From: Tahibacter soli
GTDB lineage: Bacteria; Pseudomonadota; Gammaproteobacteria; Xanthomonadales; Rhodanobacteraceae
NCBI RefSeq assembly: GCF_025717065.2
Contig: NZ_JAOVZO020000020.1
Span: 868,001-932,000 of the forward strand
DNA: 64,000 nucleotides
Reading direction: 5' to 3'
Below the pieces are notes generated by a model that did no database searches, was not told the origin of the DNA, and saw only the letters and a program-made list of their open reading frames with translations. This document shows positions 1 through 64,000 of this stretch, in pieces. The position numbers and the translations under genes are program-made. Positions within the stretch are counted from its first letter, which is position 1. The number at the start of each line of letters is the position of its first letter.

Positions 1-1
1 G

Positions 2-475
2 CGAATCTCGATCGCGCAGATCGGGCAGGACGGCGACTTCTCGATGTTCCCCGGCGTCGACCGCGAGCTGATGCTGCTCGACGGCGGCGGCGTCGAACTC
101 GTGATCGGCATCGACGAACCCGTCGCGCTGACGCGGCGCTACCAGAAGCACGCGTTTCCCGGCGAGGCGCCGGTCTCGTGCCGCCTGCTCGACGGACCGA
201 CGAGCGACTTCAACGTCATGACGCGCCGCGGCGCCGTGCGCGCCGAACTGATCGCACGCACGATCGTCGGCTCAATGGTGTTTTTCGCCGGCGACGCCGC
301 CGTCACGTGGCTGATCCACGTCGCGAACGGCCATGTCGAATTCAAGGACCGGCCCGAAGCGCCGCAGGCCGACGCCGGCGATACGCTGATCCTCGCGATC
401 GCGCCTGGCGAATCGCGCGGGCTCGTCCTCACGGGACACGGCGAACTCGTGCTGGTGAAGCTCGAGAGGATTTAG
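2..475 (+). CDS. HutD/Ves family protein, 5' end outside the window
   Basis: The reading frame is already open at base 2 and runs to a TAG at 473-475, so only the C-terminal part (about 157 residues) is present. It reads RISIAQIGQDGDFSMFPGVD at the window edge, then LMLLDG and FNVMTRRG, all typical of the cupin-fold HutD/Ves family, small cytosolic proteins found near histidine-utilisation genes or in cold-stress contexts. No hut genes are visible, so the role is open. An internal ATG at 44 exists but lies inside the conserved domain and is unlikely to be the true start. The gene ends just before the hairpin cassette at 488-629, which could serve as its 3' end. Confidence 0.8.
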   Translation, partial: RISIAQIGQDGDFSMFPGVDRELMLLDGGGVELVIGIDEPVALTRRYQKHAFPGEAPVSCRLLDGPTSDFNVMTRRGAVRAELIARTIVGSMVFFAGDAAVTWLIHVANGHVEFKDRPEAPQADAGDTLILAIAPGESRGLVLTGHGELVLVKLERI

Positions 476-487
476 GGATGGTCTGGA

Positions 488-629
488 CAAGTCCATCCTG
501 GACTTGCCAGCCCGCGCCGAGTCCGGCTCAGGTCCGGACTCGACTCACGCCGCATCAAGCACTGGCGTGCTTGATGCGCGAGCGAGCCATCCATGGCTCG
601 CGGAAACTCTGAACTTGTTCAGAGTTTCC
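488..629. repeat. Cassette of five different perfect hairpins
   Basis: Five unrelated inverted repeats follow one another between two convergent genes. Arms: CAAGTCCA (488-495/499-506), CGAGTCCGG (518-526/534-542), CGCATCAAGCA (551-561/568-578), GCGAGCCAT (582-590/593-601) and GGAAACTCTGAA (602-613/618-629). All pair perfectly over 8-12 bp with loops of 2-7 nt; the last two abut and the last ends one base before the stop codon of the leftward gene. No T-run follows any of them. The function is unknown; a shared 3' end or mRNA-stabilising element is possible. Confidence 0.85.
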
Positions 630-1316
630 TTAAGTCTCGGTCCAGCGGCGCAGCAGGTTGTGGTACACGCCGACCAGCTGCACGAGCGCCGGATGATCGG
701 CGGCGGCCTGGTTCAGGCTCTGGATCGACACGTCGAGGTCGAACAGCAGGCGCCGTTCGCCGTCGTCGCGCACGAGGCTCTGGATCCAGAAGAACGACGC
801 GACGCGCGCGCCGCGCGCGATCGGTTCGACGCGGTGCAGGCTCGACGCCGGATACAGGATCAGGTCGCCCGCCGGCAGTTTCACGGCGTGCGTGCCGAAC
901 GTGTCTTCGATCGTCAGCTCGCCGCCGTCGTATTCGTCGGGGTTCGACAGGAACAGCGTCGCCGACAGGTCGGTGCGCACCGGCGAGCGGTCGTCGCCGG
1001 TACGCGGATAGCGCACGGCGTTGTCGACGTGATAGCCGAACGACTGCCCTTCGCGATAGCAGTTGAACAGCGGCGGAAAGATTCGGCGCGGCAGCGCACC
1101 GGCCATGAACATCGCGTTGCGCTGCAGGCCTTCGAGCACGATCGCGCCGAGCTCGCGCGCGACCGGATGATCGTCCGGCAACTGCAGATTGTTCTTCGCC
1201 TTGGCCGACTGATAGCCGGCCGTCAGGCGGCCGTCGGCCCACCCGGCGGCGTCGAGCTTGCCGCGGCAGTGCGCGACCTGCTCGGCGGTGAGGATGTTCT
1301 GGATGTGCAGCAGCAT
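630..1316 (-). CDS. piuC: PiuC/YbiX-type Fe(II)/2-oxoglutarate hydroxylase
   Basis: This 228-residue protein starts [14 protein letters not shown], the usual N-terminus of the PKHD-type hydroxylase YbiX/PiuC. The iron ligands are visible as H96 and D98 (in YHVDNAVRY) and H161, with 2-oxoglutarate-binding R171. Family members sit beside Fiu/PiuA siderophore receptors and are iron-regulated; here it lies downstream of such a receptor on the same strand, separated by a hairpin repeat pair (1341-1468). The reading frame is open upstream to 1448, but that stretch is repeat sequence, so the ATG at 1316 is chosen. The substrate of this enzyme class remains poorly defined. Confidence 0.93.
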
Positions 1317-1340
1317 GAATCCGACTCCGCGACGCTCAAG

Positions 1341-1468
1341 CCCTCTCCCCCGGCGCCGCCGGGGAGAGGGTTGGGTGAGGGGGCGACGCTGGAATACGCA
1401 TCGACGAACGACCTGGCGTCGCCCCCTCACCCCGACCCTCTCCCCCAAGCGAGCTTGGGGGAGAGGGA
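1341..1468. repeat. Paired REP-like hairpin repeat (copy 1)
   Basis: Two hairpin units point at each other. The left unit has arms CCCTCTCCCC / GGGGAGAGGG (1341-1370) followed by TTGGGTGAGGGGGCGAC. The right unit is its mirror: GTCGCCCCCTCACCCC then a CCCTCTCCCCCAAG / CTTGGGGGAGAGGG hairpin ending at 1468. About 30 nt of unique sequence separate them. Similar pairs lie at 12263-12395 and 16737-16871, with a single unit at 56549-56579. This is a dispersed intergenic palindromic repeat of the REP/BIME kind, here between the receptor gene and piuC. Confidence 0.9.
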
Positions 1469-1501
1469 GTTCGAACGTCGCGAGCTTAGACCGATCCGCG
1501 C

Positions 1502-3934
1502 TCAGAACGAATACGTCGCCGACAGCACGACTTGACGCGCATCACCCGGCGTCGACCAGCCGTTGTTGCGCACGCGCGAGTAGTACTCCTTGTCGAACAG
1601 GTTGTTCGCATTGAGCTGCAGGCGCAGGTCGCGGTTGACGTTGTAGGCCACCATCGCGCGATGCACCGAATAGCCTTCGGCCTTGACCAGCGGGCCGTTG
1701 ATATTCGTCGCGCTGTGCTGCGTGACGTAGTAGTCGCCCTGGTAGGTGAGGCCGTAGCCGAACTGCCACTGGTTCCAGTCGTAGGTCGTCCACAGGCTCA
1801 GCGAGTGTTCGGGCACGTTCAGGAGCGGATCGCCCTTCGTGTAGTCGCGATTGTTGCCCGCTTCGAAGTTCGACGCGCCCTGCAGCACTTCGCTGTCGAG
1901 GTAGGTGTAGTTCGCGTAGACCGCCCAGTGGTCGGTCAGAAGGCCGGTCGCGCCGAGCGTCACGCCGTCGACGCGCGCCTGCCCGTCGAGCTGCTGCTCC
2001 TGCGACGGGTTGGCCGGGTTCAGCGCGTCGGAGACGCGGTAGTTCTCGCGATCGTTGCGGAAGATCGACGCGGTCAGCGACAGGCGGTTGTCGTAGACGT
2101 CCCACTTCGTGCCGATCTCGATGTTGACCGCGGTTTCCGGGTCGACGCCGCAGTTGTTCGCCGCGACGACCGGGCCGCCCGGCAGGCCGGGCGCCGTGCA
2201 CGAGCCGTTGACCGACGCCTTCGACGGCGTCTTGGAGTTGCCGTACGCGACGTAGATGCTCGCGTTTTCGACCGGCTTGTAGACGAGGCCGGCGCGGTAC
2301 GAGAAGAGATCGTTGTCGTTCTTGGCCGGCGGCGCGGCGCCGGTGATCGTGCCGATGGGACCCGCGGCGCCGGCCGCCGTGTTGACCGTGTAGTTCGTCG
2401 TGCTGCCTTCGTTGTGCTCGAAGCGCGTGCCGAGGTTCACCGACCACCGCTCGTTGAACTTGATATTGTCAAAAGCGTACAACGCCGCGTTATCCAGTTC
2501 GCCGTCGGCTTTGCCGGTGCGGGTGCGGTTGCGCGGGCCGGTGTAGTAGTTGTCCGGGTTGAAGATGTCCATGAACGGCAGGTGCTGGCCCGGGCCGCCG
2601 TACGGGTTCGAGCCGTCCGGGTTGCGGAACTCGGTGCTGCCGTCGAACGCGTAGCTTTCGTGCATCAGCGAAAAGCCGGTGACGAGCTGGTGCTGCAGCG
2701 CGCCGGTTTCGAACGACGACGTCAGGTCGGTCTGGTTGATCAGCATGCGGTTCGTCGTGTCGCGCACGTTGCCGCGCGGACCGGTCGGCATGTAGAGGCC
2801 GGCCGGAACGGTGACCGGGCCCGCCGGCGTGCCGACGTTGACCGTGCAGCTGCCGCCGATCGGCGTCAGGACGTTCGGCATGCAGTACGTGCCCTGCGGC
2901 GGATCGACGATCGTGAACTGCGTGACGCGCTGCGCGCGCGTGAAGTTGCGCACCGACATGTCGTCGCTGAAATTGTGCTGCAGGATCGCGGTGAACGCGT
3001 CGACTTCTATTTCCTGCGTGTCGACGTTGCGATAGCCGTAGTAGGTCGACGGATCGACGCCCGGCAGCGGGCGGCCGTTGTAGAACGGCACGCCGTACTG
3101 CGGAATGTTGTCGTCCTTCTGGTGCAGATAGCTCAGCGTGAACGTCGTGTCGGTGCCCACGCCGAACGCGATCGACGGCGCGAAGCCCCAGCGCTTGAAC
3201 TCTTCGACGTCGCGGCCCGGCGCGTCGTTGCGGTGGCCCATGAGGTTCACGCGCACGGCGGTCGTGTCGCCGATCATCTGGTTCGTGTCGAGCGTCATGC
3301 GGCCGTAGCTGTCGGTGCCGACCGCGCCGGTGACGTTCGTGAACTCGCCGGAGCGCGCCGCCTTGGACACGAGGTTGATCGTGCCGCCGACCGAGCCCGC
3401 GCCCGAGAACACCGAGTTCGCGCCGTTCGTCACTTCGATCTGTTCGAGGTTGAACGTGTCCGAGCGCGAGTACTGCGCGCTGTCGCGCACGCCGTCGAGC
3501 TGGATGTCGTTGTTCGCCGAGAAGCCGCGCAGGTTGATCGAGTCGCCGAAACCGCCGCCGCCTTCGCCGGCGCCGAACGTGATGCCCGGCAGCGTCGACA
3601 GCACGTCGCGCAGCGACAACAGGTTCTGCTCGCGCATGATCTTCTGCGGCACGACCGAGATCGTCTGCGGCGTGTCGCGCAGCGGCGCGGTGTACTTCGG
3701 CGACACGGGCTCGGTTTTGTTGGCGAGGCCCTGCACGTCGACCGCGTCGAGTTCCGTCTCTTCCTTCCGGCGCTTGTCGGCCGCGTCGGGCGTCTGCACC
3801 GCGGTGTCGGCCGGCGCCGGGTCGGCGGCGACTTCGGCGTGGGCGGCGCCGGAAACGAGCGCGAGGCCGAGCGCGGACGCCAGCAGGCGCTTCGGCGCCG
3901 CCTGGCTGGAACGGATGTACGGGTTGCTGGACAT
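1502..3934 (-). CDS. TonB-dependent siderophore receptor, Fiu/PiuA type
   Basis: An 810-residue outer-membrane receptor. It has a signal peptide (about residues 1-35, ending AHA), a plug domain with [14 protein letters not shown] and [17 protein letters not shown], and a 22-strand barrel ending in the expected terminal phenylalanine (SATYSF). The plug wording matches catecholate siderophore receptors (Fiu, CirA, PiuA). ATG 3934 is preceded by AAGGA; the frame is open further up to 4300 but without coding character. A Fur-like box lies about 170 bp upstream (4105-4123), and piuC follows on the same strand, as in the E. coli fiu-ybiX pair. Which siderophore it takes up cannot be read from the sequence. 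Confidence 0.93.
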
Positions 3935-4104
3935 GCGAGGTTTTCCTTGGTTCTGCGAATACAAGACCGGCCGCAAACGGCGCGTCGCGCAGTGCTGCGA
4001 ACGCTCGACGATCGAGCCGGAACGGCGCCATTCCCCTGGCCCCGAAACCGGGGCCCCATGCGACTCGCGGCGAGTCTCGCGCCGCGAAGACGCCATTTTA
4101 ACAA

Positions 4105-4123
4105 TCAATGAGAATGATTCGCA
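4105..4123 (-). promoter_or_regulatory. Fur-like box upstream of the siderophore receptor
   Basis: The site reads TCAATGAGAATGATTCGCA on the plus strand, with the TGAGAATGAT core of Fur operators. It shares TGAGAATGA with the box at 9057-9075. It lies in the 416-bp gap between the receptor start (3934) and the end of the reductase gene (4351), where no gene is seen, and is oriented to control the receptor. The match is partial (one half-site is better than the other). Confidence 0.65.
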
Positions 4124-4260
4124 ATACGAGAGTGAGTCGCAGTCGGAGCGCCGCGAAAGTCGACGCGAAACGCGTTCGGACCTTCCTGGTGGCCTGTAAC
4201 AGATGAATCGGAAGAAGGATCGCGAAGGAATGGTCGTGCAGGACGCCGCTGCGGAGCGAA

Positions 4261-4282
4261 GCCGATAGAACCCGCTATCGGC
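4261..4282 (-). terminator. Hairpin downstream of the reductase operon
   Basis: A perfect 8-bp stem, GCCGATAG (4261-4268) and CTATCGGC (4275-4282), with loop AACCCG, lies about 70 nt beyond the stop of the last operon gene (4351, leftward). It has no proper T-run, so it may be a weak terminator or an RNA-stability hairpin. The rest of 3935-4350 shows only the Fur-like box. Confidence 0.35.
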
Positions 4283-4350
4283 CGAGTTAGCAGCAAGCAC
4301 AGCGCGGCCAGGACGAGCGGGCTACTTTCGATTTTGTCTTTTACAGGTCA

Positions 4351-5976
4351 CTAGTACACGTCGCGCCGATAGCGGCCTTGCGCGACCAGCTGCTCCACGC
4401 GTTCGGCGCCGAGCGTGTCGACCAGCACCGCGTGCACGCCCGGCGCCATGCCTTCGAGGCTGCCGCAGACGTAGATCGCGGCGCCGTCGTCGACCCAGGC
4501 GCGCAGCGCGTCGCCCGCCTGCGCGAGCTTGTGCTGCACGTACACGCGTTCGGCCTGGTCGCGCGAGAACGCAAGATCCAGACGTTCGAGATCGCCTTGC
4601 GCGTGCCATGCGCGCAACTCGTCGCCGTAGAGAAAATCGACCGCCGCCTCGCGTTCGCCGAACAGCAGCCAGTTGCGCCGGCGGCCGGCCGCGACGCGCG
4701 CCTTGATCAGCGCGCGCAGGCCGGCAAGCCCGGTGCCGTTGCCGACGAGAATCATCGGCCGCGCATCGGGCGGCGCGTGGAAATTAGTATTTTTTCGCAG
4801 ACGCACGTCGACGACGCCGCCGACCGGCACGTGCTCGGTCAGCCATCCGGCGCCGATGCCGAGGCGGCCGTCGGGCCGGCGCCACTGCCGCACGACGAGA
4901 TGCAGCGCGCCGTCGGCCGGCAGCGAGGCGATCGAGTATTCGCGGTGCGCGAGCGGTTCGAGCGCGCTCACCCGCTCGCGCCAGTCGCGCGCCGTCGGCG
5001 CCGTTTCGGGCAGGCGGCTGCGCATCAGCCGCGCGCGCAGCGTTTCGCCTTCGACGAGCGTCGAACCCGCGACGCCGATCGCGGCGAGGAGCGCGTCGAC
5101 GTCGGCCGGCGCGTTGCGCGGGCCGATCTCGGCGACGTCGCCGGCGTCCCATTGCAGATCAGCCGAATCCGGCGGCACCAGCGCGACGTGGAAGCACGGG
5201 CCGCCGCGGCTGCCCGCGTTGAGCAGCCGCCGCTCGGCGAGCCGCCAGGACGCGTAGCGCGGCGCCGCCCAGTCGGCTTCGTCGGTCGCGCCGGACAGCA
5301 CGCCGACCTGATGCTGCCAGTGGCGCAGCGCACCCGCGTCGCCGTTGTCGACCTCGACGAGATCGAACAGCGGCCGTGCGCCCTGGTGCCGCAGCCAGCG
5401 GTCGAGCGCGTGTCCAAAACCGCAGAAGTGCACATAGTCGCGATCGCCGAGCGCGAGCAGGCCGTAGTGCAGGTTCGGCAACGGCACGTCGCGGCTCATG
5501 CTGCGCCGCGCGAACGCGGACGCGAGATCCGGCGGATCGCCCTCGCCGTACGTGCTGACGACGAACAGCGCGCGCTCGACGCCGGCGAGATCTTCGGCAT
5601 TCAGCGCCGCCAGCGATTCGAGCCGCACGGCCGCGCCGGCGGCGCGCAGAGACTGCGCGGTGCGCACCGCGAGCTGTTCGGCGAAGCCGGTCTGGCTCGC
5701 GAACGCGACGAGTATCGGATTCGCCCCGGCCGGCGCGTTCGCGAGCGCCGCCTGCGCTTCGCGCCGCGCGCGGCGGCGCGCGCCGCGCCAGCACAGGCCG
5801 GCGTAGATCGCGACGCACAGCGCCGCGCCGACGAGCCGTCGCGCGCCGGGATCGGTCCACACGATCACCTCGCGCTGCACCAGCGCGAGCCAGGCGAACG
5901 CGGCGGCCAGCGCAACGAGCACCGCGGCATTGCCGAACGTCGCGGCGTCCGGCATGGAGAAACGGGATCTTTTCAT
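4351..5976 (-). CDS. Membrane-anchored flavodoxin/FNR-type reductase (CysJ-like)
   Basis: A 541-residue protein with two N-terminal membrane segments (about 12-30 and 43-60), a flavodoxin domain (VAFASQTGFAEQLA, VSTYGEGDPPD, LGDRDYVHFCGFG) and a ferredoxin-NADP reductase half (REYSIAS for FAD, VGNGTGLAGLR for NADPH, YVCGS). This is the diflavin layout of sulfite-reductase flavoprotein and P450 reductase, but here tied to the membrane. It starts at ATG 5976, overlapping the apbE stop by ATGA. As the last gene of a Fur-boxed operon it would be the cytosolic NADPH-to-membrane electron entry for the PepSY/DUF2271 proteins (inference). The frame is open far upstream, but that is a shadow of other genes. 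Confidence 0.88.
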   Translation of the reverse strand: MKRSRFSMPDAATFGNAAVLVALAAAFAWLALVQREVIVWTDPGARRLVGAALCVAIYAGLCWRGARRRARREAQAALANAPAGANPILVAFASQTGFAEQLAVRTAQSLRAAGAAVRLESLAALNAEDLAGVERALFVVSTYGEGDPPDLASAFARRSMSRDVPLPNLHYGLLALGDRDYVHFCGFGHALDRWLRHQGARPLFDLVEVDNGDAGALRHWQHQVGVLSGATDEADWAAPRYASWRLAERRLLNAGSRGGPCFHVALVPPDSADLQWDAGDVAEIGPRNAPADVDALLAAIGVAGSTLVEGETLRARLMRSRLPETAPTARDWRERVSALEPLAHREYSIASLPADGALHLVVRQWRRPDGRLGIGAGWLTEHVPVGGVVDVRLRKNTNFHAPPDARPMILVGNGTGLAGLRALIKARVAAGRRRNWLLFGEREAAVDFLYGDELRAWHAQGDLERLDLAFSRDQAERVYVQHKLAQAGDALRAWVDDGAAIYVCGSLEGMAPGVHAVLVDTLGAERVEQLVAQGRYRRDVY

Positions 5977-6956
5977 TCTTGCAGAATCGCTGTGAAGGCC
6001 GGCGTGTCGGCGCTTTCGAAACCGTGCGCCGACCGCGTCACGAAACGCGCCGCGATGCCGCGTTCGCGCGCGAACGCGAGGCCGGCGTCCACGCCGAGCA
6101 CGGTCAGCGCCGTCGCGTACGCGTCGGCGACCATCGCCTGCGCATGCACGACCGACACGGAAGCGGGGGCGTCCGCCACGGGCTCGCCCGTGCGCGGGTC
6201 GATCGTGTGCGAGTAGCGCCGCACGCCGCGTTCGTAGTAGCGGTGATAGTCGCCCGACGTCGCGATCGCGCGGTCGTCGAGCGCGATGACGTCGCCGGCC
6301 GCGCCGTCCGGCCGTTCGAGCGCGACGCGCCAGCGATGGCCGTCGGGCCTGCGACCGCGAGCGCGCAGTTCGCCGCCGATTTCCACGAGATAGTCGCTCG
6401 CGCCGAGTTGATCGAGCGCGCGCGCGACTGCGTCGACGGCATAGCCTTTCGCGATCGCGCTGAAATCGAGCGAGAGGCCACCCGGCTGGTCGAGCGTGCG
6501 CGTATCGCGATCGAACGCGACGAGGCGCCACCCGCAGCGCGTGCGCGCCGCCGCGAGCGCGGCGGCGTCCGGCGGCTCGGTGCGCGCGCCGTCGGGGCCG
6601 AAACCCCAGAGGTTCACGAGCGGGCCGACGGTCGGGTCGTACGCGCCGCCGCTGTCGCGCGCGACGTCGAGCGCGCAGGCGAGCACCTGCGCGAAGCCTT
6701 CGGGCACGACGTGCCGGCTGCCGGCCGGCGCGCGGTTGTAGCGCGCGAGGTCGGCGTCGGCCTGCCACGTGCTCATCTGCCCGATCACGCCGGCGAGCGC
6801 GGCGTCGATCGCCGGCCGCGCTTCGTTCGCCTCTTGCGTCGTCGCCATTTTCACCGACCAGGTCGTGCCCATCGTCTCGCCGCCGAACGCGGCGAGGCGC
6901 GCGCGGCGGCGCGCGAGCCAGCGGCGCGCGGAGGAAGGCAAAAGTGCGAGCGGCAT
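5973..6956 (-). CDS. apbE: ApbE FAD:protein FMN transferase
   Basis: A 327-residue ApbE-family enzyme, which cleaves FAD and attaches FMN covalently to a Ser/Thr of a partner protein outside the cytoplasm. Family landmarks: GGETMGTTWSVK, ADLARYN, GGAYDPTVGPLVNLWGFG, LSLDFSAIAKGYAVD, IDPRTGEPV. ATG 6956 is taken; GTG at 6959 is the alternative. No lipobox is visible and the N-terminus is arginine-rich (SSARRWLARRRAR), unusual for a protein expected to act in the periplasm. The likely substrate is the DUF2271 protein two genes upstream, which carries DGVSGAT. Overlaps the reductase gene by 4 nt. Confidence 0.92.
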   Translation of the reverse strand: MPLALLPSSARRWLARRRARLAAFGGETMGTTWSVKMATTQEANEARPAIDAALAGVIGQMSTWQADADLARYNRAPAGSRHVVPEGFAQVLACALDVARDSGGAYDPTVGPLVNLWGFGPDGARTEPPDAAALAAARTRCGWRLVAFDRDTRTLDQPGGLSLDFSAIAKGYAVDAVARALDQLGASDYLVEIGGELRARGRRPDGHRWRVALERPDGAAGDVIALDDRAIATSGDYHRYYERGVRRYSHTIDPRTGEPVADAPASVSVVHAQAMVADAYATALTVLGVDAGLAFARERGIAARFVTRSAHGFESADTPAFTAILQE

Positions 6957-7007
6957 CACGGCGATCGATACGCGGCGCGGCGGCGGCGAACGCCGCCGCG
7001 CATCGCG

Positions 7008-7811
7008 TTACTGCTGCAGCACTTCGAACGTCGCGACGTAGTTCACGCGGCGCTTCTTGGCCTGCTTGACGCTCGTGTTCGCGTCTTCGAGCGACGCTTC
7101 GAGCCAGTACATGCCGGGCGCAGGCCACGTCACCGAAAACTCGCCGCTCTTGTCGGTCTTCACCTTGATTTCGTTCTGCTTGTCGCGCCAGCGGCTGCCG
7201 CCCGGCACGATCTCGACGTCGAGATCGGCGGCCGGCTTGCCGTCGAGCAGCAGCCTGAACTTCGCCGTTTCGCCGGCGAACAGGTCGTTCGGGTGCGTGA
7301 CGGGCGCGAGTTCCAGGCCCGCGCCGGTGGGCTTGAGCGCCGTGTCGTTCGGCGCGCCGGCGGTCACGAAGGTTTCGTTGCGGCCGGCCGACTGGTTCAC
7401 TTCGAGATTCTTCGCGTCGGCCGGAATCTCCTTCGCGAACGCCTCGGCGGTGCCGCGCCAGCGCTTCTTCTCGCCGTTCAGTTCGTAGCTCGCGAACAGG
7501 CCGGCGTTGACGACGGCGATCTTGTACGTGCCGGCCTGCGTCAGGTGCAGGTCGAACACGCTGCGGAACTTGCCGGTGAACGGATTTTCGGCCTGCGCCG
7601 GCTTGCCGTCCGGCGCGGTGATCGCGAGATTGTCGAGCTTGACCGGCACGTGGTTGAAGTAGAACAGGTCGTTCGACACGGCCGCGTCGACGGTGACCCA
7701 CTGGTCCTGCGTCGTCACCGTCGTCGACGGCAGCAACCAGGCTTTGTGCGCAAAAGCGGAAAACGGAACAAATGCCGCGAGCGCGACGGCGAGCTTGGCG
7801 GAAAACTTCAT
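7008..7811 (-). CDS. DUF4198 periplasmic protein
   Basis: A 267-residue exported protein: the start [21 protein letters not shown] is a clear signal peptide, and [10 protein letters not shown] after the cleavage site is the usual beginning of mature DUF4198 proteins, whose N-terminal His is suited to metal binding. The C-terminal half looks like an Ig-like domain ([21 protein letters not shown]). GGAGG sits 6 nt before ATG 7811. It lies between the DUF2271 and apbE genes. DUF4198 proteins recur in metal-uptake and reduction loci; the biochemical role is not established. Confidence 0.85.
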
Positions 7812-7841
7812 GACGCCTCCGGTATCGGTCTGGGTGAACAC

Positions 7842-8372
7842 TTAGGGCGAAACGTCGAGCGTGACGGCGCCGAGTTCGACGTCGCCCTTGGTGTCGAAGT
7901 GCGCCGGCTTGGCCGGCGGCCACTGGAACGGAATGCGCACGATTTCGCGGCCGCCGACTTCGCGCGCGGCTTCGACCACGAGCTTGTAGCTGCCGGCCGG
8001 CAGGCCCGCGAGCGGCGCCTTCGCGTCGTCGAATTCGAGCTTGTGCACGCCGGCCGGGCGCGTCGCGCCGCTGACGCCGTCGATCGGCAGCGTGGCCGAG
8101 CGGCCGGCTCGGCGCCACCACTGGCGCAGGTCGGCGAGCCACTTCGTGCCCTGCTCCATCTTGCCGCCTTCGCCCTTGCCTTCCTTCTGCTGGTACCACA
8201 CCGCGAGATTCGCCGCGACGGTCTGGTCGTCGCGCTCCACCCACACCGCGACATAGGGGCGATGGTATTCGGCGACTTTCAGGTTGGGCACTTCGACACC
8301 GACATTGAGATCGGCGGCGAACACGGGGCCGGCGAGGAGGCCGGTCAGCGCAATCGAAAAACGGGCACGCAT
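7842..8372 (-). CDS. DUF2271 periplasmic protein with flavinylation motif
   Basis: A 176-residue exported protein (signal peptide MRARFSIALTGLLAGPVFA). The domain matches DUF2271 (RPYVAVWVERDD, TKWLADLRQWWR). Residues 98-104 read DGVSGAT, the sequence form that ApbE modifies in NqrC/RnfG-type proteins, making T104 the candidate FMN-threonine. Comparative genomics has linked DUF2271 to ApbE flavinylation, and apbE lies two genes downstream. It would be a periplasmic flavin carrier between the PepSY membrane protein and a ferric substrate (inference). Confidence 0.85.
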   Translation of the reverse strand: MRARFSIALTGLLAGPVFAADLNVGVEVPNLKVAEYHRPYVAVWVERDDQTVAANLAVWYQQKEGKGEGGKMEQGTKWLADLRQWWRRAGRSATLPIDGVSGATRPAGVHKLEFDDAKAPLAGLPAGSYKLVVEAAREVGGREIVRIPFQWPPAKPAHFDTKGDVELGAVTLDVSP

Positions 8373-8382
8373 AGAAACCTCG

Positions 8383-9009
8383 TCAGTGAATGAACAGAAG
8401 TGCGAGCAGCACGGGCACGAGCAGCCCCAGGCCGACCAGCGGCCAGGTCGACGGCCGGCGCTGCGCATGGAACTGCAGCAGCAGCAGGCCGGTGACCGCG
8501 AACACGAAGCACGCCACCGCGAACACGTCGATGAACCACGTCCACACCGGGCCGGTATTGCGCCCCTTGTGCAGGTCGTTCAACCACGACACCCAACCGC
8601 GGTCGGTTTTCTCATATTCCACTTTGCCGTCGGCGAAATCGACGCTCGCCCACGCGTCGCCGCCCGGACGCGGCAGCGAGAGATAGATCTCGCCGTCGTT
8701 CCATTCGGCGGTCTTGCCCGCCGCCGCGACGCCGAGGTCCGTCGCGAGCCAGCGCGCGAGTTCGTCCGGCACCGGCGACTTGCCGGTTTTGCCTTCGGCT
8801 TCGGCGGCAAGACGCGCCTTCAGCGCGTCGGGCAACTGCGCCTGGCGGTTCGTCACGACCGGCTCGGCGCCGATCTGCGACGCGTGGTTCAACGTGATGC
8901 CGGTGACCGCGAACAGCGCCAGACCCACCAGACACACGGCCGAACTGATCCAGTGCCACTGCACGAGCGTCTTCAGCCACCAGGCTCGGCGTTGCGGGTC
9001 GAGATGCAT
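8383..9009 (-). CDS. PepSY-associated transmembrane protein
   Basis: A 208-residue inner-membrane protein, first gene of the Fur-boxed operon. It has an N-terminal membrane segment (about 20-42, with QWHWISSAVCL and TGITLNH), a periplasmic PepSY-like region, and two C-terminal membrane segments (from WTWFIDVFAVACFVFAVTG to the end). The conserved histidines suit heme or metal binding. Related PepSY_TM proteins act in iron and ferric-siderophore reduction (for example FpvG in Pseudomonas). ATG 9009 is chosen because the frame upstream is not coding and the Fur-like box is centred about 57 bp before it. Confidence 0.85.
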   Translation of the reverse strand: MHLDPQRRAWWLKTLVQWHWISSAVCLVGLALFAVTGITLNHASQIGAEPVVTNRQAQLPDALKARLAAEAEGKTGKSPVPDELARWLATDLGVAAAGKTAEWNDGEIYLSLPRPGGDAWASVDFADGKVEYEKTDRGWVSWLNDLHKGRNTGPVWTWFIDVFAVACFVFAVTGLLLLQFHAQRRPSTWPLVGLGLLVPVLLALLFIH

Positions 9010-9056
9010 ATCGGGCTGGCGCGAACACGGGCGTACGGGCCGGCGATTACAGCAGA

Positions 9057-9075
9057 AATGAGAATGAATCTCAAT
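9057..9075 (-). promoter_or_regulatory. Fur-like box upstream of the PepSY-ApbE operon
   Basis: The site AATGAGAATGAATCTCAAT contains the palindrome TGAGA-N5-TCTCA (9059-9073), typical of Fur operators. It lies 48 nt upstream of the leftward PepSY gene and about 210 nt upstream of the rightward protease gene, so the operon is the likely target. The rest of the 278-bp divergent gap shows no gene. Confidence 0.75.
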
Positions 9076-9287
9076 TAAAACGAGCGCCGGCGTGCGAGTG
9101 GCCACGTTCGCCGCCAACTTTCGGTTTGTGCAACGTACTGACGCGCATCGCAGGTTCCGAGACGGGTCCGGATGATCGTAGCCGCGCCCGGAAGCGGCCC
9201 GTCTGTGCATCGCGAGCACCGCAGCAGTGGGTCACAGGCATCGACCGGGGGCACGGTCGAGCAAAGCACACAAACCAAGGAGCACCC

Positions 9288-11867
9288 ATGAAAAAATCCC
9301 TATTTCTCTGCCTCTCGGCCTGTGCGTGCGTCGCGCACGCGCAGACACCGCAGATGCGCGAATACTGCGAAGCAACGCCGGAGGAGCGCAAGGTCGCCGA
9401 TGCCGTCGGCTTCATGGCGCAGGTCGGCGAGATGACCTTCAACTCGTTGACGAACACCTACTCGATCCACGCGCGCCCGTTCAACTACAACAACGACACC
9501 CCGTCAATGCCGATCTGCACCGACGAGCCGCTGTACGGCCAGATCTACGCTTACTGGGGCCGCACGGCCTTCCTCGTCGGCCCCGACCGCATGGTCACCG
9601 CGCCGCATGGCCCGAAATCGACGTTCGATCCGAAGGACTTCCGCGTCGTGTTCGGCCTGCGCCGCGAACGCCTGCCGAACGGGTCGTGCGGCGCCGTGAA
9701 CTTCGACGCGATCCCGGCGGCGAACGTCTACTCGCCGCCGGTCGACTCTCACTTGTATACGAGTTTCGTCAGCGGCGAGATGAACACGCCGGACTACCTC
9801 TACTTCAAGCTCGACCGCCCCGTGCCGGGCGTCAAGCCGCTGACGCTGCGCCGTTCCGGCGCGCCGGACCTCGGCGATCCGCTGATCCTCGTCGGCCATC
9901 CCGCTCGCCTGCCGCTGAAGATCGGCATCGGCGGCTACGTCAACGCGATCACGCCCAACGGCCTGGACGTCGGCCACGCGCCGGCGTGGAACGGCAACTC
10001 CGGTTCGCCGATCTACAACGTGCGCAAAAAGGTGGTCGAGAGCGTCGCGGCCGGCCCGATCACCGGCGTGGGCCTGACGCTCGACACGACGGCGAACTGT
10101 TGGCGTACCGGCCCCGATATCGGCGCCGAGATCCTGTCGCAGCTCAACAACGGCCCTATCTCGCGCTTCGTCGACCACGTGCCGCCCGCCGCGCACGAAA
10201 TCCTCGTATCGCCGCGCGCGACGGTCAACCACGTCAAGCTGCCCAACGGCACGCTGACGAACGCGACCACGACATTCACCGTTTCGCCGTCGCCGAACGC
10301 CGGTTCGACGCCGCAGTCGTTCCGCGTCCAGTCGTTCGGGCACGTGGAGGGACCGCAGACGATCGTCATACCGTCGGGCGCGTTCACGGTCGCGGCCAGC
10401 GACGCGCCCAAGACATTCACGGTCGACGCCTCCGCCGGCACCGCCAACTGCGGTTCGTATCAGAGCGACCTGCGCATCGTGCGCGCCGACACCGGCGAAA
10501 CCGTCGACGTGATCCCGCATCGCTTCGAACTCGGCATGACCGACTTCGCCGCGACGCCGAGCGACGCGTGGACACTGTCGAAGCTGACCGCGCCGCACCC
10601 CACGCGCACGCTCGCGCTGTCGAATCCGAATCCGGTCGCGGTCACGCTCGACGTAGCGTCGTCCAAGCCGTGGGTCACGGTCAACGGCGGCGCGTCGACG
10701 ACGGTTTCGCTCGCGGCGGTCGGTACTACCGGTTCGACCGCGAACGTCACGCTCGCGATCGCGAACGCCGACACGCACATCGCGCTCGGCGCCACGGCGA
10801 CCGCGCAGGTGACGATCACGCCGACGAACGCGGGCTGCAGCCTGCGCCAGGCGCAGACGATGCCCGTCAGCTTCACCAACGGCATCCAGCCGTTCTACGG
10901 TCTGTCGACGACATTTGCTGCATTCCCGCAGCCGACGTCCGGTCAGACGTTCGGCGCGGTCGTCGAACTGCCGGTCGACCTGTCCGGCGAAGCGCCGTTC
11001 AACGTCGCCGACGTCGATCTCAACCTCGGCTTCTATCGCGAGGGCCCCATGGGCGTGCCCGCCGACCAGATCGATACGCTGCTGCGCGTCGTGCTCGTCG
11101 CGCCGGACGGTACATCGGCGATGCTGTGGGATCGCGCAGACGCGCCGGCCGGCTACGTCGACTCGAGCACGGTGCTCGTCGACAACACGCCGACGCCGAT
11201 CTCGCGTCTGAAGCTCGACGACGCGACGACGCCACCGATCGCGCCTCAGCGCCTTGCCGTGTTCAACGGCCGCGCCGGCAAGGGCGTCTGGAAGGTGCGT
11301 CTGTACGGCATGGCCGGCACGCAGTACGCGATTCCCGCGTCGGCACAGCTGGTCGTTCGGCGCGCCGCGGCGACGAGCCCGATGGTCTTCAGCGCCGTGC
11401 CGGCGTTCGTCAACACGCTCGCAGCGCCGGCCGCGGGCCAGACGTTCGGCGCACCGACCGAACTGTCGATCGACGCGGGCACGATGCCCGCGTTCACCGT
11501 CGCCGACGTGAATCTCGACGTCGGCTTCTACAACGAAAGCGGCCTGTTCTACGGCGCCGACCTCGCCGACACGATCGTCAAGCTCGAACTCGTCGCGCCG
11601 GACAACACGACCGCCGTGCTGTGGGATCGCAACAATTCCACTTCAGCCTACGTCGCGAACGAGACGATCTACTACGACAACGGCGTCGTGCCGATGTCGG
11701 TGCTCAAGCTCGACGATGCGACGACCGCGCCGCTTGGCGGAGGCCTGTTGTCGGCGTTCAACGGCCACGCCGGTGCCGGCACGTGGAAGGTACGCATCTA
11801 CGGCGCCGCGGGAGCCGGCAACGTGGTGCCGCAGGCCGCGAGGCTGTCGATCGTGCGTACGCCGTGA
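9288..11867 (+). CDS. Secreted trypsin-like serine protease with two P domains
   Basis: An 859-residue secreted protein: signal peptide (cleavage near residue 18, VAHA/QT); a chymotrypsin-fold protease with candidate catalytic residues H107 (VTAPHG), D169 (PDYLYFKLD) and S238 (GNSGSP); a central beta-rich region; and two tandem proprotein-convertase P domains near the C-terminus, each with LxVAPDxTxAxLWDR and FNGxAGxGxWKVR(I/L)YG. AAGGAG precedes ATG 9288. P domains on bacterial exoenzymes usually aid folding or substrate binding. It stands alone; the upstream Fur box points the other way. A hairpin at 11876-11898 follows. Confidence 0.88.
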   Translation: MKKSLFLCLSACACVAHAQTPQMREYCEATPEERKVADAVGFMAQVGEMTFNSLTNTYSIHARPFNYNNDTPSMPICTDEPLYGQIYAYWGRTAFLVGPDRMVTAPHGPKSTFDPKDFRVVFGLRRERLPNGSCGAVNFDAIPAANVYSPPVDSHLYTSFVSGEMNTPDYLYFKLDRPVPGVKPLTLRRSGAPDLGDPLILVGHPARLPLKIGIGGYVNAITPNGLDVGHAPAWNGNSGSPIYNVRKKVVESVAAGPITGVGLTLDTTANCWRTGPDIGAEILSQLNNGPISRFVDHVPPAAHEILVSPRATVNHVKLPNGTLTNATTTFTVSPSPNAGSTPQSFRVQSFGHVEGPQTIVIPSGAFTVAASDAPKTFTVDASAGTANCGSYQSDLRIVRADTGETVDVIPHRFELGMTDFAATPSDAWTLSKLTAPHPTRTLALSNPNPVAVTLDVASSKPWVTVNGGASTTVSLAAVGTTGSTANVTLAIANADTHIALGATATAQVTITPTNAGCSLRQAQTMPVSFTNGIQPFYGLSTTFAAFPQPTSGQTFGAVVELPVDLSGEAPFNVADVDLNLGFYREGPMGVPADQIDTLLRVVLVAPDGTSAMLWDRADAPAGYVDSSTVLVDNTPTPISRLKLDDATTPPIAPQRLAVFNGRAGKGVWKVRLYGMAGTQYAIPASAQLVVRRAAATSPMVFSAVPAFVNTLAAPAAGQTFGAPTELSIDAGTMPAFTVADVNLDVGFYNESGLFYGADLADTIVKLELVAPDNTTAVLWDRNNSTSAYVANETIYYDNGVVPMSVLKLDDATTAPLGGGLLSAFNGHAGAGTWKVRIYGAAGAGNVVPQAARLSIVRTP

Positions 11868-11875
11868 TATCGGGC

Positions 11876-11898
11876 GGGGCGCGCGATTCGCGCGCTCC
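11876..11898. terminator. Candidate hairpin terminator between convergent genes
   Basis: Arms GGGGCGCGCG (11876-11885) and CGCGCGCTCC (11889-11898) pair over 10 bp with one G-U pair and loop ATT, followed by GCTTT. It fills the 42-nt gap between the protease gene and the leftward Rieske gene. The T-run is short, so termination strength is uncertain. Confidence 0.45.
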
Positions 11899-11909
11899 GC
11901 TTTCGTCGG

Positions 11910-12236
11910 CTACCGATCCCAACGATCGTCGCGCGTATACACCGCGCCGTCTTCCACTTTCACCGGAAACTTCGCGGTCGGCTCGTACGCGGGCGGACAC
12001 AGCACCGCGCCGGTGCGCACGTCGAAACGCGCGCCGTGGCGCGGGCATTCCACCTCGTAGCCTTCGACGACGCCGCCGGTCAGCTCGCCGCCGTCGTGCG
12101 TGCAGACGTCTTCGATCGCGTACAGCTCGCCGTCGATGTTGAACACCGCGATCGGCACGTCGCCGTCCCACGCGTTGCGGTATTCGCCGGGCAACAGTTC
12201 GCTCGTGGCGCAGACGCGGATCCAGGTTTCGGCCAT
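11910..12236 (-). CDS. Rieske-type [2Fe-2S] ferredoxin, SUF-associated
   Basis: A 108-residue soluble protein. The Rieske ligands are C45-x-H47 (DVCTHDGG) and C64-x2-H67 (ECPRHGARFD), in the order of NirD/BphF-like small ferredoxins. No oxygenase partner is nearby; it is the last member of the SUF cluster, after a GNAT gene and a hairpin repeat pair (12263-12395). It may be a client or an electron donor for Fe-S assembly (inference). ATG 12236 begins MAETWIRVC, the usual start for this family. Confidence 0.9.
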   Translation of the reverse strand: MAETWIRVCATSELLPGEYRNAWDGDVPIAVFNIDGELYAIEDVCTHDGGELTGGVVEGYEVECPRHGARFDVRTGAVLCPPAYEPTAKFPVKVEDGAVYTRDDRWDR

Positions 12237-12262
12237 CGCAGGGGTCGCCTGTCTTGCTTGAG

Positions 12263-12395
12263 CCCTCTCCCCCGACGGCGTCGGGGAGAGGGTCGGGTGA
12301 GGGGGCGACGCTTCGCACTTCGTCGAGATAGAAGAAGAACCCGACGTCGCCCCCTCACCCCGGCCCTCTCCCCCAAGCGAGCTTGAGGGAGAGGG
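12263..12395. repeat. Paired REP-like hairpin repeat (copy 2)
   Basis: Same design as copy 1: hairpin CCCTCTCCCCCGA / TCGGGGAGAGGG with tail TCGGGTGAGGGGGCGACG, about 35 nt of spacer, then the mirror unit ending in CCCTCTCCCCCAAGC / GCTTGAGGGAGAGGG (one mismatch). It lies between the GNAT gene and the Rieske gene in the SUF cluster, so it may partly separate expression of the last gene. Confidence 0.9.
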
Positions 12396-12405
12396 AGTTT
12401 CAATG

Positions 12406-12951
12406 TCAGCGCAGATCTTTCGACAAAATCTCGAATTCCAGATCGTCGCGTTTGGGAATGCCGAAACGCTCGTCGCCGTAGGGGAACGGCTTCTTCACGC
12501 CGGTGCGTACGTAGCCGCGCCGTTCGTACCACGCGATCAGCGAATCGCGGATCGTGATCACCGTCATCTCCATGCGCGCGCAGCCCCATTCGTCGCGCGC
12601 CACGCGCTCGGCTTGCGCGAGCACGGCCTTGCCGACGCCCCCGCCTTGCAGCGTCGGCGACACGGCGAACATGCCGAAGTAGCCGGCATCGCCCTGCTTC
12701 TCCACATGGCAGCAGCACACGAGTTCGCCGGCGCGCTCGGCCAGCACGATGCGGCTGTACGCACGAGCGATCAGATCGGCGACGCCGTCGGGATCGGTGC
12801 GCTGGCCTTCGAGCATGTCGGCCTCGGTGGTCCACCCCTTTTTGCTGACGTCGCCGCGATACGCCGATTCGACGAGAGCGACGATCGCCGGCACGTCGGC
12901 GTCGCCGGCGGCACGGAAGGTGAGAACGGCGGAATCTGCGGCAACACTCAT
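12406..12951 (-). CDS. GNAT family N-acetyltransferase in the SUF operon
   Basis: A 181-residue acetyltransferase. The acetyl-CoA motif is visible as MFAVSPTLQGGGVGKAVLAQ, followed by MTVITIRDSLIAWYERRGYV, the usual C-terminal GNAT strand-helix. The start ATG at 12951 overlaps the sufU stop (ATGA), so it is translationally coupled to the Fe-S genes. The frame is open upstream to 13287, but that stretch is antisense-like shadow of sufU. The substrate is unknown; nothing in the sequence ties it to Fe-S chemistry besides position. Confidence 0.88.
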   Translation of the reverse strand: MSVAADSAVLTFRAAGDADVPAIVALVESAYRGDVSKKGWTTEADMLEGQRTDPDGVADLIARAYSRIVLAERAGELVCCCHVEKQGDAGYFGMFAVSPTLQGGGVGKAVLAQAERVARDEWGCARMEMTVITIRDSLIAWYERRGYVRTGVKKPFPYGDERFGIPKRDDLEFEILSKDLR

Positions 12952-13397
12952 GGACTGTCCTTTTCGGTCGTGGCGCTCGCGGCGCCGTTCAAGGCTGCGG
13001 TCAGCGTGGCCCACGGCAGCTGCGCGCACTGGCGCCGAGCCGGATAGCGTACGAGTTCGCCGAACGCGGCAAGTTCGCCGAGCGCGTCGCGATCGCACGG
13101 ATCGCCGCGCAGCAGCGCGTCGAACTGCGCACGCAGCGCGGCGATCGCGGCGGCGTCGAGGCCGGTCACGCGTTCGCTCAGCATCGACGCCGCGGCGATC
13201 GTAATCGCGCACGATTCGCCGGAGAAACGCAGCGCGGCTATATGTCCGTCGGCCACGCGCAGCTCGAAGCGCAACGCGTCGCCGCACAGCGGGTTGGCGC
13301 CGTCCGCGGCGTGCGTGTGCGCGTCGAGCGCGCCGTGGTTGCGCGGTTCGCGGTTGTGCGCGAGGACGTTCTCGCGATACAGGTCTGCGGCGCTCAT
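12948..13397 (-). CDS. sufU: SufU/NifU-like Fe-S scaffold or sulfur acceptor
   Basis: A 149-residue IscU-fold protein with the conserved residues C38-G-D40, C63 and C124 (RRQCAQLPW). SufU-type proteins accept sulfur from SufS or scaffold Fe-S clusters in the cytosol. Here it replaces SufE, which is not seen. It follows sufS after a short gap and overlaps the GNAT gene by ATGA. The start lies in a 13-bp tandem duplication (13395-13420) that also contains decoy ATG codons each followed at once by a stop; the ATG at 13397 is the first one with an open frame. Confidence 0.92.
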   Translation of the reverse strand: MSAADLYRENVLAHNREPRNHGALDAHTHAADGANPLCGDALRFELRVADGHIAALRFSGESCAITIAAASMLSERVTGLDAAAIAALRAQFDALLRGDPCDRDALGELAAFGELVRYPARRQCAQLPWATLTAALNGAASATTEKDSP

Positions 13398-13420
13398 GCC
13401 TACATCACATGCCTACATCA
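13395..13420. repeat. 13-bp tandem duplication at the sufS-sufU junction
   Basis: CATGCCTACATCA occurs twice back to back (13395-13407 and 13408-13420). On the coding (minus) strand this gives ATGTAG and ATGTGA start-stop pairs between the sufS stop and the sufU start. It looks like a slippage duplication of the original stop/start junction. Confidence 0.9.
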
Positions 13421-14654
13421 ACAGACGGCGCACTTTTTCCAGCGCCGCGACGAAACGATCGACTTCGTCGCGCGTGTTGTAGAACGCGAGCGACGCGCGC
13501 GCCGTCGCCGGCACGCCGTAGAACTGCATCAGCGGATGCGCGCAGTGATGTCCCGAGCGCACGGCCACGCCTTCCTGGTCGAGCAGCGTCGCCAGATCGT
13601 GCGCGTGCACGCCGTCGATCAGGAACGACAGCACCGCGGCCTTCTCGCGCGCCTGTCCGAACAGCCGCAGGCCCGCGACCGAACGCAGCGCGTCGGTCGC
13701 GTACGCCAGAAGTTCGCTTTCGTATTTCCGGATGTTGTCGATGCCGACCTCGCCGATGTAGTCGATCGCGGCGCCGAGGCCGACGAAACCGGCGATGTTC
13801 GGCGTGCCCGCTTCGAACTTGTGCGGCGGGTCGGCGAACACCGTGCGCTCGAAGCTCACCGCGCGAATCATCTCGCCGCCGCCGAAGAACGGCGGCATCG
13901 CTTCGAGATGCTCGCGCTTCGCCCACAGCGCGCCGGTACCGGTCGGACCGAACATCTTGTGGCCGGTGATCGCGTAGAAGTCGCAGCCGAGCGCCTGCAC
14001 GTCGATCGCCAGATGCGGCGCGGCCTGCGAGCCGTCGACGAGCAACGGGATGCCGCGCGACTTGCAGGCGCGCGCGAGCTCGGCGACCGGATTGACCGTG
14101 CCGATCACGTTCGACACGTGCACGACGGCGGCGAGTTTCACGTCGGGCGTCAGGAGTTCGACGAAGCGCTCGACGATCAGTTCGCCTTCCGGCGTGATCG
14201 GGGCGACCTTGAGCTTCGCGCCGGTGCGTTCGCACACGAGCTGCCACGGCACGATGTTCGCGTGGTGCTCCATCTGCGTGACGAGGATCGTGTCGCCGGG
14301 TTTCAGCCGCGGCTGCGCGTAGCTGTACGCGACGAGGTTGATCGCGTTCGTCGTGCCGCTCGTGAACACGACTTCCTCGCGCGACGGCGCGTTGATGAAC
14401 TGCGCGAGCTTGTCGCGCGTGCCTTCGTACGCGGCGGTCGCCTCCTCGCCGAGCGTATGCACCGAGCGCGACACGTTCGCGTTGTGGCGGCGGTAGAAAT
14501 CGTCGACCGTCCCGATCACGCGCTGCGGCTTCTGCGCGGTGTTCGCATTGTCGAAGTAGACCAGCGGCTTGCCGTTGACTTCTCGCGACAGCAGCGGAAA
14601 GTCGGCGCGGCGCGCAGCTTGGTTGAACGGAACCGGATTGATCGCCGCACTCAT
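13413..14654 (-). CDS. sufS: Cysteine desulfurase SufS
   Basis: A 413-residue group II cysteine desulfurase, which removes sulfur from cysteine using PLP and passes it to the SUF machinery. The PLP lysine is K233 (ITGHKMFGPTG), the persulfide cysteine C371 (VRSGHHCAHPL), and TQMEHHANIVPW is the usual substrate-pocket motif. Length is normal. The start overlaps the sufD stop by ATGA (14651-14654), and sufU follows 15 nt downstream. Cytosolic. Confidence 0.97.
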   Translation of the reverse strand: MSAAINPVPFNQAARRADFPLLSREVNGKPLVYFDNANTAQKPQRVIGTVDDFYRRHNANVSRSVHTLGEEATAAYEGTRDKLAQFINAPSREEVVFTSGTTNAINLVAYSYAQPRLKPGDTILVTQMEHHANIVPWQLVCERTGAKLKVAPITPEGELIVERFVELLTPDVKLAAVVHVSNVIGTVNPVAELARACKSRGIPLLVDGSQAAPHLAIDVQALGCDFYAITGHKMFGPTGTGALWAKREHLEAMPPFFGGGEMIRAVSFERTVFADPPHKFEAGTPNIAGFVGLGAAIDYIGEVGIDNIRKYESELLAYATDALRSVAGLRLFGQAREKAAVLSFLIDGVHAHDLATLLDQEGVAVRSGHHCAHPLMQFYGVPATARASLAFYNTRDEVDRFVAALEKVRRLLM

Positions 14655-15949
14655 GCGGCCACCTGCGGCAGTCGGGCGGAAAGTTCGGCATCGAGCGACG
14701 CGCGCAGGTCGGCGTCGGCGATCGCCTCGAGCACGACCGCGCAGAACGCGGCGGTCAGGAGCGCCCTCGCCTCGCCTTCCGGCACGCCGCGCGAACGCAG
14801 ATAGAACAGCGCGCGCTCGTCGAGCTGGCCGACCGTCGCGCCGTGGCTCGCCTGCACTTCGTCGGCGTGGATTTCGAGCACGGGCTGCGTGTCGATTTCG
14901 GCGTGCGGCGACAGCAGCAGGTTCTTGTTCGACAGATGCGCCGCGGCGCCGTCGGCGCCCGCGCGGATGAGAATTCCGCCGTGGAACACGCCGCGTCCGC
15001 GATCGGCGGCGAGACCGCGCCAGACGAGATCGCAGCGCGTGTCGGGCGCCGCGTGATCGATCGCCAGACGCGTATCGACGTGACGCTTGCCGTCGGCGAG
15101 CAGCACGCCGTTCGACGCGGCGCGCGCGCCGCGGCCCTGCAGCGCGATATTGAGTTCGTGGCGCGACAGCGCCGCGCCGAGTTCGAGATCGACGCGCGCG
15201 TAGTGCGCCTCGGACGCGAGCGCGGCGTCGGTGCGCGCGAACACGCTCGCGCCGGCGTCTTCGCGCTGCACGCGCACGTGCGACAGGCGCGCGCCGGTTC
15301 GCAGGTGCGCCTGCACGAGCGAGTTGACGAGATGCGCCTGCGGCGCCGCGGCGGCCTGGTATTCGACGAGCGTCAGCTCCGCGCCGTCGCCGAGTTCGAC
15401 GAGATGGCGCAGATGCACGGCGACGTCGCCGCCGGCCGGTGCGCCGAGCATCACGAGCGCGAGCGGCGTCGCGACGCGTACGCCCGCGGCGACGCGCACG
15501 ACGAGGCCGTCGAGCGCGAGCGCGGCGTTCAGGCGCGCGAACGTTTCGTCGCGCGCCGGGAAGCGCCGCGCGAGGAATTCGGCGTCGCGCGCATCGCCGG
15601 TTTCGAGCAATTGCGACAACGGATACAAAGCGACGCCGTCGGGCAGACCGTCGACGCGCGACAGCGCCGGCGCGTACACGCCGTTGACGAAGACGAGGCG
15701 CGGCAGGTTCGCGGCCGGCACGCTCGCCGGATCGATGTCGGGCAGCGCGTCGGCACGGCCGAAGCGGCGGCGTTCGAGCGCGCGCAGCGGCGTGTAGCGC
15801 CAGCGTTCGGCGCGCGCGCCGGGCAGGCCGTCGGCGAGCGCGGCGTCGAACTGCGCGCGGCGCGCGGCGCCGAGCCCGCCCGCGGCGAGCCGCGACGCCG
15901 GCAGCGCATCGAACGTTTCGCGCAACGCGTCGAGCAGCGGTGCGCTCAT
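14651..15949 (-). CDS. sufD: Fe-S assembly protein SufD
   Basis: A 432-residue SufD, partner of SufB in the SufBC2D scaffold. The conserved C-terminal region is clear: RGVFHGGILIRAGADGAAAH, LSNKNLLLSPHAEIDTQPVLEIHADEV, SHGATVGQLDERALFYLRSRG. ATG 15949 is chosen because it overlaps the sufC stop (ATGA); the frame remains open to 15985 without support. The N-terminal half is very rich in Ala and Arg, as in other high-GC members. Confidence 0.96.
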   Translation of the reverse strand: MSAPLLDALRETFDALPASRLAAGGLGAARRAQFDAALADGLPGARAERWRYTPLRALERRRFGRADALPDIDPASVPAANLPRLVFVNGVYAPALSRVDGLPDGVALYPLSQLLETGDARDAEFLARRFPARDETFARLNAALALDGLVVRVAAGVRVATPLALVMLGAPAGGDVAVHLRHLVELGDGAELTLVEYQAAAAPQAHLVNSLVQAHLRTGARLSHVRVQREDAGASVFARTDAALASEAHYARVDLELGAALSRHELNIALQGRGARAASNGVLLADGKRHVDTRLAIDHAAPDTRCDLVWRGLAADRGRGVFHGGILIRAGADGAAAHLSNKNLLLSPHAEIDTQPVLEIHADEVQASHGATVGQLDERALFYLRSRGVPEGEARALLTAAFCAVVLEAIADADLRASLDAELSARLPQVAA

Positions 15950-16710
15950 GCGCGCGCCTGCGGCAACTGACGGTCGCGCAGCCACGCGTAGCCGTGTTCT
16001 TCGAGCTTGAGCGCGAGGTTCTTGTCGCCGCTCTCGACGATGCGGCCGTCGGCGAGCACGTGCACGTAGTCGGGCACGATGTAGTCGAGCAGGCGCTGGT
16101 AATGCGTCACGACGACGAACGCACGCTCGGCGCTGCGCATGTGGTTGACGCCTTCGGCGACCATCTTGAGCGCGTCGATGTCGAGGCCCGAGTCGGTTTC
16201 GTCGAGCACCGCCAGGCGCGGTTCGAGCAGCGCCATCTGGAAGATTTCGTTGCGCTTCTTTTCGCCGCCGGAGAAGCCCTCGTTGACCGCGCGGTGCAAA
16301 AGCTCGTCGGAGATGTGCAGCACGCGCAGCTTTTCGCGCACGAGCTTCAGGAACTGCATCGCGTCGAGTTCGGGCTCGCCGCGGTGCTTGCGCTGCGCGT
16401 TCAGCGCGGCCTTGAGGAAATACGTGTTGTTGACGCCGGGAATTTCGACCGGGTACTGGAACGCGAGGAACACGCCTTCGGCGGCGCGCGCTTCGGGCTC
16501 GAGCTCGAGCAGATTCCGGCCGAGGTATTCGACGGTGCCGTCGGTCACTTCGTAGCCGTCGCGGCCGGCCAGCACGTTGCCGAGCGTCGACTTGCCGGCG
16601 CCGTTGGGTCCCATGATCGCGTGCACTTCGCCGGCGTTCACGGTGAGGCTCAAGCCTTTCAGGATCGGCTTGCCGGCGACGCTGACGTGGAGGTTTTCAA
16701 TCTTCAACAT
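15946..16710 (-). CDS. sufC: SUF system ATPase SufC
   Basis: A 254-residue ABC-type ATPase of the SufBC2D complex. It begins MLKIENLHVSVAGKPILKGL and shows Walker A (GPNGAGKST), the signature FSGGEKKRNE, and Walker B with DETDSGLDID, the SufC-specific form. It is soluble and drives conformational change of SufB-SufD. Between it and sufB lies a 135-nt hairpin repeat pair (16737-16871), an unusual interruption in this otherwise tightly packed operon. The upstream open frame to 16854 is repeat sequence. Confidence 0.97.
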   Translation of the reverse strand: MLKIENLHVSVAGKPILKGLSLTVNAGEVHAIMGPNGAGKSTLGNVLAGRDGYEVTDGTVEYLGRNLLELEPEARAAEGVFLAFQYPVEIPGVNNTYFLKAALNAQRKHRGEPELDAMQFLKLVREKLRVLHISDELLHRAVNEGFSGGEKKRNEIFQMALLEPRLAVLDETDSGLDIDALKMVAEGVNHMRSAERAFVVVTHYQRLLDYIVPDYVHVLADGRIVESGDKNLALKLEEHGYAWLRDRQLPQARA

Positions 16711-16736
16711 GTATCGGGTTTCCGTTTTTCTCAAAG

Positions 16737-16871
16737 CCCTCTCCCCCAAGCTCGCCTTGGGGGAGAGGGTTGGGTGAGGGGGCGACGCCGGGTTCTTCCT
16801 CGATCTCGACGAAGCGCGACGCGCCGCCCCCTCACCCCAGCCCTCTCCCCGCAAGCCTGCGGGGGAGAGGG
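16737..16871. repeat. Paired REP-like hairpin repeat (copy 3), between sufB and sufC
   Basis: CCCTCTCCCCCAAG...CTTGGGGGAGAGGG with tail TTGGGTGAGGGGGCGACG, a spacer, then the mirror unit CGCCCCCTCACCCC and the hairpin CCCTCTCCCCGCAAG / CTGCGGGGGAGAGGG. It sits wholly inside the suf operon, 26 nt after sufC begins (upstream side) and 11 nt from the sufB stop. Strong stems here could hold back 3' decay of the sufB part of the mRNA. Confidence 0.9.
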
Positions 16872-16882
16872 AGCATGAATGG

Positions 16883-18337
16883 CTAGCCCACCGCGCCCTC
16901 GAGCGACACCTCGAGCAGCTTCTTGGCCTCCACCGCGAACTCCATCGGCAGCTCCTTGAACACCTGCTTGCAGAAGCCGTCGACGATCATCGATACGGCG
17001 TCTTCTTCGCCGAGGCCGCGCGAGCGGCAGTAGAACAGCTGGTCGTCGGAGATCTTCGACGTCGTCGCTTCGTGCTCGACGATCGCGCCGGGGTTCTTCA
17101 CTTCGATGTAGGGGAACGTGTGCGCGCCGCACTTCTTGCCGATCAGCAGCGAATCGCACTGCGTGTAGTTGCGCGCGCCTTCGGCGGTCTTTTCCACTTT
17201 TACCTGGCCGCGGTACGTGTTCTGCCCGCGCCCGGCGCTGATGCCCTTGGCGATGATCTTCGACTTCGTGTTGCGGCCGATGTGGATCATCTTCGTGCCG
17301 GTGTCGGCCTGCTGGCGATGGTGCGTCAGCGCGACCGAATAGAACTCGCCGGTCGAATCGTCGCCGCGCAGCACGCAGCTCGGATATTTCCAGGTGATCG
17401 CCGAACCGGTTTCGACCTGCGTCCACGAGATCTTCGAGTGCGCGCCGCGGCAGTCGCCGCGCTTGGTCACGAAATTGTAGATGCCGCCGACGCCGTTCTC
17501 GTCGCCCGGATACCAGTTCTGCACGGTCGAATACTTGATCTGCGCATCGTCGAGCGCGACGAGTTCGACCACCGCCGCGTGCAGCTGGTTTTCGTCGCGC
17601 TGCGGCGCGGTGCAGCCTTCAAGGTAGCTCACGTGGCTGCGTTCTTCGGCGACGATCAGCGTGCGCTCGAACTGGCCGGTGTTCATCGCGTTGATGCGGA
17701 AATACGTCGACAGCTCCATCGGACAGCGCACGCCCGCGGGAATGAACACGAACGATCCGTCCGAGAACACCGCCGAGTTCAGCGCCGCGAAATAGTTGTC
17801 GCCGATCGGCACGACCGTGCCGAGATACTTCTGCACGAGTTCCGGATGTTCGCGGATCGCCTCGGACATGGAGCAGAAGATCACGCCGGCATCGGCGAGC
17901 TCCTTGCGGAACGTGGTGCCGACCGAGACGGAGTCGAACACCGCGTCGACGGCGACGCCGGCGAGGCGCGCGCGCTCGTGCAGCGGCACGCCGAGCTTGT
18001 CGTAGGTTTCGAGCAGTTTCGGATCGACGTCGGCGAGCGACTTCGGACGCGCCTTGGGCGCGGCGAAGTAGCTGATCGCCTGGAAGTCGATCGGGCCGAT
18101 GTCGAGCTTCGCCCATTCCGGCGGCGTCATCGTCAGCCAGTGGCGATAGGCCTTGAGGCGCCAGTCGGTCATCCACTCGGGCTCGTCCTTTTTCGCGGAC
18201 AGCGCGCGGACGACGTCTTCCGACAAGCCCGGCGCGAAGCTCTCGGTTTCGATGTCGGTGACGAAACCGGCGTCGTAGCGGCGGTTGAGCGCCTGGTCGA
18301 TTTCGGGTCGTTCGATTTCTGTGCGTTCGGTGGCCAT
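16883..18337 (-). CDS. sufB: Fe-S assembly scaffold SufB
   Basis: A 484-residue SufB, the core scaffold on which clusters are built. Family motifs: [83 protein letters not shown]. Length is typical. It is the first structural gene of the operon, 25 nt downstream of the regulator stop. ATG 18337 gives the normal N-terminus ([10 protein letters not shown]). Confidence 0.97.
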
Positions 18338-18362
18338 CAGGCTGCCTGAGTCTTCGATTCGT

Positions 18363-18812
18363 TCATGCCAGCGCGACGCGCAGCGGCGTCGGTATCGGCC
18401 GTTTGCCGCCCGGCGGCTTGAGCATGTCGGCGAGTGTGACGCTTTGCAGCGCGCCCTCGATCGCCTGGTTGATGCGCTGCCAGTTGCCGCGCACGCCGCA
18501 ATGGCTTTCGTGCCCGCACAGGCCGGCGTGCGCGCTGCATTCGGTCATGCCGATCGGGCCTTCCATCGCGATCACGATTTCGGCGACCGAGATCGTTTCG
18601 GGCGCGCGCGCGATGCGATAGCCGCCGTTGACGCCGCGAAACGACTCGACGAGCCCGGCGTGGCCGAGCTGCTTCAGGAGTTTCGACACGGTCGGCATTT
18701 CCAGCCGCGCGCGCTCGGCGAGCGCCTGCGCGCTCAGCACGTCGCCGCCGGCTTCCGCGAGCACGGTCATGACGACGGTGGCGTAATCGGTGAGTTTGGC
18801 GACGCGGAGCAT
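18363..18812 (-). CDS. Rrf2-family SUF operon regulator
   Basis: A 149-residue Rrf2 protein, the gammaproteobacterial SUF-system regulator related to IscR. The N-terminal winged helix ([49 protein letters not shown]) precedes three cysteines, C92, C99 and C105 (C-x6-C-x5-C), expected to bind an Fe-S cluster that sets its activity; IscR has C-x5-C-x5-C. It heads the suf operon, and a near-perfect inverted repeat 23 bp upstream of its ATG (18835-18861) is the likely operator for autoregulation. Confidence 0.94.
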
Positions 18813-18834
18813 GGGAGCGGAGGGCGGCCGGGGC

Positions 18835-18861
18835 AAAAGCGTACCGAAATGGTACGGTTTT
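18835..18861 (-). promoter_or_regulatory. Inverted-repeat operator ahead of the suf operon
   Basis: AAAAGCGTACC (18835-18845) and GGTACGGTTTT (18851-18861) are inverted copies with one mismatch around the centre GAAAT. The site lies 23-49 bp upstream of the regulator start, where an Rrf2-family dimer would block or overlap the promoter. It is the only strong dyad near the promoter. Confidence 0.7.
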
Positions 18862-18886
18862 GGGGCGGGCGGGTCAAACCGCTTTG

Positions 18887-18975
18887 GCTCGTCATCCCAG
18901 CGCAAGCTGGGATCCAGCTCTTCGGACGTCCGAAAAGTCAAAGGCTGGATTCCAGCTTGCGCTGGAATGACGAGC
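18887..18975. repeat. Paired REP-like repeat of a second type
   Basis: The unit GCTCGTCATCCCAGCGCAAG continues CTGGGATCCAGC, and its inverted copy (ending GCGCTGGAATGACGAGC) follows after about 25 nt. Each unit also contains its own small hairpin (CCAGCGCAAGCTGG). This CGTCAT...CAGCGCAAGCTGG family differs from the CCCTCTCCCC repeats elsewhere in the window. It fills much of the 208-bp gap between the suf regulator and the next gene. Confidence 0.88.
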
Positions 18976-19020
18976 AAAAACAATGACGAAAAACAAGGGC
19001 GAGCAAAAGAAGTCGGGCCC

Positions 19021-20376
19021 CTACATCCCCGCCGGCCGATGCGTAAACCAAGCCACGAACACCATGCCCTCCGCCGTCACGTCGAGCATCAGCCCCTCGC
19101 CGCTGCGCGCCTCGCCGCCGTACCAAGCGCCGCCGATCCACAGCTTGTTCGGCGCGTTGGCGAATCCGGCGGCCTCGCACGCCGTCGTCGCCTGGTTGCG
19201 CAAGATGCGCTGCACGCGATAGCTGCCGCTGCCGAAGCCCGCCGTGCCGGCGGCGCTCGACTGCCATTCGAACATCGCTTCCGTGCAGTTCGTGAACGTC
19301 AGTTTGATGCGCCCCCACGGCAACCGCCGCACCTGCGCCGGATCGAACGCGGGACCGAAGCCCGTGCCGAGCGTCGTGTAGGCGTCGGGAATGTCGAGCG
19401 TGTTGCCGGCGAGCGTGGCGAGGCCGGTGATCCAGTATTGCGAGCCGATCGTCGCCGGATCGGGCGTCGCCACCGCGGCCGGCGCCGGTATCACCGCGAC
19501 GTAGGTCGGCCCCGACAGTCCGCCGCTGAGCGGCTGCACGAGCACCGCGCGTTCCGTGCCGGTTTCCGGATCGAGCTTGACGACGCGTCCGGTGGCCGCG
19601 TCGCCGACCGCGGCGAGCAGGCTGCCGTCGGGATGCCACGCAAGACCGGTGACGATGCCGAGGCCGCGCGCGATTTCGCGGTCGAACGCGCCGGTCGCCA
19701 GGACGTAGCGCAGGATCTGGCCGGAACGTTCGGAACTCACGTACAGCTTCGCGCCGTCCGGCGACACGAGCAGGCCGCGCGTGCGCCGGATGCCGTTCGC
19801 CTGCGACGGCACGAAGACGCCGAACGTGCCGGCCGCCGGGTCGTAGCGTACGATATTGCTCGTATCGTATCCGGGGATGTAGAGCTTGCCGTCGGGGCCG
19901 GTCAGAAGGCCGTTGTCGGGGCCGCGCAGTATCGCGCCGGCGACGAGGTCGGCGCCGATGCGCGCGCCGGTCGCGATCGCGTAGCGCCGCAGCACGTTCG
20001 TCGCGTAGCTCGACACGTAGACGTCGCCGTCGCCGCCGAACGCGATGCCGGTGGCGCCCCAGCCGAGACCGACGTCGGCGAACGTGTCGACGAAGTCGTA
20101 GGTGTCGGCGCGGTAGCGCAGGATCTTGCCGGCTTCTTCGCTGACGACCCAGAGGAGGCCGTCGGGGCCGATCTTAACGGCCTGGGCGCCGTTGATGCGG
20201 CCGGCTTCGTCGAGCTTGCGCAGGTGCGCCCCGGAACAGGCATCGTAGATGTGGACATTGCTGTAATAGCCGCTCACCAGCAGCCGGTACTCGCAATCGG
20301 CCGCCGCGACGCTCGGAACGACCCAACAGCAGAAAGCCAGGAACAGCCAGCGGCATGCAGAACGTAAGAAACACAT
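19021..20376 (-). CDS. Secreted beta-propeller protein with C-terminal W-Y/SG module
   Basis: A 451-residue exported protein (signal peptide MCFLRSACRWLFLAFCCWVV, ending AAA). The body has about six SMP-30/Vgb-like propeller repeats (KIGPDGLLWVVSEEAGKILR, GPDGKLYIPGYDTSNIVRYD, SPDGAKLYVSSERSGQILRY). The last 60 residues form a separate module ending GGAWYGGEARSGEGLMLDV, of the same kind as the N-terminal part of the 54509-55414 product. GGGAG precedes ATG 20376. The function is unknown; no catalytic residues are obvious. It is divergent from the winged-helix regulator at 20504. Confidence 0.8.
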   Translation of the reverse strand: MCFLRSACRWLFLAFCCWVVPSVAAADCEYRLLVSGYYSNVHIYDACSGAHLRKLDEAGRINGAQAVKIGPDGLLWVVSEEAGKILRYRADTYDFVDTFADVGLGWGATGIAFGGDGDVYVSSYATNVLRRYAIATGARIGADLVAGAILRGPDNGLLTGPDGKLYIPGYDTSNIVRYDPAAGTFGVFVPSQANGIRRTRGLLVSPDGAKLYVSSERSGQILRYVLATGAFDREIARGLGIVTGLAWHPDGSLLAAVGDAATGRVVKLDPETGTERAVLVQPLSGGLSGPTYVAVIPAPAAVATPDPATIGSQYWITGLATLAGNTLDIPDAYTTLGTGFGPAFDPAQVRRLPWGRIKLTFTNCTEAMFEWQSSAAGTAGFGSGSYRVQRILRNQATTACEAAGFANAPNKLWIGGAWYGGEARSGEGLMLDVTAEGMVFVAWFTHRPAGM

Positions 20377-20503
20377 CGAATCACTCCCGGTTGCGCAACG
20401 TCGCGACAGCGTCGCTCCATGCGCCAGCCGGGCGCCTGAAAAATTTCTTCGCAAACGCTACGTTTTCTCTCCGGGCCGCAGAATCAGTCGGTTGCGTGTT
20501 GCA

Positions 20504-22755
20504 ATGAGCGTCATCAACGCGGCGGCATTCCGGCTCGGCGCCTGGCGCATCGACCCGACGAGCCACGAACTCGTCGCGTCCGAACGCCGCGTGCGCCTGC
20601 AGCCCAAGCTGATGCAGCTCCTGCTGCGCCTGGCGCGCGAGCCGGGCTCCGTCGTGCGCCGCGAGCAACTGCTCGACGACGTGTGGGAAGGCCGCGACGT
20701 CAACGACGAAGTGCTGTCGCGCGCGATCGCCGAGCTGCGCCAGTTGCTGGAAGACGATCCGCGCACGCCGCGCTACATCGAAACGCTGCCGAAGCTCGGC
20801 TATCGGCTCGTGGCGGCGGTCGAACCGGCCGACGCGGCGCCGGTCGATGCGCCGCGCGCCGACACGCCACGCGCCGAGACATTGCGCGCAGGGCCGGTTC
20901 TCGACGCCAGCGGCCTGCCGGTCGCCGATCCGGGCGCGAAGCGGCGCCTGGGGCTCGCGATCGCGATCTCGATCGGCGTCGCCCTCGCGCTCGCGGTGTT
21001 TCTCGCCACGATGCTGCCGCCGGCGCCCGGCGCGTTCCAGGACGCCGGCGATCTGCGCCTGCGCGTCGACCGAGCGCGGCCGTTCGCGACCGAGCCCGGC
21101 TACGACCAGAGCGCGCGCTTTTCGCGCGACGGGCGGCTCGTCGCGTGGTCGGCGTCGGACGAAAAGCTGACGCGCGCCGGCATCTGGGTCGGCTCGCGCG
21201 ACGGCGGCACGCGACGGCGCCTGACCGACGCCGACGCGTGGGATTTCTCGCCCGCGTTCGTCGACGGCGATACCGCGGTCGTGTTCGCGCGCTACACCGC
21301 GGCGACGTGCGAGGTGCGCAAACAGTCGCTGCTCGCGCAGGAATCGGTGCGCCTGACCGACTGCGCGCCGCCGCCCGCGACGAGCCGCCTCGACGCGAGC
21401 GCCGACGGCCGCTACGTGGTGTTCTCGCAACGCGTCGGCGACGACGGTCGCAGCGGCCTCGCGCTGCTCGACCTCGACGGCGGCAAGGTGTCGAACCTGA
21501 CCGATCCCGGCGCCGACGCGTACGTCGATTTCAACCCGCGCTTCGCCGGCGACGGCCGCCAGATCGCGTTCTTCCGCGGACGCCAGAGCGAACAGCGCCT
21601 GTGGATCATGCCGACCGACACGCCGGCGCGCGCGCGCAATCTCGTGCCGACGAACGGCCTGCTGTACGGCGCGGCGTGGCTGCCCGGCGATACCGGGCTC
21701 GTGCTCGCCGGCGATCTGTTCGGCTACCGCGCGCTGTACCGCGTCGACGCCGGCACCGGCGCGCTGGAATTTCTCGGCGCGCGCGGCGCGCGCTATCCCG
21801 ACGTCGCGCCCGACGGCACGCTCGTGTTCGAGATCGCCGACTACCAGGCCAATCTGTATCGCGGCGATCTCGCCGATCCGCTCAAACCGCCCGAGCCGGT
21901 CACCACGTCGCGGCGATACAACAACCAGCCGGCGCATTCGCCCGACGGCAAGCGGCTCGCGTTCGTGTCGAACCGCGACGGCCTCGAAGCCGTCTACCTC
22001 GCCGACGCCGCCGGCGGCGGCGCCGAACGGCTCGCGCTCGACACCGCGCAGCGCTGGGTGCGTCCGGCCTGGCATGCCGACGGCGGCAAGCTCACGGTCA
22101 CGGCGATCTTGAACAGCAGCGACGGCACCACCTGCCTGCCGTACGCGTGCTCGACCGAACACAGCGCACTGTACGACTACGACCTCGCCGCCCACGCCGC
22201 GCGCCGCATCGACGGCCTCGGCGACGACGCGCGTTACGCGCTGTGGAGCACGGACGGCACGTGGCTCTACTACCTGCGCCGCGAGGGCGAGCGCAATCGC
22301 CTCTGGCGCACGGCACCGGCGCGCGGCACGACGCCGCATCTCGTGATCGACGCGAACGTGGAAGCGTACGAACTCGACGCGGGCCATCTCGTCGCGAGCG
22401 TGCAGGGCGAAGCAGGTCTGCGCGTCTGCGGTCTCGACGCGCACGAATGCCGCCGCGAGCTGACGCAGACCGTCGCCGAGCGCCCGTTCCTCGTCGATCC
22501 CGGCTACTGGCTGCTGCGCGACGGCAAGATCCTGTTCTCGGGTCGCCGCGACGACTCGAGCATCGTCACGTTCAGGCTCGACCTCGGCAACGGCAAGGTG
22601 TCCGAGGCGTTTCCCGACGGACCGACCACGCTCGCGCCGGCGACGAGCCTCTCGCCCGACGGCAAGACGTTCGTCTACGCCCGCACCGACCGCGTGTCGA
22701 TCGACCTCTACCTCGGCGAACCGGCAGACGAAACCGCCCCAGGCAAAAGTAGACA

Positions 22756-22759
<4 letters not shown>
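20504..22759 (+). CDS. CadC-like membrane regulator: winged helix plus TolB-like propeller
   Basis: A 751-residue protein. Residues 6-104 are an OmpR-type winged helix (RREQLLDDVWEGRDVNDEVL, RYIETLPKLGYRL), 150-170 a single membrane segment, and the rest a periplasmic domain with many PD40/TolB-like repeats (SRDGRLVAWSA, SPDGKRLAFVSNRDG, SPDGKTFVYARTD). It lacks a receiver domain, like CadC/ToxR regulators that sense directly across the membrane. ATG 20504 fits the usual AAAFRLGAWRIDP start; a TTG at 20492 is possible. Its stop overlaps the amgK start (ATGA), linking it to peptidoglycan-sugar recycling. Confidence 0.88.
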
Positions 22760-24464
<1,705 letters not shown>

Positions 24465-24504
24465 CTCAACGCACGACCGCGCGATCTTTCGCAGAAAGAG
24501 CCCG

Positions 24505-24645
24505 ATGCCCTACGCATACTTGCGCATCACCGCCGAACATCTCCTCTACCTACCGCGCGAGTCCGTTGCGCTGATGGCGACAATGGATTTGGGCCTCGAC
24601 GCCGACCTCTACTTCAGATCGGAAAAACCCGGCGCACCGGACTAA
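24505..24645 (+). CDS. Small hypothetical protein (46 aa)
   Basis: ATG 24505 opens a 46-residue frame (MPYAYLRITAEHLLYLPRES...) ending in TAA at 24643-24645. I do not recognise the family. In its favour: it begins 40 nt after murU on the same strand, fills an otherwise empty gap, has an AGAAAGAG stretch 4 nt upstream, and ends exactly against the convergent Hpt gene (stops share CTAA). Against: its size and a base composition less biased than that of its neighbours. No signal peptide or membrane segment. Confidence 0.4.
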   Translation: MPYAYLRITAEHLLYLPRESVALMATMDLGLDADLYFRSEKPGAPD

Positions 24646-25037
24646 CGCCGCCGCGGCACCGCCCCGCCCGCCTCCACGACCGCACGCACCTCGTCGCGCA
24701 AACGCTCGAGCAGTGGCTGCGCCCGCGCGGCGAGCATGACGCCGCGTTGCCGTTCGTCGCGGCGCGCCGCGACGCCGAGCGCGCCCACCGGCTCGGCGAC
24801 CGTCGGGCTGAACAGGCTCAGCGACGGAACGAGCTCATGCGCGAGATCGCACACCGCGCCCCAGTCGTTGCGCGCCACGAGCCCGGGCAGCGCGCCCGCC
24901 GCGCGGTCGAGCATGGCGAGCAGGGCCGGCAGCAGCGGCTCCAGCAGATCGCGATCGCCGTCGAGAAAGTCGAGCGCGCCGCCGAGATCGAGCAGCTTCG
25001 CCGTGTCCGTGTCCCTCGCATGGTAGAGCCCGCTCAT
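24642..25037 (-). CDS. Hpt-like phosphotransfer protein, degenerate motif
   Basis: A 131-residue all-helical protein with the Hpt layout (LDFLDGDRDLLEPLLPALLAML, DWGAVCDLAHELV). The expected phosphohistidine is H67, but the usual H-x-L-K-G is H67-E-L-V-P, so the lysine and glycine that flank the phosphorylation site are missing. It may transfer phosphate poorly or act as a decoy. It is divergent from a hybrid histidine kinase (25175), its natural partner. ATG 25037 has AGGA upstream; an extended -10 (TGCTATAGT on the minus strand) lies near 25087-25095. Confidence 0.7.
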   Translation of the reverse strand: MSGLYHARDTDTAKLLDLGGALDFLDGDRDLLEPLLPALLAMLDRAAGALPGLVARNDWGAVCDLAHELVPSLSLFSPTVAEPVGALGVAARRDERQRGVMLAARAQPLLERLRDEVRAVVEAGGAVPRRR

Positions 25038-25097
25038 CGCGTACGTTCCTGCTCGGCGCCGCCGATGCCGCGACGACACGGCCCGACTATAGCATCT

Positions 25098-25125
25098 TGC
25101 ATTGTGAATCTACGTGCATTGTAAA
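25098..25125. promoter_or_regulatory. Direct repeat in the Hpt/histidine-kinase divergent promoter
   Basis: TGCATTGTGAA (25098-25108) and TGCATTGTAAA (25115-25125) are direct repeats with one mismatch and a 17-bp period, in the 137-bp gap between the divergent Hpt and kinase genes, just upstream of the candidate Hpt -10. It could be a response-regulator site; no DNA-binding regulator is encoded beside it. Confidence 0.5.
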
Positions 25126-25174
25126 CTTTGACCCGGCGACATCCGTCGCCCGTTTTCGGCAGGAGCGCGGATTC

Positions 25175-27442
25175 ATGAGCGAGCAACCGCGCAGGTCGTT
25201 GCGCATGCGTTCGGCGATCATGCTGGCGCTGGTCGCCTGCGCCACGGTCGCGGTCGCTCTGGGCGGCTTCGCGCTCGTCGGCGCCGAGTCCGCTCGCCAG
25301 ACCGCCGTGCACCGGAGCCTGCTGGACGCCTCGGCGCGGCGCGTCGCGGCGTCGTTCGACCAGTTCCTCGCGCTGCACCTCGCGGCGATCGAGATGGTCG
25401 CGACCGATTTCGACGCGGCGAACTGCACCGACACCGCGTGTCGCGCACGGCGGATCGCGCAGCTGCGCCAACGCTTTCCGGCGTTCGAGTCGGTCGTCGA
25501 GAGCGAATCGGTCGCGAGCGCCACGACGTGGCTTTCGTCGACGCAGCGCATCGACGAGGACGATATTGCCCTCTTCGTCAGCTTGACCGTGCCTCGCACG
25601 CGCGCCGGCGGCGGCACGGCCGGCATCGAAGGCGTGCTGCGCGTACCGGTCGAACGCCTGTTTTCGACGTCGCGCGACGAGCGCGCGGACGCGGGCCGCG
25701 AACTGCTTCTGCTCGACGCGGCCGGCAACGTGCTGTACGGCTCGACGAACCGCTACGCCGCGTCGCAGCACGCGCCGCGGGCGCTGCTCGACGCGGTGCG
25801 CGACGGCGCGGACGAGGCGCGGGTCGACGGCGAGGCGATGCTGCTGCGCGCCGAAACGATCGACGCGGCGGACTGGCGCGTCGTCGCGACGATTTCGCGC
25901 ACGCGCATCGCGCCGGCGCGCACGGCGCTCGCGGGCGCGGCGGGTCTCGCGCTGCTCGCCGGTCTCGCGCTCACGGCCGCCGCCAGCGTCTGGATTTCCC
26001 GCGCGCTGTCGCGTGCGCTAGAAGGGCTCGCGCATGCGATGCGCGAGCTCGACCTCGACCGTCTCGACGAGACGTCGATGAGCGAGGCCCTGCGCCGCTC
26101 GGCGTTCCGCGAAACGCAGGACATCGCGGCAGCGGTGCGCGCGATGTGCGCCCGCCTCGTCGCGGTGCGCGACGTCCAGCGCCGCGCGCACGACGATCTC
26201 GACCGCGCCAATCGCGAACTCGCCGCGCTCGTGCGCCAGCGCGAGGCGCAGGTCGAAACGCGCACGGAAGAATTGCGCCGCGCACTCGAAACCGCGAACG
26301 ACGCGATCCGCGCGCGCGACGCGCTCCTGGCCAACACGAGCCACGAGATTCGCACGCCGCTGTACGGCATCATCGGCGGCGTCGAACTGGTGCGGCCGAG
26401 CCTGACCGACGCGCACGACCTCAACAATCTCGACGCGATCATGCAGTCGGCCGAAAGCCTGATGCAGCTGATCAACGACCTGCTCGACTTCAGCCGCATC
26501 AACGCCGGCGCGCTCGAACTCGACACGCGTCCGTTCTCGCTCGCGGACGTCGCGCGCGATGTCGCGGCGACGGTGCAGCCGCTGGCGACGAAACGCGGCA
26601 TCGCGGTGCGGCTGTCGAACCGGCTCGCCGCTTCGACGCGCCGCGGCGACGCGCTGCGCGTTCGCCAGGTGCTGCTCAATCTCGTCGGCAACGCCGTGAA
26701 ATTCACCGAGCGCGGCGAAGTGACCGTCGATCTCGACGGCGACGACGAGCGCGTGCGCTTCGTCGTCGCGGACACCGGCGTCGGCATCGCGCCCGACGAT
26801 CTCGACCGCATCTTCAAGCCGTTCGAGCAGGCCGACGCGTCGATGCGGCGCCGCTTCCAGGGCTCGGGCCTCGGTCTTGCGATCGTCGACAAGCTGGTGT
26901 CGGCGATGGGCGGCAGCGTCGGCGTGGCCTCGCAGCTCGGCAAGGGTTCGACGTTCACCGTCGATCTGCCGCTGCCGCCCGGCGTCGCCGAGCGCAGCGA
27001 CGACGACGACGCGCCGGCGCCGCTCGGCAACGCCGCCGGCATGCGCGTGCTCGTGGTCGACGACGTACCGATCAACCGCATGCTGCTCGGCACGCAGATC
27101 GAGCGCCTGGGCGCTCAGGTGCTGCGTGCCGCGGACGGCTTCGAGGCGCTGACCGTGCTCGCGCGCGAACGCGTCGATCTCGTGCTGCTCGACGTGCAGA
27201 TGCCCGGCATCGACGGGCTGGAAACGGCCGAGCGCATGCGCGCGCTGCCGAACGGCAGCAACGTGCGCATCGTCGCCGTCACCGCGAACGCGCAGCCGGG
27301 CGAACGCGAGAACCGCCTGGCGGCGAGCATGGACGATTACGTGACCAAGCCGCTGCGCATGGCCGATCTGCGGCGGTTGCTGGCCGCCGCGGCCGCCTAC
27401 GCGAATCCGGCGCCGCCGGACGAGGCGCCTGTCGATCGCTAG
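25175..27442 (+). CDS. Hybrid sensor histidine kinase with receiver domain
   Basis: A 755-residue inner-membrane kinase. Order: membrane segment (about 12-36), periplasmic sensor (to about 245), second membrane segment (about 251-273), coiled-coil linker, HisKA with phosphohistidine H390 (NTSHEIRTPLYGIIGG), HATPase with NLVGNAVKFTERG, DTGVGI and GSGLGLAI, then a receiver with phospho-acceptor D673 (VLLDVQMPGIDG). AGGAG precedes ATG 25175. The divergent Hpt-like gene and the convergent GAF-EAL gene suggest a phosphorelay feeding c-di-GMP control (inference). The sensor domain matches no family I recognise. Confidence 0.92.
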   Translation: MSEQPRRSLRMRSAIMLALVACATVAVALGGFALVGAESARQTAVHRSLLDASARRVAASFDQFLALHLAAIEMVATDFDAANCTDTACRARRIAQLRQRFPAFESVVESESVASATTWLSSTQRIDEDDIALFVSLTVPRTRAGGGTAGIEGVLRVPVERLFSTSRDERADAGRELLLLDAAGNVLYGSTNRYAASQHAPRALLDAVRDGADEARVDGEAMLLRAETIDAADWRVVATISRTRIAPARTALAGAAGLALLAGLALTAAASVWISRALSRALEGLAHAMRELDLDRLDETSMSEALRRSAFRETQDIAAAVRAMCARLVAVRDVQRRAHDDLDRANRELAALVRQREAQVETRTEELRRALETANDAIRARDALLANTSHEIRTPLYGIIGGVELVRPSLTDAHDLNNLDAIMQSAESLMQLINDLLDFSRINAGALELDTRPFSLADVARDVAATVQPLATKRGIAVRLSNRLAASTRRGDALRVRQVLLNLVGNAVKFTERGEVTVDLDGDDERVRFVVADTGVGIAPDDLDRIFKPFEQADASMRRRFQGSGLGLAIVDKLVSAMGGSVGVASQLGKGSTFTVDLPLPPGVAERSDDDDAPAPLGNAAGMRVLVVDDVPINRMLLGTQIERLGAQVLRAADGFEALTVLARERVDLVLLDVQMPGIDGLETAERMRALPNGSNVRIVAVTANAQPGERENRLAASMDDYVTKPLRMADLRRLLAAAAAYANPAPPDEAPVDR

Positions 27443-28782
27443 CGCAGATACTCGGACAGAGCGTCGAGCGGCACCGGCCGGCCGAGCAGATAGCCTTGTC
27501 CGCACGGAACGCCCAGCGCAACGAGCGTTTCGAGCTCGCCCGCGGTCTCGACGCCTTCGGCGACGAGCGTCGCGCCGCTGTCGCGCGCGAACATCGCGAT
27601 CGCCGCGGCGAGCTGCCGCTTGCGCGCGATGACGTCGATCTCGTGCGTCAGCGAAACGTCCATCTTGATGATTTCGGGCACGAGGCGCAGCACATGGCGC
27701 AGGCTAGCGAAGCCCGCGCCGGCATCGTCGATCGCAAAGCGCAGCCCGAGCCCGCGCAATGCGGCGACGCGATCGATCAGCGCGGCGTAGTCGAGGACTT
27801 CCGCGTGTTCGGTCAGCTCCACGACGATGCGCTCGCACGCATTCGACGCGACGACTTCTTCGAACGCCGCGAGTACGACGGTCGCTGGCGAAACGTTGAT
27901 CGACAGATACGCGTTCGGCGGGATTCGCGGCAGCGCGAGCAGGATTCGCCGCACGCAGGCAAGCTCGAGTTCCGTGCCGAGACCCGCGCGCGCGGCTTCC
28001 TCGAACACGTCGGCGCGCGTCTCGCCGGCGGCGGCGTCAAAACGCGTCAGGCCTTCGACGCCGACGATCTTTCGCGTGCGCAGATCGACGATCGGCTGAA
28101 ACCGGTTGACGAAGTGCTCGCCGTCGATGAGCGCGCTAACGCGTTCGCGCAGCGCTTCATGGGCGCGTGTCCTGAGGTTGCGCGCAACGTCGTTCGCGTC
28201 GAGCTGCGCGCGCAGACGCGCGTGCTCGAGCGCGTGATGCAGCGACGCACCGATGAACGCGGAGAACATTTCCAGAATGGCGACGTCGCGCGAATCGTAG
28301 GCTGCCGGCTGCGGCGACAGCACCTTGAGCACGCCGACCGTCGTTCCCGCGCACTGCAACGGCACGACGATCGCCGAGCGCAGACCGACCTTGCGGCATG
28401 CGGCGCGATTGACGCGCGGATCGGTATCGCTGTCGTCGCAGCGCAGAACGGTGCCGAGCTTGACGCACAGGCCGGAGAGACTGCCGTCGATCGGCAGTCG
28501 CAGTCCTTCATGCGGCTTGGCCGAACCGCCCGCGGACCAGTACGTCATCTCATCGTCGATCGCGATCTCGACGACCGCGCCGGCGGAGCGAGTCATCTCC
28601 TGCATCCGGCGCGTGACGATGTCGACGACCTTCTTCGGATCGAGGCCTGCGCCCGCGATCTCGCTCTGCGTCGTGACGATCTGCGCAAGCAGTTCGGCGT
28701 CGAGCCCGGTTGCCGGCGCATCGCGACGGCGCCTGTCGCGCAGGTTCGCGATCGAAGGTGGCGTACCGTTGCCGTTGGCCAT
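27439..28782 (-). CDS. GAF-EAL domain protein, putative c-di-GMP phosphodiesterase
   Basis: A 447-residue cytosolic protein with a GAF domain (about 30-200) and an EAL domain (about 215-447). The EAL signature reads EGL (VGVEGLTRF); the other catalytic positions look intact: NVSP, ELTEHAE, IDDAGAGFASL, IKMDV, AEGVET, QGYLLGRP. It is probably an active phosphodiesterase. ATG 28782 is chosen (GGGAAG 7 nt upstream); ATG 28797 is the alternative. It converges on the hybrid kinase gene, the two stops sharing CTAG at 27439-27442. Confidence 0.87.
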   Translation of the reverse strand: MANGNGTPPSIANLRDRRRRDAPATGLDAELLAQIVTTQSEIAGAGLDPKKVVDIVTRRMQEMTRSAGAVVEIAIDDEMTYWSAGGSAKPHEGLRLPIDGSLSGLCVKLGTVLRCDDSDTDPRVNRAACRKVGLRSAIVVPLQCAGTTVGVLKVLSPQPAAYDSRDVAILEMFSAFIGASLHHALEHARLRAQLDANDVARNLRTRAHEALRERVSALIDGEHFVNRFQPIVDLRTRKIVGVEGLTRFDAAAGETRADVFEEAARAGLGTELELACVRRILLALPRIPPNAYLSINVSPATVVLAAFEEVVASNACERIVVELTEHAEVLDYAALIDRVAALRGLGLRFAIDDAGAGFASLRHVLRLVPEIIKMDVSLTHEIDVIARKRQLAAAIAMFARDSGATLVAEGVETAGELETLVALGVPCGQGYLLGRPVPLDALSEYLR

Positions 28783-29094
28783 GTCGTCGCTTCCCATCCT
28801 GCGCGTCGCTTTGCGCTCCTGGTCGCAGATGTCGATGGAGTGCGCAAAGGCTCGCAGCGAACACGAGCTTGCGGCGTCTCGACGACAGACGTTCGTACAT
28901 AGTGGACGATGCGTCGTTGTGCCGGCACCTGTAAGAATCAACAGTGCCGACGGTCGAACCGAGCACTACGTCGGAGCGCAGCGTGGCGACGCAGTGAAGC
29001 CTGCGAGCAGGGTTTTAGCGGACCCGGCGCAGAATTGTGGACCGCGAGACATTTCAGGGGCCGGCGAAAACACTAGCGCCGGCGCGCCTTTGAG
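28783..29094. other. 312-bp gap between the GAF-EAL gene and tRNA-Lys
   Basis: No gene is supported here. It should hold the promoter of the leftward GAF-EAL gene and the 3' end of tRNA-Lys transcription. The pair GCCGGCG / CGCCGGC around an A-rich loop near 29060-29083 could form a hairpin downstream of the tRNA, but it lacks a T-run. Confidence 0.5.
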
Positions 29095-29169
29095 TGGTGG
29101 GCCGTGATGGACTCGAACCATCGACCAACGGATTAAAAGTCCGATGCTCTACCACTGAGCTAACGGCCC
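29095..29169 (-). tRNA. tRNA-Lys (UUU)
   Basis: Read on the minus strand, the gene begins GGGCCGTTAGCTCAGTGGTA and folds as a standard cloverleaf: acceptor arms GGGCCGT/ACGGCCC, D-stem GCTC/GAGC, anticodon stem CGGA/TCCG with loop CTTTTAA (anticodon TTT), T-loop TTCGAGT, and an encoded 3' CCA (29095-29097). It is 75 nt long. It lies just upstream of queC, its usual neighbour at the end of the tol-pal-queE-queC block in Pseudomonas and relatives. No integrase or att duplication is nearby. Confidence 0.97.
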
Positions 29170-29267
29170 AGGAGACTGGCGGCGCTTGCCGGGAACGGCA
29201 GGCGCGCGAGGGACGCGAAGTTTAGGGCCTGAGACTGCGTCGCACAAGCCGCATAACCGAGGTTTTC

Positions 29268-29936
29268 TTACCGGTATCGCGTCGGATCGGTCAGCCCCGC
29301 GTCGCGGAATCCTTCCGCGCGCAGCCGGCAGGCGTCGCAATGCGCGCAGGCACGGCCTTCGTCGTCGGCCTGGTAGCAGGACACGGTCGCGCCGAAGTCG
29401 ACGCCAAGGCGCACGCCTTCGCGTGCGATGTCGGCCTTGCTCATGCGCATCAGCGGCGCGTGCACGCGGATCTGCGCGCCTTCGACGCCGGCTTTCGTCG
29501 CGACGTTCGCGAGCTTCTCGAAGCTTTCGATGAACGCCGGGCGGCAGTCGGGATAGCCCGAATAGTCGACCGCGTTGACGCCGCACCAGATGTCGTTCGC
29601 ACCGAGCACTTCGGCCCACCCGAGCGCGATCGACAGCATGATCGTGTTGCGCGCCGGCACGTACGTGATCGGGATGCCCGCGCCGCCTTCTTCCGGCACG
29701 TCGATGTCGGCCGTCAGCGCCGAGCCGCCGATGCTGCGCAGGTCGATCGTGACGGTTTTGTGCGCGGCGACGCCGAGCATCGCGCAGACGCGGTCGGACG
29801 CGGCGAGTTCCGAAGCGTGCCGCTGTCCGTAGGCCACGGAGAGCGCATAACACTCGAAACCCTGCGCGCGCGCGATCGCGAGCGCGACCGCCGAGTCCAT
29901 GCCGCCCGAGACGAGTACCACCGCGCGTTTTGTCAT
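29268..29936 (-). CDS. queC: 7-cyano-7-deazaguanine synthase QueC
   Basis: A 222-residue enzyme that makes preQ0 from CDG in queuosine synthesis, using ATP and ammonia. The PP-loop is [12 protein letters not shown]; the zinc-binding cysteines near the C-terminus are C-x10-C-x2-C-x2-C ([18 protein letters not shown]). ATG 29936 is chosen over a GTG at 29945. It is 28 nt downstream of queE on the same strand. No preQ1 riboswitch was seen upstream. Confidence 0.96.
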
Positions 29937-29964
29937 TATGTTCACTTTGTACTTCTACCGTGAA

Positions 29965-30660
29965 TCAGTGTCCGGGCTCTTCGCCCCACAGCAGCTTGTG
30001 CAGCTGCATCTGCAGGCGTACCGGCAGGCGGTCGGCGAGTATCCACTCGGCCAGTTCGCGCGGGCCGACGCTGCCGTGCACCGGCGAGAACAGCACCTGG
30101 CAGCGCGCCGCCAGCCGGTGCTCGGCAACGACGCCGCGCGCCCATTCGTAATCGGCGCGGTCGGCCAGCACGAACTTCACCTGGTCGTGCGGGCGCAGGT
30201 GATCGAGGTTCGCCCAGCGGTTGCGCTTGAACTCGCCAGAGCCCGGCGCCTTGAGGTCGACGACCTTGCGCACGCGCGCGTCGACCGGCGCCACGTCGAG
30301 CGCGCCGCTCGTTTCGAGCGACACTTCGTAGCCGGCATCGCACAACCGCTTCAGCAGGATCAGGCAGCGTTTCTGCGACAGCGGTTCGCCGCCGGTCACG
30401 CAGACATGCCGCGCGCCGTAGGTCGCGACTTCGGCGACGATGTCGTCGATCGTGCGCCACGCGCCGCCGTGAAACGAATACGTGGTGTCGCACCAGGTGC
30501 AGCGCAGCGGACAGCCGGTCAGCCGCACGAACACGGTCGGCCAGCCCACCGCGTCGGCTTCGCCCTGGATCGAATGGAAGATCTCGGTGATGCGCAGGCG
30601 CTCCGGATGCGGAGCGCCTGCGACCGGTTCTTGCGACACGACTGCGGCTTCAGCCGGCAT
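29965..30660 (-). CDS. queE: 7-carboxy-7-deazaguanine synthase QueE
   Basis: A 231-residue radical-SAM enzyme that converts carboxy-tetrahydropterin to CDG, the step before QueC. The cluster motif is C50-x3-C54-x2-C57 (GCPLRCTWCDT), preceded by FHSIQGEADAVGWPTVFVRL, a QueE hallmark. It follows cpoB after 27 nt and precedes queC. The C-terminus LQMQLHKLLWG is also typical. ATG 30660 gives a slightly long N-terminal tail. Confidence 0.96.
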   Translation of the reverse strand: MPAEAAVVSQEPVAGAPHPERLRITEIFHSIQGEADAVGWPTVFVRLTGCPLRCTWCDTTYSFHGGAWRTIDDIVAEVATYGARHVCVTGGEPLSQKRCLILLKRLCDAGYEVSLETSGALDVAPVDARVRKVVDLKAPGSGEFKRNRWANLDHLRPHDQVKFVLADRADYEWARGVVAEHRLAARCQVLFSPVHGSVGPRELAEWILADRLPVRLQMQLHKLLWGEEPGH

Positions 30661-30687
30661 GGCCTAGCCCTCTCGACACGATGGAGC

Positions 30688-31593
30688 TCAGCGCGCGCCT
30701 TCGAGCTTGAGCGCGCGCAGACGGCCTTGCGCGAGACGCGCGACGACCGTGTCGGGATATTTCTGCACGACCTTGTTCAAGGTCGACTCGGCCGGTCCCC
30801 ACTGCTTGAGCTCGTACTGGCAATAGCCGACCTTGAGCAGCGCGTCGGGCGCCTTCTGGCTGTCCGGATAGTTGCGCAGCAGCGTCTGGAACGTGTCGAG
30901 CGAGACGCGATAGTTCTGCGTCACGTAGTACGACTCGCCGAGCCAGTAGTACGCGTTCGACGTCAGCTCGCTGTTCGGATAGGTGTCGATGAACGCCTGG
31001 AACTTGCGCGCCGATTCGGCGTAGCGGCCTTCCTTGAGCGCGCCGTAGGCCTCGTCGTACGTCGCCTTCTCGGCGGCCGGATCGACGCGGTGCGTCGGCG
31101 CGGGCGGTTCGAGTTCGGTCGCGCGCGGCGGCGGTGCGAGTTCGGGGCGCTCGAGCGACGGGTCGGTGCCCAGGTCGCCGGCACCGCCCTGCGGCGCATC
31201 GCCCGGCGCGCCGAGCTGGATGTCTTCGAGATGACCGTCGTTGGCCGCCGCACCCGGTCGGGCGCCGCCGGCCGCGCCCGCGCCGCCTTCGAGGCGACCC
31301 AGACGGGAATCGATATCGATGTACTGCTGCTTGTTGCGTTCCTTGAGCTCGTCGAGCTGGTGGCGCAGCTGTTCGACCTGGCCGTGCAGCTGCTGCACTT
31401 CGGTCTGCAGCGCCTGCAGCTGGTTGACGAGATCGACGTTGCCTTGGCCCGCCTGGGCCTGGGCTTCGAGCTTGGCCACGCGTTCGGCCAGACTCAAGCG
31501 TTGGGCGGCGGCCGGCATGGGCAGGACCGCGGCGGCAAAAGCCGCCGCGGCCATGATGCTGGCACCGAGCTTGGTCGCGATGAGCGTTCGCAT
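30688..31593 (-). CDS. cpoB: Cell division coordinator CpoB (YbgF)
   Basis: A 301-residue periplasmic protein that links peptidoglycan synthesis by PBP1B with Tol-driven outer-membrane constriction. It has a signal peptide (ending PAAA), an N-terminal coiled coil for trimerisation (LAERVAKLEAQAQ to LGRLEGG), a Pro/Ala-rich linker, and C-terminal TPRs (YDEAYGALKEGRYAESARKF, AYYWLGESYYVTQNYRVSLD). ATG 31593 is the first in-frame ATG with a proper signal sequence. It follows pal after 15 nt. Confidence 0.95.
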   Translation of the reverse strand: MRTLIATKLGASIMAAAAFAAAVLPMPAAAQRLSLAERVAKLEAQAQAGQGNVDLVNQLQALQTEVQQLHGQVEQLRHQLDELKERNKQQYIDIDSRLGRLEGGAGAAGGARPGAAANDGHLEDIQLGAPGDAPQGGAGDLGTDPSLERPELAPPPRATELEPPAPTHRVDPAAEKATYDEAYGALKEGRYAESARKFQAFIDTYPNSELTSNAYYWLGESYYVTQNYRVSLDTFQTLLRNYPDSQKAPDALLKVGYCQYELKQWGPAESTLNKVVQKYPDTVVARLAQGRLRALKLEGAR

Positions 31594-31608
31594 CGGTGTC
31601 AAGTCTGC

Positions 31609-32121
31609 TTACTTCTTGCTGTAGACGAGTTCGACGCGGCGGTTCTTCGACCAGCAGCCTTCGTTGTGCTCTTTGCACACGCCGCGCTCTTCGCCGTACG
31701 ACACGACGTTGAGCTGCGAGCCCGACGCACCGGCCGAGGACAGCGCGCTCTGCACGGCGTTGCCGCGGCGCTCGCCGAGGCCGAGGTTGTATTCGCGCGA
31801 ACCGCGCTCGTCGGCGTTGCCTTCGAGGGTCACGGCGTAGTTCGGGAACTGGCGCAGGAACTCGGCGTGGCAGCGGATCTGGGCCTGGAATTCGCCCTTG
31901 ATCTCGGTCTTGTCGAGGTCGAAGTAGACGACGCGCTGACGCAGGCAGGCGTCGGTTTCGAGGCTCGATTCCGTGTACTTGCCCGAGGTGTCGGGACGTT
32001 CGGTCTGGGCCGTCGTCGTGTCGCGCGGCTGCGTGTCCGGAGCGACGGTCTTCTTCTTGGCGCAGCCCACAGCCGTAACGCACAGCAGCGAAGCGATGGC
32101 AACGCGAATCGTGTTGTTCAT
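31609..32121 (-). CDS. pal: Peptidoglycan-associated lipoprotein Pal
   Basis: A 170-residue outer-membrane lipoprotein. The signal ends at a lipobox-like TAVGC with lipidated C20. The OmpA-like domain has YFDLDKTEIKGE, LEGNADERGSREYNLGLGERR and the C-terminal NRRVELVY that bind diaminopimelate and TolB. AAGGA lies about 9 nt upstream of ATG 32121. It carries four non-lipid cysteines (residues near 59, 84, 149 and 156), more than usual for Pal. Confidence 0.96.
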   Translation of the reverse strand: MNNTIRVAIASLLCVTAVGCAKKKTVAPDTQPRDTTTAQTERPDTSGKYTESSLETDACLRQRVVYFDLDKTEIKGEFQAQIRCHAEFLRQFPNYAVTLEGNADERGSREYNLGLGERRGNAVQSALSSAGASGSQLNVVSYGEERGVCKEHNEGCWSKNRRVELVYSKK

Positions 32122-32190
32122 GGTCTTATTCCTTCGGAGGTCAGGTCAGGTACGAGTCAGTAGCTTTGCGCCGGTCGCCCGGCGTCTGTT

Positions 32191-33534
32191 TTATCGCTGT
32201 CGGAAAGGGCCCCAGGCCGGTTCGCGAACGTCGCCGTCGGCCAGCACCAACCGCTGGCGAACCTGGCCGTTGGCCGAGACCGCATACAACACCCCTTTCG
32301 GTCCTTCGGTCGCGGCGTACAGCAGCATGCTTGCGTTCGGCGCGAAGCTCGGCGATTCGTCCACGCTGCCGGGCGAGATGAAACTCATCTGCCCGGAGCC
32401 GACGCTCCGGTCCAAAACCGCAATACGATACACATTTCCGTTGCCCTGTGCCACAGCGATCTTCTTGCCGTCGTACGACACGGACGGGCTTGCGTTGTAC
32501 TCGCCCTGGAACGTAAGACGGGTCGCATCGCCGCCGCTCGCCGCCACCTGGTAGATCTGCGGCTTGCCCGAACGGTCGGAGATGAAGACGAGGCTCTGGC
32601 CGTCCGGCGACCACGTCGCTTCGGTGTCGATCGCGAAGTGGTTCGTCACGCGCGTGATCTCGCGACTGGCCAGGTCCATGATGAAGATATCGGGGTTGCC
32701 GAGGTATGACAGCGTCAGCGCGAGCTTCGAGCCGTCCGGCGAGAACGACGGCGCGCCGTTGATGCCCTTGCGGTTCGAAACCACCTGGCGCGAGCCGGTC
32801 GAGATCTCCTGGATGTAGATCGCCGAGTCGCCGCGCTCGAACGAGACGTACGCGAGCTTGCGGCCGTCCGGCGACCAGGCCGGCGACAGGAGCGGCTCGC
32901 GCGAACGCACGACCACCTGCGGGTTGTAGCCGTCGGAGTCGGCCACCATCAGCGCGTAGTTGATGTTCGGCGCCACGCCGGCCGCTGTGACGTAGGCCAC
33001 GCGCGTCCAGAACGCACCGCGCACGTTGAGGATCTTCTCGTAGATGAGGTCGGCGATCTGGTGCGCGACGCCGCGCAGGTCGCTGCGCTGGCCGGTGATC
33101 GCAAGGCCGAGCAGGCGTTCCTGCTTGGCGACGTCGTACAGCTCGAACTCGACGCGCAGCGCGCCGCCTTCGGCATCGGCGACGCGGCCGATGACGATAT
33201 GCGACTGCTTGAGCATGTTCCAGGTCGGAAACTTGATGTCGCCCTGGCGCGAGGGGAACTCGACGACGTCGCCCTTGGCGAGCGTCTTGAATTGACCCGA
33301 GCGCGCAAGGTCCATGCGCACGACGTCGGAAACGTCGGTCTCGGCCGGCGTACCGGCGCCTTCGAACGCGAACGGCACGACCGCGATCGGTACCGCCGTC
33401 GACGTGCCCTTGGTGATGTCGATCACCGGCGTGTCGCTGGAGAGGCCGCTCGTCGGCGCCTGCGCGAAGGCCGCGAGTGCGGCCAGCGACAGCGCGAGGC
33501 CTGCGGCGAATCGGGCGATGAGGTTTGCTGGCAT
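32191..33534 (-). CDS. tolB: Tol-Pal system protein TolB
   Basis: A 447-residue periplasmic TolB: signal peptide (MPANLIARFAAGLALSLAAL...AFA), an N-terminal domain that contacts TolA (DVVRMDLARSGQFKTL), and a six-bladed propeller of PD40 repeats (SPAWSPDGRKLAYVSFE, SPDGSKLALTLSYLGNPDIF, WSPDGQSLVFISDRSGKPQIY) that binds Pal. ATG 33534 is the start with a signal peptide. It lies between tolA and pal as in other Proteobacteria. Confidence 0.97.
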   Translation of the reverse strand: MPANLIARFAAGLALSLAALAAFAQAPTSGLSSDTPVIDITKGTSTAVPIAVVPFAFEGAGTPAETDVSDVVRMDLARSGQFKTLAKGDVVEFPSRQGDIKFPTWNMLKQSHIVIGRVADAEGGALRVEFELYDVAKQERLLGLAITGQRSDLRGVAHQIADLIYEKILNVRGAFWTRVAYVTAAGVAPNINYALMVADSDGYNPQVVVRSREPLLSPAWSPDGRKLAYVSFERGDSAIYIQEISTGSRQVVSNRKGINGAPSFSPDGSKLALTLSYLGNPDIFIMDLASREITRVTNHFAIDTEATWSPDGQSLVFISDRSGKPQIYQVAASGGDATRLTFQGEYNASPSVSYDGKKIAVAQGNGNVYRIAVLDRSVGSGQMSFISPGSVDESPSFAPNASMLLYAATEGPKGVLYAVSANGQVRQRLVLADGDVREPAWGPFRQR

Positions 33535-33627
33535 TGGGGGTTCGCCTTTTGTCCGTTGTTGTGTTCGCACTGCATGTGACGCGTGGATCAAAGCCGCGTG
33601 CCTTCGTTCCGCCGGGCACGCACGACG

Positions 33628-34455
33628 TTAACCGTCGAACTTGAAGTTCAGCTTAATCCGGCGCCGGAATACCGATTCGAAGCCTTTCACCGGCAACGGC
33701 GCCGCCCGCATGACCGCCTGTTCGAGCGACTGGCGCGTCAGCGGATCGGCGTTGCACGGCGTCGAAACGTTCGCGGTCATGACGTCGCCGCTCGGCAGCT
33801 GCACGATGTCGAGCACGCACTGCAGACCCGGCTGCGTCGTTTCCGGGCGCAGCCACGCGTTTTCGACCGCGTTCTGGATCGCCGCGAAATACTGCGCTTC
33901 GAGGCTGTCGTCCTTGCCTTCCTGGCCGGTGACGGCTTCGTCGCCTTCCATCAGATCCTTGTTGTACTGCTCCTCGAGCTTCTTCTGCTGCGCCGCGATC
34001 TCCTTGAGCTTGCGGTCGCGTTCCTGCTGTTTTTTCTCTTCTTCCAGTTTTTTCTTCTTCTCGGCGTCGGCCGCCTTTTTCTGCTCTTCTTCGAGCAGTT
34101 GCTGTTCCTTCTTGCGCTGTTCTTCCTGGACGCGTTTTTCCTCGGCGGCCTGCGCGGCCATCATCTCGGTCACGCGTTCCTGGTCTTTCTTGTCTTCTTT
34201 CGGCGGCTCGGGCGCGGGCGGCTCGGGCTTGGCCTGTTCCTGAGGCTTGGGCGGCTCGGGCTTCCTCGGCTTCGTGTTCTGCGGCTTCACTGTCCTCGGC
34301 GGACCGACGAGCGTCGCCTCGATCACGGGGCCGGGCAGCGTCACCACGACCGTCGACTGGCTCCAGAACATGCCGAGCGTCGCGACGGCGATCACCGCGA
34401 GGTGAACCGCGATCGAGAAGCCGAAGGCGCGCAGTTTGTCGGATGTCGTTTCCAT
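33628..34455 (-). CDS. tolA: TolA energy-transducing protein
   Basis: A 275-residue inner-membrane protein. One membrane segment (about 13-33), a proline-rich stretch, a long charged helix rich in K, E, Q and A (about 90-190) that spans the periplasm, and a C-terminal TolB-binding domain (AIQNAVENAWLRPETT, CVLDIVQLPSGDV). It is shorter than E. coli TolA (421 aa), mainly in the helical region. The lysine-rich helix makes this gene locally A/T-richer than its neighbours. It ends 93 nt before tolB and starts 4 nt after tolR. Confidence 0.95.
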   Translation of the reverse strand: METTSDKLRAFGFSIAVHLAVIAVATLGMFWSQSTVVVTLPGPVIEATLVGPPRTVKPQNTKPRKPEPPKPQEQAKPEPPAPEPPKEDKKDQERVTEMMAAQAAEEKRVQEEQRKKEQQLLEEEQKKAADAEKKKKLEEEKKQQERDRKLKEIAAQQKKLEEQYNKDLMEGDEAVTGQEGKDDSLEAQYFAAIQNAVENAWLRPETTQPGLQCVLDIVQLPSGDVMTANVSTPCNADPLTRQSLEQAVMRAAPLPVKGFESVFRRRIKLNFKFDG

Positions 34456-34459
34456 CGTC

Positions 34460-34900
34460 TCAGCGCGCGGGTTCCGGCGGCGGCTGGCTCATCAGCCCGA
34501 CCTTGGGCACGCCGGCCTGCTGCAGCAGCACCATCGCGTCGTAAATTTTCTGGTATTCCACTTTGCCGTCGCCGGCGACGTACACCGGCACCTTCGGGTT
34601 CTGGTTGACGAACGCCGTCACCATCGCCTTGAGCTTCGTCTCGTCGATCGCTTCGCGCGGCGCCTTGGGCAGGGTCAGGTACAGCTTGCCGTCGCGGTCG
34701 ACGCTGACCACGGCCGGGTCCTTGTCGACCTGGATCGACTTGGCCTGCGACGCCGGCAGCTCGATGTCGACGCCGAGATTCAGGAGCGGCGCGGTCACCA
34801 TGAAGATGATCAGCAGCACGAGCATCACGTCGATGTACGGCACAACGTTGATGTCGGCCTTGAGCTTCTTGCGCTTGCGGCGGTATGTGGGGTGATGCAT
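34460..34900 (-). CDS. tolR: Tol-Pal proton-channel protein TolR
   Basis: A 146-residue ExbD/TolR protein. The single membrane segment follows INVVPYIDVMLVLLIIFMVT, in which the conserved Asp carries protons; GVDIELPAS begins the periplasmic domain. With TolQ it forms the motor that energises TolA. It starts MHHPTYRRKRKKLKADIN at ATG 34900 with GGAGG just upstream (the minus-strand reading of CCTCC at 34905-34909). It lies between tolQ and tolA. Confidence 0.96.
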   Translation of the reverse strand: MHHPTYRRKRKKLKADINVVPYIDVMLVLLIIFMVTAPLLNLGVDIELPASQAKSIQVDKDPAVVSVDRDGKLYLTLPKAPREAIDETKLKAMVTAFVNQNPKVPVYVAGDGKVEYQKIYDAMVLLQQAGVPKVGLMSQPPPEPAR

Positions 34901-34939
34901 GGGGCCTCCAACGCGGGACGAATGGGCGCAGGGTCGCGC

Positions 34940-35620
34940 TTATTCGTCGACGTGCGCCTGGCGTTGCAGGATCGAGGAGAACTCCTCGGTGAAGGTCTCG
35001 TAGCGCGATGCGACGCGCTCGACCTTGTTCGAGTAGCGGTTGTACGCCCACGACGCGGGAATCGCGGCGATCAGGCCCATCGCGGTGGCCACCAGCGCTT
35101 CGGAGATGCCGGGCGCGACCATCGCGATCGTGGCCTCCTTGACGGTGGCCAGGCCCTGGAACGCCGACATGATGCCCCACACCGTGCCGAGCAGGCCCAC
35201 GTACGGGCTGATCGAGCCGACGTTGGCGAGAAATTCGAGATTCCCTTCGAGCCGGTCGATCTCGCGCGTCTGCGCCACGCGCATCGCGCGCTGCGCGCCT
35301 TCGAGCATCGTGCGCTGGTCGACGCCGCGGCGCTGGCGCAGCCGGGCGAACTCGCGAAAGCCCGCTTCGAAGATGCCTTCGATGCCGCTGATCTGGTCGC
35401 CGCGTCCGCTGACTTCGCGGAACAGCGCGGCGAGGTCGGCGCCGGACCAGAAGCGCTCCTCGAACTCGTTGGCGCTGCCGAGCGCGCCCTTGAGCATCGC
35501 GTGCTTGCGGAAAATGATCATCCACGACAGGAACGAGAACAGGAGCAGCACGGCCATCACGAGCTTGACGAACAAGCTCGCGCCGAGCACGAGGTGGATG
35601 AGGTTGAGATCGGCGTTCAT
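34940..35620 (-). CDS. tolQ: Tol-Pal motor protein TolQ
   Basis: A 226-residue ExbB/TolQ protein with three membrane segments (about 8-35, 128-150 and 165-187). The motor motif SISPYVGLLGTVWGIMSAF and GISEALVATAMGLIAAIPA are well conserved. ATG 35620 overlaps the ybgC stop (ATGA). It forms the pentameric stator with TolR, powering envelope constriction during division. Confidence 0.97.
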   Translation of the reverse strand: MNADLNLIHLVLGASLFVKLVMAVLLLFSFLSWMIIFRKHAMLKGALGSANEFEERFWSGADLAALFREVSGRGDQISGIEGIFEAGFREFARLRQRRGVDQRTMLEGAQRAMRVAQTREIDRLEGNLEFLANVGSISPYVGLLGTVWGIMSAFQGLATVKEATIAMVAPGISEALVATAMGLIAAIPASWAYNRYSNKVERVASRYETFTEEFSSILQRQAHVDE

Positions 35621-36033
35621 GGGCTCTTTGCGAACAATCCTTCGGGAATGGGGCGCGGCCGGAAGCTCGCCGCGTCGATGCAGGCCGCGCGCACGCGCGC
35701 CTGCACCAGCACGGAGCGGTCGGCCGCGTGCAGAATTTGCTGTTCGAACACGAGGCTGGCGTTGCGACGTTCGACCAGGGCCACGGTCACCGCCAGCACG
35801 TCGTCGAGCCGGGCCGGCTTGACGAAGCCGATCGTCATGTCGCGCACGACGAAAGCGACGCTATTTTCCGTGCGCAGGCGCTCCTGCTCAATCCCCATCG
35901 CACGCAATTGTTCGCTGCGCGCGCGTTCGAGAAACCGCAGGTAGCTGGCGTGGTAGACGACACCGCCGGCGTCGGTGTCCTCCCAATAGACCCGGACGGT
36001 CCAGGAGAACGCGCTGTCGAGTCCTTGCGTCAT
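35617..36033 (-). CDS. ybgC: Tol-Pal-associated acyl-CoA thioesterase YbgC
   Basis: A 138-residue hotdog thioesterase. The active-site Asp lies in WEDTDAGGVVYHASYLRFLERAR, the YbgC hallmark. It starts the tol-pal operon and overlaps tolQ by ATGA. Its link to phospholipid metabolism explains the conserved neighbourhood, though its role in Tol function is unclear. ATG 36033 is preferred; an in-frame ATG at 36072 would add 13 residues. Confidence 0.95.
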   Translation of the reverse strand: MTQGLDSAFSWTVRVYWEDTDAGGVVYHASYLRFLERARSEQLRAMGIEQERLRTENSVAFVVRDMTIGFVKPARLDDVLAVTVALVERRNASLVFEQQILHAADRSVLVQARVRAACIDAASFRPRPIPEGLFAKSP

Positions 36034-36154
36034 GGGCGGTCGTGCGGAGTCCGGCTGTGGCCCGCCCTGCATTCGTGGTTTCCTCTGGTCCGAACTGAAC
36101 GCGCGGATCATACCGTGCGAATGCGACTCGGTTTTAACGACCTTGCGCGTTCGT

Positions 36155-37206
<1,052 letters not shown>

Positions 37207-37210
<4 letters not shown>

Positions 37211-39084
37211 ATCTCGACCTGCGTGCCGAGTTCGATCAGGCGATTGCCCGGAATCTGGAAGAACGCCGTCGCCGGCAGCGCGTTGCGCGCCATGAACGCG
37301 AACAGGCGGTCGCGCCACAGCGGCATGCCCTGGCGGTCGGTCGGCACGATGCTCTCGCGGCTCAGGAAGAACGTCGTGTCCATCATGTCGAACGTGAGAC
37401 CGGCCTTTTCGCAGCGGCCGAGCATGTCCGGCACGTCGGGGTCTTCGGCGAAACCGTAGCGCAGGATCAGCTTGTGGAACTCGTGGCCGAGCGAGACGAC
37501 CTCGATGCGTTCCTCGGGTTCGGCCGTCGGCGTTTCGAGCCATTCGACCGTGAGCATCACGTTCTGCTCGTGCAGCACCTTGTTGTGCTTGAGATTGTGC
37601 AGCAGCGCGTGCGGCACCGAGTCGATCTGCGCGGTGAGAAACACGGCCGTACCCGGCACGCGCAGCGGCGGGTGCTCCGCGATCGATTCGATGAAGGGCT
37701 TGAGCGCGAGACCGGCCTGCTTGAGCTCGCGCATCACGAGTTCGCGACCGCGCCGCCAGGTGGTCATCACGGTGAACACGATCAGGCCCAGCACGAGCGG
37801 GAACCAGCCGCCGTGCTCGACCTTGTCGAGATTGGCGATGAGGAACGCCGCGTCGACGGTGCAGAACAGCGCGCCGAGCAGCGCGACGTTGTGGCGCTGC
37901 CAGCCCCAGATGCGGCGCGCGACGATCATCACGAGCACCGAGTCGATCGCCATCGTGCCGATCACCGCGATGCCGTAGGCCGCGGCGAGATTGGTCGACG
38001 AGCGGAAGCCCACGACGACCGCGAGCGTCAGCACGAGCAGCAGCCGGTTGATCCACGGCAGGTAGATCTGTCCGATCGTTTCGCGCGACGTGTGCTTGAC
38101 CTGCATGCGCGGCAGGTAGCCGAGCTGGATCGCCTGGCGCGTGACCGAGAACGCGCCGGAAATCACGGCCTGTGACGCGATCACCGCGGCGAGCGTCGCG
38201 AGCGCGATCATCGGATACAGCAGCGGCTGCGGCACGAGCAGATAGAACGGATTGGCGGCCGCCTCGGGACTCGTCAGGAGCAGCGCGCCCTGCCCGAGAT
38301 AGTTGAGCATCAGCGCCGGCAGCACGAAGGCGAACCAGGCGCGGCGGATCGGCTTCTTGCCGAAATGGCCCATGTCGGCGTACAGCGCCTCGGCACCCGT
38401 CAACGCGAGAATCACCGACGACAGCGTGAAGAATCCGGCGCGGCCGTTTTCGGCGAAGAACGCGATCGCGTAGTGCGGGCTCAACGCCTTGAGCACCTGC
38501 GGCGCCACCATGATTTCCATGACGCCGAGCGTGGCGAGCGCGACGAACCACAACACCATGATCGGGCCGAACACGTTGCCGACCTTCGCGGTGCCTCGGC
38601 TCTGGAACGAGAACAGGATCAGGAGCACGACGACCGCGATCGGCACGACGTAGCGTTCGAGGCCGGGCGCGGCGATCTTGAGGCCCTCGACCGCGCCGAG
38701 CACCGAAATGGCCGGCGTGATCACGCTGTCGCCGAAGAACAGCGCCGCGCCGAACAGACCGAACACCATGATCGCCCAGCGCGCGCGCGCGCTCGAGCGC
38801 ACGCCGCGGTGCGCGAGCGAGGTCAGCGCCATGATGCCGCCCTCGCCCTTGTTGTCCGCGGCCATGATGAACGTCGCGTACTTGATCGACACGACGAGGA
38901 TCAGCGCCCAGAAGATCAGCGACAGCACGCCGAGCACGTTGTCCGGCGTCGGCGGCACGCCGTGCACGCCGAACGCTTCTTTGAGCGTGTACAGCGGGCT
39001 CGTGCCGATGTCGCCGTAGACGACACCCACCGCGCCGAGCGCCAGCGCATAGAGTTTGTTGGGGTTTTCCGCGTGAGCCGTCAT
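37207..39084 (-). CDS. kup: Kup-family potassium transporter
   Basis: A 625-residue inner-membrane low-affinity K+ uptake protein. The N-terminus [26 protein letters not shown] is the Kup signature; about 12 membrane segments fill residues 12-440, followed by a cytosolic tail. The gene is inserted between ruvA and ruvB with an ATGA overlap to ruvB and a 58-nt gap from ruvA. A link between K+ uptake and Holliday-junction processing is not known; the arrangement may be lineage-specific. Confidence 0.96.
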
Positions 39085-39142
39085 CGACTGTCGACCTGCA
39101 AGGGAAGCGGCGCAGCGTACGCGCGCGAGTTGGAGCAATCCG

Positions 39143-39736
39143 TCAGCGCAACGCGGCGCGCAACGCTTTGCGGATGATCGCTTCGGCGTCGTCGCCCGGC
39201 GCCGAAGCGTCCTTGACGAGCCGCGCGACCTCGGCCGGCTTGTAGCCGAGCTGCTGCAGCGCGACGCTCGCCTCCGCGACCGGATCGGCCGGCACCGCGC
39301 CGTTCGCGCCAAGGCCCGGCACCGCGCCGGCGATACCGTCGACGCGATCGCGCAATTCCACAATGATGCGTTCTGCGGTTTTCTTGCCGATGCCGGGAAT
39401 GCGCGTCAGCGCGGCGACGTCGCCGGTCTGCACCAGCCGCGCGAATTCGTCGGTCGACGCGCCGGACAGGATCGCCAGCGCAATGCGCGCGCCGATGCCC
39501 GACACTTTCTGCACGGTGCGAAACAGACTGCGCTCGGCCTCGCGCAAGAAGCCGTACAGCGCGACGGTGTCTTCCTTCACCGCGTAGTGCACGCACAGCG
39601 TGACTTCGCGGCCGAGCTCGGGCAGGTCGAATACGGTCGACATCGGCGCTTCGAGTTCGTAGCCGACGCCGTTGACGTCGAGCATCAGCCACGGCGGCTG
39701 CTTCGACACCAGTACGCCTTTCAATCTTCCGATCAT
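39143..39736 (-). CDS. ruvA: Holliday junction-binding protein RuvA
   Basis: A 197-residue RuvA: N-terminal OB fold ([25 protein letters not shown]), two helix-hairpin-helix motifs ([29 protein letters not shown]), a flexible linker and the C-terminal RuvB-contacting domain ([16 protein letters not shown]). ATG 39736 overlaps the ruvC stop by ATGA. The upstream in-frame ATG at 39751 is less likely. Confidence 0.97.
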
Positions 39737-40257
39737 CGCCTGCGCCTCCATGCGGTGCGCGGTATGCCGATACGCTGCATCGTCGAGCGCGTGTGCGCGT
39801 GGGTCAGCGCAATCGCCAGCGCGTCGGCGGCATCGGCCTGTAGTTTACCCGGCAATTGCAGCAGTACGCCCACCATGTGCTGGATCTGCGTCTTGTCCGC
39901 CGCACCGCCGCCGACGACGGCCTGCTTGATTTCCTTCGGCGCGTACTCCTGCATCGACAGGCCTTTGTGCACAACCGCGCAAATCGCCGCGCCGCGCGCC
40001 TGGCCGAGCTTGAGCGCCGAATCGGCGTTCTTGGCCATGAACACGCGCTCGATCGCAACCTCGTCGGGCCGGTGTTCGTCGACGATGGCACCGATATCGT
40101 CGAAGATCTGCTTGAGCCGCAACGCGAAGTTCTCGTTGTCGGTCAGCTTGATCGCGGTGTGGAACACGTACACCGACCTGCCCGTCGCGTCGGCGTCGAC
40201 GATGCCGATGCCGGTACGCTGCGAACCGGGGTCGATGCCGAGAATGCGGGTGGTCAC
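39733..40257 (-). CDS. ruvC: Holliday junction endonuclease RuvC
   Basis: A 174-residue resolvase. The RNase-H-fold acidic residues include D9 ([12 protein letters not shown]), the Glu in VAIERVF, and the C-terminal [15 protein letters not shown]. It begins with GTG at 40257 (V/M-T-T-R-I-L), the only start placed right before the domain. It is 30 nt downstream of yebC and overlaps ruvA by 4 nt. Shine-Dalgarno support for the GTG is weak. Confidence 0.96.
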
Positions 40258-40287
40258 TGCGTGCTGCCGTAGTCGAACGGCGACATC

Positions 40288-41028
40288 TTACTCGTAGGCG
40301 TCCGCGGACAGATCGGCGTTCGTGTAAACATGCTGCACGTCGTCGATGTCTTCGAGCCAGTCGATGATCTTCGCGACGGCCTTGGCCGCGTCGCCGCTGA
40401 CCGCCACGTCGTTGTCGGCGCGCAGCGTGACTTCGGTCCGGTCCGGCTTGAGGCCGGCCTTGTCCATCGCCGCGCGGACCGCTTCGAACGCGTCCGGCGA
40501 CGTCACGACGTCGATCGAGCCGTCTTCGGGATACACGACCACGTCGTCGGCGCCGGCGTCGAGCGCCGCTTCCATGATGCGGTCCTCGTTCGCGCCGGGC
40601 GCGTACGAGAGCACGCCGACCTTCTTGAACATGAAGGCGACCGAGCCTTCGGTGCCGAGGTTGCCGCCGAACTTGTTGAACGCCAGACGCACGTCCGCGA
40701 CGGTGCGGTTGCGGTTGTCGGTCGTGCAGTCGACGATCACCGCGACGCCGCCCGGCGCATAGCCTTCGTAACGGATTTCCTCGTAGCTGACGCCTTCGAG
40801 TTCGCCCGTCGCCTTCTTGATCGCGCGATCGATCACGTCCTTGGACATGTTCGCGGCGAGGCCGCGGTCGATCGCCAGCCGCAGGCGCGGATTGCTGTTC
40901 GGATCGCCGCCGCTCGCGCGCGCCGCGATGCCGATTTCACGGATGACCTTGGTGAAGATCTTGCCGCGCTTGGCGTCCTGCGCGCCCTTGCGGTGCTGGA
41001 TGTTCGCCCATTTGGAATGTCCGGCCAT
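40288..41028 (-). CDS. yebC: YebC/PmpR family translation or transcription factor
   Basis: A 246-residue YebC protein starting [20 protein letters not shown], almost invariant in the family. Members have been described as transcription regulators and, more recently, as factors that relieve ribosome stalling at proline stretches. It heads the ruvC-ruvA-kup-ruvB set. Upstream open frame to 41202 is not coding. In most gammaproteobacteria aspS lies directly upstream; here a rightward two-gene block and a hydrolase gene intervene. Confidence 0.96.
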
Positions 41029-41298
41029 GGCTCGACAACACGGTGTTTTCGGGGCGCGCGATGCTAGCAGAGTCGCGCCCGGTTCCCAATCGCGACCGCA
41101 CGATTCGAGGCGCCGGCTGCGGTGTTTTCGCGACGCGTTGGTACAAACGAGGCTATCCGTACCTACCTGCTCGTACGCAAATGACGGTAAACCTAGCGTC
41201 ACCTCGCACTAACGTCTTCGTAACGCCCCCTTCATTACCTCGCAACGCCTGCCGCCCGCGAGAGCGGTCATGCGTGCCATCGTCCGGAGTTCCTTCGC

Positions 41299-41886
41299 AT
41301 GTTCCGCAACAAGAAGTACGCATCCCCGCTTGCCGCCGTCCTCGCCGCCTCGGCGCTTTCGCTCGCCTCGTCGTCGGCCGTCGCGGCCGTGGTGTGCAAC
41401 AACACCGGCTTTGCGATTCCGCAGACCGGCGACGGCATCTACTTCAATCTCGTCACCGGCGCGTCCGGTACGACGGGCGGCGCCGTCGACGGCTTCGACC
41501 TCAACCTGTACGGCACCACCCGGCTGCAGGCCTACTCGGGCGCCGACGTCAGCGAAAACAACGCGCTCGCGGGCACTGTCGTCGCCGGCAGCAACAACGA
41601 TCTGTATTTCGTGATGACGAACGGCCAGCCGATCGACGGTTCGGTCAGCTGGACGTCCGAGTCCGGCGCGATGACGAACTGGAACACGGGCGTCGCCGGC
41701 GGCTATCTCGGCATCCGCTTCGACAACGAAGCCACGGGCGCGATCAACTTCGGCTGGCTGCAGATCACGACCACCGGCCCGAACGGTTTTCCGGCGAACG
41801 TCACGGCGTACTGCTACGAGAACACGGGCGCCGCGATCAACGCCGGCACCACGCCGGTCTCGCTGCAGAACTTCTCGATCGACTGA
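41299..41886 (+). CDS. Secreted protein of unknown function
   Basis: A 195-residue exported protein with a clear signal peptide (cleavage near residue 30, AVAA). The mature part is Gly/Thr/Asn-rich and beta-like, with two cysteines. The stretch YLGIRFDNEATGAINFGWLQ and YENTGAAINAG resembles the GxxGxRF...YGWxxx...YE..G..I.AG pattern of many secreted Lysobacterales and PEP-CTERM-type proteins, but there is no PEP-CTERM tail. ATG 41299 has only a weak upstream ribosome site. It precedes the TPR-sulfotransferase gene by 64 nt on the same strand and could be its target (speculative). Confidence 0.75.
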   Translation: MFRNKKYASPLAAVLAASALSLASSSAVAAVVCNNTGFAIPQTGDGIYFNLVTGASGTTGGAVDGFDLNLYGTTRLQAYSGADVSENNALAGTVVAGSNNDLYFVMTNGQPIDGSVSWTSESGAMTNWNTGVAGGYLGIRFDNEATGAINFGWLQITTTGPNGFPANVTAYCYENTGAAINAGTTPVSLQNFSID

Positions 41887-41950
41887 TTGACAGTCGCTCG
41901 TCCCGGCACCACGCTGGCGCGCTCATTCGCTTGAGCGCGCCGGCTGTCGC

Positions 41951-43528
41951 ATGAAATCTCGCTCCGCCCCGCCCGGCAAAGCCGGCACCGTGCGCCGCTA
42001 TGCGCAGGACGCCGGGCGCCGCTATGCCGCCGGAGATTTTGCCGGCGCCGAAAACGCCGTGCTGTGTGCGCTCGCGCTGGCGCCGGACGACGCCGCGCTG
42101 CTGCGCATCGCTGCGCGCGTCCAGATCGCCCGGGGCCGTCCCGATCAGGCGATCGGCGATCTGCAGCGCGTGCTCGCGCAACACCCGAACGATCTCGACG
42201 CGCTGCGCGACCTCGCCGCCGCGCAGACCGCGTTCGCCGATTTCGCCGGCGCCGTCGACGCGACGAGACGCATCGTCGCGCTGCGCGGCGACGCCGCGGC
42301 CTGGTTCGAACTCGGCCTCGCACTCGACCGCAACGGCGATTGCGCCGACGCGCTCGCCGCCGCCGAGCGCGCGCTCGAACTCGACCCGACGAACGCCGCC
42401 GCACGCTTTTTGATCGGCCGCAGCCTGACCGGGCTTGGCCGTATCGACGACGCGATCACGACGTACCGGGCGCTGACCGCGATCGGCGCTCAGGCGCCGA
42501 AGGCATGGTTCGCGCTCGCCGACCTGAAGACCGTCGACTTCTCCGACGCCGAGCTTGCGACGATGGCCTCGATCTTGGCGGATGCGCGCATCGGCGACGA
42601 GGCGCGCATGCTCGTCGATTTCGCACTCGGCACCGCGTACGAAAAGCGCGGTCGCGCGGCCGAGGCGTACGCGAGCGTCGAACGCGCGAACGCCGCGCGC
42701 CGCCGGCACACACGCTGGGATGCCGCCGCGCATCGCCGCACGATCGACGCGATCCGCGACGCGTTCGCCGCGCCGGTCGCGTCGGCGCCGGGCGCGCTCG
42801 GCGCCGAAGTGATCTTCATCGTCGGCATGCCGCGCTCGGGCACGACGCTCGTCGAGCAGATGCTCGGCGCGCACCCGGACATCGTCGCGGCGAGCGAACT
42901 GCCGCATCTGGAAGCCGTGCTGCACGAGGAATCGACGCGGCGCGGCAGGGCCTTTCCCCACTGGGTCGGCAACGCGACCGCGAACGACTGGGAGCGCCTG
43001 GGCCACCGCTATCTCGAGCGCACCGCGCGCTGGCAGACCGCGCGCCGCTTCACCGACAAGCTGCCGGAGAACTGGCCGTACGTCGGCGCGGCGCTGGCGA
43101 TGCTGCCGGGCGCGCGCGTCGTCGGCTGCGAGCGCGATCTCGTCGAAACGTGCTGGTCGTGCTTCAAGCAGCTGTTCGCGCCGAACCGCGTCGCGTGGAG
43201 CTACGCGCTCGACGACCTCGCCGCGTACGCGCACGACAGCCGCCGGCTGTGGGCGTGGTGGCAGGCGCGCGATCCGGCGCGCTGCCGCACGCTCGTACAT
43301 GAGGAACTCACCGCCGATCCCGCGCGCGAAATCGCCGCGCTGCTCGATTTTCTCGATCTGCCGTTCGATCCGGCGTGCCTGGAAACCGGCCGTGCGCGGC
43401 GCGTCACGCGCACCGCGAGCGCGGCGCAGGCGCGCGCGCCGCTGCAGCGCGACACGGCACGCGGCGCGCGCTACGGCGAACTGTTCGCGCCGCTGCGCGC
43501 GGCGCTCGAACGCGCCGCAACCATTTAG
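41951..43528 (+). CDS. TPR-sulfotransferase fusion protein
   Basis: A 525-residue protein with about six TPRs (20-250) and a C-terminal sulfotransferase domain. The PAPS 5'-phosphosulfate loop is at 292-299 (GMPRSGTT), followed by LVEQMLGAHPDI and the 3'-phosphate region (RFTDKLPENWPYVG). No signal peptide or membrane segment. This domain order is frequent in Lysobacterales and other Proteobacteria; the substrate is usually unknown (protein, lipid or glycan). Together with the upstream gene it forms a rightward block inside an otherwise leftward core region. Confidence 0.88.
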   Translation: MKSRSAPPGKAGTVRRYAQDAGRRYAAGDFAGAENAVLCALALAPDDAALLRIAARVQIARGRPDQAIGDLQRVLAQHPNDLDALRDLAAAQTAFADFAGAVDATRRIVALRGDAAAWFELGLALDRNGDCADALAAAERALELDPTNAAARFLIGRSLTGLGRIDDAITTYRALTAIGAQAPKAWFALADLKTVDFSDAELATMASILADARIGDEARMLVDFALGTAYEKRGRAAEAYASVERANAARRRHTRWDAAAHRRTIDAIRDAFAAPVASAPGALGAEVIFIVGMPRSGTTLVEQMLGAHPDIVAASELPHLEAVLHEESTRRGRAFPHWVGNATANDWERLGHRYLERTARWQTARRFTDKLPENWPYVGAALAMLPGARVVGCERDLVETCWSCFKQLFAPNRVAWSYALDDLAAYAHDSRRLWAWWQARDPARCRTLVHEELTADPAREIAALLDFLDLPFDPACLETGRARRVTRTASAAQARAPLQRDTARGARYGELFAPLRAALERAATI

Positions 43529-43542
43529 CGACAAGTGCTTTT

Positions 43543-44190
43543 CTAGATTTGTGCGGCGAAACGGCCGTCACGCAGAAATGCGGCGGCCTGCTGCGCGACC
43601 GCGGCCGAAAACAGCAGGCCCGTATGCGTCACCGGCACTTCGCAGTGATCGGCGATGCCGTCGAGCCGCGTCTCGTCGACGCTGACGGTGCCGTCGTGCG
43701 GCGGCGTCAGGCCGCCGATGACGCGGCCGAGTCCGATCGGCAGGCTGCCGGCGACGACGCCGACCGGTCGCGCGCCGTCCCAGCGCTCGAGGCCGTTGCG
43801 CAGGATGTCGAGGCTGCGTCCGAGCAGATACGAGCCGCCCGGCAGCTTCGCGACGCCCCGCGCCGCGCCGCTGCCTTTGAGCGGAGAGCCGAGGCACACG
43901 ATCTTGCCCGGCGGCAGGTCGCCGCCGCCCTGCCGTATCGCCTGCAGCGCGACGAGGCCGCCGAGACTGTGCCCGACGAGATGCACCTGCGGCGCCTGCG
44001 CCGCGCGCATGCGCTTGAGCAGCCGCTCGATGCCGGGTTCCGGCCCGCCGACGACGCTGGCGTACTCGAACAGGTCCGTCGCGTAGCCCGCGGCTTCGAG
44101 CCGCCGGCGCAGCGCCAGCAGCGAGAAGCCGCGCATCCACACGCCGTGCAGCAGGATCACGCGCTCGGCGGTCACCGCGGCGACGCTCAA
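43543..44190 (-). CDS. Alpha/beta hydrolase (lipase-like)
   Basis: A hydrolase of about 215 residues. [13 protein letters not shown] is the strand-1 oxyanion region, and [14 protein letters not shown] holds the nucleophile serine; candidate acid and histidine residues lie in the C-terminal third ([18 protein letters not shown]). The start is uncertain: TTG 44190 overlaps the aspS stop (TTGA) and has GAAGG upstream; GTG 44175 is the alternative. No signal peptide. Probably cotranscribed with aspS. The substrate cannot be told. Confidence 0.85.
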
Positions 44191-45959
44191 TCGGCCTTCG
44201 GCTTGACGACGCGCACGTGCAGTTCCTGCAGTTGCGGTTCGGGCACCTGCGACGGTGCCGCGGTCATGAGGTCCTGCGCGCTCGCGGTCTTCGGGAACGC
44301 GATCACGTCGCGGATCGATTCGGTGCCGGCCATCAGCGCGGCGATGCGGTCGATGCCGAACGCGATGCCGCCGTGCGGCGGCGCGCCGTACTTGAGCGCG
44401 TCGAGCAGGAAGCCGAATTTCGCCTCGGCTTCTTCCTTGCCGATGCCGAGCAGATCGAACACGGTGCTCTGCATTTCCGGACGGTGGATGCGGATCGAAC
44501 CGCCGCCGATCTCGTTGCCGTTGAGCACCATGTCGTAGCCGCGCGACACGCTGATCGCCGCGTTCGCGACGAGATCGGACACGTCGTCGACCTTCGGCGC
44601 CGTGAACGGGTGATGCAGCGCGACGTAGCGCTTGGCGTCGAAGTCGTACTCGAACATCGGGAAGTCGACGACCCATAGCGGCTTCCAGCCTTCGGCCACG
44701 CGGCCGAGGTCGCGCGCGACCTTCAGGCGCAGCGCGCCGAGGAAGTCGCTGACGGTCTTGTAGGGACCCGCGCCGAAGAAGATCACGTCGCCGGTCTGCG
44801 CGCCGACGAGGTCGAAGATGCCCTTGACGGCGTCTTCGCCGAGGAATTTCACGATCGGCGACGTGAGCCCTTCGCGGCCCTTGTCGAGATCGTCGATGCG
44901 GATCCACGCCAGGCCCTTCGCGCCGTACTTCTGCACGTACAGGCCGTAGTCGTCGAGCTGCTTGCGCGTGAGTTCGGCGCCGCCCGGCACGCGCAGCGCC
45001 GCGACGCGACCGCCCGGATCGTTCGCGGGACCGGTGAACACCTTGAAGTCGCAGGTTTTTACGGCGTCGGCGACGTCGACGAGTTCGAGATCGATGCGCA
45101 GGTCGGGCTTGTCCGAACCGTAGCGGCGCATCGCTTCGGCGTAGGTCAGGCGCGGGAACGTCTCGTCGAGCGACACGCCGACGACGTCCTTGAACACCTC
45201 GCGGATCATCGCTTCGACGAAGTCCTGCACGTCGCGCTCGCCGACGAACGCGAACTCCATGTCGAGCTGCGTGAACTCGGGCTGGCGGTCGGCGCGCAGG
45301 TCTTCGTCGCGGAAGCAGCGCGCGATCTGGTAGTAGCGGTCCATGCCCGCCATCATCAGGATCTGCTTGAACAGCTGCGGCGACTGCGGCAGCGCGTAGA
45401 ACTCGCCGGGATGCACGCGGCTCGGCACGAGATAGTCGCGCGCGCCTTCGGGCGTCGCCTTGGTCAGGATCGGCGTTTCGATGTCCTGGAAGCCGCGCGT
45501 GTCGAGATAGCGGCGCAGCGTCGAGACGAGGCGCGTGCGCATGCGCATCTTGCGCTGCATGTCCGGCCGGCGGATGTCGAGATAGCGGTAGCGCAGGCGC
45601 GCGTCTTCGCCGACGTTGTCGTCGAGCATGAACGGCAGCGGCGCGGCGGCGTTGAGCACTTCGATGGTGTCGACCAGCACTTCGATCTTGCCGGTGCGCA
45701 CGCGGTCATTCACTTGCTTGTCCGGGCGCGCACGCACCTTGCCGATGATGCGCAGGCAGAACTCGTAACGTACGCTTTCGGCCACCTTGAACGCGGCGGC
45801 GTTGTCGGGCTCGACGACGGTCTGGACGATGCCTTCGTGATCGCGCAGGTCGATGAAGATCACACCACCGTGGTCTCGGCGGGTGTCCGCCCATCCGCAA
45901 AGAGTGACGGTCTGACCGATCAGGGTCTCGTCGACGAGACCGCAGTAGTGACTGCGCAT
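44187..45959 (-). CDS. aspS: Aspartyl-tRNA synthetase
   Basis: A 590-residue class II synthetase of the bacterial AspRS type, the same length as in E. coli. The N-terminal OB anticodon-binding domain ([20 protein letters not shown]), motif 2 ([23 protein letters not shown], cited in part), the GAD insert and motif 3 ([14 protein letters not shown]) are all present. ATG 45959 begins MRSHYCG, the normal start. The 3' end overlaps the hydrolase start. A 199-nt gap with a terminator for the upstream gene (46101-46123) separates it from the DUF3011 gene. Confidence 0.98.
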
Positions 45960-46100
45960 GTGGTGGCAACTCCGACAAAGGCGTGAGGCCGAGGCCGCGC
46001 GCCGCCGGGTCGGCGGGCCGCGTCGGGCCGGCATGAAGCGACGAATCGTACGGAGTAAGTTGCTGCGCTGCAACGATATGCCGCGCGTGCACCGGAAACG

Positions 46101-46123
46101 AAAAAGCCCGCCTTGCGGCGGGC
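46101..46123 (-). terminator. Rho-independent terminator after the DUF3011 gene
   Basis: On the minus strand the sequence forms the stem GCCCGCC / GGCGGGC with loop GCAA, followed by TTTTT. It lies 36 nt after the stop of the leftward DUF3011 gene and before aspS. Confidence 0.85.
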
Positions 46124-46158
46124 CTTTCCGAACGATTGCGAGCGCGTCGCGCGGGTGA

Positions 46159-46713
46159 TCAGTCGCGCCAGCGGCGCTCGACCACGAACACCGCCGCGCA
46201 GCCCTGGTCGACCCAGACGCCCGCGCGGTTCCAGCCCCAGTTGCGGCCTTCCTGGCAGCGCGTACCGGAAATCTGGCGCTCGACGTAGACGCGACCGCCG
46301 CGACCGACGTCGACCTGACACAGGCGATAGCGGAAATCGTCGCTGTCGCAGCGGAAACGGATGTCCTGATCCCAGTCGTTGCCGGGACGCCAGCCGCCAC
46401 CGCCACCGCCATGCCCGCCACCGCCGCCGCCCCAGCCGCCGTCGCCGCGACCGGCTTCGACGAAGACGCCGGCGCAGCCGCGGTCGACCCAGATGCCGCG
46501 GCGATCGATGCCCCAGGTCTGGCCGCGCACGCACTGGCTGCCGGAAATCTGGCGGGCCAGGCGCGCGTCGCGCCACGGCACGTCGCAGCGCGCATAGCGA
46601 TAGTCATTGCTGCTGCATTCGACCGAATCGCGACCGCGCTGGGCGTCGGCGTTCGGTGCGGCGAAGAAAGAACCCAATACGACCACGGTTACCGCAAGCA
46701 CTCGCGCAATCAT
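46159..46713 (-). CDS. DUF3011 secreted protein
   Basis: A 184-residue exported protein (signal peptide ending ADA/Q). Two DUF3011-type halves, each with the pattern C...Y-RYxxC, then RQISGxxC and a WG..RxGxWVDxGC end, are joined by a glycine-rich linker (about 92-107). Six or more cysteines suggest disulfides. DUF3011 proteins are common in Lysobacterales and have no established function. It has its own terminator and lies between fmdB and aspS, which are often adjacent in related bacteria. Confidence 0.87.
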
Positions 46714-46792
46714 TGCACCTCTCCTTTGGCAATACGCGGACGTAGTTTACGTCGGGCGAACCTGAATGGAGAGAGATCGGGAACTTTTATGC

Positions 46793-47095
46793 TCAGGTTG
46801 CGTTCGGCGTGCTCGCCGGCTTGGCCTCGGCCGCGGATGCCGGCGCGCTCTCGCTCTTGGCGGCAGCACCGGGCGCCTGGTCGCCGCCGGCGAGATTGCG
46901 CTTCTTGTCGCCGTCCTTCTTGAAGTCGGTTTCATACCAGCCGCCGCCGGCAAGGCGGAACGACGGCGCGGTCACGCGACGGCGCACCGACGGCTTGCCG
47001 CAGCTCGGACAATCCGTCGGATCGGCGTCGGACAGCTTCTGCAAGCGGTCGAAACGATTGCCGCAATCGGCGCATTCAAATTCGTAAATCGGCAT
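46793..47095 (-). CDS. FmdB-family zinc-ribbon protein
   Basis: A 100-residue protein whose N-terminal half is the FmdB zinc ribbon MPIYEFECADCGNRFDRLQ with CPSCG (two CxxC knuckles), followed by GGGWYETDFKKDG and an Ala/Ser/Pro-rich tail. FmdB-like proteins are widespread small zinc proteins, once proposed as regulators, of unclear role. ATG 47095 gives the canonical start; the open frame above it is not coding. Usually found just ahead of aspS. Confidence 0.9.
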   Translation of the reverse strand: MPIYEFECADCGNRFDRLQKLSDADPTDCPSCGKPSVRRRVTAPSFRLAGGGWYETDFKKDGDKKRNLAGGDQAPGAAAKSESAPASAAEAKPASTPNAT

Positions 47096-47680
47096 GACGG
47101 GACTCTGAGCAAGCAAACTGAACGGAAAACTGAGCACCACATTAACGCAACCTTGCGATCCTTCCGTGCATCCGAACGACCATGCCGTTCGATCCATACG
47201 CCGCGAAAGTTCGCATGACTAAAGTTGGGTAGGCGGCCGTTGCGATTTACGGTATCTTTCGTACGAAAGATAGTCTAGATGGCGATCGGCGCGTCGGTGA
47301 AGGCACCGTCGGAAGCCGTTGAAATCGTCGATTGTAGCGGCTGACGGTGTTTTCCATGCAAGCCCGTAGTTTGGGACGCCAGAGTAGCGGCGTGTGTCTT
47401 GTCGACCGATTCGCGCCCTTGATGGGGCCGCGGCGGTCGAATGCAAGTACCTCCGCCTCACCAACGCCCGCCCCTGTCCGGGCGTACGCAACGTCTCCAA
47501 CAGCCAGCCAGCCGGATGCCGCAGGACCGCGGCACGGTGCCGTGCGCCTCGCGTTCGGCATCGCCGCAATCGATTCGCCCCATGCATCGACGGGAAAACG
47601 GCGCCGTTTCCCGGGGCTTCGCGCACGCGCGATGCCTGTTCCACGCAGTCCGGCGCCATTGAGTCGCTCAGGGAGACGTC
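47096..47680. other. 585-bp intergenic region ahead of the AraC gene
   Basis: No gene is supported. It contains the 20-bp perfect palindrome at 47253-47272 and, nearer the AraC start, a smaller dyad GCACGG-TG-CCGTGC around 47534-47547. Open frames here have neither ribosome sites nor family resemblance. It must hold the divergent promoters of fmdB (left) and the AraC gene (right). Confidence 0.6.
47253..47272. promoter_or_regulatory. 20-bp perfect palindrome, candidate operator
   Basis: TATCTTTCGTACGAAAGATA reads the same on both strands, with no spacer. It lies 158 bp upstream of fmdB and 408 bp upstream of the AraC gene, in a locally A/T-rich patch. A dimeric regulator site is the simplest reading; which gene it serves is unclear. 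Confidence 0.6.
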
Positions 47681-48556
47681 ATGAACGCAACTGACAACAC
47701 CGCCTCTATGCAGGCTGATCTCACAGCGCACCTTCGCGCGCCCGGCCCGCGGCACGAACTGGAATTCGTGACCAGCCTCGGCGCGCGCCGCTCGTTCGTG
47801 GGTACCGGCCAGAGCCTGGTTTCGGTCAGCCGCGGCGAATTGCTCGTCAACACCGTCGAAGGCCGCATTTCGCTGTTCGGCGGCGACGTTGGCGTATTTC
47901 ACGGCCCGGTCGAGGTCTATCCGGCCATGGCCGGCTGCGGCAACTGGTCGGTCGTCAACGGTGCCGATCGCAGCTGGAGCCAGGCGCTGCGCCACGGCAG
48001 CTCCGATCCGACCGCCGCATTCCTCTTGCCCGGCGTCGCGGTGTGCCCGCCGGAACTGCGCCACGGCCTGATCGCCGCGCAGCGTGCACGCCTGCACCGC
48101 CGGCCGATGACGGCCGTCAACTCGGCCGAGCTGACGTTCCTCGTCGGCGTGCACGAACTACAGGCGCCGTGGCACCGCCAGGTGCAGGCCTGCCCGGGAC
48201 GCACATTGCAACAGCGCCGCAATGTGTATTTCCGGCTGCAGCGCGTGCGCAACCACGTGCTCGCCAACAGCACCGAAGAACTGCGCACGAGCGACCTCGC
48301 TGCGATGGCGAACTATTCGCCATGGCATTTCATTCGCATTTTTTGCGACGTCTTCGGCGAAACGCCGCACGACTTCCTCGTGCGCCACCGGCTCAACCAC
48401 GCGCGCCGGCTGCTGCATACGAGCTCGCTCGCGATTCGGGAAGTCGCGCTGGCGGCCGGTTTCGAGCATCGCTGCACGTTCGCGCGGCTGTTCCGCGAGC
48501 ACTACGGCACCAGTGCCCAGCTGTATCGCCAGAACCTTTTGGCCAACGCCGCCTGA
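47681..48556 (+). CDS. AraC-family transcriptional regulator
   Basis: A 291-residue regulator. The C-terminal third carries the two AraC helix-turn-helix units (LRTSDLAAMANYSPWHFIRI and IREVALAAGFEHRCTFARLF). The N-terminal domain matches no sensor family I recognise; it contains several Trp/His residues that could hold a ligand. GGGAG lies 5 nt before ATG 47681. It is immediately upstream of a TonB-dependent receptor on the same strand, and three phased GTCACG repeats lie between them (48647-48673), so the receptor is its probable target. Confidence 0.92.
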   Translation: MNATDNTASMQADLTAHLRAPGPRHELEFVTSLGARRSFVGTGQSLVSVSRGELLVNTVEGRISLFGGDVGVFHGPVEVYPAMAGCGNWSVVNGADRSWSQALRHGSSDPTAAFLLPGVAVCPPELRHGLIAAQRARLHRRPMTAVNSAELTFLVGVHELQAPWHRQVQACPGRTLQQRRNVYFRLQRVRNHVLANSTEELRTSDLAAMANYSPWHFIRIFCDVFGETPHDFLVRHRLNHARRLLHTSSLAIREVALAAGFEHRCTFARLFREHYGTSAQLYRQNLLANAA

Positions 48557-48646
48557 ACAAAGACCGCTAGATCCGCGACACCAATACCCATCGTTCGCTG
48601 CAGCGATCCGGGGTGAATTGGCTAGTTTGGCCGGCGCCGGGCGACT

Positions 48647-48673
48647 GTCACGGAGTCGTCACGGCGCGTCACG
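48647..48673 (+). promoter_or_regulatory. Three helically phased GTCACG repeats upstream of the receptor
   Basis: GTCACG occurs at 48647-48652, 48658-48663 and 48668-48673, spaced 11 and 10 bp, so all copies face the same side of the helix. They lie 75-101 bp upstream of the receptor ATG. Direct repeats on one helix face are what AraC-family proteins bind, and an AraC gene is next door. Confidence 0.6.
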
Positions 48674-48747
48674 TTTTCCCCGCATTACCGAAGCTCCGAC
48701 GCCTGCCTCACGGCGGGCGATCGGATTCATCCCGAAGAGGATCACGT

Positions 48748-51693
48748 ATGAATACAGCGTTTACCTCCGCTCGACGCCGCCGGCAGCTGCTGGCGACGGC
48801 GATCAGTCTCGTGCTCGCGCAGCAGGCCTTCGCGCAGGATGCCGCCCCGGCTGGTGAAGAAACCAAGCTGGAAAGCATCGTCGTTACCGGCTCGCGCATC
48901 CGCCACGTCGACTGGGAAACCGCCCAGCCGGTGCTCGCGATCGATCGCGAACAGATCCAGAAGCAGGGCTTCAACTCCGTCGCCGATATCCTGAACAAGA
49001 TCACCTCTTCGGGTGACCCGGCGTTCAGCCGTTCGCGTCCGCTGTCCAGCGGCGAAGGCGCCGGCGGTTCCTACCTCGACCTGCGCAACCTCGGCGTCAA
49101 CCGCACCCTGATCCTGCTCAACGGCAAGCGTCTGGGTTCGGGCAACGACGGTCTGCAGGACGTCGCGTCGATCCCGACCGGTGCGGTCGAGCGCATTGAA
49201 GTGCTCAAGGACGGCGCCTCGTCGATCTACGGTTCGGACGCGATCGCGGGCGTGGTCAACATCATCACGCGCACGCGCTTCGACGGCGCCGAAGCCAACG
49301 TCTACCTCGGTCAGTACGACGAAGACGACGGCCAGCAGGAGTCGTACGACTTCACGCTGGGCTCGGTCAGCGACCGCAGCACGCTGTCGATGACGGCGCA
49401 GTACGTGAAGGAAGATCCGGTCTTCGCGAAGGATCGTCCGTTCTCGGCCGTTCCGCGTCCGGGCCACGGCAGCGACGGCATGAGCCCGACGAGCCAGCAC
49501 GGCGTGCTGATCGATCCGCGCGACGGCCGCCGCCTGACGCTGATCCCGGGTGCCGATCCGTACGACATCGCCTCGTACCGCCCCCAGACGACGTCGGTTG
49601 CCGACCGCGCCAACTCGAACGAGCAGATGATGCTGCTGTCGGGCATGGAGCGTACCTCGCTGTTCGTGAACGGCAGCTACAACCTGACCGACTCCATCAC
49701 GTTCCGCGCCGACGCGCTGTACAACAAGCGTGAGTCGGAAGTGCAGGTCGCCGGCTATCCGCTGTCCTCGGGCGCGAGCTACGGCTTCAGCCCGACCGGC
49801 GAACTCGGCGCGATGTCGGTCGACAGCTACTACAACCCGTTCGGCCGCTGGCACAACCCGACCAACCCGCAGGAAGTCCGCTTCGAACGCCGCGGCTGGG
49901 AAGTGCCGCGCGTGTCGACGAACTCGCTGCAGACCTACCGCTTCACCGCCGGCTTCGACGGTCACTTCGAAGTGTTCGGCCGCGAGTGGAACTGGGACGT
50001 CGGCTACACGTACAACCGCAACGACGGTACGCAGCGCCAGACCGGCAACTTCAACCTGATCAACCTCTCGCAGGCGATCGGTCCGTCGTTCCTGAACTCG
50101 CAGGGCGTCGTGCAGTGCGGCACGCCGGACAACCCGATCCCGCTGGGCGCCGGTCCGGGCCTGTGCACGCCGTTCAACCCGTTCTCGCCGTTCGGCAGCA
50201 ACGTGCCGGGCAGCGCCGCGAATCCGGACGTCCGCAACAGCGTCTACACGGTCGGCCAGGCGATGTACCAGAGCCGCATGATCGACTACGCGGCCAACCT
50301 GACCGGTACGCTGTTCGAACTGCCCGCCGGCGACCTCGCGATCGCGGGCGGCTGGGAACACCGTCAGGAAAGCGGCTTCTTCTCGCCGGACGCGTTCGCG
50401 CAGACCGGCGCGTCGACCGACCTGGCCAACGGCCCGACGAAGGGCGGCTACTCGCTCGACGAATACTACGTCGAACTTGACATCCCGGTGTTCAAGGAAC
50501 TGCCGTTCGCCCGCGAACTGTCGTTCAACGTCGCGAGCCGCTACACCGACACGTCGACCTTCGGCGACACGACCAACAACAAGTACGGTTTCCGCTGGAA
50601 GCCGCTGGAAGACGTCCTGGTCCGCGGTACGTGGGCCGAAGGCTTCCGCGCGCCGACCATCGCCGACCTGTACGGCGGCACGTCGCAGTCGTTCGAATAC
50701 TTCACCGACCCGTGCGACAGCCGCTACGGCGGCGCGCGCGGTTCGTCGGCCTGCTTGAACGGCTTCGGCGGTCAGCCGGGCGTGCCGGTCAACTTCCAGC
50801 AGCCGTGCCAGGGCGGTGCCCCGTGTACCGGTCCGGACGGCCAGTCGCCGGTTCCGTTCGTCTCGGGTTCCAACCCGAACCTGACGCCGGAAACCTCGAA
50901 GTCCAAGACGGTCGGCATCGTGTACAGCCCGCGCTTCATCGACGGCCTGGACATCAACCTCGACTGGTTCGACTTCAAGATCGACAACCTGATCACCGCC
51001 GACAGCGTCGACGGCATCATGGAAGACTGCTACGTCCGCGGTATCGCGGCGCGTTGCTCGCTCTTCCGTCGTGACGCCGCGACCGGCATGGTCAACCAGC
51101 TGCAGTACGGCGGCCAGAACCTCGGCTGGCTCAAGACGCAGGGCTTCGACATCGGCCTGAACTACCGTCTGCCGGAGTTCTCGTTCGGCGACATTGTCGT
51201 GCGTTGGGACACCACCTACCTGACCAAGTACGAGTCGAACGCCGACCCGCGCGATCCGGATTCCCCGGTCAACCCGTCGATCGGCGAAGCCGCGACCACG
51301 GGCGCCGTGTTCCGTATCAAGTCGAACCTCAACGTCGACTGGACGTTCGGCGACTTCGGCGTGAACTGGGGTACGCGCTACTTCTCCGGTCTGCGTGAAC
51401 GCTGCACGTACAACCTGTCGGGCGGTCCGGAATGTAACGATCCGAACTACGGCTCGCCGGCGGATACGCCGAACGGCGGCTTCTACCCGGTCAACCGCTT
51501 CGGCGCCAACACGTTCCACGACCTCGCGGTGCGTTGGAACACGCCGTGGAAGGGCCGCGTAACGCTCGGCGCGAACAACGTGTTCGACCACCTCGGTCCG
51601 GTCATGTACCGCACGCCGAACAGCCAGTTCGCGTACTACTCCGGCTACGACATCGGCCGCTTCTACTACGTCCGCTACCAGCAGACGTTCTAA
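48748..51693 (+). CDS. TonB-dependent receptor
   Basis: A 981-residue outer-membrane receptor. Signal peptide ending AFA/QD, TonB box region [11 protein letters not shown], plug ([43 protein letters not shown]), and a barrel ending in phenylalanine (YYVRYQQTF). This is the large oligopeptide/oligosaccharide-type receptor common in Xanthomonadales rather than a siderophore type. Codon use differs from neighbours: CGT and GGT are frequent beside CGC and GGC, suggesting strong expression. GAAGAGG precedes ATG 48748. A strong terminator follows (51719-51751). The ligand is unknown. Confidence 0.93.
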
Positions 51694-51718
51694 GAAGCAC
51701 CGGTATCGGTGTGGCTTC

Positions 51719-51751
51719 AAAAAAAACGGCCCCGAAAGGGGCCGTTTTTTT
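51719..51751. terminator. Bidirectional terminator between the receptor and clpB
   Basis: Arms CGGCCCC (51727-51733) and GGGGCCG (51738-51744) with loop GAAA, flanked by eight A on the left and seven T on the right, give a rho-independent terminator on both strands for the two convergent genes. Confidence 0.95.
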
Positions 51752-51773
51752 GTGCCGCGGCGTCGAAACGCGG

Positions 51774-54365
51774 TCAGCCCGAAGCGCCCGAGAACACCAG
51801 CCGCGCGCCGTCGGCGTCGACCGACACCGTATCGCCGGCCACGAACCGGCCTTCGAGGATCTGCCGCGCGAGCGGGTTTTCCAGCTGCTGCTGGATCGCG
51901 CGCTTGAGCGGCCGCGCGCCGTAGACCGGATCGAAGCCCACGCTGCCGAGGAGGTCGAGCGCCGCCTCGCTCAGCGACAGCTTCAGCTGGCGCTCGGCCA
52001 GACGCTTGGCCAGATATTCCGTCTGGATCGCCGCGATGCGCCGGATCTGCGCGCGCTCGAGCGGACGGAACACGACGAGCTCGTCGAGCCGGTTGATGAA
52101 CTCCGGCCGGAAATGCGCCTGCACGACGCCGAGCACCGCCGCCTTGATCTGCGTATAGCCTTCCTCGCCGCCCTCGCCCGCCGCCTCCTGGATCAGCTGC
52201 GAGCCGAGGTTCGACGTCATCACGATCACCGTGTTGCGGAAGTCGACCGTGCGGCCCTGGCCGTCGGTCAGACGCCCGTCGTCGAGCACCTGCAGCAGGA
52301 TGTTGAAGACGTCGTGGTGCGCCTTCTCGACCTCGTCGAGCAGGATCACGCTGTACGGCCGGCGCCGAACCGCCTCGGTCAGATAGCCGCCTTCCTCGTA
52401 GCCGACGTAGCCGGGCGGCGCGCCGATCAGCCGCGACACCGCGTGCTTTTCCATGAACTCGGACATGTCGATGCGCACCATCGCGTCGGTCGAGTCGAAC
52501 AGGAATTCGGCGAGCGCCTTGCACAGCTCGGTCTTGCCGACGCCCGTAGGCCCCAGGAACAGGAACGAGCCGCTCGGCCGGTTCGGATCGGACAGGCCCG
52601 CGCGCGCGCGGCGAATCGCGTCGGAGACGGCGCGCACCGCTTCGTCCTGGCCGACGACGCGGTGGTGCAGCGCATCTTCCATGCGCAGGAGCTTGTCGCG
52701 CTCGCCTTCGAGCATCTTCGACACCGGAATGCCGGTCCAGCGCGCGACGACCTCGGCGATCTCCTCGGCCGTGACCTTGTCCTGCAGCAGCGTGAAGCCC
52801 TTCGATTCGACCTCTTGCGCGGCCTTGAGCTGCTTTTCGAGTTCCGGCAGACGGCCGTACTGGATTTCGCTCATCTTCGCGAAATCCTGCCGGCGCTGCG
52901 CCGCTTCGAGTTCCAGACGGGTCGCTTCGATCTGCTCCTTGATCTTCGTCGCGCCCTGCAGTATCGCCTTCTCGGACTTCCACACCTCCTCGAGATCGGA
53001 GAACTCGCGCTCGAGCACGGCGATGTCCTTTTCGAGGTCGGCCAGACGCTGGCGCGACTCGGAATCCTTCTCCTTTTTCAACGCTTCGCGCTGGATCTTC
53101 AGCTGAATCAGACGGCGCTCCTTGCGATCCATCTCCTCGGGCTTGGAGTCGATTTCCATGCGGATGCGCGACGCGGCCTCGTCCATGAGGTCGATCGCCT
53201 TGTCCGGCAGCTGCCGGTCGGCGATGTAGCGATGCGACAGCGTCGCGGCGGCGACGATCGCGGGGTCGGTGATCTCGACGCCGTGGTGCACGGCGTAGCG
53301 CTCCTTGAGGCCGCGCAGGATCGCGATCGTGTCCTCGACCGACGGCTCGCCGACGAACACCTTCTGGAAGCGCCGCTCGAGCGCGGCATCCTTCTCGACG
53401 TACTTGCGGTATTCGTCGAGCGTCGTCGCGCCGATGCAGTGCAGTTCGCCGCGCGCGAGCGCCGGCTTCAGCATGTTGCCGGCGTCCATCGAGCCTTCGG
53501 CCTTGCCCGCGCCGACCATCGTGTGCAGCTCGTCGATGAAGAGGATCACGCGGCCCTCTTCCTTGCCCAGATCCTTGAGCACGGCCTTCAGGCGCTCTTC
53601 GAATTCGCCGCGGAACTTCGCGCCGGCGATCAGCGCGCCCATGTCGAGCGACAGCACGCGACGGTCGCGCAGGCCTTCGGGCACCTCGTTGTTGATGATG
53701 CGCTGCGCGAGGCCTTCGACGATCGCGGTCTTGCCGACGCCGGGCTCGCCGATCAGCACGGGATTGTTCTTCGTGCGCCGCTGCAGCACCTGGATCGTGC
53801 GGCGGATTTCCTCGTCGCGGCCCACCACCGGATCGAGCTTGCCCGCCTCGGCGCGCGCGGTGAGGTCGATGCAGTATTTCTCCAGCGCCTGGCGCTGGTC
53901 CTCGGCGTTTTCCGACTGCACCTTGTCGCCGCCGCGCATTTTCTCGATCGCCGCCTCGAGCGCGGCCTTGTTCGCGCCGGCGGCCTTGAGCGCCTGGCCG
54001 AGTTCGCCCTTGTCGTCGAGCGCGGCGAGTACGAACAGCTCGCTCGCGACGAACGCGTCGCCGCGCTGCTGCGCGAGCTTGTCGGTGAGGTTCAACAGGC
54101 GATTGAGATCGCTTGAGATGTTGATGTTGCCTTCCTGTCCGCGTACGGACGGCAGGCGGTCGAGCGCCTCGGCGACGCGCGCGCGCAGCGCCGCGACGTT
54201 GACCTGCGCCTGCGACAGGAGCGGCACGGTCGAACCGCCCTGCTGGTCGAGCAGCGCGGCCATCAGGTGCAGCGGTTCGAGCATGTTGTTGTCGCGCCCT
54301 ACCGCAAGGCTCTGAGCGTCGGCCAGCGCCTGCGAGAAACGCGAGGTCAGTTTGTCCATGCGCAT
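51774..54365 (-). CDS. clpB: ATP-dependent disaggregase ClpB
   Basis: An 863-residue AAA+ chaperone that extracts proteins from aggregates with DnaK. The N-domain, first ATPase ([15 protein letters not shown]), the long middle coiled-coil (about 410-530, which marks ClpB against ClpA/C) and second ATPase ([15 protein letters not shown]) are all present. The start [21 protein letters not shown] matches E. coli ClpB, which favours ATG 54365 over 54359. A sigma-32-like promoter lies at 54414-54441. Cytosolic. Confidence 0.97.
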
Positions 54366-54413
54366 CGAAATACCCCAAAAATGAAAGAGTTGCCGGAAGC
54401 GGCGATGACTGGC

Positions 54414-54441
54414 AGATGCGGCCCGGCCCCCTCGTTTCAAG
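54414..54441 (-). promoter_or_regulatory. Sigma-32-like heat-shock promoter of clpB
   Basis: On the minus strand CTTGAA (54436-54441) and CCGCATCT (54414-54421) are separated by 14 bp, against the sigma-32 consensus CTTGAA - 13 to 15 - CCCCATnT (one mismatch). The -10 lies 49 nt upstream of the clpB start. It overlaps the promoter region of the divergent gene at 54509. Confidence 0.75.
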
Positions 54442-54508
54442 CCGCGCTTCATATTTCGCCGCGTTTTTGCGTACCCCTGATGGCGGATTCCCCGCACAGG
54501 AGATCGTA

Positions 54509-55414
54509 ATGAAACGCTGGACGCCGATGCTCGTGTCGCTGCTGTGGTCGATCTGCGCCGTCGCCTACGACGACGGGCGCCCGAACACGCCCGAAGACGG
54601 GTTCTACTGGCAACCTGACAAATCCGGCACCGGCTTCGCGCTCGACGTGCTCGGCATCGAACGCGTCTTCGGCGCGGGTTACTTGTATACGCGCGCGGGC
54701 CAGCCGGTGTTCGTCACGTTCGGCGGACCGCTGCAGGCGATACCCGGCGGCTGGCGCGTGACCGGCGATCTCGTGCGCACCGAGAACGGCCAGTGCCTCG
54801 GCAACACGACGAACTGTCCGTACCGCGCGCCGACGGCGGCGATCGTCGGCCAGATCTCGCTCGACTTCACCGCGCCGAACGTCGTGCGCGTCCTCGCGCA
54901 GACGCAGGCCGACGGCGTGATCGCGTTCGATCTCGTGCGCCAGAGCACCGGCACGATCGGCGAATCGCTGCTCGGCGAGTGGGACGCGCTCGTCGATCAG
55001 GCGCCGGCGCAGGGCGTGTACTTTCTCGGCGAGAAGCTGCAGATCCGTGCGTTCGACCGCTTCACGATTTCCGGCCGCGGCGAGGTACACACGTATTCGG
55101 GCTGCGTGACGTTCGCCGAAGGCCGGCGCGACTGCTCGACGCTCGCCGTCGACGGCAGTTCGGTCGTCGAATCGGGCCAGCAGCACTTTCGCATCGCGGT
55201 GAAAGCCCCCGACGGCAAGATCGCGCGCGTCTACGACTTTCGCCGCGCCGTCGCCAGCGGCGCGCTGACGCGCTCGTTCGATGGCGACGCGTACGACTGC
55301 GCGCGCGAGTACACGAACGCCGACACCTGCGTCGCGGCGAAGCAACCCATCCGTTTCGTCGCGTATCGCTCGGCGAGCCGCGCATACGCGGAAACCGGCG
55401 CCGGCACGCAGTAG
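54509..55414 (+). CDS. Secreted protein with W-Y/SG module, unknown function
   Basis: A 301-residue exported protein (signal peptide ending CAVA). Near the N-terminus [17 protein letters not shown] is a module of the same kind as the C-terminus of the 19021-20376 protein (GGAWYGGEARSGEGLMLDV), a pattern frequent in Lysobacterales secreted proteins. The rest is beta-rich with paired cysteines ([34 protein letters not shown]). AGGAG lies 6 nt upstream of ATG 54509. No enzymatic motif seen. Confidence 0.75.
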
Positions 55415-55448
55415 CGTCGTCGCCCCAGTCGCCGGCACACTGCCGGCG

Positions 55449-57008
55449 ATGGAATTCCGCACGATCGTCCTCGGCGGCTACGGTCTGTTCGGCCGCCGCA
55501 TCGTCCGCCGGCTCGCGCGCGAGCCGGCGTTGCGCGTCGTCGTCGCCGGCCGCGACGGCGCGGCGGCGCGCGCGCTCGCGGCCGATGTCGGCGCCGACGC
55601 GCTCGCCTGCGATGCGGCCTCGCCCGCGTTCGCGGACGCGCTCGCACGCGAACGGCCGCAGCTCGTCGTCAACACGGCCGGACCGTTCCAGGGCAGCGAC
55701 TACGCCGTCGCGCGCAGGGTGCTCGCCGCCGGCGCGCACTACGTCGACCTCGCCGACGCGCGCGAGTACGTCGCCGGCTTCGACGCGCTCGACGCCGATG
55801 CGCGCGAACGCGGGCTGCTCGCCGTCGCCGGCGCGAGCACGGTGCCGGGCGTTTCCGCCGCCGTCGTCGACCGGTATCGCGGCGAATTCGCGCGACTGCG
55901 CGGCATCGATATCGGCATCAGCCCCGGCAACCGCACCGAGCGCGGCCTGGCGACGGTCGCGGCGATCCTTTCGACCGTCGGCCGCGCGCTGCCCTGGCGC
56001 GAACGAGGCCGGCGCGTCGCCGTGCGCGGCTGGCAGCGGCTCGAACGGCACGTCTATGCGCCGCCGGTCGGGGCACGCTGGCACGCCGCATGCGACGTGC
56101 CGGATCTCGCGCTGTTCCCCGACCGCTACGCGCCGCTCGATACGCTACGGTTTCGCGCCGGGCTCGAACTGAAGCGCCTCCACTTCGGCGTGTGGCTGCT
56201 GTCGTGGCTCGTGCGCACAGGTTTCGTGCGCGATCTTGCGCGGTACGCGCCGGCGCTCAAGCGCGCGAGCGAATGGTTTCTCGCCGCCGGCAGCGACGCC
56301 GGCGCGATGCACGTGACGCTGACCGGCGACGACGCGCACGGCGCGGCGAAGCGGCTGACCTGGGAAATCGTCGCGCGCGGCGGCGACGGACCGGAGATTC
56401 CGGCGACGGCCGCGGTCGTGATCGCCCTGAAACTCGCGCGCGGAGAAATCGCGGCCTGCGGCGCGCGGCCGTGCGTAGATTTGTTCACGTTGGAAGAATG
56501 CCTCGCCTCGCTGACGGAGTTCGCGATCGATACGAAGATGGTGCAAGGCCCTCTCCCCGAGCAAGCTCGGAGGAGAGGGAGTGAAGCTAATCCAGAAACC
56601 GCGCCGCGACCGCCGCATCCGGCACGAGACACACGTCGCGCCGGCCGAACCATCGATAGCGATTGCGCGCGATCAGCCGATAGCCGGCGTCGCGCAGCGC
56701 GCGCGGAATCACGCGCGCGGCGCCGGCCAGCCGCCACGCGCCGCCGAAACCCGTCAGCACGCGCAGTATCGCGTCGCTGTCCTGCCAGCTGCGGCCGTCG
56801 GCGACGTACAGGAACGACAGCGGATCGTCGGCGTCGAGCCCGTGCCGCGCGAGCAGCGCGCGACCGCTCGCCGACTGCATCGCCGCGAAGCGGATGCGCG
56901 CCGTGCGGTCGTGCCGCAGCACGAAACCGACCCAGCGGCTGCACAACAGACACACGCCGTCGAACACGATCACAGGCGGCTCAGTCGACATCGAGCCAGC
57001 CGGCGTAG
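55449..57008 (+). CDS. Saccharopine-dehydrogenase-like oxidoreductase with run-on C-terminal tail
   Basis: The first 365 residues or so form an NAD(P)-binding saccharopine-dehydrogenase-type protein: VLGGYGLFGRRIVRRLA (6-22), VNTAGPFQGSDYAVAR, HYVDLADAREYVAGF, GASTVPGVSAAV. The frame does not stop there: at 56549 it enters a hairpin repeat (56549-56579) and continues to 57008, adding about 150 Arg/Pro-rich residues that are antisense to the whole DCC/DUF393 gene. The tail is probably an artefact of stop-codon loss at the repeat; the functional part would end near 56545. Such proteins occur with DUF393 and DUF4166 genes, as here. Confidence 0.8.
   Translation: MEFRTIVLGGYGLFGRRIVRRLAREPALRVVVAGRDGAAARALAADVGADALACDAASPAFADALARERPQLVVNTAGPFQGSDYAVARRVLAAGAHYVDLADAREYVAGFDALDADARERGLLAVAGASTVPGVSAAVVDRYRGEFARLRGIDIGISPGNRTERGLATVAAILSTVGRALPWRERGRRVAVRGWQRLERHVYAPPVGARWHAACDVPDLALFPDRYAPLDTLRFRAGLELKRLHFGVWLLSWLVRTGFVRDLARYAPALKRASEWFLAAGSDAGAMHVTLTGDDAHGAAKRLTWEIVARGGDGPEIPATAAVVIALKLARGEIAACGARPCVDLFTLEECLASLTEFAIDTKMVQGPLPEQARRRGSEANPETAPRPPHPARDTRRAGRTIDSDCARSADSRRRAARAESRARRRPAATRRRNPSARAVSRRCPASCGRRRRTGTTADRRRRARAARAARDRSPTASPRSGCAPCGRAAARNRPSGCTTDTRRRTRSQAAQSTSSQPA
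56549..56579. repeat. Single REP-like hairpin unit inside an open reading frame
   Basis: CCCTCTCCCCGAG and CTCGGAGGAGAGGG form a near-perfect hairpin around CAAG. It is one unpaired member of the family seen in pairs at 1341, 12263 and 16737. It lies 7 nt before the stop of the leftward DUF393 gene and within the run-on frame of the oxidoreductase gene. Confidence 0.85.
56587..56991 (-). CDS. DCC-family (DUF393) thiol-disulfide-like protein
   Basis: A 134-residue protein of the DCC family, named for the motif seen here as D11-G-V-C14-L-L-C17. IRFAAMQSASGRALL, SFLYVADGRSW and RDAGYRLIARNRYRWFGRRD follow the family order. The CxxC suggests thiol chemistry, but the function is not established. 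ATG 56991 lies inside the end of the PgeF-DUF4166 gene (11-nt overlap), so it is the third gene of an rluD-pgeF operon. The opposite strand is covered by the run-on frame of the oxidoreductase. Confidence 0.9.
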   Translation of the reverse strand: MSTEPPVIVFDGVCLLCSRWVGFVLRHDRTARIRFAAMQSASGRALLARHGLDADDPLSFLYVADGRSWQDSDAILRVLTGFGGAWRLAGAARVIPRALRDAGYRLIARNRYRWFGRRDVCLVPDAAVAARFLD

Positions 57009-58282
57009 TGCACGAGTTCGCCCGCGAGCGGCAGCGCGGCGGCCACTTCGAATCGGTAGCGCCCGCCGGACTCGGATTCGCGCGCCCAGACGCCCGAAAA
57101 CCACGCCGCCGGCAGCGGCAGCCCGAGCGCGCGCACGCGGCGAACGCGCCACGTCAGCGCACCGTCTTCGACCGCGACCGCGAAGCCGAACGTGACGAGG
57201 CCGAGCCGCTCGTTGAGCAGACCCGCCTGCTCCCACAGCCGCGACGTCATCGGATAGCGGCCGAACTGCCGCGTCCACGTTTCGCCGGCCGGCTGCGCGT
57301 CGATATCGACGGTCAGCGGCGCGTCGGTCAGCGCCGGCGGCAGGCCGGTTGCCCAGCCGCACAGGCGCGAGAGCAGGCCCTTGCCGCGCGTGATCGTCGC
57401 CGCGCCCCGATAGCGCCGCTTGCCTTCGGCCAGATGCAGCGAACGCACGCGCGGCGGCAGCTGCGCGAACGCGGCGCCGAGCAGGCGCGGAAACACGAGC
57501 GGCGATGTCGAATCCGTCGGCGGGGGCTCGATCCAGACCAGGCTCGCGAACCGGCCCGTCGGCCGGCCGCGCCGGTGCGAATAGAAACGCTCGTCGACCA
57601 GCGTATCGAAACCGCCGCCGGCAACCGACGCCACGCCCGCGGCCGCGAGCCGCTGGCGCGCGAGCGCATACAGGTCGCACAGCCAGTGCCCCGGCCGCGT
57701 CGGCGCGAACGCCCGCGCCGCGTCGGGATCGTGCGCGACGAACGCGTCTCGCACCTCGTCGCCGACCTCGTAGCTCGCCGCGCCGATCGCGGGGCCGAGC
57801 CACACGCGCAACCGCGACGGCGGCGCTTCGAACCTTCGCAGCGCCGCCTCGATGACGCCGGCGGCCAGGCCGCGCCAGCCGGCGTGGATCGCGGCGACTT
57901 CGCGGCCGTCGTCGCTCGCGACGAGCAGCGGCAGGCAATCGGCCGTCAGCACCGCGCAGACGACGCCGGGTTCGCGCGTATAGACCGCGTCGGCCACCGG
58001 CTCGTCGGTATGCGCAAGACCCGCCGGCGGCGCTTCGTGCGGCGCGTGCACGTCGATGCCGTGCACCTGACGCAGCCAGACCGGTTCGCCGGGCAGTCGC
58101 AGCAGTTCCACCAGCGCCGCGCGGTTCGCGAGCACGAATTCGGGCCGGTCGCCGCAGCGCGAGCCGAGATTGAACGATTCGTGCGGCGGCGGCGAATGCC
58201 CCGGCAGATCGCGCGTCGTCACCGCGGCACGGACGCCGCGCGGCGCGTCCCAGTCCGGCGTCAGCGCGCGCGCGTCGCTCAT
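56981..58282 (-). CDS. pgeF: PgeF/YfiH laccase-fold protein fused to DUF4166
   Basis: A 433-residue protein. Residues 1-251 are a complete PgeF (polyphenol-oxidase/YfiH) domain, a purine-nucleoside or mis-crosslink editing enzyme of peptidoglycan: [18 protein letters not shown] (Cys116), [13 protein letters not shown] (His133), ending GRFASLVWI where normal PgeF proteins stop. After a 10-residue linker a DUF4166 domain begins ([20 protein letters not shown]) and runs to the end. No stop separates them, so this is an in-frame fusion. It overlaps rluD by ATGA and DUF393 by 11 nt. Confidence 0.88.
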
Positions 58283-59268
58283 CGGCGGCGGCCGTTCTCG
58301 GCGTCGAGGTGTTCTTTCGTGTCGGCGCGCAGCGCCTTGACCAGCGTCGCGAGATCGTCCGGCCGCTCGGCTTCGACCGCGACGGTCTTGCCGCCGGCCG
58401 GATGCGAAAATTCCAGGCGCTCGGCGTGCAGCGCCTGGCGCTTGAAGGCGCGCAGCGCCTCGCCGAGGTCGGCCGTCGCGGCCTTCGGCAGCTTCATGCC
58501 GCCGCCGTACAGCGTGTCGCCGACCAGCGGATGGCGGATATGCGACATGTGCACGCGAATCTGGTGCGTGCGGCCCGTTTCGAGATTGCACTGCAGCAGC
58601 GTGTGTGCGCGGAAGCGCTCGCGCACGCGATAGTGCGTGACCGCCGGCCGGCCGGCCGGTTCGTCGACGATCGCCTGCTTGACGCGGTCGCGCGGATGCC
58701 GGCCGATCGGCGCGTCGACCGTGCCGCCGGAAATCATCGGCCCGATCACCAGCGCCTCGTACTGCCGGTGCATCGCGCGCTCCGAAAGCTGCTCGACGAG
58801 GCTCGTGTGTGCGCGCAGCGTGCGCGCGACCACCATGAGGCCGGAGGTGTCCTTGTCGAGCCGGTGCACGATGCCGGCCCGCGGAATCTCGACCAGCGAC
58901 GGATCGAAGTGCAGCAGTGCGTTCTGCAACGTGCCGGCCGGGTTGCCGGCGCCCGGATGCACGACGAGGCCGACCGGCTTGTTGATCACCAGCACGTCGG
59001 CGTCTTCGTAGCGGATGTCGAGCGCGATGTCTTCGGGCGCGAGCGGCACCTCCTGCGAGGCCACGGCGGCGAGGCTCACGCGCTCGCCGCCCTTGACGAG
59101 CTGGCGCGGGGGCACGGTTTCCCCGTTGAGCTGGGCGTCGCCGGATTTGATCCACGCGGTGAGGCGCGAGCGCGAATAATCGGGAAACAGCTCGGCCAGC
59201 ACCTGGTCGAACCGGCGTCCGGCCAGGGCCACGGGGATTTCTTGGGTCAACGCAATTCGTTCATTCAT
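58279..59268 (-). CDS. rluD: 23S rRNA pseudouridine synthase RluD
   Basis: A 329-residue RluA-family enzyme: N-terminal S4 domain ([22 protein letters not shown]), then the catalytic domain with HRLDKDTSG (catalytic D138) and [13 protein letters not shown]. It modifies helix 69 of 23S rRNA. ATG 59268 is chosen; the frame above is not coding. It is divergent from bamD and followed by pgeF, the same order as rluD-yfiH beside bamD in E. coli. Confidence 0.96.
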
Positions 59269-59351
59269 CGGGGATTCGGCCTCGCCGGGGCGGGGCACAA
59301 TACTTTTCGGCTATGATCGCGGCCCGCATTTTCGCAGAGCGTGGCCTCCCC

Positions 59352-60176
59352 ATGCGAGTTTCTTCGCTGATCCGCCTTGTCCTGATCGTCCTCGTCATTG
59401 CCGTCGCCGGCTGTTCGCGTGGCAACAAAAAAGGCGACCCGATCGAAACGCTGCCGGTGGACCAGGTCTACGCCCTCGCCAAGCAGTCGATGGAAAACAG
59501 CAACTACGACCGCGCCGCCAAGTCGTACGAGCGCCTGATCGCCCGCTTCCCGTTCGGCCCGTACACCGAGCAGGCCCAGCTCGAACTGGGCTACGCGCAG
59601 TACAAGGACCACAAGGAAGAAGAGGCCTACTCGTCGGTCAACCGCTTCATCAAGACGTATCCGACGCACAAGCACATCGATTACGCCTACTACCTGCGCG
59701 GCCTGATCAATTTCGACCGCACCAACGGCCTCCTTGAGCGCTACATCGGCCGCGACCAGGCCAAGCGCGACCAGGGCTTCTCCTCGCAGGCGTTCGAAGA
59801 CTTCGGCGAGCTGCTCAAGCGCTACCCGGAAAGCAAATACGTGCCGGACGCGCGCCAGCGCATGATCTACCTGCGCAACAACATGGCCCGCGCGGAACTG
59901 AATGTCGCGCTGTACTACCTGCGCATCAAGGCCTACGTCGCCGCGGCGAACCGCGCCGAGAAGATCGTCGAAAACTACCAGCGCACGCCGCAGGCCGTCG
60001 ACGCGCTCGCGGTGATGGTCGAAAGCTACGGCAAGCTCGGCCAGGAAAAACTCAGCGCCGACGCGCGCCGCGTGCTCGAAGCGAACGACCCGGATCACCC
60101 GTACTTCAAGGGCCACTTCCCGCCCAAGCGCAAGAGCTGGAAGCGCATGATCCCGTTCACCAACCGCGACAAGTAA
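59352..60176 (+). CDS. bamD: Outer-membrane assembly lipoprotein BamD
   Basis: A 274-residue lipoprotein with signal LVLIVLVIAVAGC (lipobox VAGC, C21) and five TPR-like repeats (YALAKQSMENSNYDRAAKSY, EEEAYSSVNRFIKTYPTH, NVALYYLRIKAYVAAANRA). It is part of the BAM complex that inserts beta-barrel proteins. A -10-like TATGAT lies at 59312-59317. ATG 59352 is the one that gives a lipoprotein signal. The length is about 30 residues above E. coli BamD. Confidence 0.96.
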   Translation: MRVSSLIRLVLIVLVIAVAGCSRGNKKGDPIETLPVDQVYALAKQSMENSNYDRAAKSYERLIARFPFGPYTEQAQLELGYAQYKDHKEEEAYSSVNRFIKTYPTHKHIDYAYYLRGLINFDRTNGLLERYIGRDQAKRDQGFSSQAFEDFGELLKRYPESKYVPDARQRMIYLRNNMARAELNVALYYLRIKAYVAAANRAEKIVENYQRTPQAVDALAVMVESYGKLGQEKLSADARRVLEANDPDHPYFKGHFPPKRKSWKRMIPFTNRDK

Positions 60177-60259
60177 CCCGCCGCTTATAACCGCCGGCAG
60201 CGTCGCCCGCCGCCGGCGCCGCCGCTATAGTCAGGGCTCTACCCGATCCGGGGACGAGC

Positions 60260-60802
60260 ATGAGCGAGATCACGCAGCTGTTGGGCGAGGTTCGCGCCGG
60301 CGACGGCGACGCGTGGAACCGCGTCGTCGCGCTGCTCTACGACGATCTGCGCCGCCTCGCGCAACGCGTGAAGGCCGGCGCCCACTCCCTCGACGCCACC
60401 GCCCTCGTGCATGAATGCTGGCTGCGCTTCGCAGACGGCGGCGCGCGCGGCATCGCCGACCGGGCGCACTTCTTCGCCGTCGCCTCGCGCGCGATGCGCC
60501 AGATACTCGCCAACCACGCCCGCGACCGTCTCGCGCTCAAGCGCGGCGGCGGCGCGCGCCGCACGACGCTCGACGACGTCGACATCGCGGCCGATCGCGA
60601 AGCCGACGAACTCGTCCGGCTCGACGCGCTGCTGACGCAGCTCGCGCGCGACGACGAACGGCTCGTGCGCGTGGTCGACTGCCGCGTCTTCGGAGGCCTG
60701 AGCGAAGCGGAGACCGCCGACGCGCTCGGCCTGTCGCTGCGCACCGTGCAACGCCTGTGGGCGCAGGCGCGCGCACGCCTCACCGCGCTCGTCGAAGCGT
60801 AG
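60260..60802 (+). CDS. ECF-type sigma factor
   Basis: A 180-residue sigma-70-like factor of the short ECF group often paired with Ser/Thr kinases. Region 2 is ALLYDDLRRLAQRV with ALVHECWLRF; region 4 is the helix-turn-helix GLSEAETADALGLSLRTVQR. No anti-sigma factor gene is next to it. Its stop TAG overlaps the GTG start of the following kinase gene (TAGTG), so the kinase probably controls it or is controlled with it. A -10-like TATAGT lies at 60226-60231. Confidence 0.92.
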   Translation: MSEITQLLGEVRAGDGDAWNRVVALLYDDLRRLAQRVKAGAHSLDATALVHECWLRFADGGARGIADRAHFFAVASRAMRQILANHARDRLALKRGGGARRTTLDDVDIAADREADELVRLDALLTQLARDDERLVRVVDCRVFGGLSEAETADALGLSLRTVQRLWAQARARLTALVEA

Positions 60803-63102
60803 TGAGCCCGCTCGACCGGCTGCTCGAACCCGGCCGCCTGTTCCAGGGCGCGCTGGTGCAGAGCCTGCTGCGCGAGCGCTGGCCGACGCGCGAGCTGCAT
60901 CCGGGCCAGGCGGTCGGCCCGTTTCGCGTCGTGCGCGAACTCGCGCGCGGCGGCATGGGCATCGTCTACCTCGCGCGGCGCGCCGACGGCGAGTACGAGC
61001 AGACCGTCGCGGTCAAATGGCTGCCGTGCGGCGCGCAGGGCGACGAACGCCTCGCGCAGTTCCGGCGCGAGCGCCAGATTCTCGCGGGCCTGTCGCATCC
61101 GCACATCGCCCGGCTCGTCGACGGCGGTCGCAGCGACGACGGTCATCTGTGGTTCGCGATGGAGCACGTCGACGGCCTTGCCGTCGATCGCCACGCCGAC
61201 GTCTGCGCGCTGTCGTGGCGCGAACGCGTGAACCTGCTGCTGCCGATCGTCGAAGCGGTGCAGTTCGCGCACGGACGGCTCGTCGTGCATCGCGACATCA
61301 AGCCGTCGAACGTGCTCGTCGACGCCGAAGGACGCGCCAAGCTGCTCGACTTCGGCATCGCCGCGTGCACGGCCGACGACGCGGCGCGCGCGGCCTTCAC
61401 GCCGGGCTACGCCAGCCCGGAACAGCGCGCCGGCGCACCGCCCGACGTCGCCGGCGACATCTGGCAGCTCGGGCGGCTGTTCGAAGTCGTTCTGGGCGAT
61501 GCGCGCGTGCCGGCCGATCTCGCCGCGGTGGTCGCCAAGGCGCGTGCGCCGACGCCGGCCGAGCGCTATCCGAGCGCGTCGGCGCTGCGTGCCGATCTCG
61601 CCCGCGTGCTCGCGTACCGGCCGGTCGCGGCGTGGCCGGCGAGCCTCGCTCACCGGGTCGAACTGCGCGTGCGCGCGCATCCGCTCGTCGCGCTCGGCGG
61701 CGCGCTGACGCTCGTCGCGTTCGTCGCCGTCGTCGCCGGTTTCATGCTCAACCTCGCACGGCAGCGCGACGCGGCGGAACGCGCGCGCAACGTCGCGGTC
61801 GCGGTCAACCGTTTCATCAACGACGACCTCCTGCCCGGCACCGATCCGGTGCGGCCCGGGTCGGGCGACATCCGCGTCGTGGAACTCTTGGCCGGCGCGC
61901 TCGACAAGGTCGAGCGCCGGCTCGCCGACATGCCCGAGGTCGCCGGCGAGATCAACCTCGGCCTCGGCCGTTCGCTCGCTGGCCTCGGCCGCTACGACGC
62001 GGCCGACCTCGCGCTCGGCCGCGCCGCGGCGCAGCTGGCCGCGACGCGCGGCGCCGGACACGACAGCGTGCTGCGCGCGCGGCTCGCGCGCATCCAGATC
62101 CGCATCGGCGACCGGCAGATGAAAGCGATGGAGGCCGATACGCTCGCGCTGCGGCACGACGCCGTCGCCGCGATAGGCGCGGACGCCCCGCTCGTCGCCG
62201 AGATCGACAGCCAGCTCGCGCGCGCCGCGTTCCTGCGCGACGACTTCACGCTGTGCCGCACGCGTTTCGATGCGTTGCTCACACGCCACGAATCGATACC
62301 GCGCGCGGTGCTGGCCGATATCTACCTCGGGCTGTCGGTATGCGAGGCGCGCCTCGGCGACGCCGTGCCCGCGCTCGCGCACGCGCGCCAGGCGCACGCG
62401 CTGTCGGCGCTCGAAAGCGGCGCCGACCACCCGCTCACGCTCGAAACCGGCATCGCGATCGAAACCGCGCTGACCGCGCTCGGCCGCTACGACGAAGCCG
62501 TGGCCGAGCTGCGCGACATCGTCGCGCGCCTGGGCCGGCGCTACGGCGAGGAACATCCGACGACGCTGACCGCCGTGCACGACCTCGGCTTCACGCTGAC
62601 GTGCGCCGGCAATCCCGTCGAAGGCGCGCAGTGGCTGCGGCGCGCGGCCGACGATCGCGGCCGCGTAATGGGCCGCGACCATCCGTGGTTCGCGATGAGC
62701 CAGGCCGTGCTCGCGATGGCGCTGATCGGCAGCGGCGATCTCGACGCCGCGGCCGGCGCGCTCGACGCGGCCGACACAGCGCTCGCCGCGCACCCGGGCG
62801 GCAATGCGCTCGCGCGCCTGGCGACGCTGCACAACCGCGCCGACCTCGCGCTCGCCGCCGGCCGCAACGACGATGCCGCGCGCCTGTTCGCGCGGGCACT
62901 CGCCGACGCGGCGGCGATCTATCCGCCCGGCCATCAGCGCCTGACGATGCTCGAACTCGGACGCGGCCTGGCGCTCTCGCGCGGCACCGATCCCGACGCG
63001 GGCCGCGTGCTCGTCGTCGACGCGCTCGCGCGGCTGGGCGACAAGCCCGATTGCCGCGCCGGGCGCATCGCCCAGGCGCGGCAGGTTGCGGCGGTACGCT
63101 AG
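60802..63102 (+). CDS. Membrane Ser/Thr protein kinase with TPR sensor domain
   Basis: A 766-residue kinase starting with GTG at 60802. Residues 40-280 form a Hanks-type kinase: glycine loop ELARGGMGIVYLA, K72 (VAVKW), catalytic HRD 163-165 (HRDIKPSNV), DFG 183-185. One membrane segment at 294-318, then a periplasmic TPR-rich domain to the end (AGLGRYDAADLALGRAAAQL, TALGRYDEAVAELRDIV). Coupled to the ECF factor. The same pair layout is common in Lysobacterales. It ends on CTAG shared with the convergent protease gene. Confidence 0.93.
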   Translation: MSPLDRLLEPGRLFQGALVQSLLRERWPTRELHPGQAVGPFRVVRELARGGMGIVYLARRADGEYEQTVAVKWLPCGAQGDERLAQFRRERQILAGLSHPHIARLVDGGRSDDGHLWFAMEHVDGLAVDRHADVCALSWRERVNLLLPIVEAVQFAHGRLVVHRDIKPSNVLVDAEGRAKLLDFGIAACTADDAARAAFTPGYASPEQRAGAPPDVAGDIWQLGRLFEVVLGDARVPADLAAVVAKARAPTPAERYPSASALRADLARVLAYRPVAAWPASLAHRVELRVRAHPLVALGGALTLVAFVAVVAGFMLNLARQRDAAERARNVAVAVNRFINDDLLPGTDPVRPGSGDIRVVELLAGALDKVERRLADMPEVAGEINLGLGRSLAGLGRYDAADLALGRAAAQLAATRGAGHDSVLRARLARIQIRIGDRQMKAMEADTLALRHDAVAAIGADAPLVAEIDSQLARAAFLRDDFTLCRTRFDALLTRHESIPRAVLADIYLGLSVCEARLGDAVPALAHARQAHALSALESGADHPLTLETGIAIETALTALGRYDEAVAELRDIVARLGRRYGEEHPTTLTAVHDLGFTLTCAGNPVEGAQWLRRAADDRGRVMGRDHPWFAMSQAVLAMALIGSGDLDAAAGALDAADTALAAHPGGNALARLATLHNRADLALAAGRNDDAARLFARALADAAAIYPPGHQRLTMLELGRGLALSRGTDPDAGRVLVVDALARLGDKPDCRAGRIAQARQVAAVR

Positions 63103-63686
63103 CGATTCATGCGCAGCGTATGCGTCCAGCTGTGGTCGTACGCGGCCGACACGGTCCAGTTGTAGTTCGACCACGTGTAGCCTTCGCCGGGCCACGGATT
63201 CATGTAGCCGACGCGCTGCGTGCCGCTGCGGTCGTCGTAGCCGTAGCCGACGAGGAAATGCCCGCCGCCCGAGTACCAACCGAAGCGCATGACGAACGGG
63301 CGGTTGTTGTTGACGTCGCCGACCACCGCGTTCCAGCTCAGCGCGTAAGCCGAACCGCTGCTCGGCACGCCCCAGTTCGACAGGATGCCCTGGATCGTGC
63401 CGCCGCCGCCGTAGATGCCGTTGGTGACGTTCGCGTACGAGTTCCAGTTGAACACCGTGCTGCCGCACGCGTCGCGGCGGCCGAGCGCCCAGTTGGCGAC
63501 CGCGCACTGGCTCGGATTGGCGTTGTACCAGCGCAGCACGTCGACCGACACCGCGGCCCAGCACCAGTTGCTGTGCTCCTGGATCACCTCGGGCACGTTG
63601 AGATAGCGATAGCCGCTCGCGGCGACCGCGCCGGTCGCCTGCGCGGCGAGCAGACCGAAGATCACAAAGCGCAAAAGCGATTTCAT
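63099..63686 (-). CDS. Secreted papain-like cysteine protease
   Basis: A 195-residue exported protein (signal peptide ending AVAA). QEHSNWCWAAVSVDVL places the candidate nucleophile at C42; GGHFLVGYGYD gives H142 and MNPWPGEGY N162, a C-H-N triad in papain-like order. The WCWAA motif is typical of secreted C39-like/AvrRpt2-type papain-like proteases. AGGGG lies 8 nt before ATG 63686, inside the end of the preceding gene. Possibly an interbacterial or host-directed hydrolase; nothing here shows the target. Confidence 0.85.
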   Translation of the reverse strand: MKSLLRFVIFGLLAAQATGAVAASGYRYLNVPEVIQEHSNWCWAAVSVDVLRWYNANPSQCAVANWALGRRDACGSTVFNWNSYANVTNGIYGGGGTIQGILSNWGVPSSGSAYALSWNAVVGDVNNNRPFVMRFGWYSGGGHFLVGYGYDDRSGTQRVGYMNPWPGEGYTWSNYNWTVSAAYDHSWTHTLRMNR

Positions 63687-63688
63687 GA

Positions 63689-64000
63689 TTATTCCCCTTG
63701 TTGACCGGCGAGACCGCGACCGACGCCATCGCGCAGCTGCGCGGCGAGTTCGGCGTCTGCGTACAGACCGTCGCCCCCGTGCTTGCCGACGGCCGCGAGC
63801 CGCAGCGATTCGCGCGCGGCCCTGAGCGGCGCATAGCGCGCCTTGCCGCCGTCGCCGACCGCGATGAAGTCGGAGGTTGCGGCATTGACGCGCACGTAGC
63901 GCAGCGCCTGGCCCGCGCGGGCGTCGACCACCGCGTCGATCTCCTTGGCGAGCCCCGCGCCGCCGAACGACACGGCCTGCCAGCCGCCTGCGTCTTCGAC
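63689..64000 (-). CDS. Unidentified protein, 5' end outside the window
   Basis: The leftward frame is open from the window edge (VEDAGGWQAVSFGGAGLAKE at the edge) to a TAA at 63689-63691, giving the last 103 residues of a protein I do not recognise. It lies 2 nt upstream of the papain-like gene on the same strand, with that gene's ribosome site inside its end, so the two are cotranscribed. The Ala/Gly-rich sequence has no visible membrane segment. Coding is supported by position more than by family. Confidence 0.55.
   Translation of the reverse strand, partial: VEDAGGWQAVSFGGAGLAKEIDAVVDARAGQALRYVRVNAATSDFIAVGDGGKARYAPLRAARESLRLAAVGKHGGDGLYADAELAAQLRDGVGRGLAGQQGE

Follow-up and report, generated by a model that had tools for sequence, protein, structure and literature searches.

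Five genes on the minus strand of the window, that is, the whole 64,000-nucleotide stretch of Tahibacter soli DNA analyzed here, were assigned from open reading frames and Pfam matches to a PepSY-TM protein (PepSY_TM_like_2, PF16357, 1.4e-84), DUF2271 (PF10029, 7.2e-49), DUF4198 (PF10670, 5.5e-61), ApbE (PF02424, 9.7e-85), and a diflavin reductase (Table 1). The last matched Flavodoxin_1 and NAD_binding_1, with FAD_binding_1 falling under the curated cut-off, and its single clear N-terminal hydrophobic stretch (residues 15-33) agrees with the membrane anchor proposed in an earlier note on this DNA. In operon order, from PepSY to the reductase, the intergenic distances are 10, 30, and 48 nt, followed by a 4-nt overlap. 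The Pfam matches, this tight spacing, and an upstream TGAGA-N5-TCTCA box bear out the earlier description of one operon of five families, and the adjacent receptor it mentioned lies downstream on the same strand, behind a box of its own. Of 60 loci fetched with DUF2271 at the center, made up of 56 of 59 places from one search and four from another, 49 had all five genes detectable, as did 69/80 loci among the best 80 of 253 relatives; the two sets overlap in genomes. A plasmid search gave no match.

Table 1. Features of the five-gene operon and its receptor and hydroxylase neighbors, with positions in the window.
Feature	Positions	Strand	Basis
PiuC/YbiX-type Fe2+/2-oxoglutarate hydroxylase	630..1310	-	Pfam
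TonB-dependent receptor, PiuA-like	1502..3931	-	Pfam, solved-structure relatives
Second Fur-like box TGAGAATGATTCGCA, inside the receptor gene's promoter-like site	4109..4123		Pattern search
Membrane-anchored flavodoxin-FNR (diflavin) reductase	4351..5976	-	Pfam, hydrophobic stretch
ApbE FMN transferase without recognizable export signal, start at 6959 or 6956	5973..6959	-	Pfam, hydropathy
DUF4198 periplasmic protein, mature N-terminus inferred at H22	7008..7811	-	Pfam, conservation
DUF2271 protein, Sec-type signal, predicted flavinylated carrier	7842..8372	-	Pfam, hydropathy
DGVSGAT codons (98-104), T104 the predicted FMN acceptor	8061..8081	-	Translation
PepSY_TM_like_2 membrane protein, 208 aa, three hydrophobic helices	8383..9009	-	Pfam, conservation
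Fur-like box TGAGAATGAATCTCA, overlapping a TTGAGA-17-TGTAAT promoter-like pair (by eye)	9059..9073		Pattern search

The box TGAGAATGAATCTCA lies approximately 50 bases upstream of the PepSY start codon at 9009. The pattern TGAGA-N5-TCTCA occurred once in the window, against an expectation of 0.06, and at least once in 6 of 100 shuffles. Allowing up to one mismatch, TGAGAATNANTCTCA was found at two places in the 6.65-Mb genome, namely this box and the one at 4109-4123 before the receptor, while the reversed-pattern control was found at none. A related box pattern had four places genome-wide (control zero), each directly upstream of an iron-type gene: the operon, the receptor, a large PepSY_TM protein, and another TonB receptor. 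In relatives, the regions preceding PepSY contained a site with at least 13/19 matches to a Fur consensus in 15/57 cases, compared with 7/1140 shuffles. The window's own box scores 12/19 on that consensus, under the cut-off, which counts against a Fur reading; we nevertheless treat it as a predicted Fur box at the operon's promoter.

The closest solved relative of the receptor is PiuA (5fok, 5.6e-121), with PiuD and Fiu as further relatives, and its score is under the Fiu equivalog cut-off (423.6 of 686). It is located beside a PKHD hydroxylase, so that the locus combines a PiuA/Fiu-closest receptor with PiuC. The hydroxylase was present in 13 of the 57 PepSY-bearing loci and in 55/80 related loci (the best 80 of 253 relatives). 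Resistance to cefiderocol, a siderophore drug, has been tied to homologs of the receptor (PMC12004947), while the role of PiuC is described as unsettled (PMC12004943); linkage of PiuA, PiuC, and the reductase offers a concrete setting for the latter.

Iron-starvation operons of this type are already known; electrons in them probably go from the cell interior to periplasmic iron via a covalent-flavin protein, and they are reported to be widespread among Gram-negative bacteria (PMC8238504). In that study, Meheust et al. (2021) listed 3220 PepSY-like flavinylation clusters, 2833 of them with DUF2271 and 1500 with DUF4198, and proposed iron reduction for the PepSY clusters. Their systems share with ours PepSY, the DUF2271 sequon, DUF4198, ApbE, an NAD-binding reductase, and links to Fur and TonB. 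The ApbE in the window differs in having no recognizable export signal, and 'cytosolic ApbE' appears 0 times in the main text of that article (PMC8238504). In Caulobacter crescentus (CC3059-3063/CCNA_03155-03159), an operon with these five families in identical order is bound by Fur and repressed by iron (PMC3751524), and insertions in the locus lowered fitness in EDTA (PMC12004947), but the PiuA/PiuC-like pair there, cciT/cciO, occupies a separate locus, whereas in the window the genes for receptor and hydroxylase stand next to the operon. The electron path and iron role suggested in the earlier note fit the sequence evidence, but its statement that these were not described for this set was wrong (PMC8238504, PMC3751524, PMC12004947), and its model is mostly the published one. 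A demonstration of iron or siderophore reduction by this gene set was not found in the available portions of these same three sources.

In the PepSY protein, H19, H42, H147, H181, and the C-terminal H208 were present in 57/57 near relatives, and in a wider set (n=147) these residues were retained in 142, 143, 147, 141, and 143 sequences, respectively. The first four flank the membrane, as in FoxB, the Pseudomonas ferrisiderophore reductase, in which histidine pairs on each membrane side are associated with two hemes (PMC11334425, PMC13038864, PMC12424826), and we infer heme ligation by bis-histidine pairs in the PepSY protein as well. Unlike FoxB, with its two PepSY domains, the window protein is short and has a separate flavoprotein gene adjacent to it. 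H181 is missing from two loci (L155, L165) although both retain the reductase, which counts against the heme model. A link between reductase and heme protein comes from an 843-aa PepSY_TM-flavodoxin-FNR fusion (L265), the reductase half of which is 47% identical to that of the window.

The DGVSGAT motif of DUF2271 noted earlier was confirmed by translation, and its hydropathy score (2.04, on the scale defined below) is signal-like. Features described by Meheust et al. were thus found, specifically the [ST]GA[ST] acceptor motif in a target with a predicted signal, and a PF03929/PF16357 protein clustered with ApbE or DUF2271. Covalent FMN is therewith predicted on T104, by analogy with the DUF2271 of Amantichitinum, flavinylation of which reportedly needs ApbE and is abolished by a Thr to Ala change (PMC8238504). 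Six of 59 DUF2271 rows lacked [ST]GA[ST], all of them retaining the acceptor Thr. In 53/79 relatives, where one sequon was unreadable, the Ala was replaced by Pro, and the resulting [ST]GPT departs from the published motif. Pro was present in 54/89 signal-less and 2/35 signal-bearing ApbE representatives, a tally with a few unread or misread sequons and with the unreadable L146 and L147 among the 89. A tie between the Pro change and loss of the ApbE signal could not be established, there being too few independent pairs on the tree.

Export signals were scored by the highest mean hydropathy that any 10-14-mer free of charged residues reached near the N-terminus, allowing every ATG, GTG, or TTG start up to 65 residues upstream, with values of at least 1.9 taken as signal-like and those below 1.5 as no signal. 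As controls, signals were recovered in 181/181 DUF4198, 150/167 DUF2271 (7 below 1.5), 0/68 PiuC (13 between the cut-offs), and 39/43 ApbEs not linked to the operon; two of the four signal-less proteins in this last set (L101, L102) came from DUF2271-fetched loci where DUF2271 itself was unmatched by profiles. The window ApbE scored 1.27, and therefore appears to lack an export signal, whereas an exported ApbE is typical of, though not strictly defining for, the PepSY-like flavinylation systems of Meheust et al. Operon linkage was defined as a DUF4198 or DUF2271 profile match within the same fetched locus, such that among loci before L291 three (L099, L100, L183) were counted without a PepSY match there, while L146 and L147, with unreadable ApbE N-termini, were left out. 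The 159 readable operon-linked ApbEs comprised 42 that were signal-like, 109 without a signal, and 8 between (35, 87, and 8 of the 130 non-redundant proteins). A motif difference between the two classes (TSGDY and others), detected by regular expression, was overturned by column comparison. Core residues in that comparison were >85% conserved in both signal-bearing and signal-less classes, and the signal-less enzymes hence do not look decayed. On the ApbE tree, the signal changes nine times, seven without long branches and at least five on supported branches.

Hence, the window ApbE appears, from its hydropathy, to stay in the cytosol while its target is exported, which is unusual and goes unmentioned in the earlier note, and a signal-less ApbE in this operon type seems to be new. 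We consider it likely that the module is a Fur-repressed periplasmic ferric reductase. Under iron starvation, NADPH would reduce the FAD and FMN that the anchored diflavin reductase carries in the cytosol. Electrons would then be relayed across the membrane by a pair of bis-histidine hemes in the PepSY protein, with H19/H181 as ligands near the cytosol and H42/H147 near the periplasm, and reach the FMN on T104 of DUF2271. This FMN, installed by ApbE, possibly in the cytosol, would then reduce ferric iron or a ferric catecholate imported by the PiuA-like receptor, with DUF4198 probably binding metal through its N-terminal histidine. Observed here are the genes, boxes, conservation, gene linkage, and missing ApbE signal by hydropathy, and relatives contribute DUF2271 flavinylation, Fur control, and the EDTA phenotype; the electron order in this species, the acceptor, iron reduction, the metal site, and the place of flavinylation are proposed.

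With an ApbE lacking a signal and a DUF2271 possessing one, attachment of FMN may take place in the cytosol, ahead of Sec export. Among 30 genomes of one related family (that of G012), 15 have as their sole ApbE a signal-less one beside DUF4198, together with one full, signal-bearing DUF2271, and a profile search found no FMN_bind protein in any of these 15 (targets sought were DUF2271 and FMN_bind). These genomes suggest attachment before export, and for the operon family we tentatively prefer, at somewhat short of even confidence, flavinylation of the DUF2271 precursor by the signal-less ApbE followed by Sec export with the FMN on. It is also quite possible, though we lean a little further from it, that the electron path is the same but DUF2271 receives its flavin in the periplasm, from an anchored second ApbE in trans or from an operon ApbE exported without a recognizable signal. 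The window genome does encode a second ApbE (L350) with an N-terminal hydrophobic membrane anchor, but an FMN_bind protein (L361) could be that enzyme's own target. The signal-bearing minority of operon-linked ApbEs also favors periplasmic modification, while the sole-ApbE genomes and the intact cores of signal-less enzymes speak against it. Seven genomes with the operon but no ApbE in it (G323, G162, G592, G476, G588, G568, G533) have an exported ApbE elsewhere and retain the acceptor Thr or Ser in DUF2271, and so export-side modification may also work; this discriminates little, because some ApbE was present in 25/25 genomes checked. A cytosolic protein, in place of DUF2271, is improbable as the target of the signal-less ApbE. 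A cytosolic ApbE of Klebsiella, likewise lacking a signal peptide, modifies a soluble fumarate reductase (review, PMC12052999), whereas the expected target here has a Sec-type signal. The SGAT in the linker of the window's diflavin reductase was rejected as a target since it is not conserved, [ST]GA[ST] being present in this region in 13/54 reductases and in none of five same-genus relatives (L068, L085, L088, L094, L098), and the 15 sole-ApbE genomes again point to DUF2271. If flavinylation does precede export, the step would use cytosolic FAD with no need for a periplasmic supply, explaining flavinylation of periplasmic proteins in species without periplasmic FAD; the Sec channel would let through a covalently bound cofactor, revising the view that ApbE must act outside the cytosol on exported targets; and, given the signal changes on the tree, the cellular location of flavinylation would be evolvable.

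Regarding the metal, DUF4198 H22 was present in 59/59 sequences and H54 in 57/59 (two gaps), corresponding to mature histidines 1 and 33, which were conserved in 80/80 sequences in a second tally, with the cleavage site inferred. A DUF4198 protein of Ideonella, also with a mature N-terminal histidine, prefers Ni2+ in binding measurements and binds it through that residue (PMC12537917). The Ideonella protein additionally uses His18, whereas mature residue 18 in the window is V by simple counting, and the conserved second histidine is at position 33, within an iron-type operon; a solved-structure search did not return the Ideonella sequence for comparison. We regard it as very unlikely that the module serves nickel or copper, with DUF4198 carrying the metal and PepSY reducing it. 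The Ni2+ binding, and the support of heme-copper oxidases by the PepSY_TM protein CrpH (PMC13038864), would accord with such a role, but the Fur-like boxes, the PiuA/Fiu-type receptor, PiuC, and, in Caulobacter, the Fur regulation and EDTA phenotype of this set of genes (PMC3751524, PMC12004947) all argue for iron.

Three of the four junctions between the five operon genes are gaps, of 10, 30 and 48 nt, and the fourth is a 4-nt overlap; the flavodoxin-FNR protein has a hydrophobic stretch at its N-terminus. Order, spacing and family matches thus bear out the five-gene operon of these families proposed in the earlier note. Among solved structures, the best relative of the neighbouring TonB receptor was Pseudomonas PiuA (5fok, 5.6e-121), followed by PiuD and Fiu; PiuA and PiuD are the names that we presume apply to these receptor entries. 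The divergent open reading frame upstream of the operon had a trypsin-like match and a weak proprotein-convertase P-domain match, and likely encodes a secreted protease.

Features of the operon and its surroundings in the window
Feature	Position	Strand	Remark
PiuC/YbiX hydroxylase	1310-630	minus	downstream of TonB receptor, same strand
TonB receptor	3931-1502	minus	downstream of operon, same strand
Fur-like box TGAGAATGATTCGCA	4109-4123		upstream of receptor gene
PepSY_TM_like_2, then DUF2271, DUF4198, ApbE, flavodoxin-FNR protein	9009-4351	minus	gene order
Codon of PepSY H208	8386-8388		C-terminal residue
Fur-like box TGAGAATGAATCTCA	9059-9073		operon side
Divergent open reading frame	9126-11867	plus	upstream of operon

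Operons of this type have been reported before. Meheust et al. 2021 counted 3220 PepSY-like flavinylation clusters in 3040 genomes, 2833 of them with DUF2271 and 1500 with DUF4198, reported one DUF2271 to be flavinylated in an ApbE-dependent manner, and proposed iron reduction as the role of such clusters (PMC8238504). Caulobacter CC3059-63 comprises the five families in an order identical to that of the window operon and is Fur-repressed, with Fur binding demonstrated (PMC3751524). Insertions in CC3059-63 reduced fitness in EDTA, as did insertions in the PiuA/PiuC-like pair cciT/cciO (PMC12004947), and PepSY genes rank among the neighbours of cciT and cciO that come next in frequency, at <25% of genomes (PMC12004943). 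Additionally, in a predicted Fur regulon of Stenotrophomonas, pepSY, receptor and piuC genes carry locus tags close to one another (PMC6240677). Because of these records, the window operon is a further member of an already known kind; the earlier note's interpretation was mostly right, but was already in print. The part of the operon story that merits tests is the signal-less ApbE.

The window ApbE begins with VMPLALLPSSARRWLARRRARLAAF, ahead of the conserved core, and no export signal was recognizable by hydropathy from any in-frame start (score 1.27; signal-like from 1.9, none below 1.5). By the same score, 42 of 159 readable operon-linked ApbEs were signal-like, 109 were clearly not and eight fell between (35, 87 and eight of the 130 that remained after removal of near-copies), as compared with 39 of 43 other ApbEs, 181/181 DUF4198, 150/167 DUF2271 and 0/68 PiuC proteins. 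In a tree of the 130 representatives, built by a quick method and unrooted, such that signal gain and loss are not distinguishable, signal state changed nine times, at least five of them on supported branches, and seven times once long-branched rows were removed. These repeated changes make a single annotation error unlikely. The residues GGE, SGD, H, DPR and AD, which we take to lie around the active site, were >85% conserved in both classes, and the window protein has relatives among FMN transferases of solved structure (5mgy, 4.3e-74). Where a signal-less ApbE accompanied a DUF2271 with a readable N-terminus (n=82), the latter was signal-like in 76; a twin arginine lay near its start in just 15 of the signal-less cases, so that export is likely by Sec rather than Tat in most.

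The genomes from the family of G012 provide the strongest case, on sequence grounds, for a signal-less ApbE that would act on an exported DUF2271. ApbE was present in 53 of its 79 genomes, and in the 30 best-scoring of these the sole ApbE lay beside DUF4198 without a signal in 15 and with one in six; seven had more than one ApbE (the one examined, beside DUF4198, lacked a signal in five and bore one in two), and two had a sole ApbE elsewhere, one with and one without a signal. Each of the 15 genomes with a sole signal-less ApbE, one of them (G634) a fragmented assembly that is 87% complete, had one DUF2271 above the cut-off, whose N-terminus was signal-like and whose acceptor was Thr (G502 had one further weak match). 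None of the 15 had an FMN_bind match, in a search for targets that covered DUF2271 and FMN_bind.

Modification of DUF2271 on the export side is a possible alternative. G323, a relative of the window genome, has no ApbE in its operon but retains DGVSGAT and encodes an exported ApbE; in all, seven genomes without the operon copy carry an exported ApbE elsewhere, but these discriminate little, since some ApbE was present in all 25 genomes searched. Both places of modification are possible in the window genome, because it encodes elsewhere a second, membrane-anchored ApbE (L350, G000:C19:121769) and an FMN_bind protein (L361, G000:C20:629685), possibly a second flavinylation pair. As for modification before export by the signal-less ApbE, the reaction itself can proceed without export, given that both proteins in the accessible account of Meheust's proof were signal-free and expressed in E. 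coli (PMC8238504). Among the papers listed from a mostly open-access literature, no title or abstract opening addressed flavinylation before export, and the wording 'cytosolic ApbE' was found in one, a review that records cytosolic ApbEs with intracellular targets and states that an early study found periplasmic location essential (PMC12052999).

The acceptor site, judged from the alignment, is conserved in relatives, in line with the ApbE-type flavinylation motif that the earlier note had read in DUF2271. [ST]GA[ST] was present in 53 of 59 rows, and the other six retained the acceptor Thr in variants such as GPT, QPT, SAAT and ARAT. In the closest named loci (n=79, from the best 80 of 253 relatives), 25 sequons were Ala-type, 53 Pro-type and one was unread; [ST]GPT replaces [ST]GA[ST] in Xanthomonas, Stenotrophomonas and Pseudoxanthomonas loci (e.g., L103, L104, L211), and in locus L157 the acceptor is Ser. 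The range of sequences in these relatives is wider than the published motif allows. In two loci (L099, L100) a divergent DUF2271 and ApbE share a single open frame (506-523 aa); the acceptor region reads ARAT or ARET, and DUF4198 is nearby. Nine operons, mostly from Steroidobacter and kin (L184-L188, L192-L195), had DGVTGAT or DGITGAT intact and ApbE absent from the fetched stretch.

Electrons would enter the PepSY protein from the flavodoxin-FNR reductase, a step supported by the fused protein L265, a single chain that combines PepSY_TM with flavodoxin and NAD-binding domains; its reductase half is 47% identical to that of the window, and L289 has the same architecture. PepSY H19, H42, H147 and H181 flank the first two helices, with two predicted on each membrane side on our reading of the positive-inside rule. 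All four were invariant in 57/57 near relatives, and in a wider set (n=147) were present in 142, 143, 147 and 141 proteins, respectively. The C-terminal residue was a histidine in 141 of the 147 (H208 in the window) and should be at the periplasmic end of the third helix. Three loci that lack both ApbE and the reductase (L156-L158) have also lost all of H42, H181 and H208.

Allowing at most one mismatch, TGMGAATSATTCKCA occurred at four places in the window genome (6.65 Mb, 23 contigs) and its reversed control at none. All four lay a short way upstream of iron-type genes. Two of these sites belong to the operon and the adjoining receptor; the other two precede genes for a large protein with PepSY_TM (Pfam 3.5e-57) and for a further TonB receptor (Pfam 7.1e-32). 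In relatives, sites with at least 13/19 matches to a Fur consensus were found upstream of the PepSY gene in 15/57 regions versus 7/1140 shuffles, upstream of the receptor in 4/15 versus 5/300, and upstream of DUF2271, as a control, in 2/59 versus 5/1180; the window's operon box, at 12/19, falls under this cut-off. Of the 57 loci in the DUF2271 set that bear PepSY, 13 also have PiuC, the window among them, as do 55 of the 80 best of 253 relatives; both sets are Lysobacterales-biased and have genomes in common. Among the 55, same-strand copies of PiuC lay upstream in 51 and downstream in three, and the remaining one was downstream on the opposite strand; we estimate that chance would place a single gene within 10 kb in well under 1% of genomes.

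Finally, the mature N-terminus of DUF4198, with cleavage inferred from the signal, was a histidine in 59/59 proteins, and histidines 1 and 33 were both present in 80/80 named loci; in examples inspected by eye outside complete operons, histidine 1 was kept and histidine 33 missing. The operon DUF4198 would, we infer, bind iron or another metal. An Ideonella DUF4198 binds Ni2+ via His1 and His18, in a paper with zero occurrences of PepSY, flavin or iron in its main text as accessible (PMC12537917). The DUF4198 profile also matched chains of PDB 9mhi-9mho (4e-42), which bear the name phosphoribosylglycinamide formyltransferase; these entries may be a metal-site study, since 9mhk carries Ala for the His of 9mhi at three aligned places, two of which form an HxH near the N-terminus.
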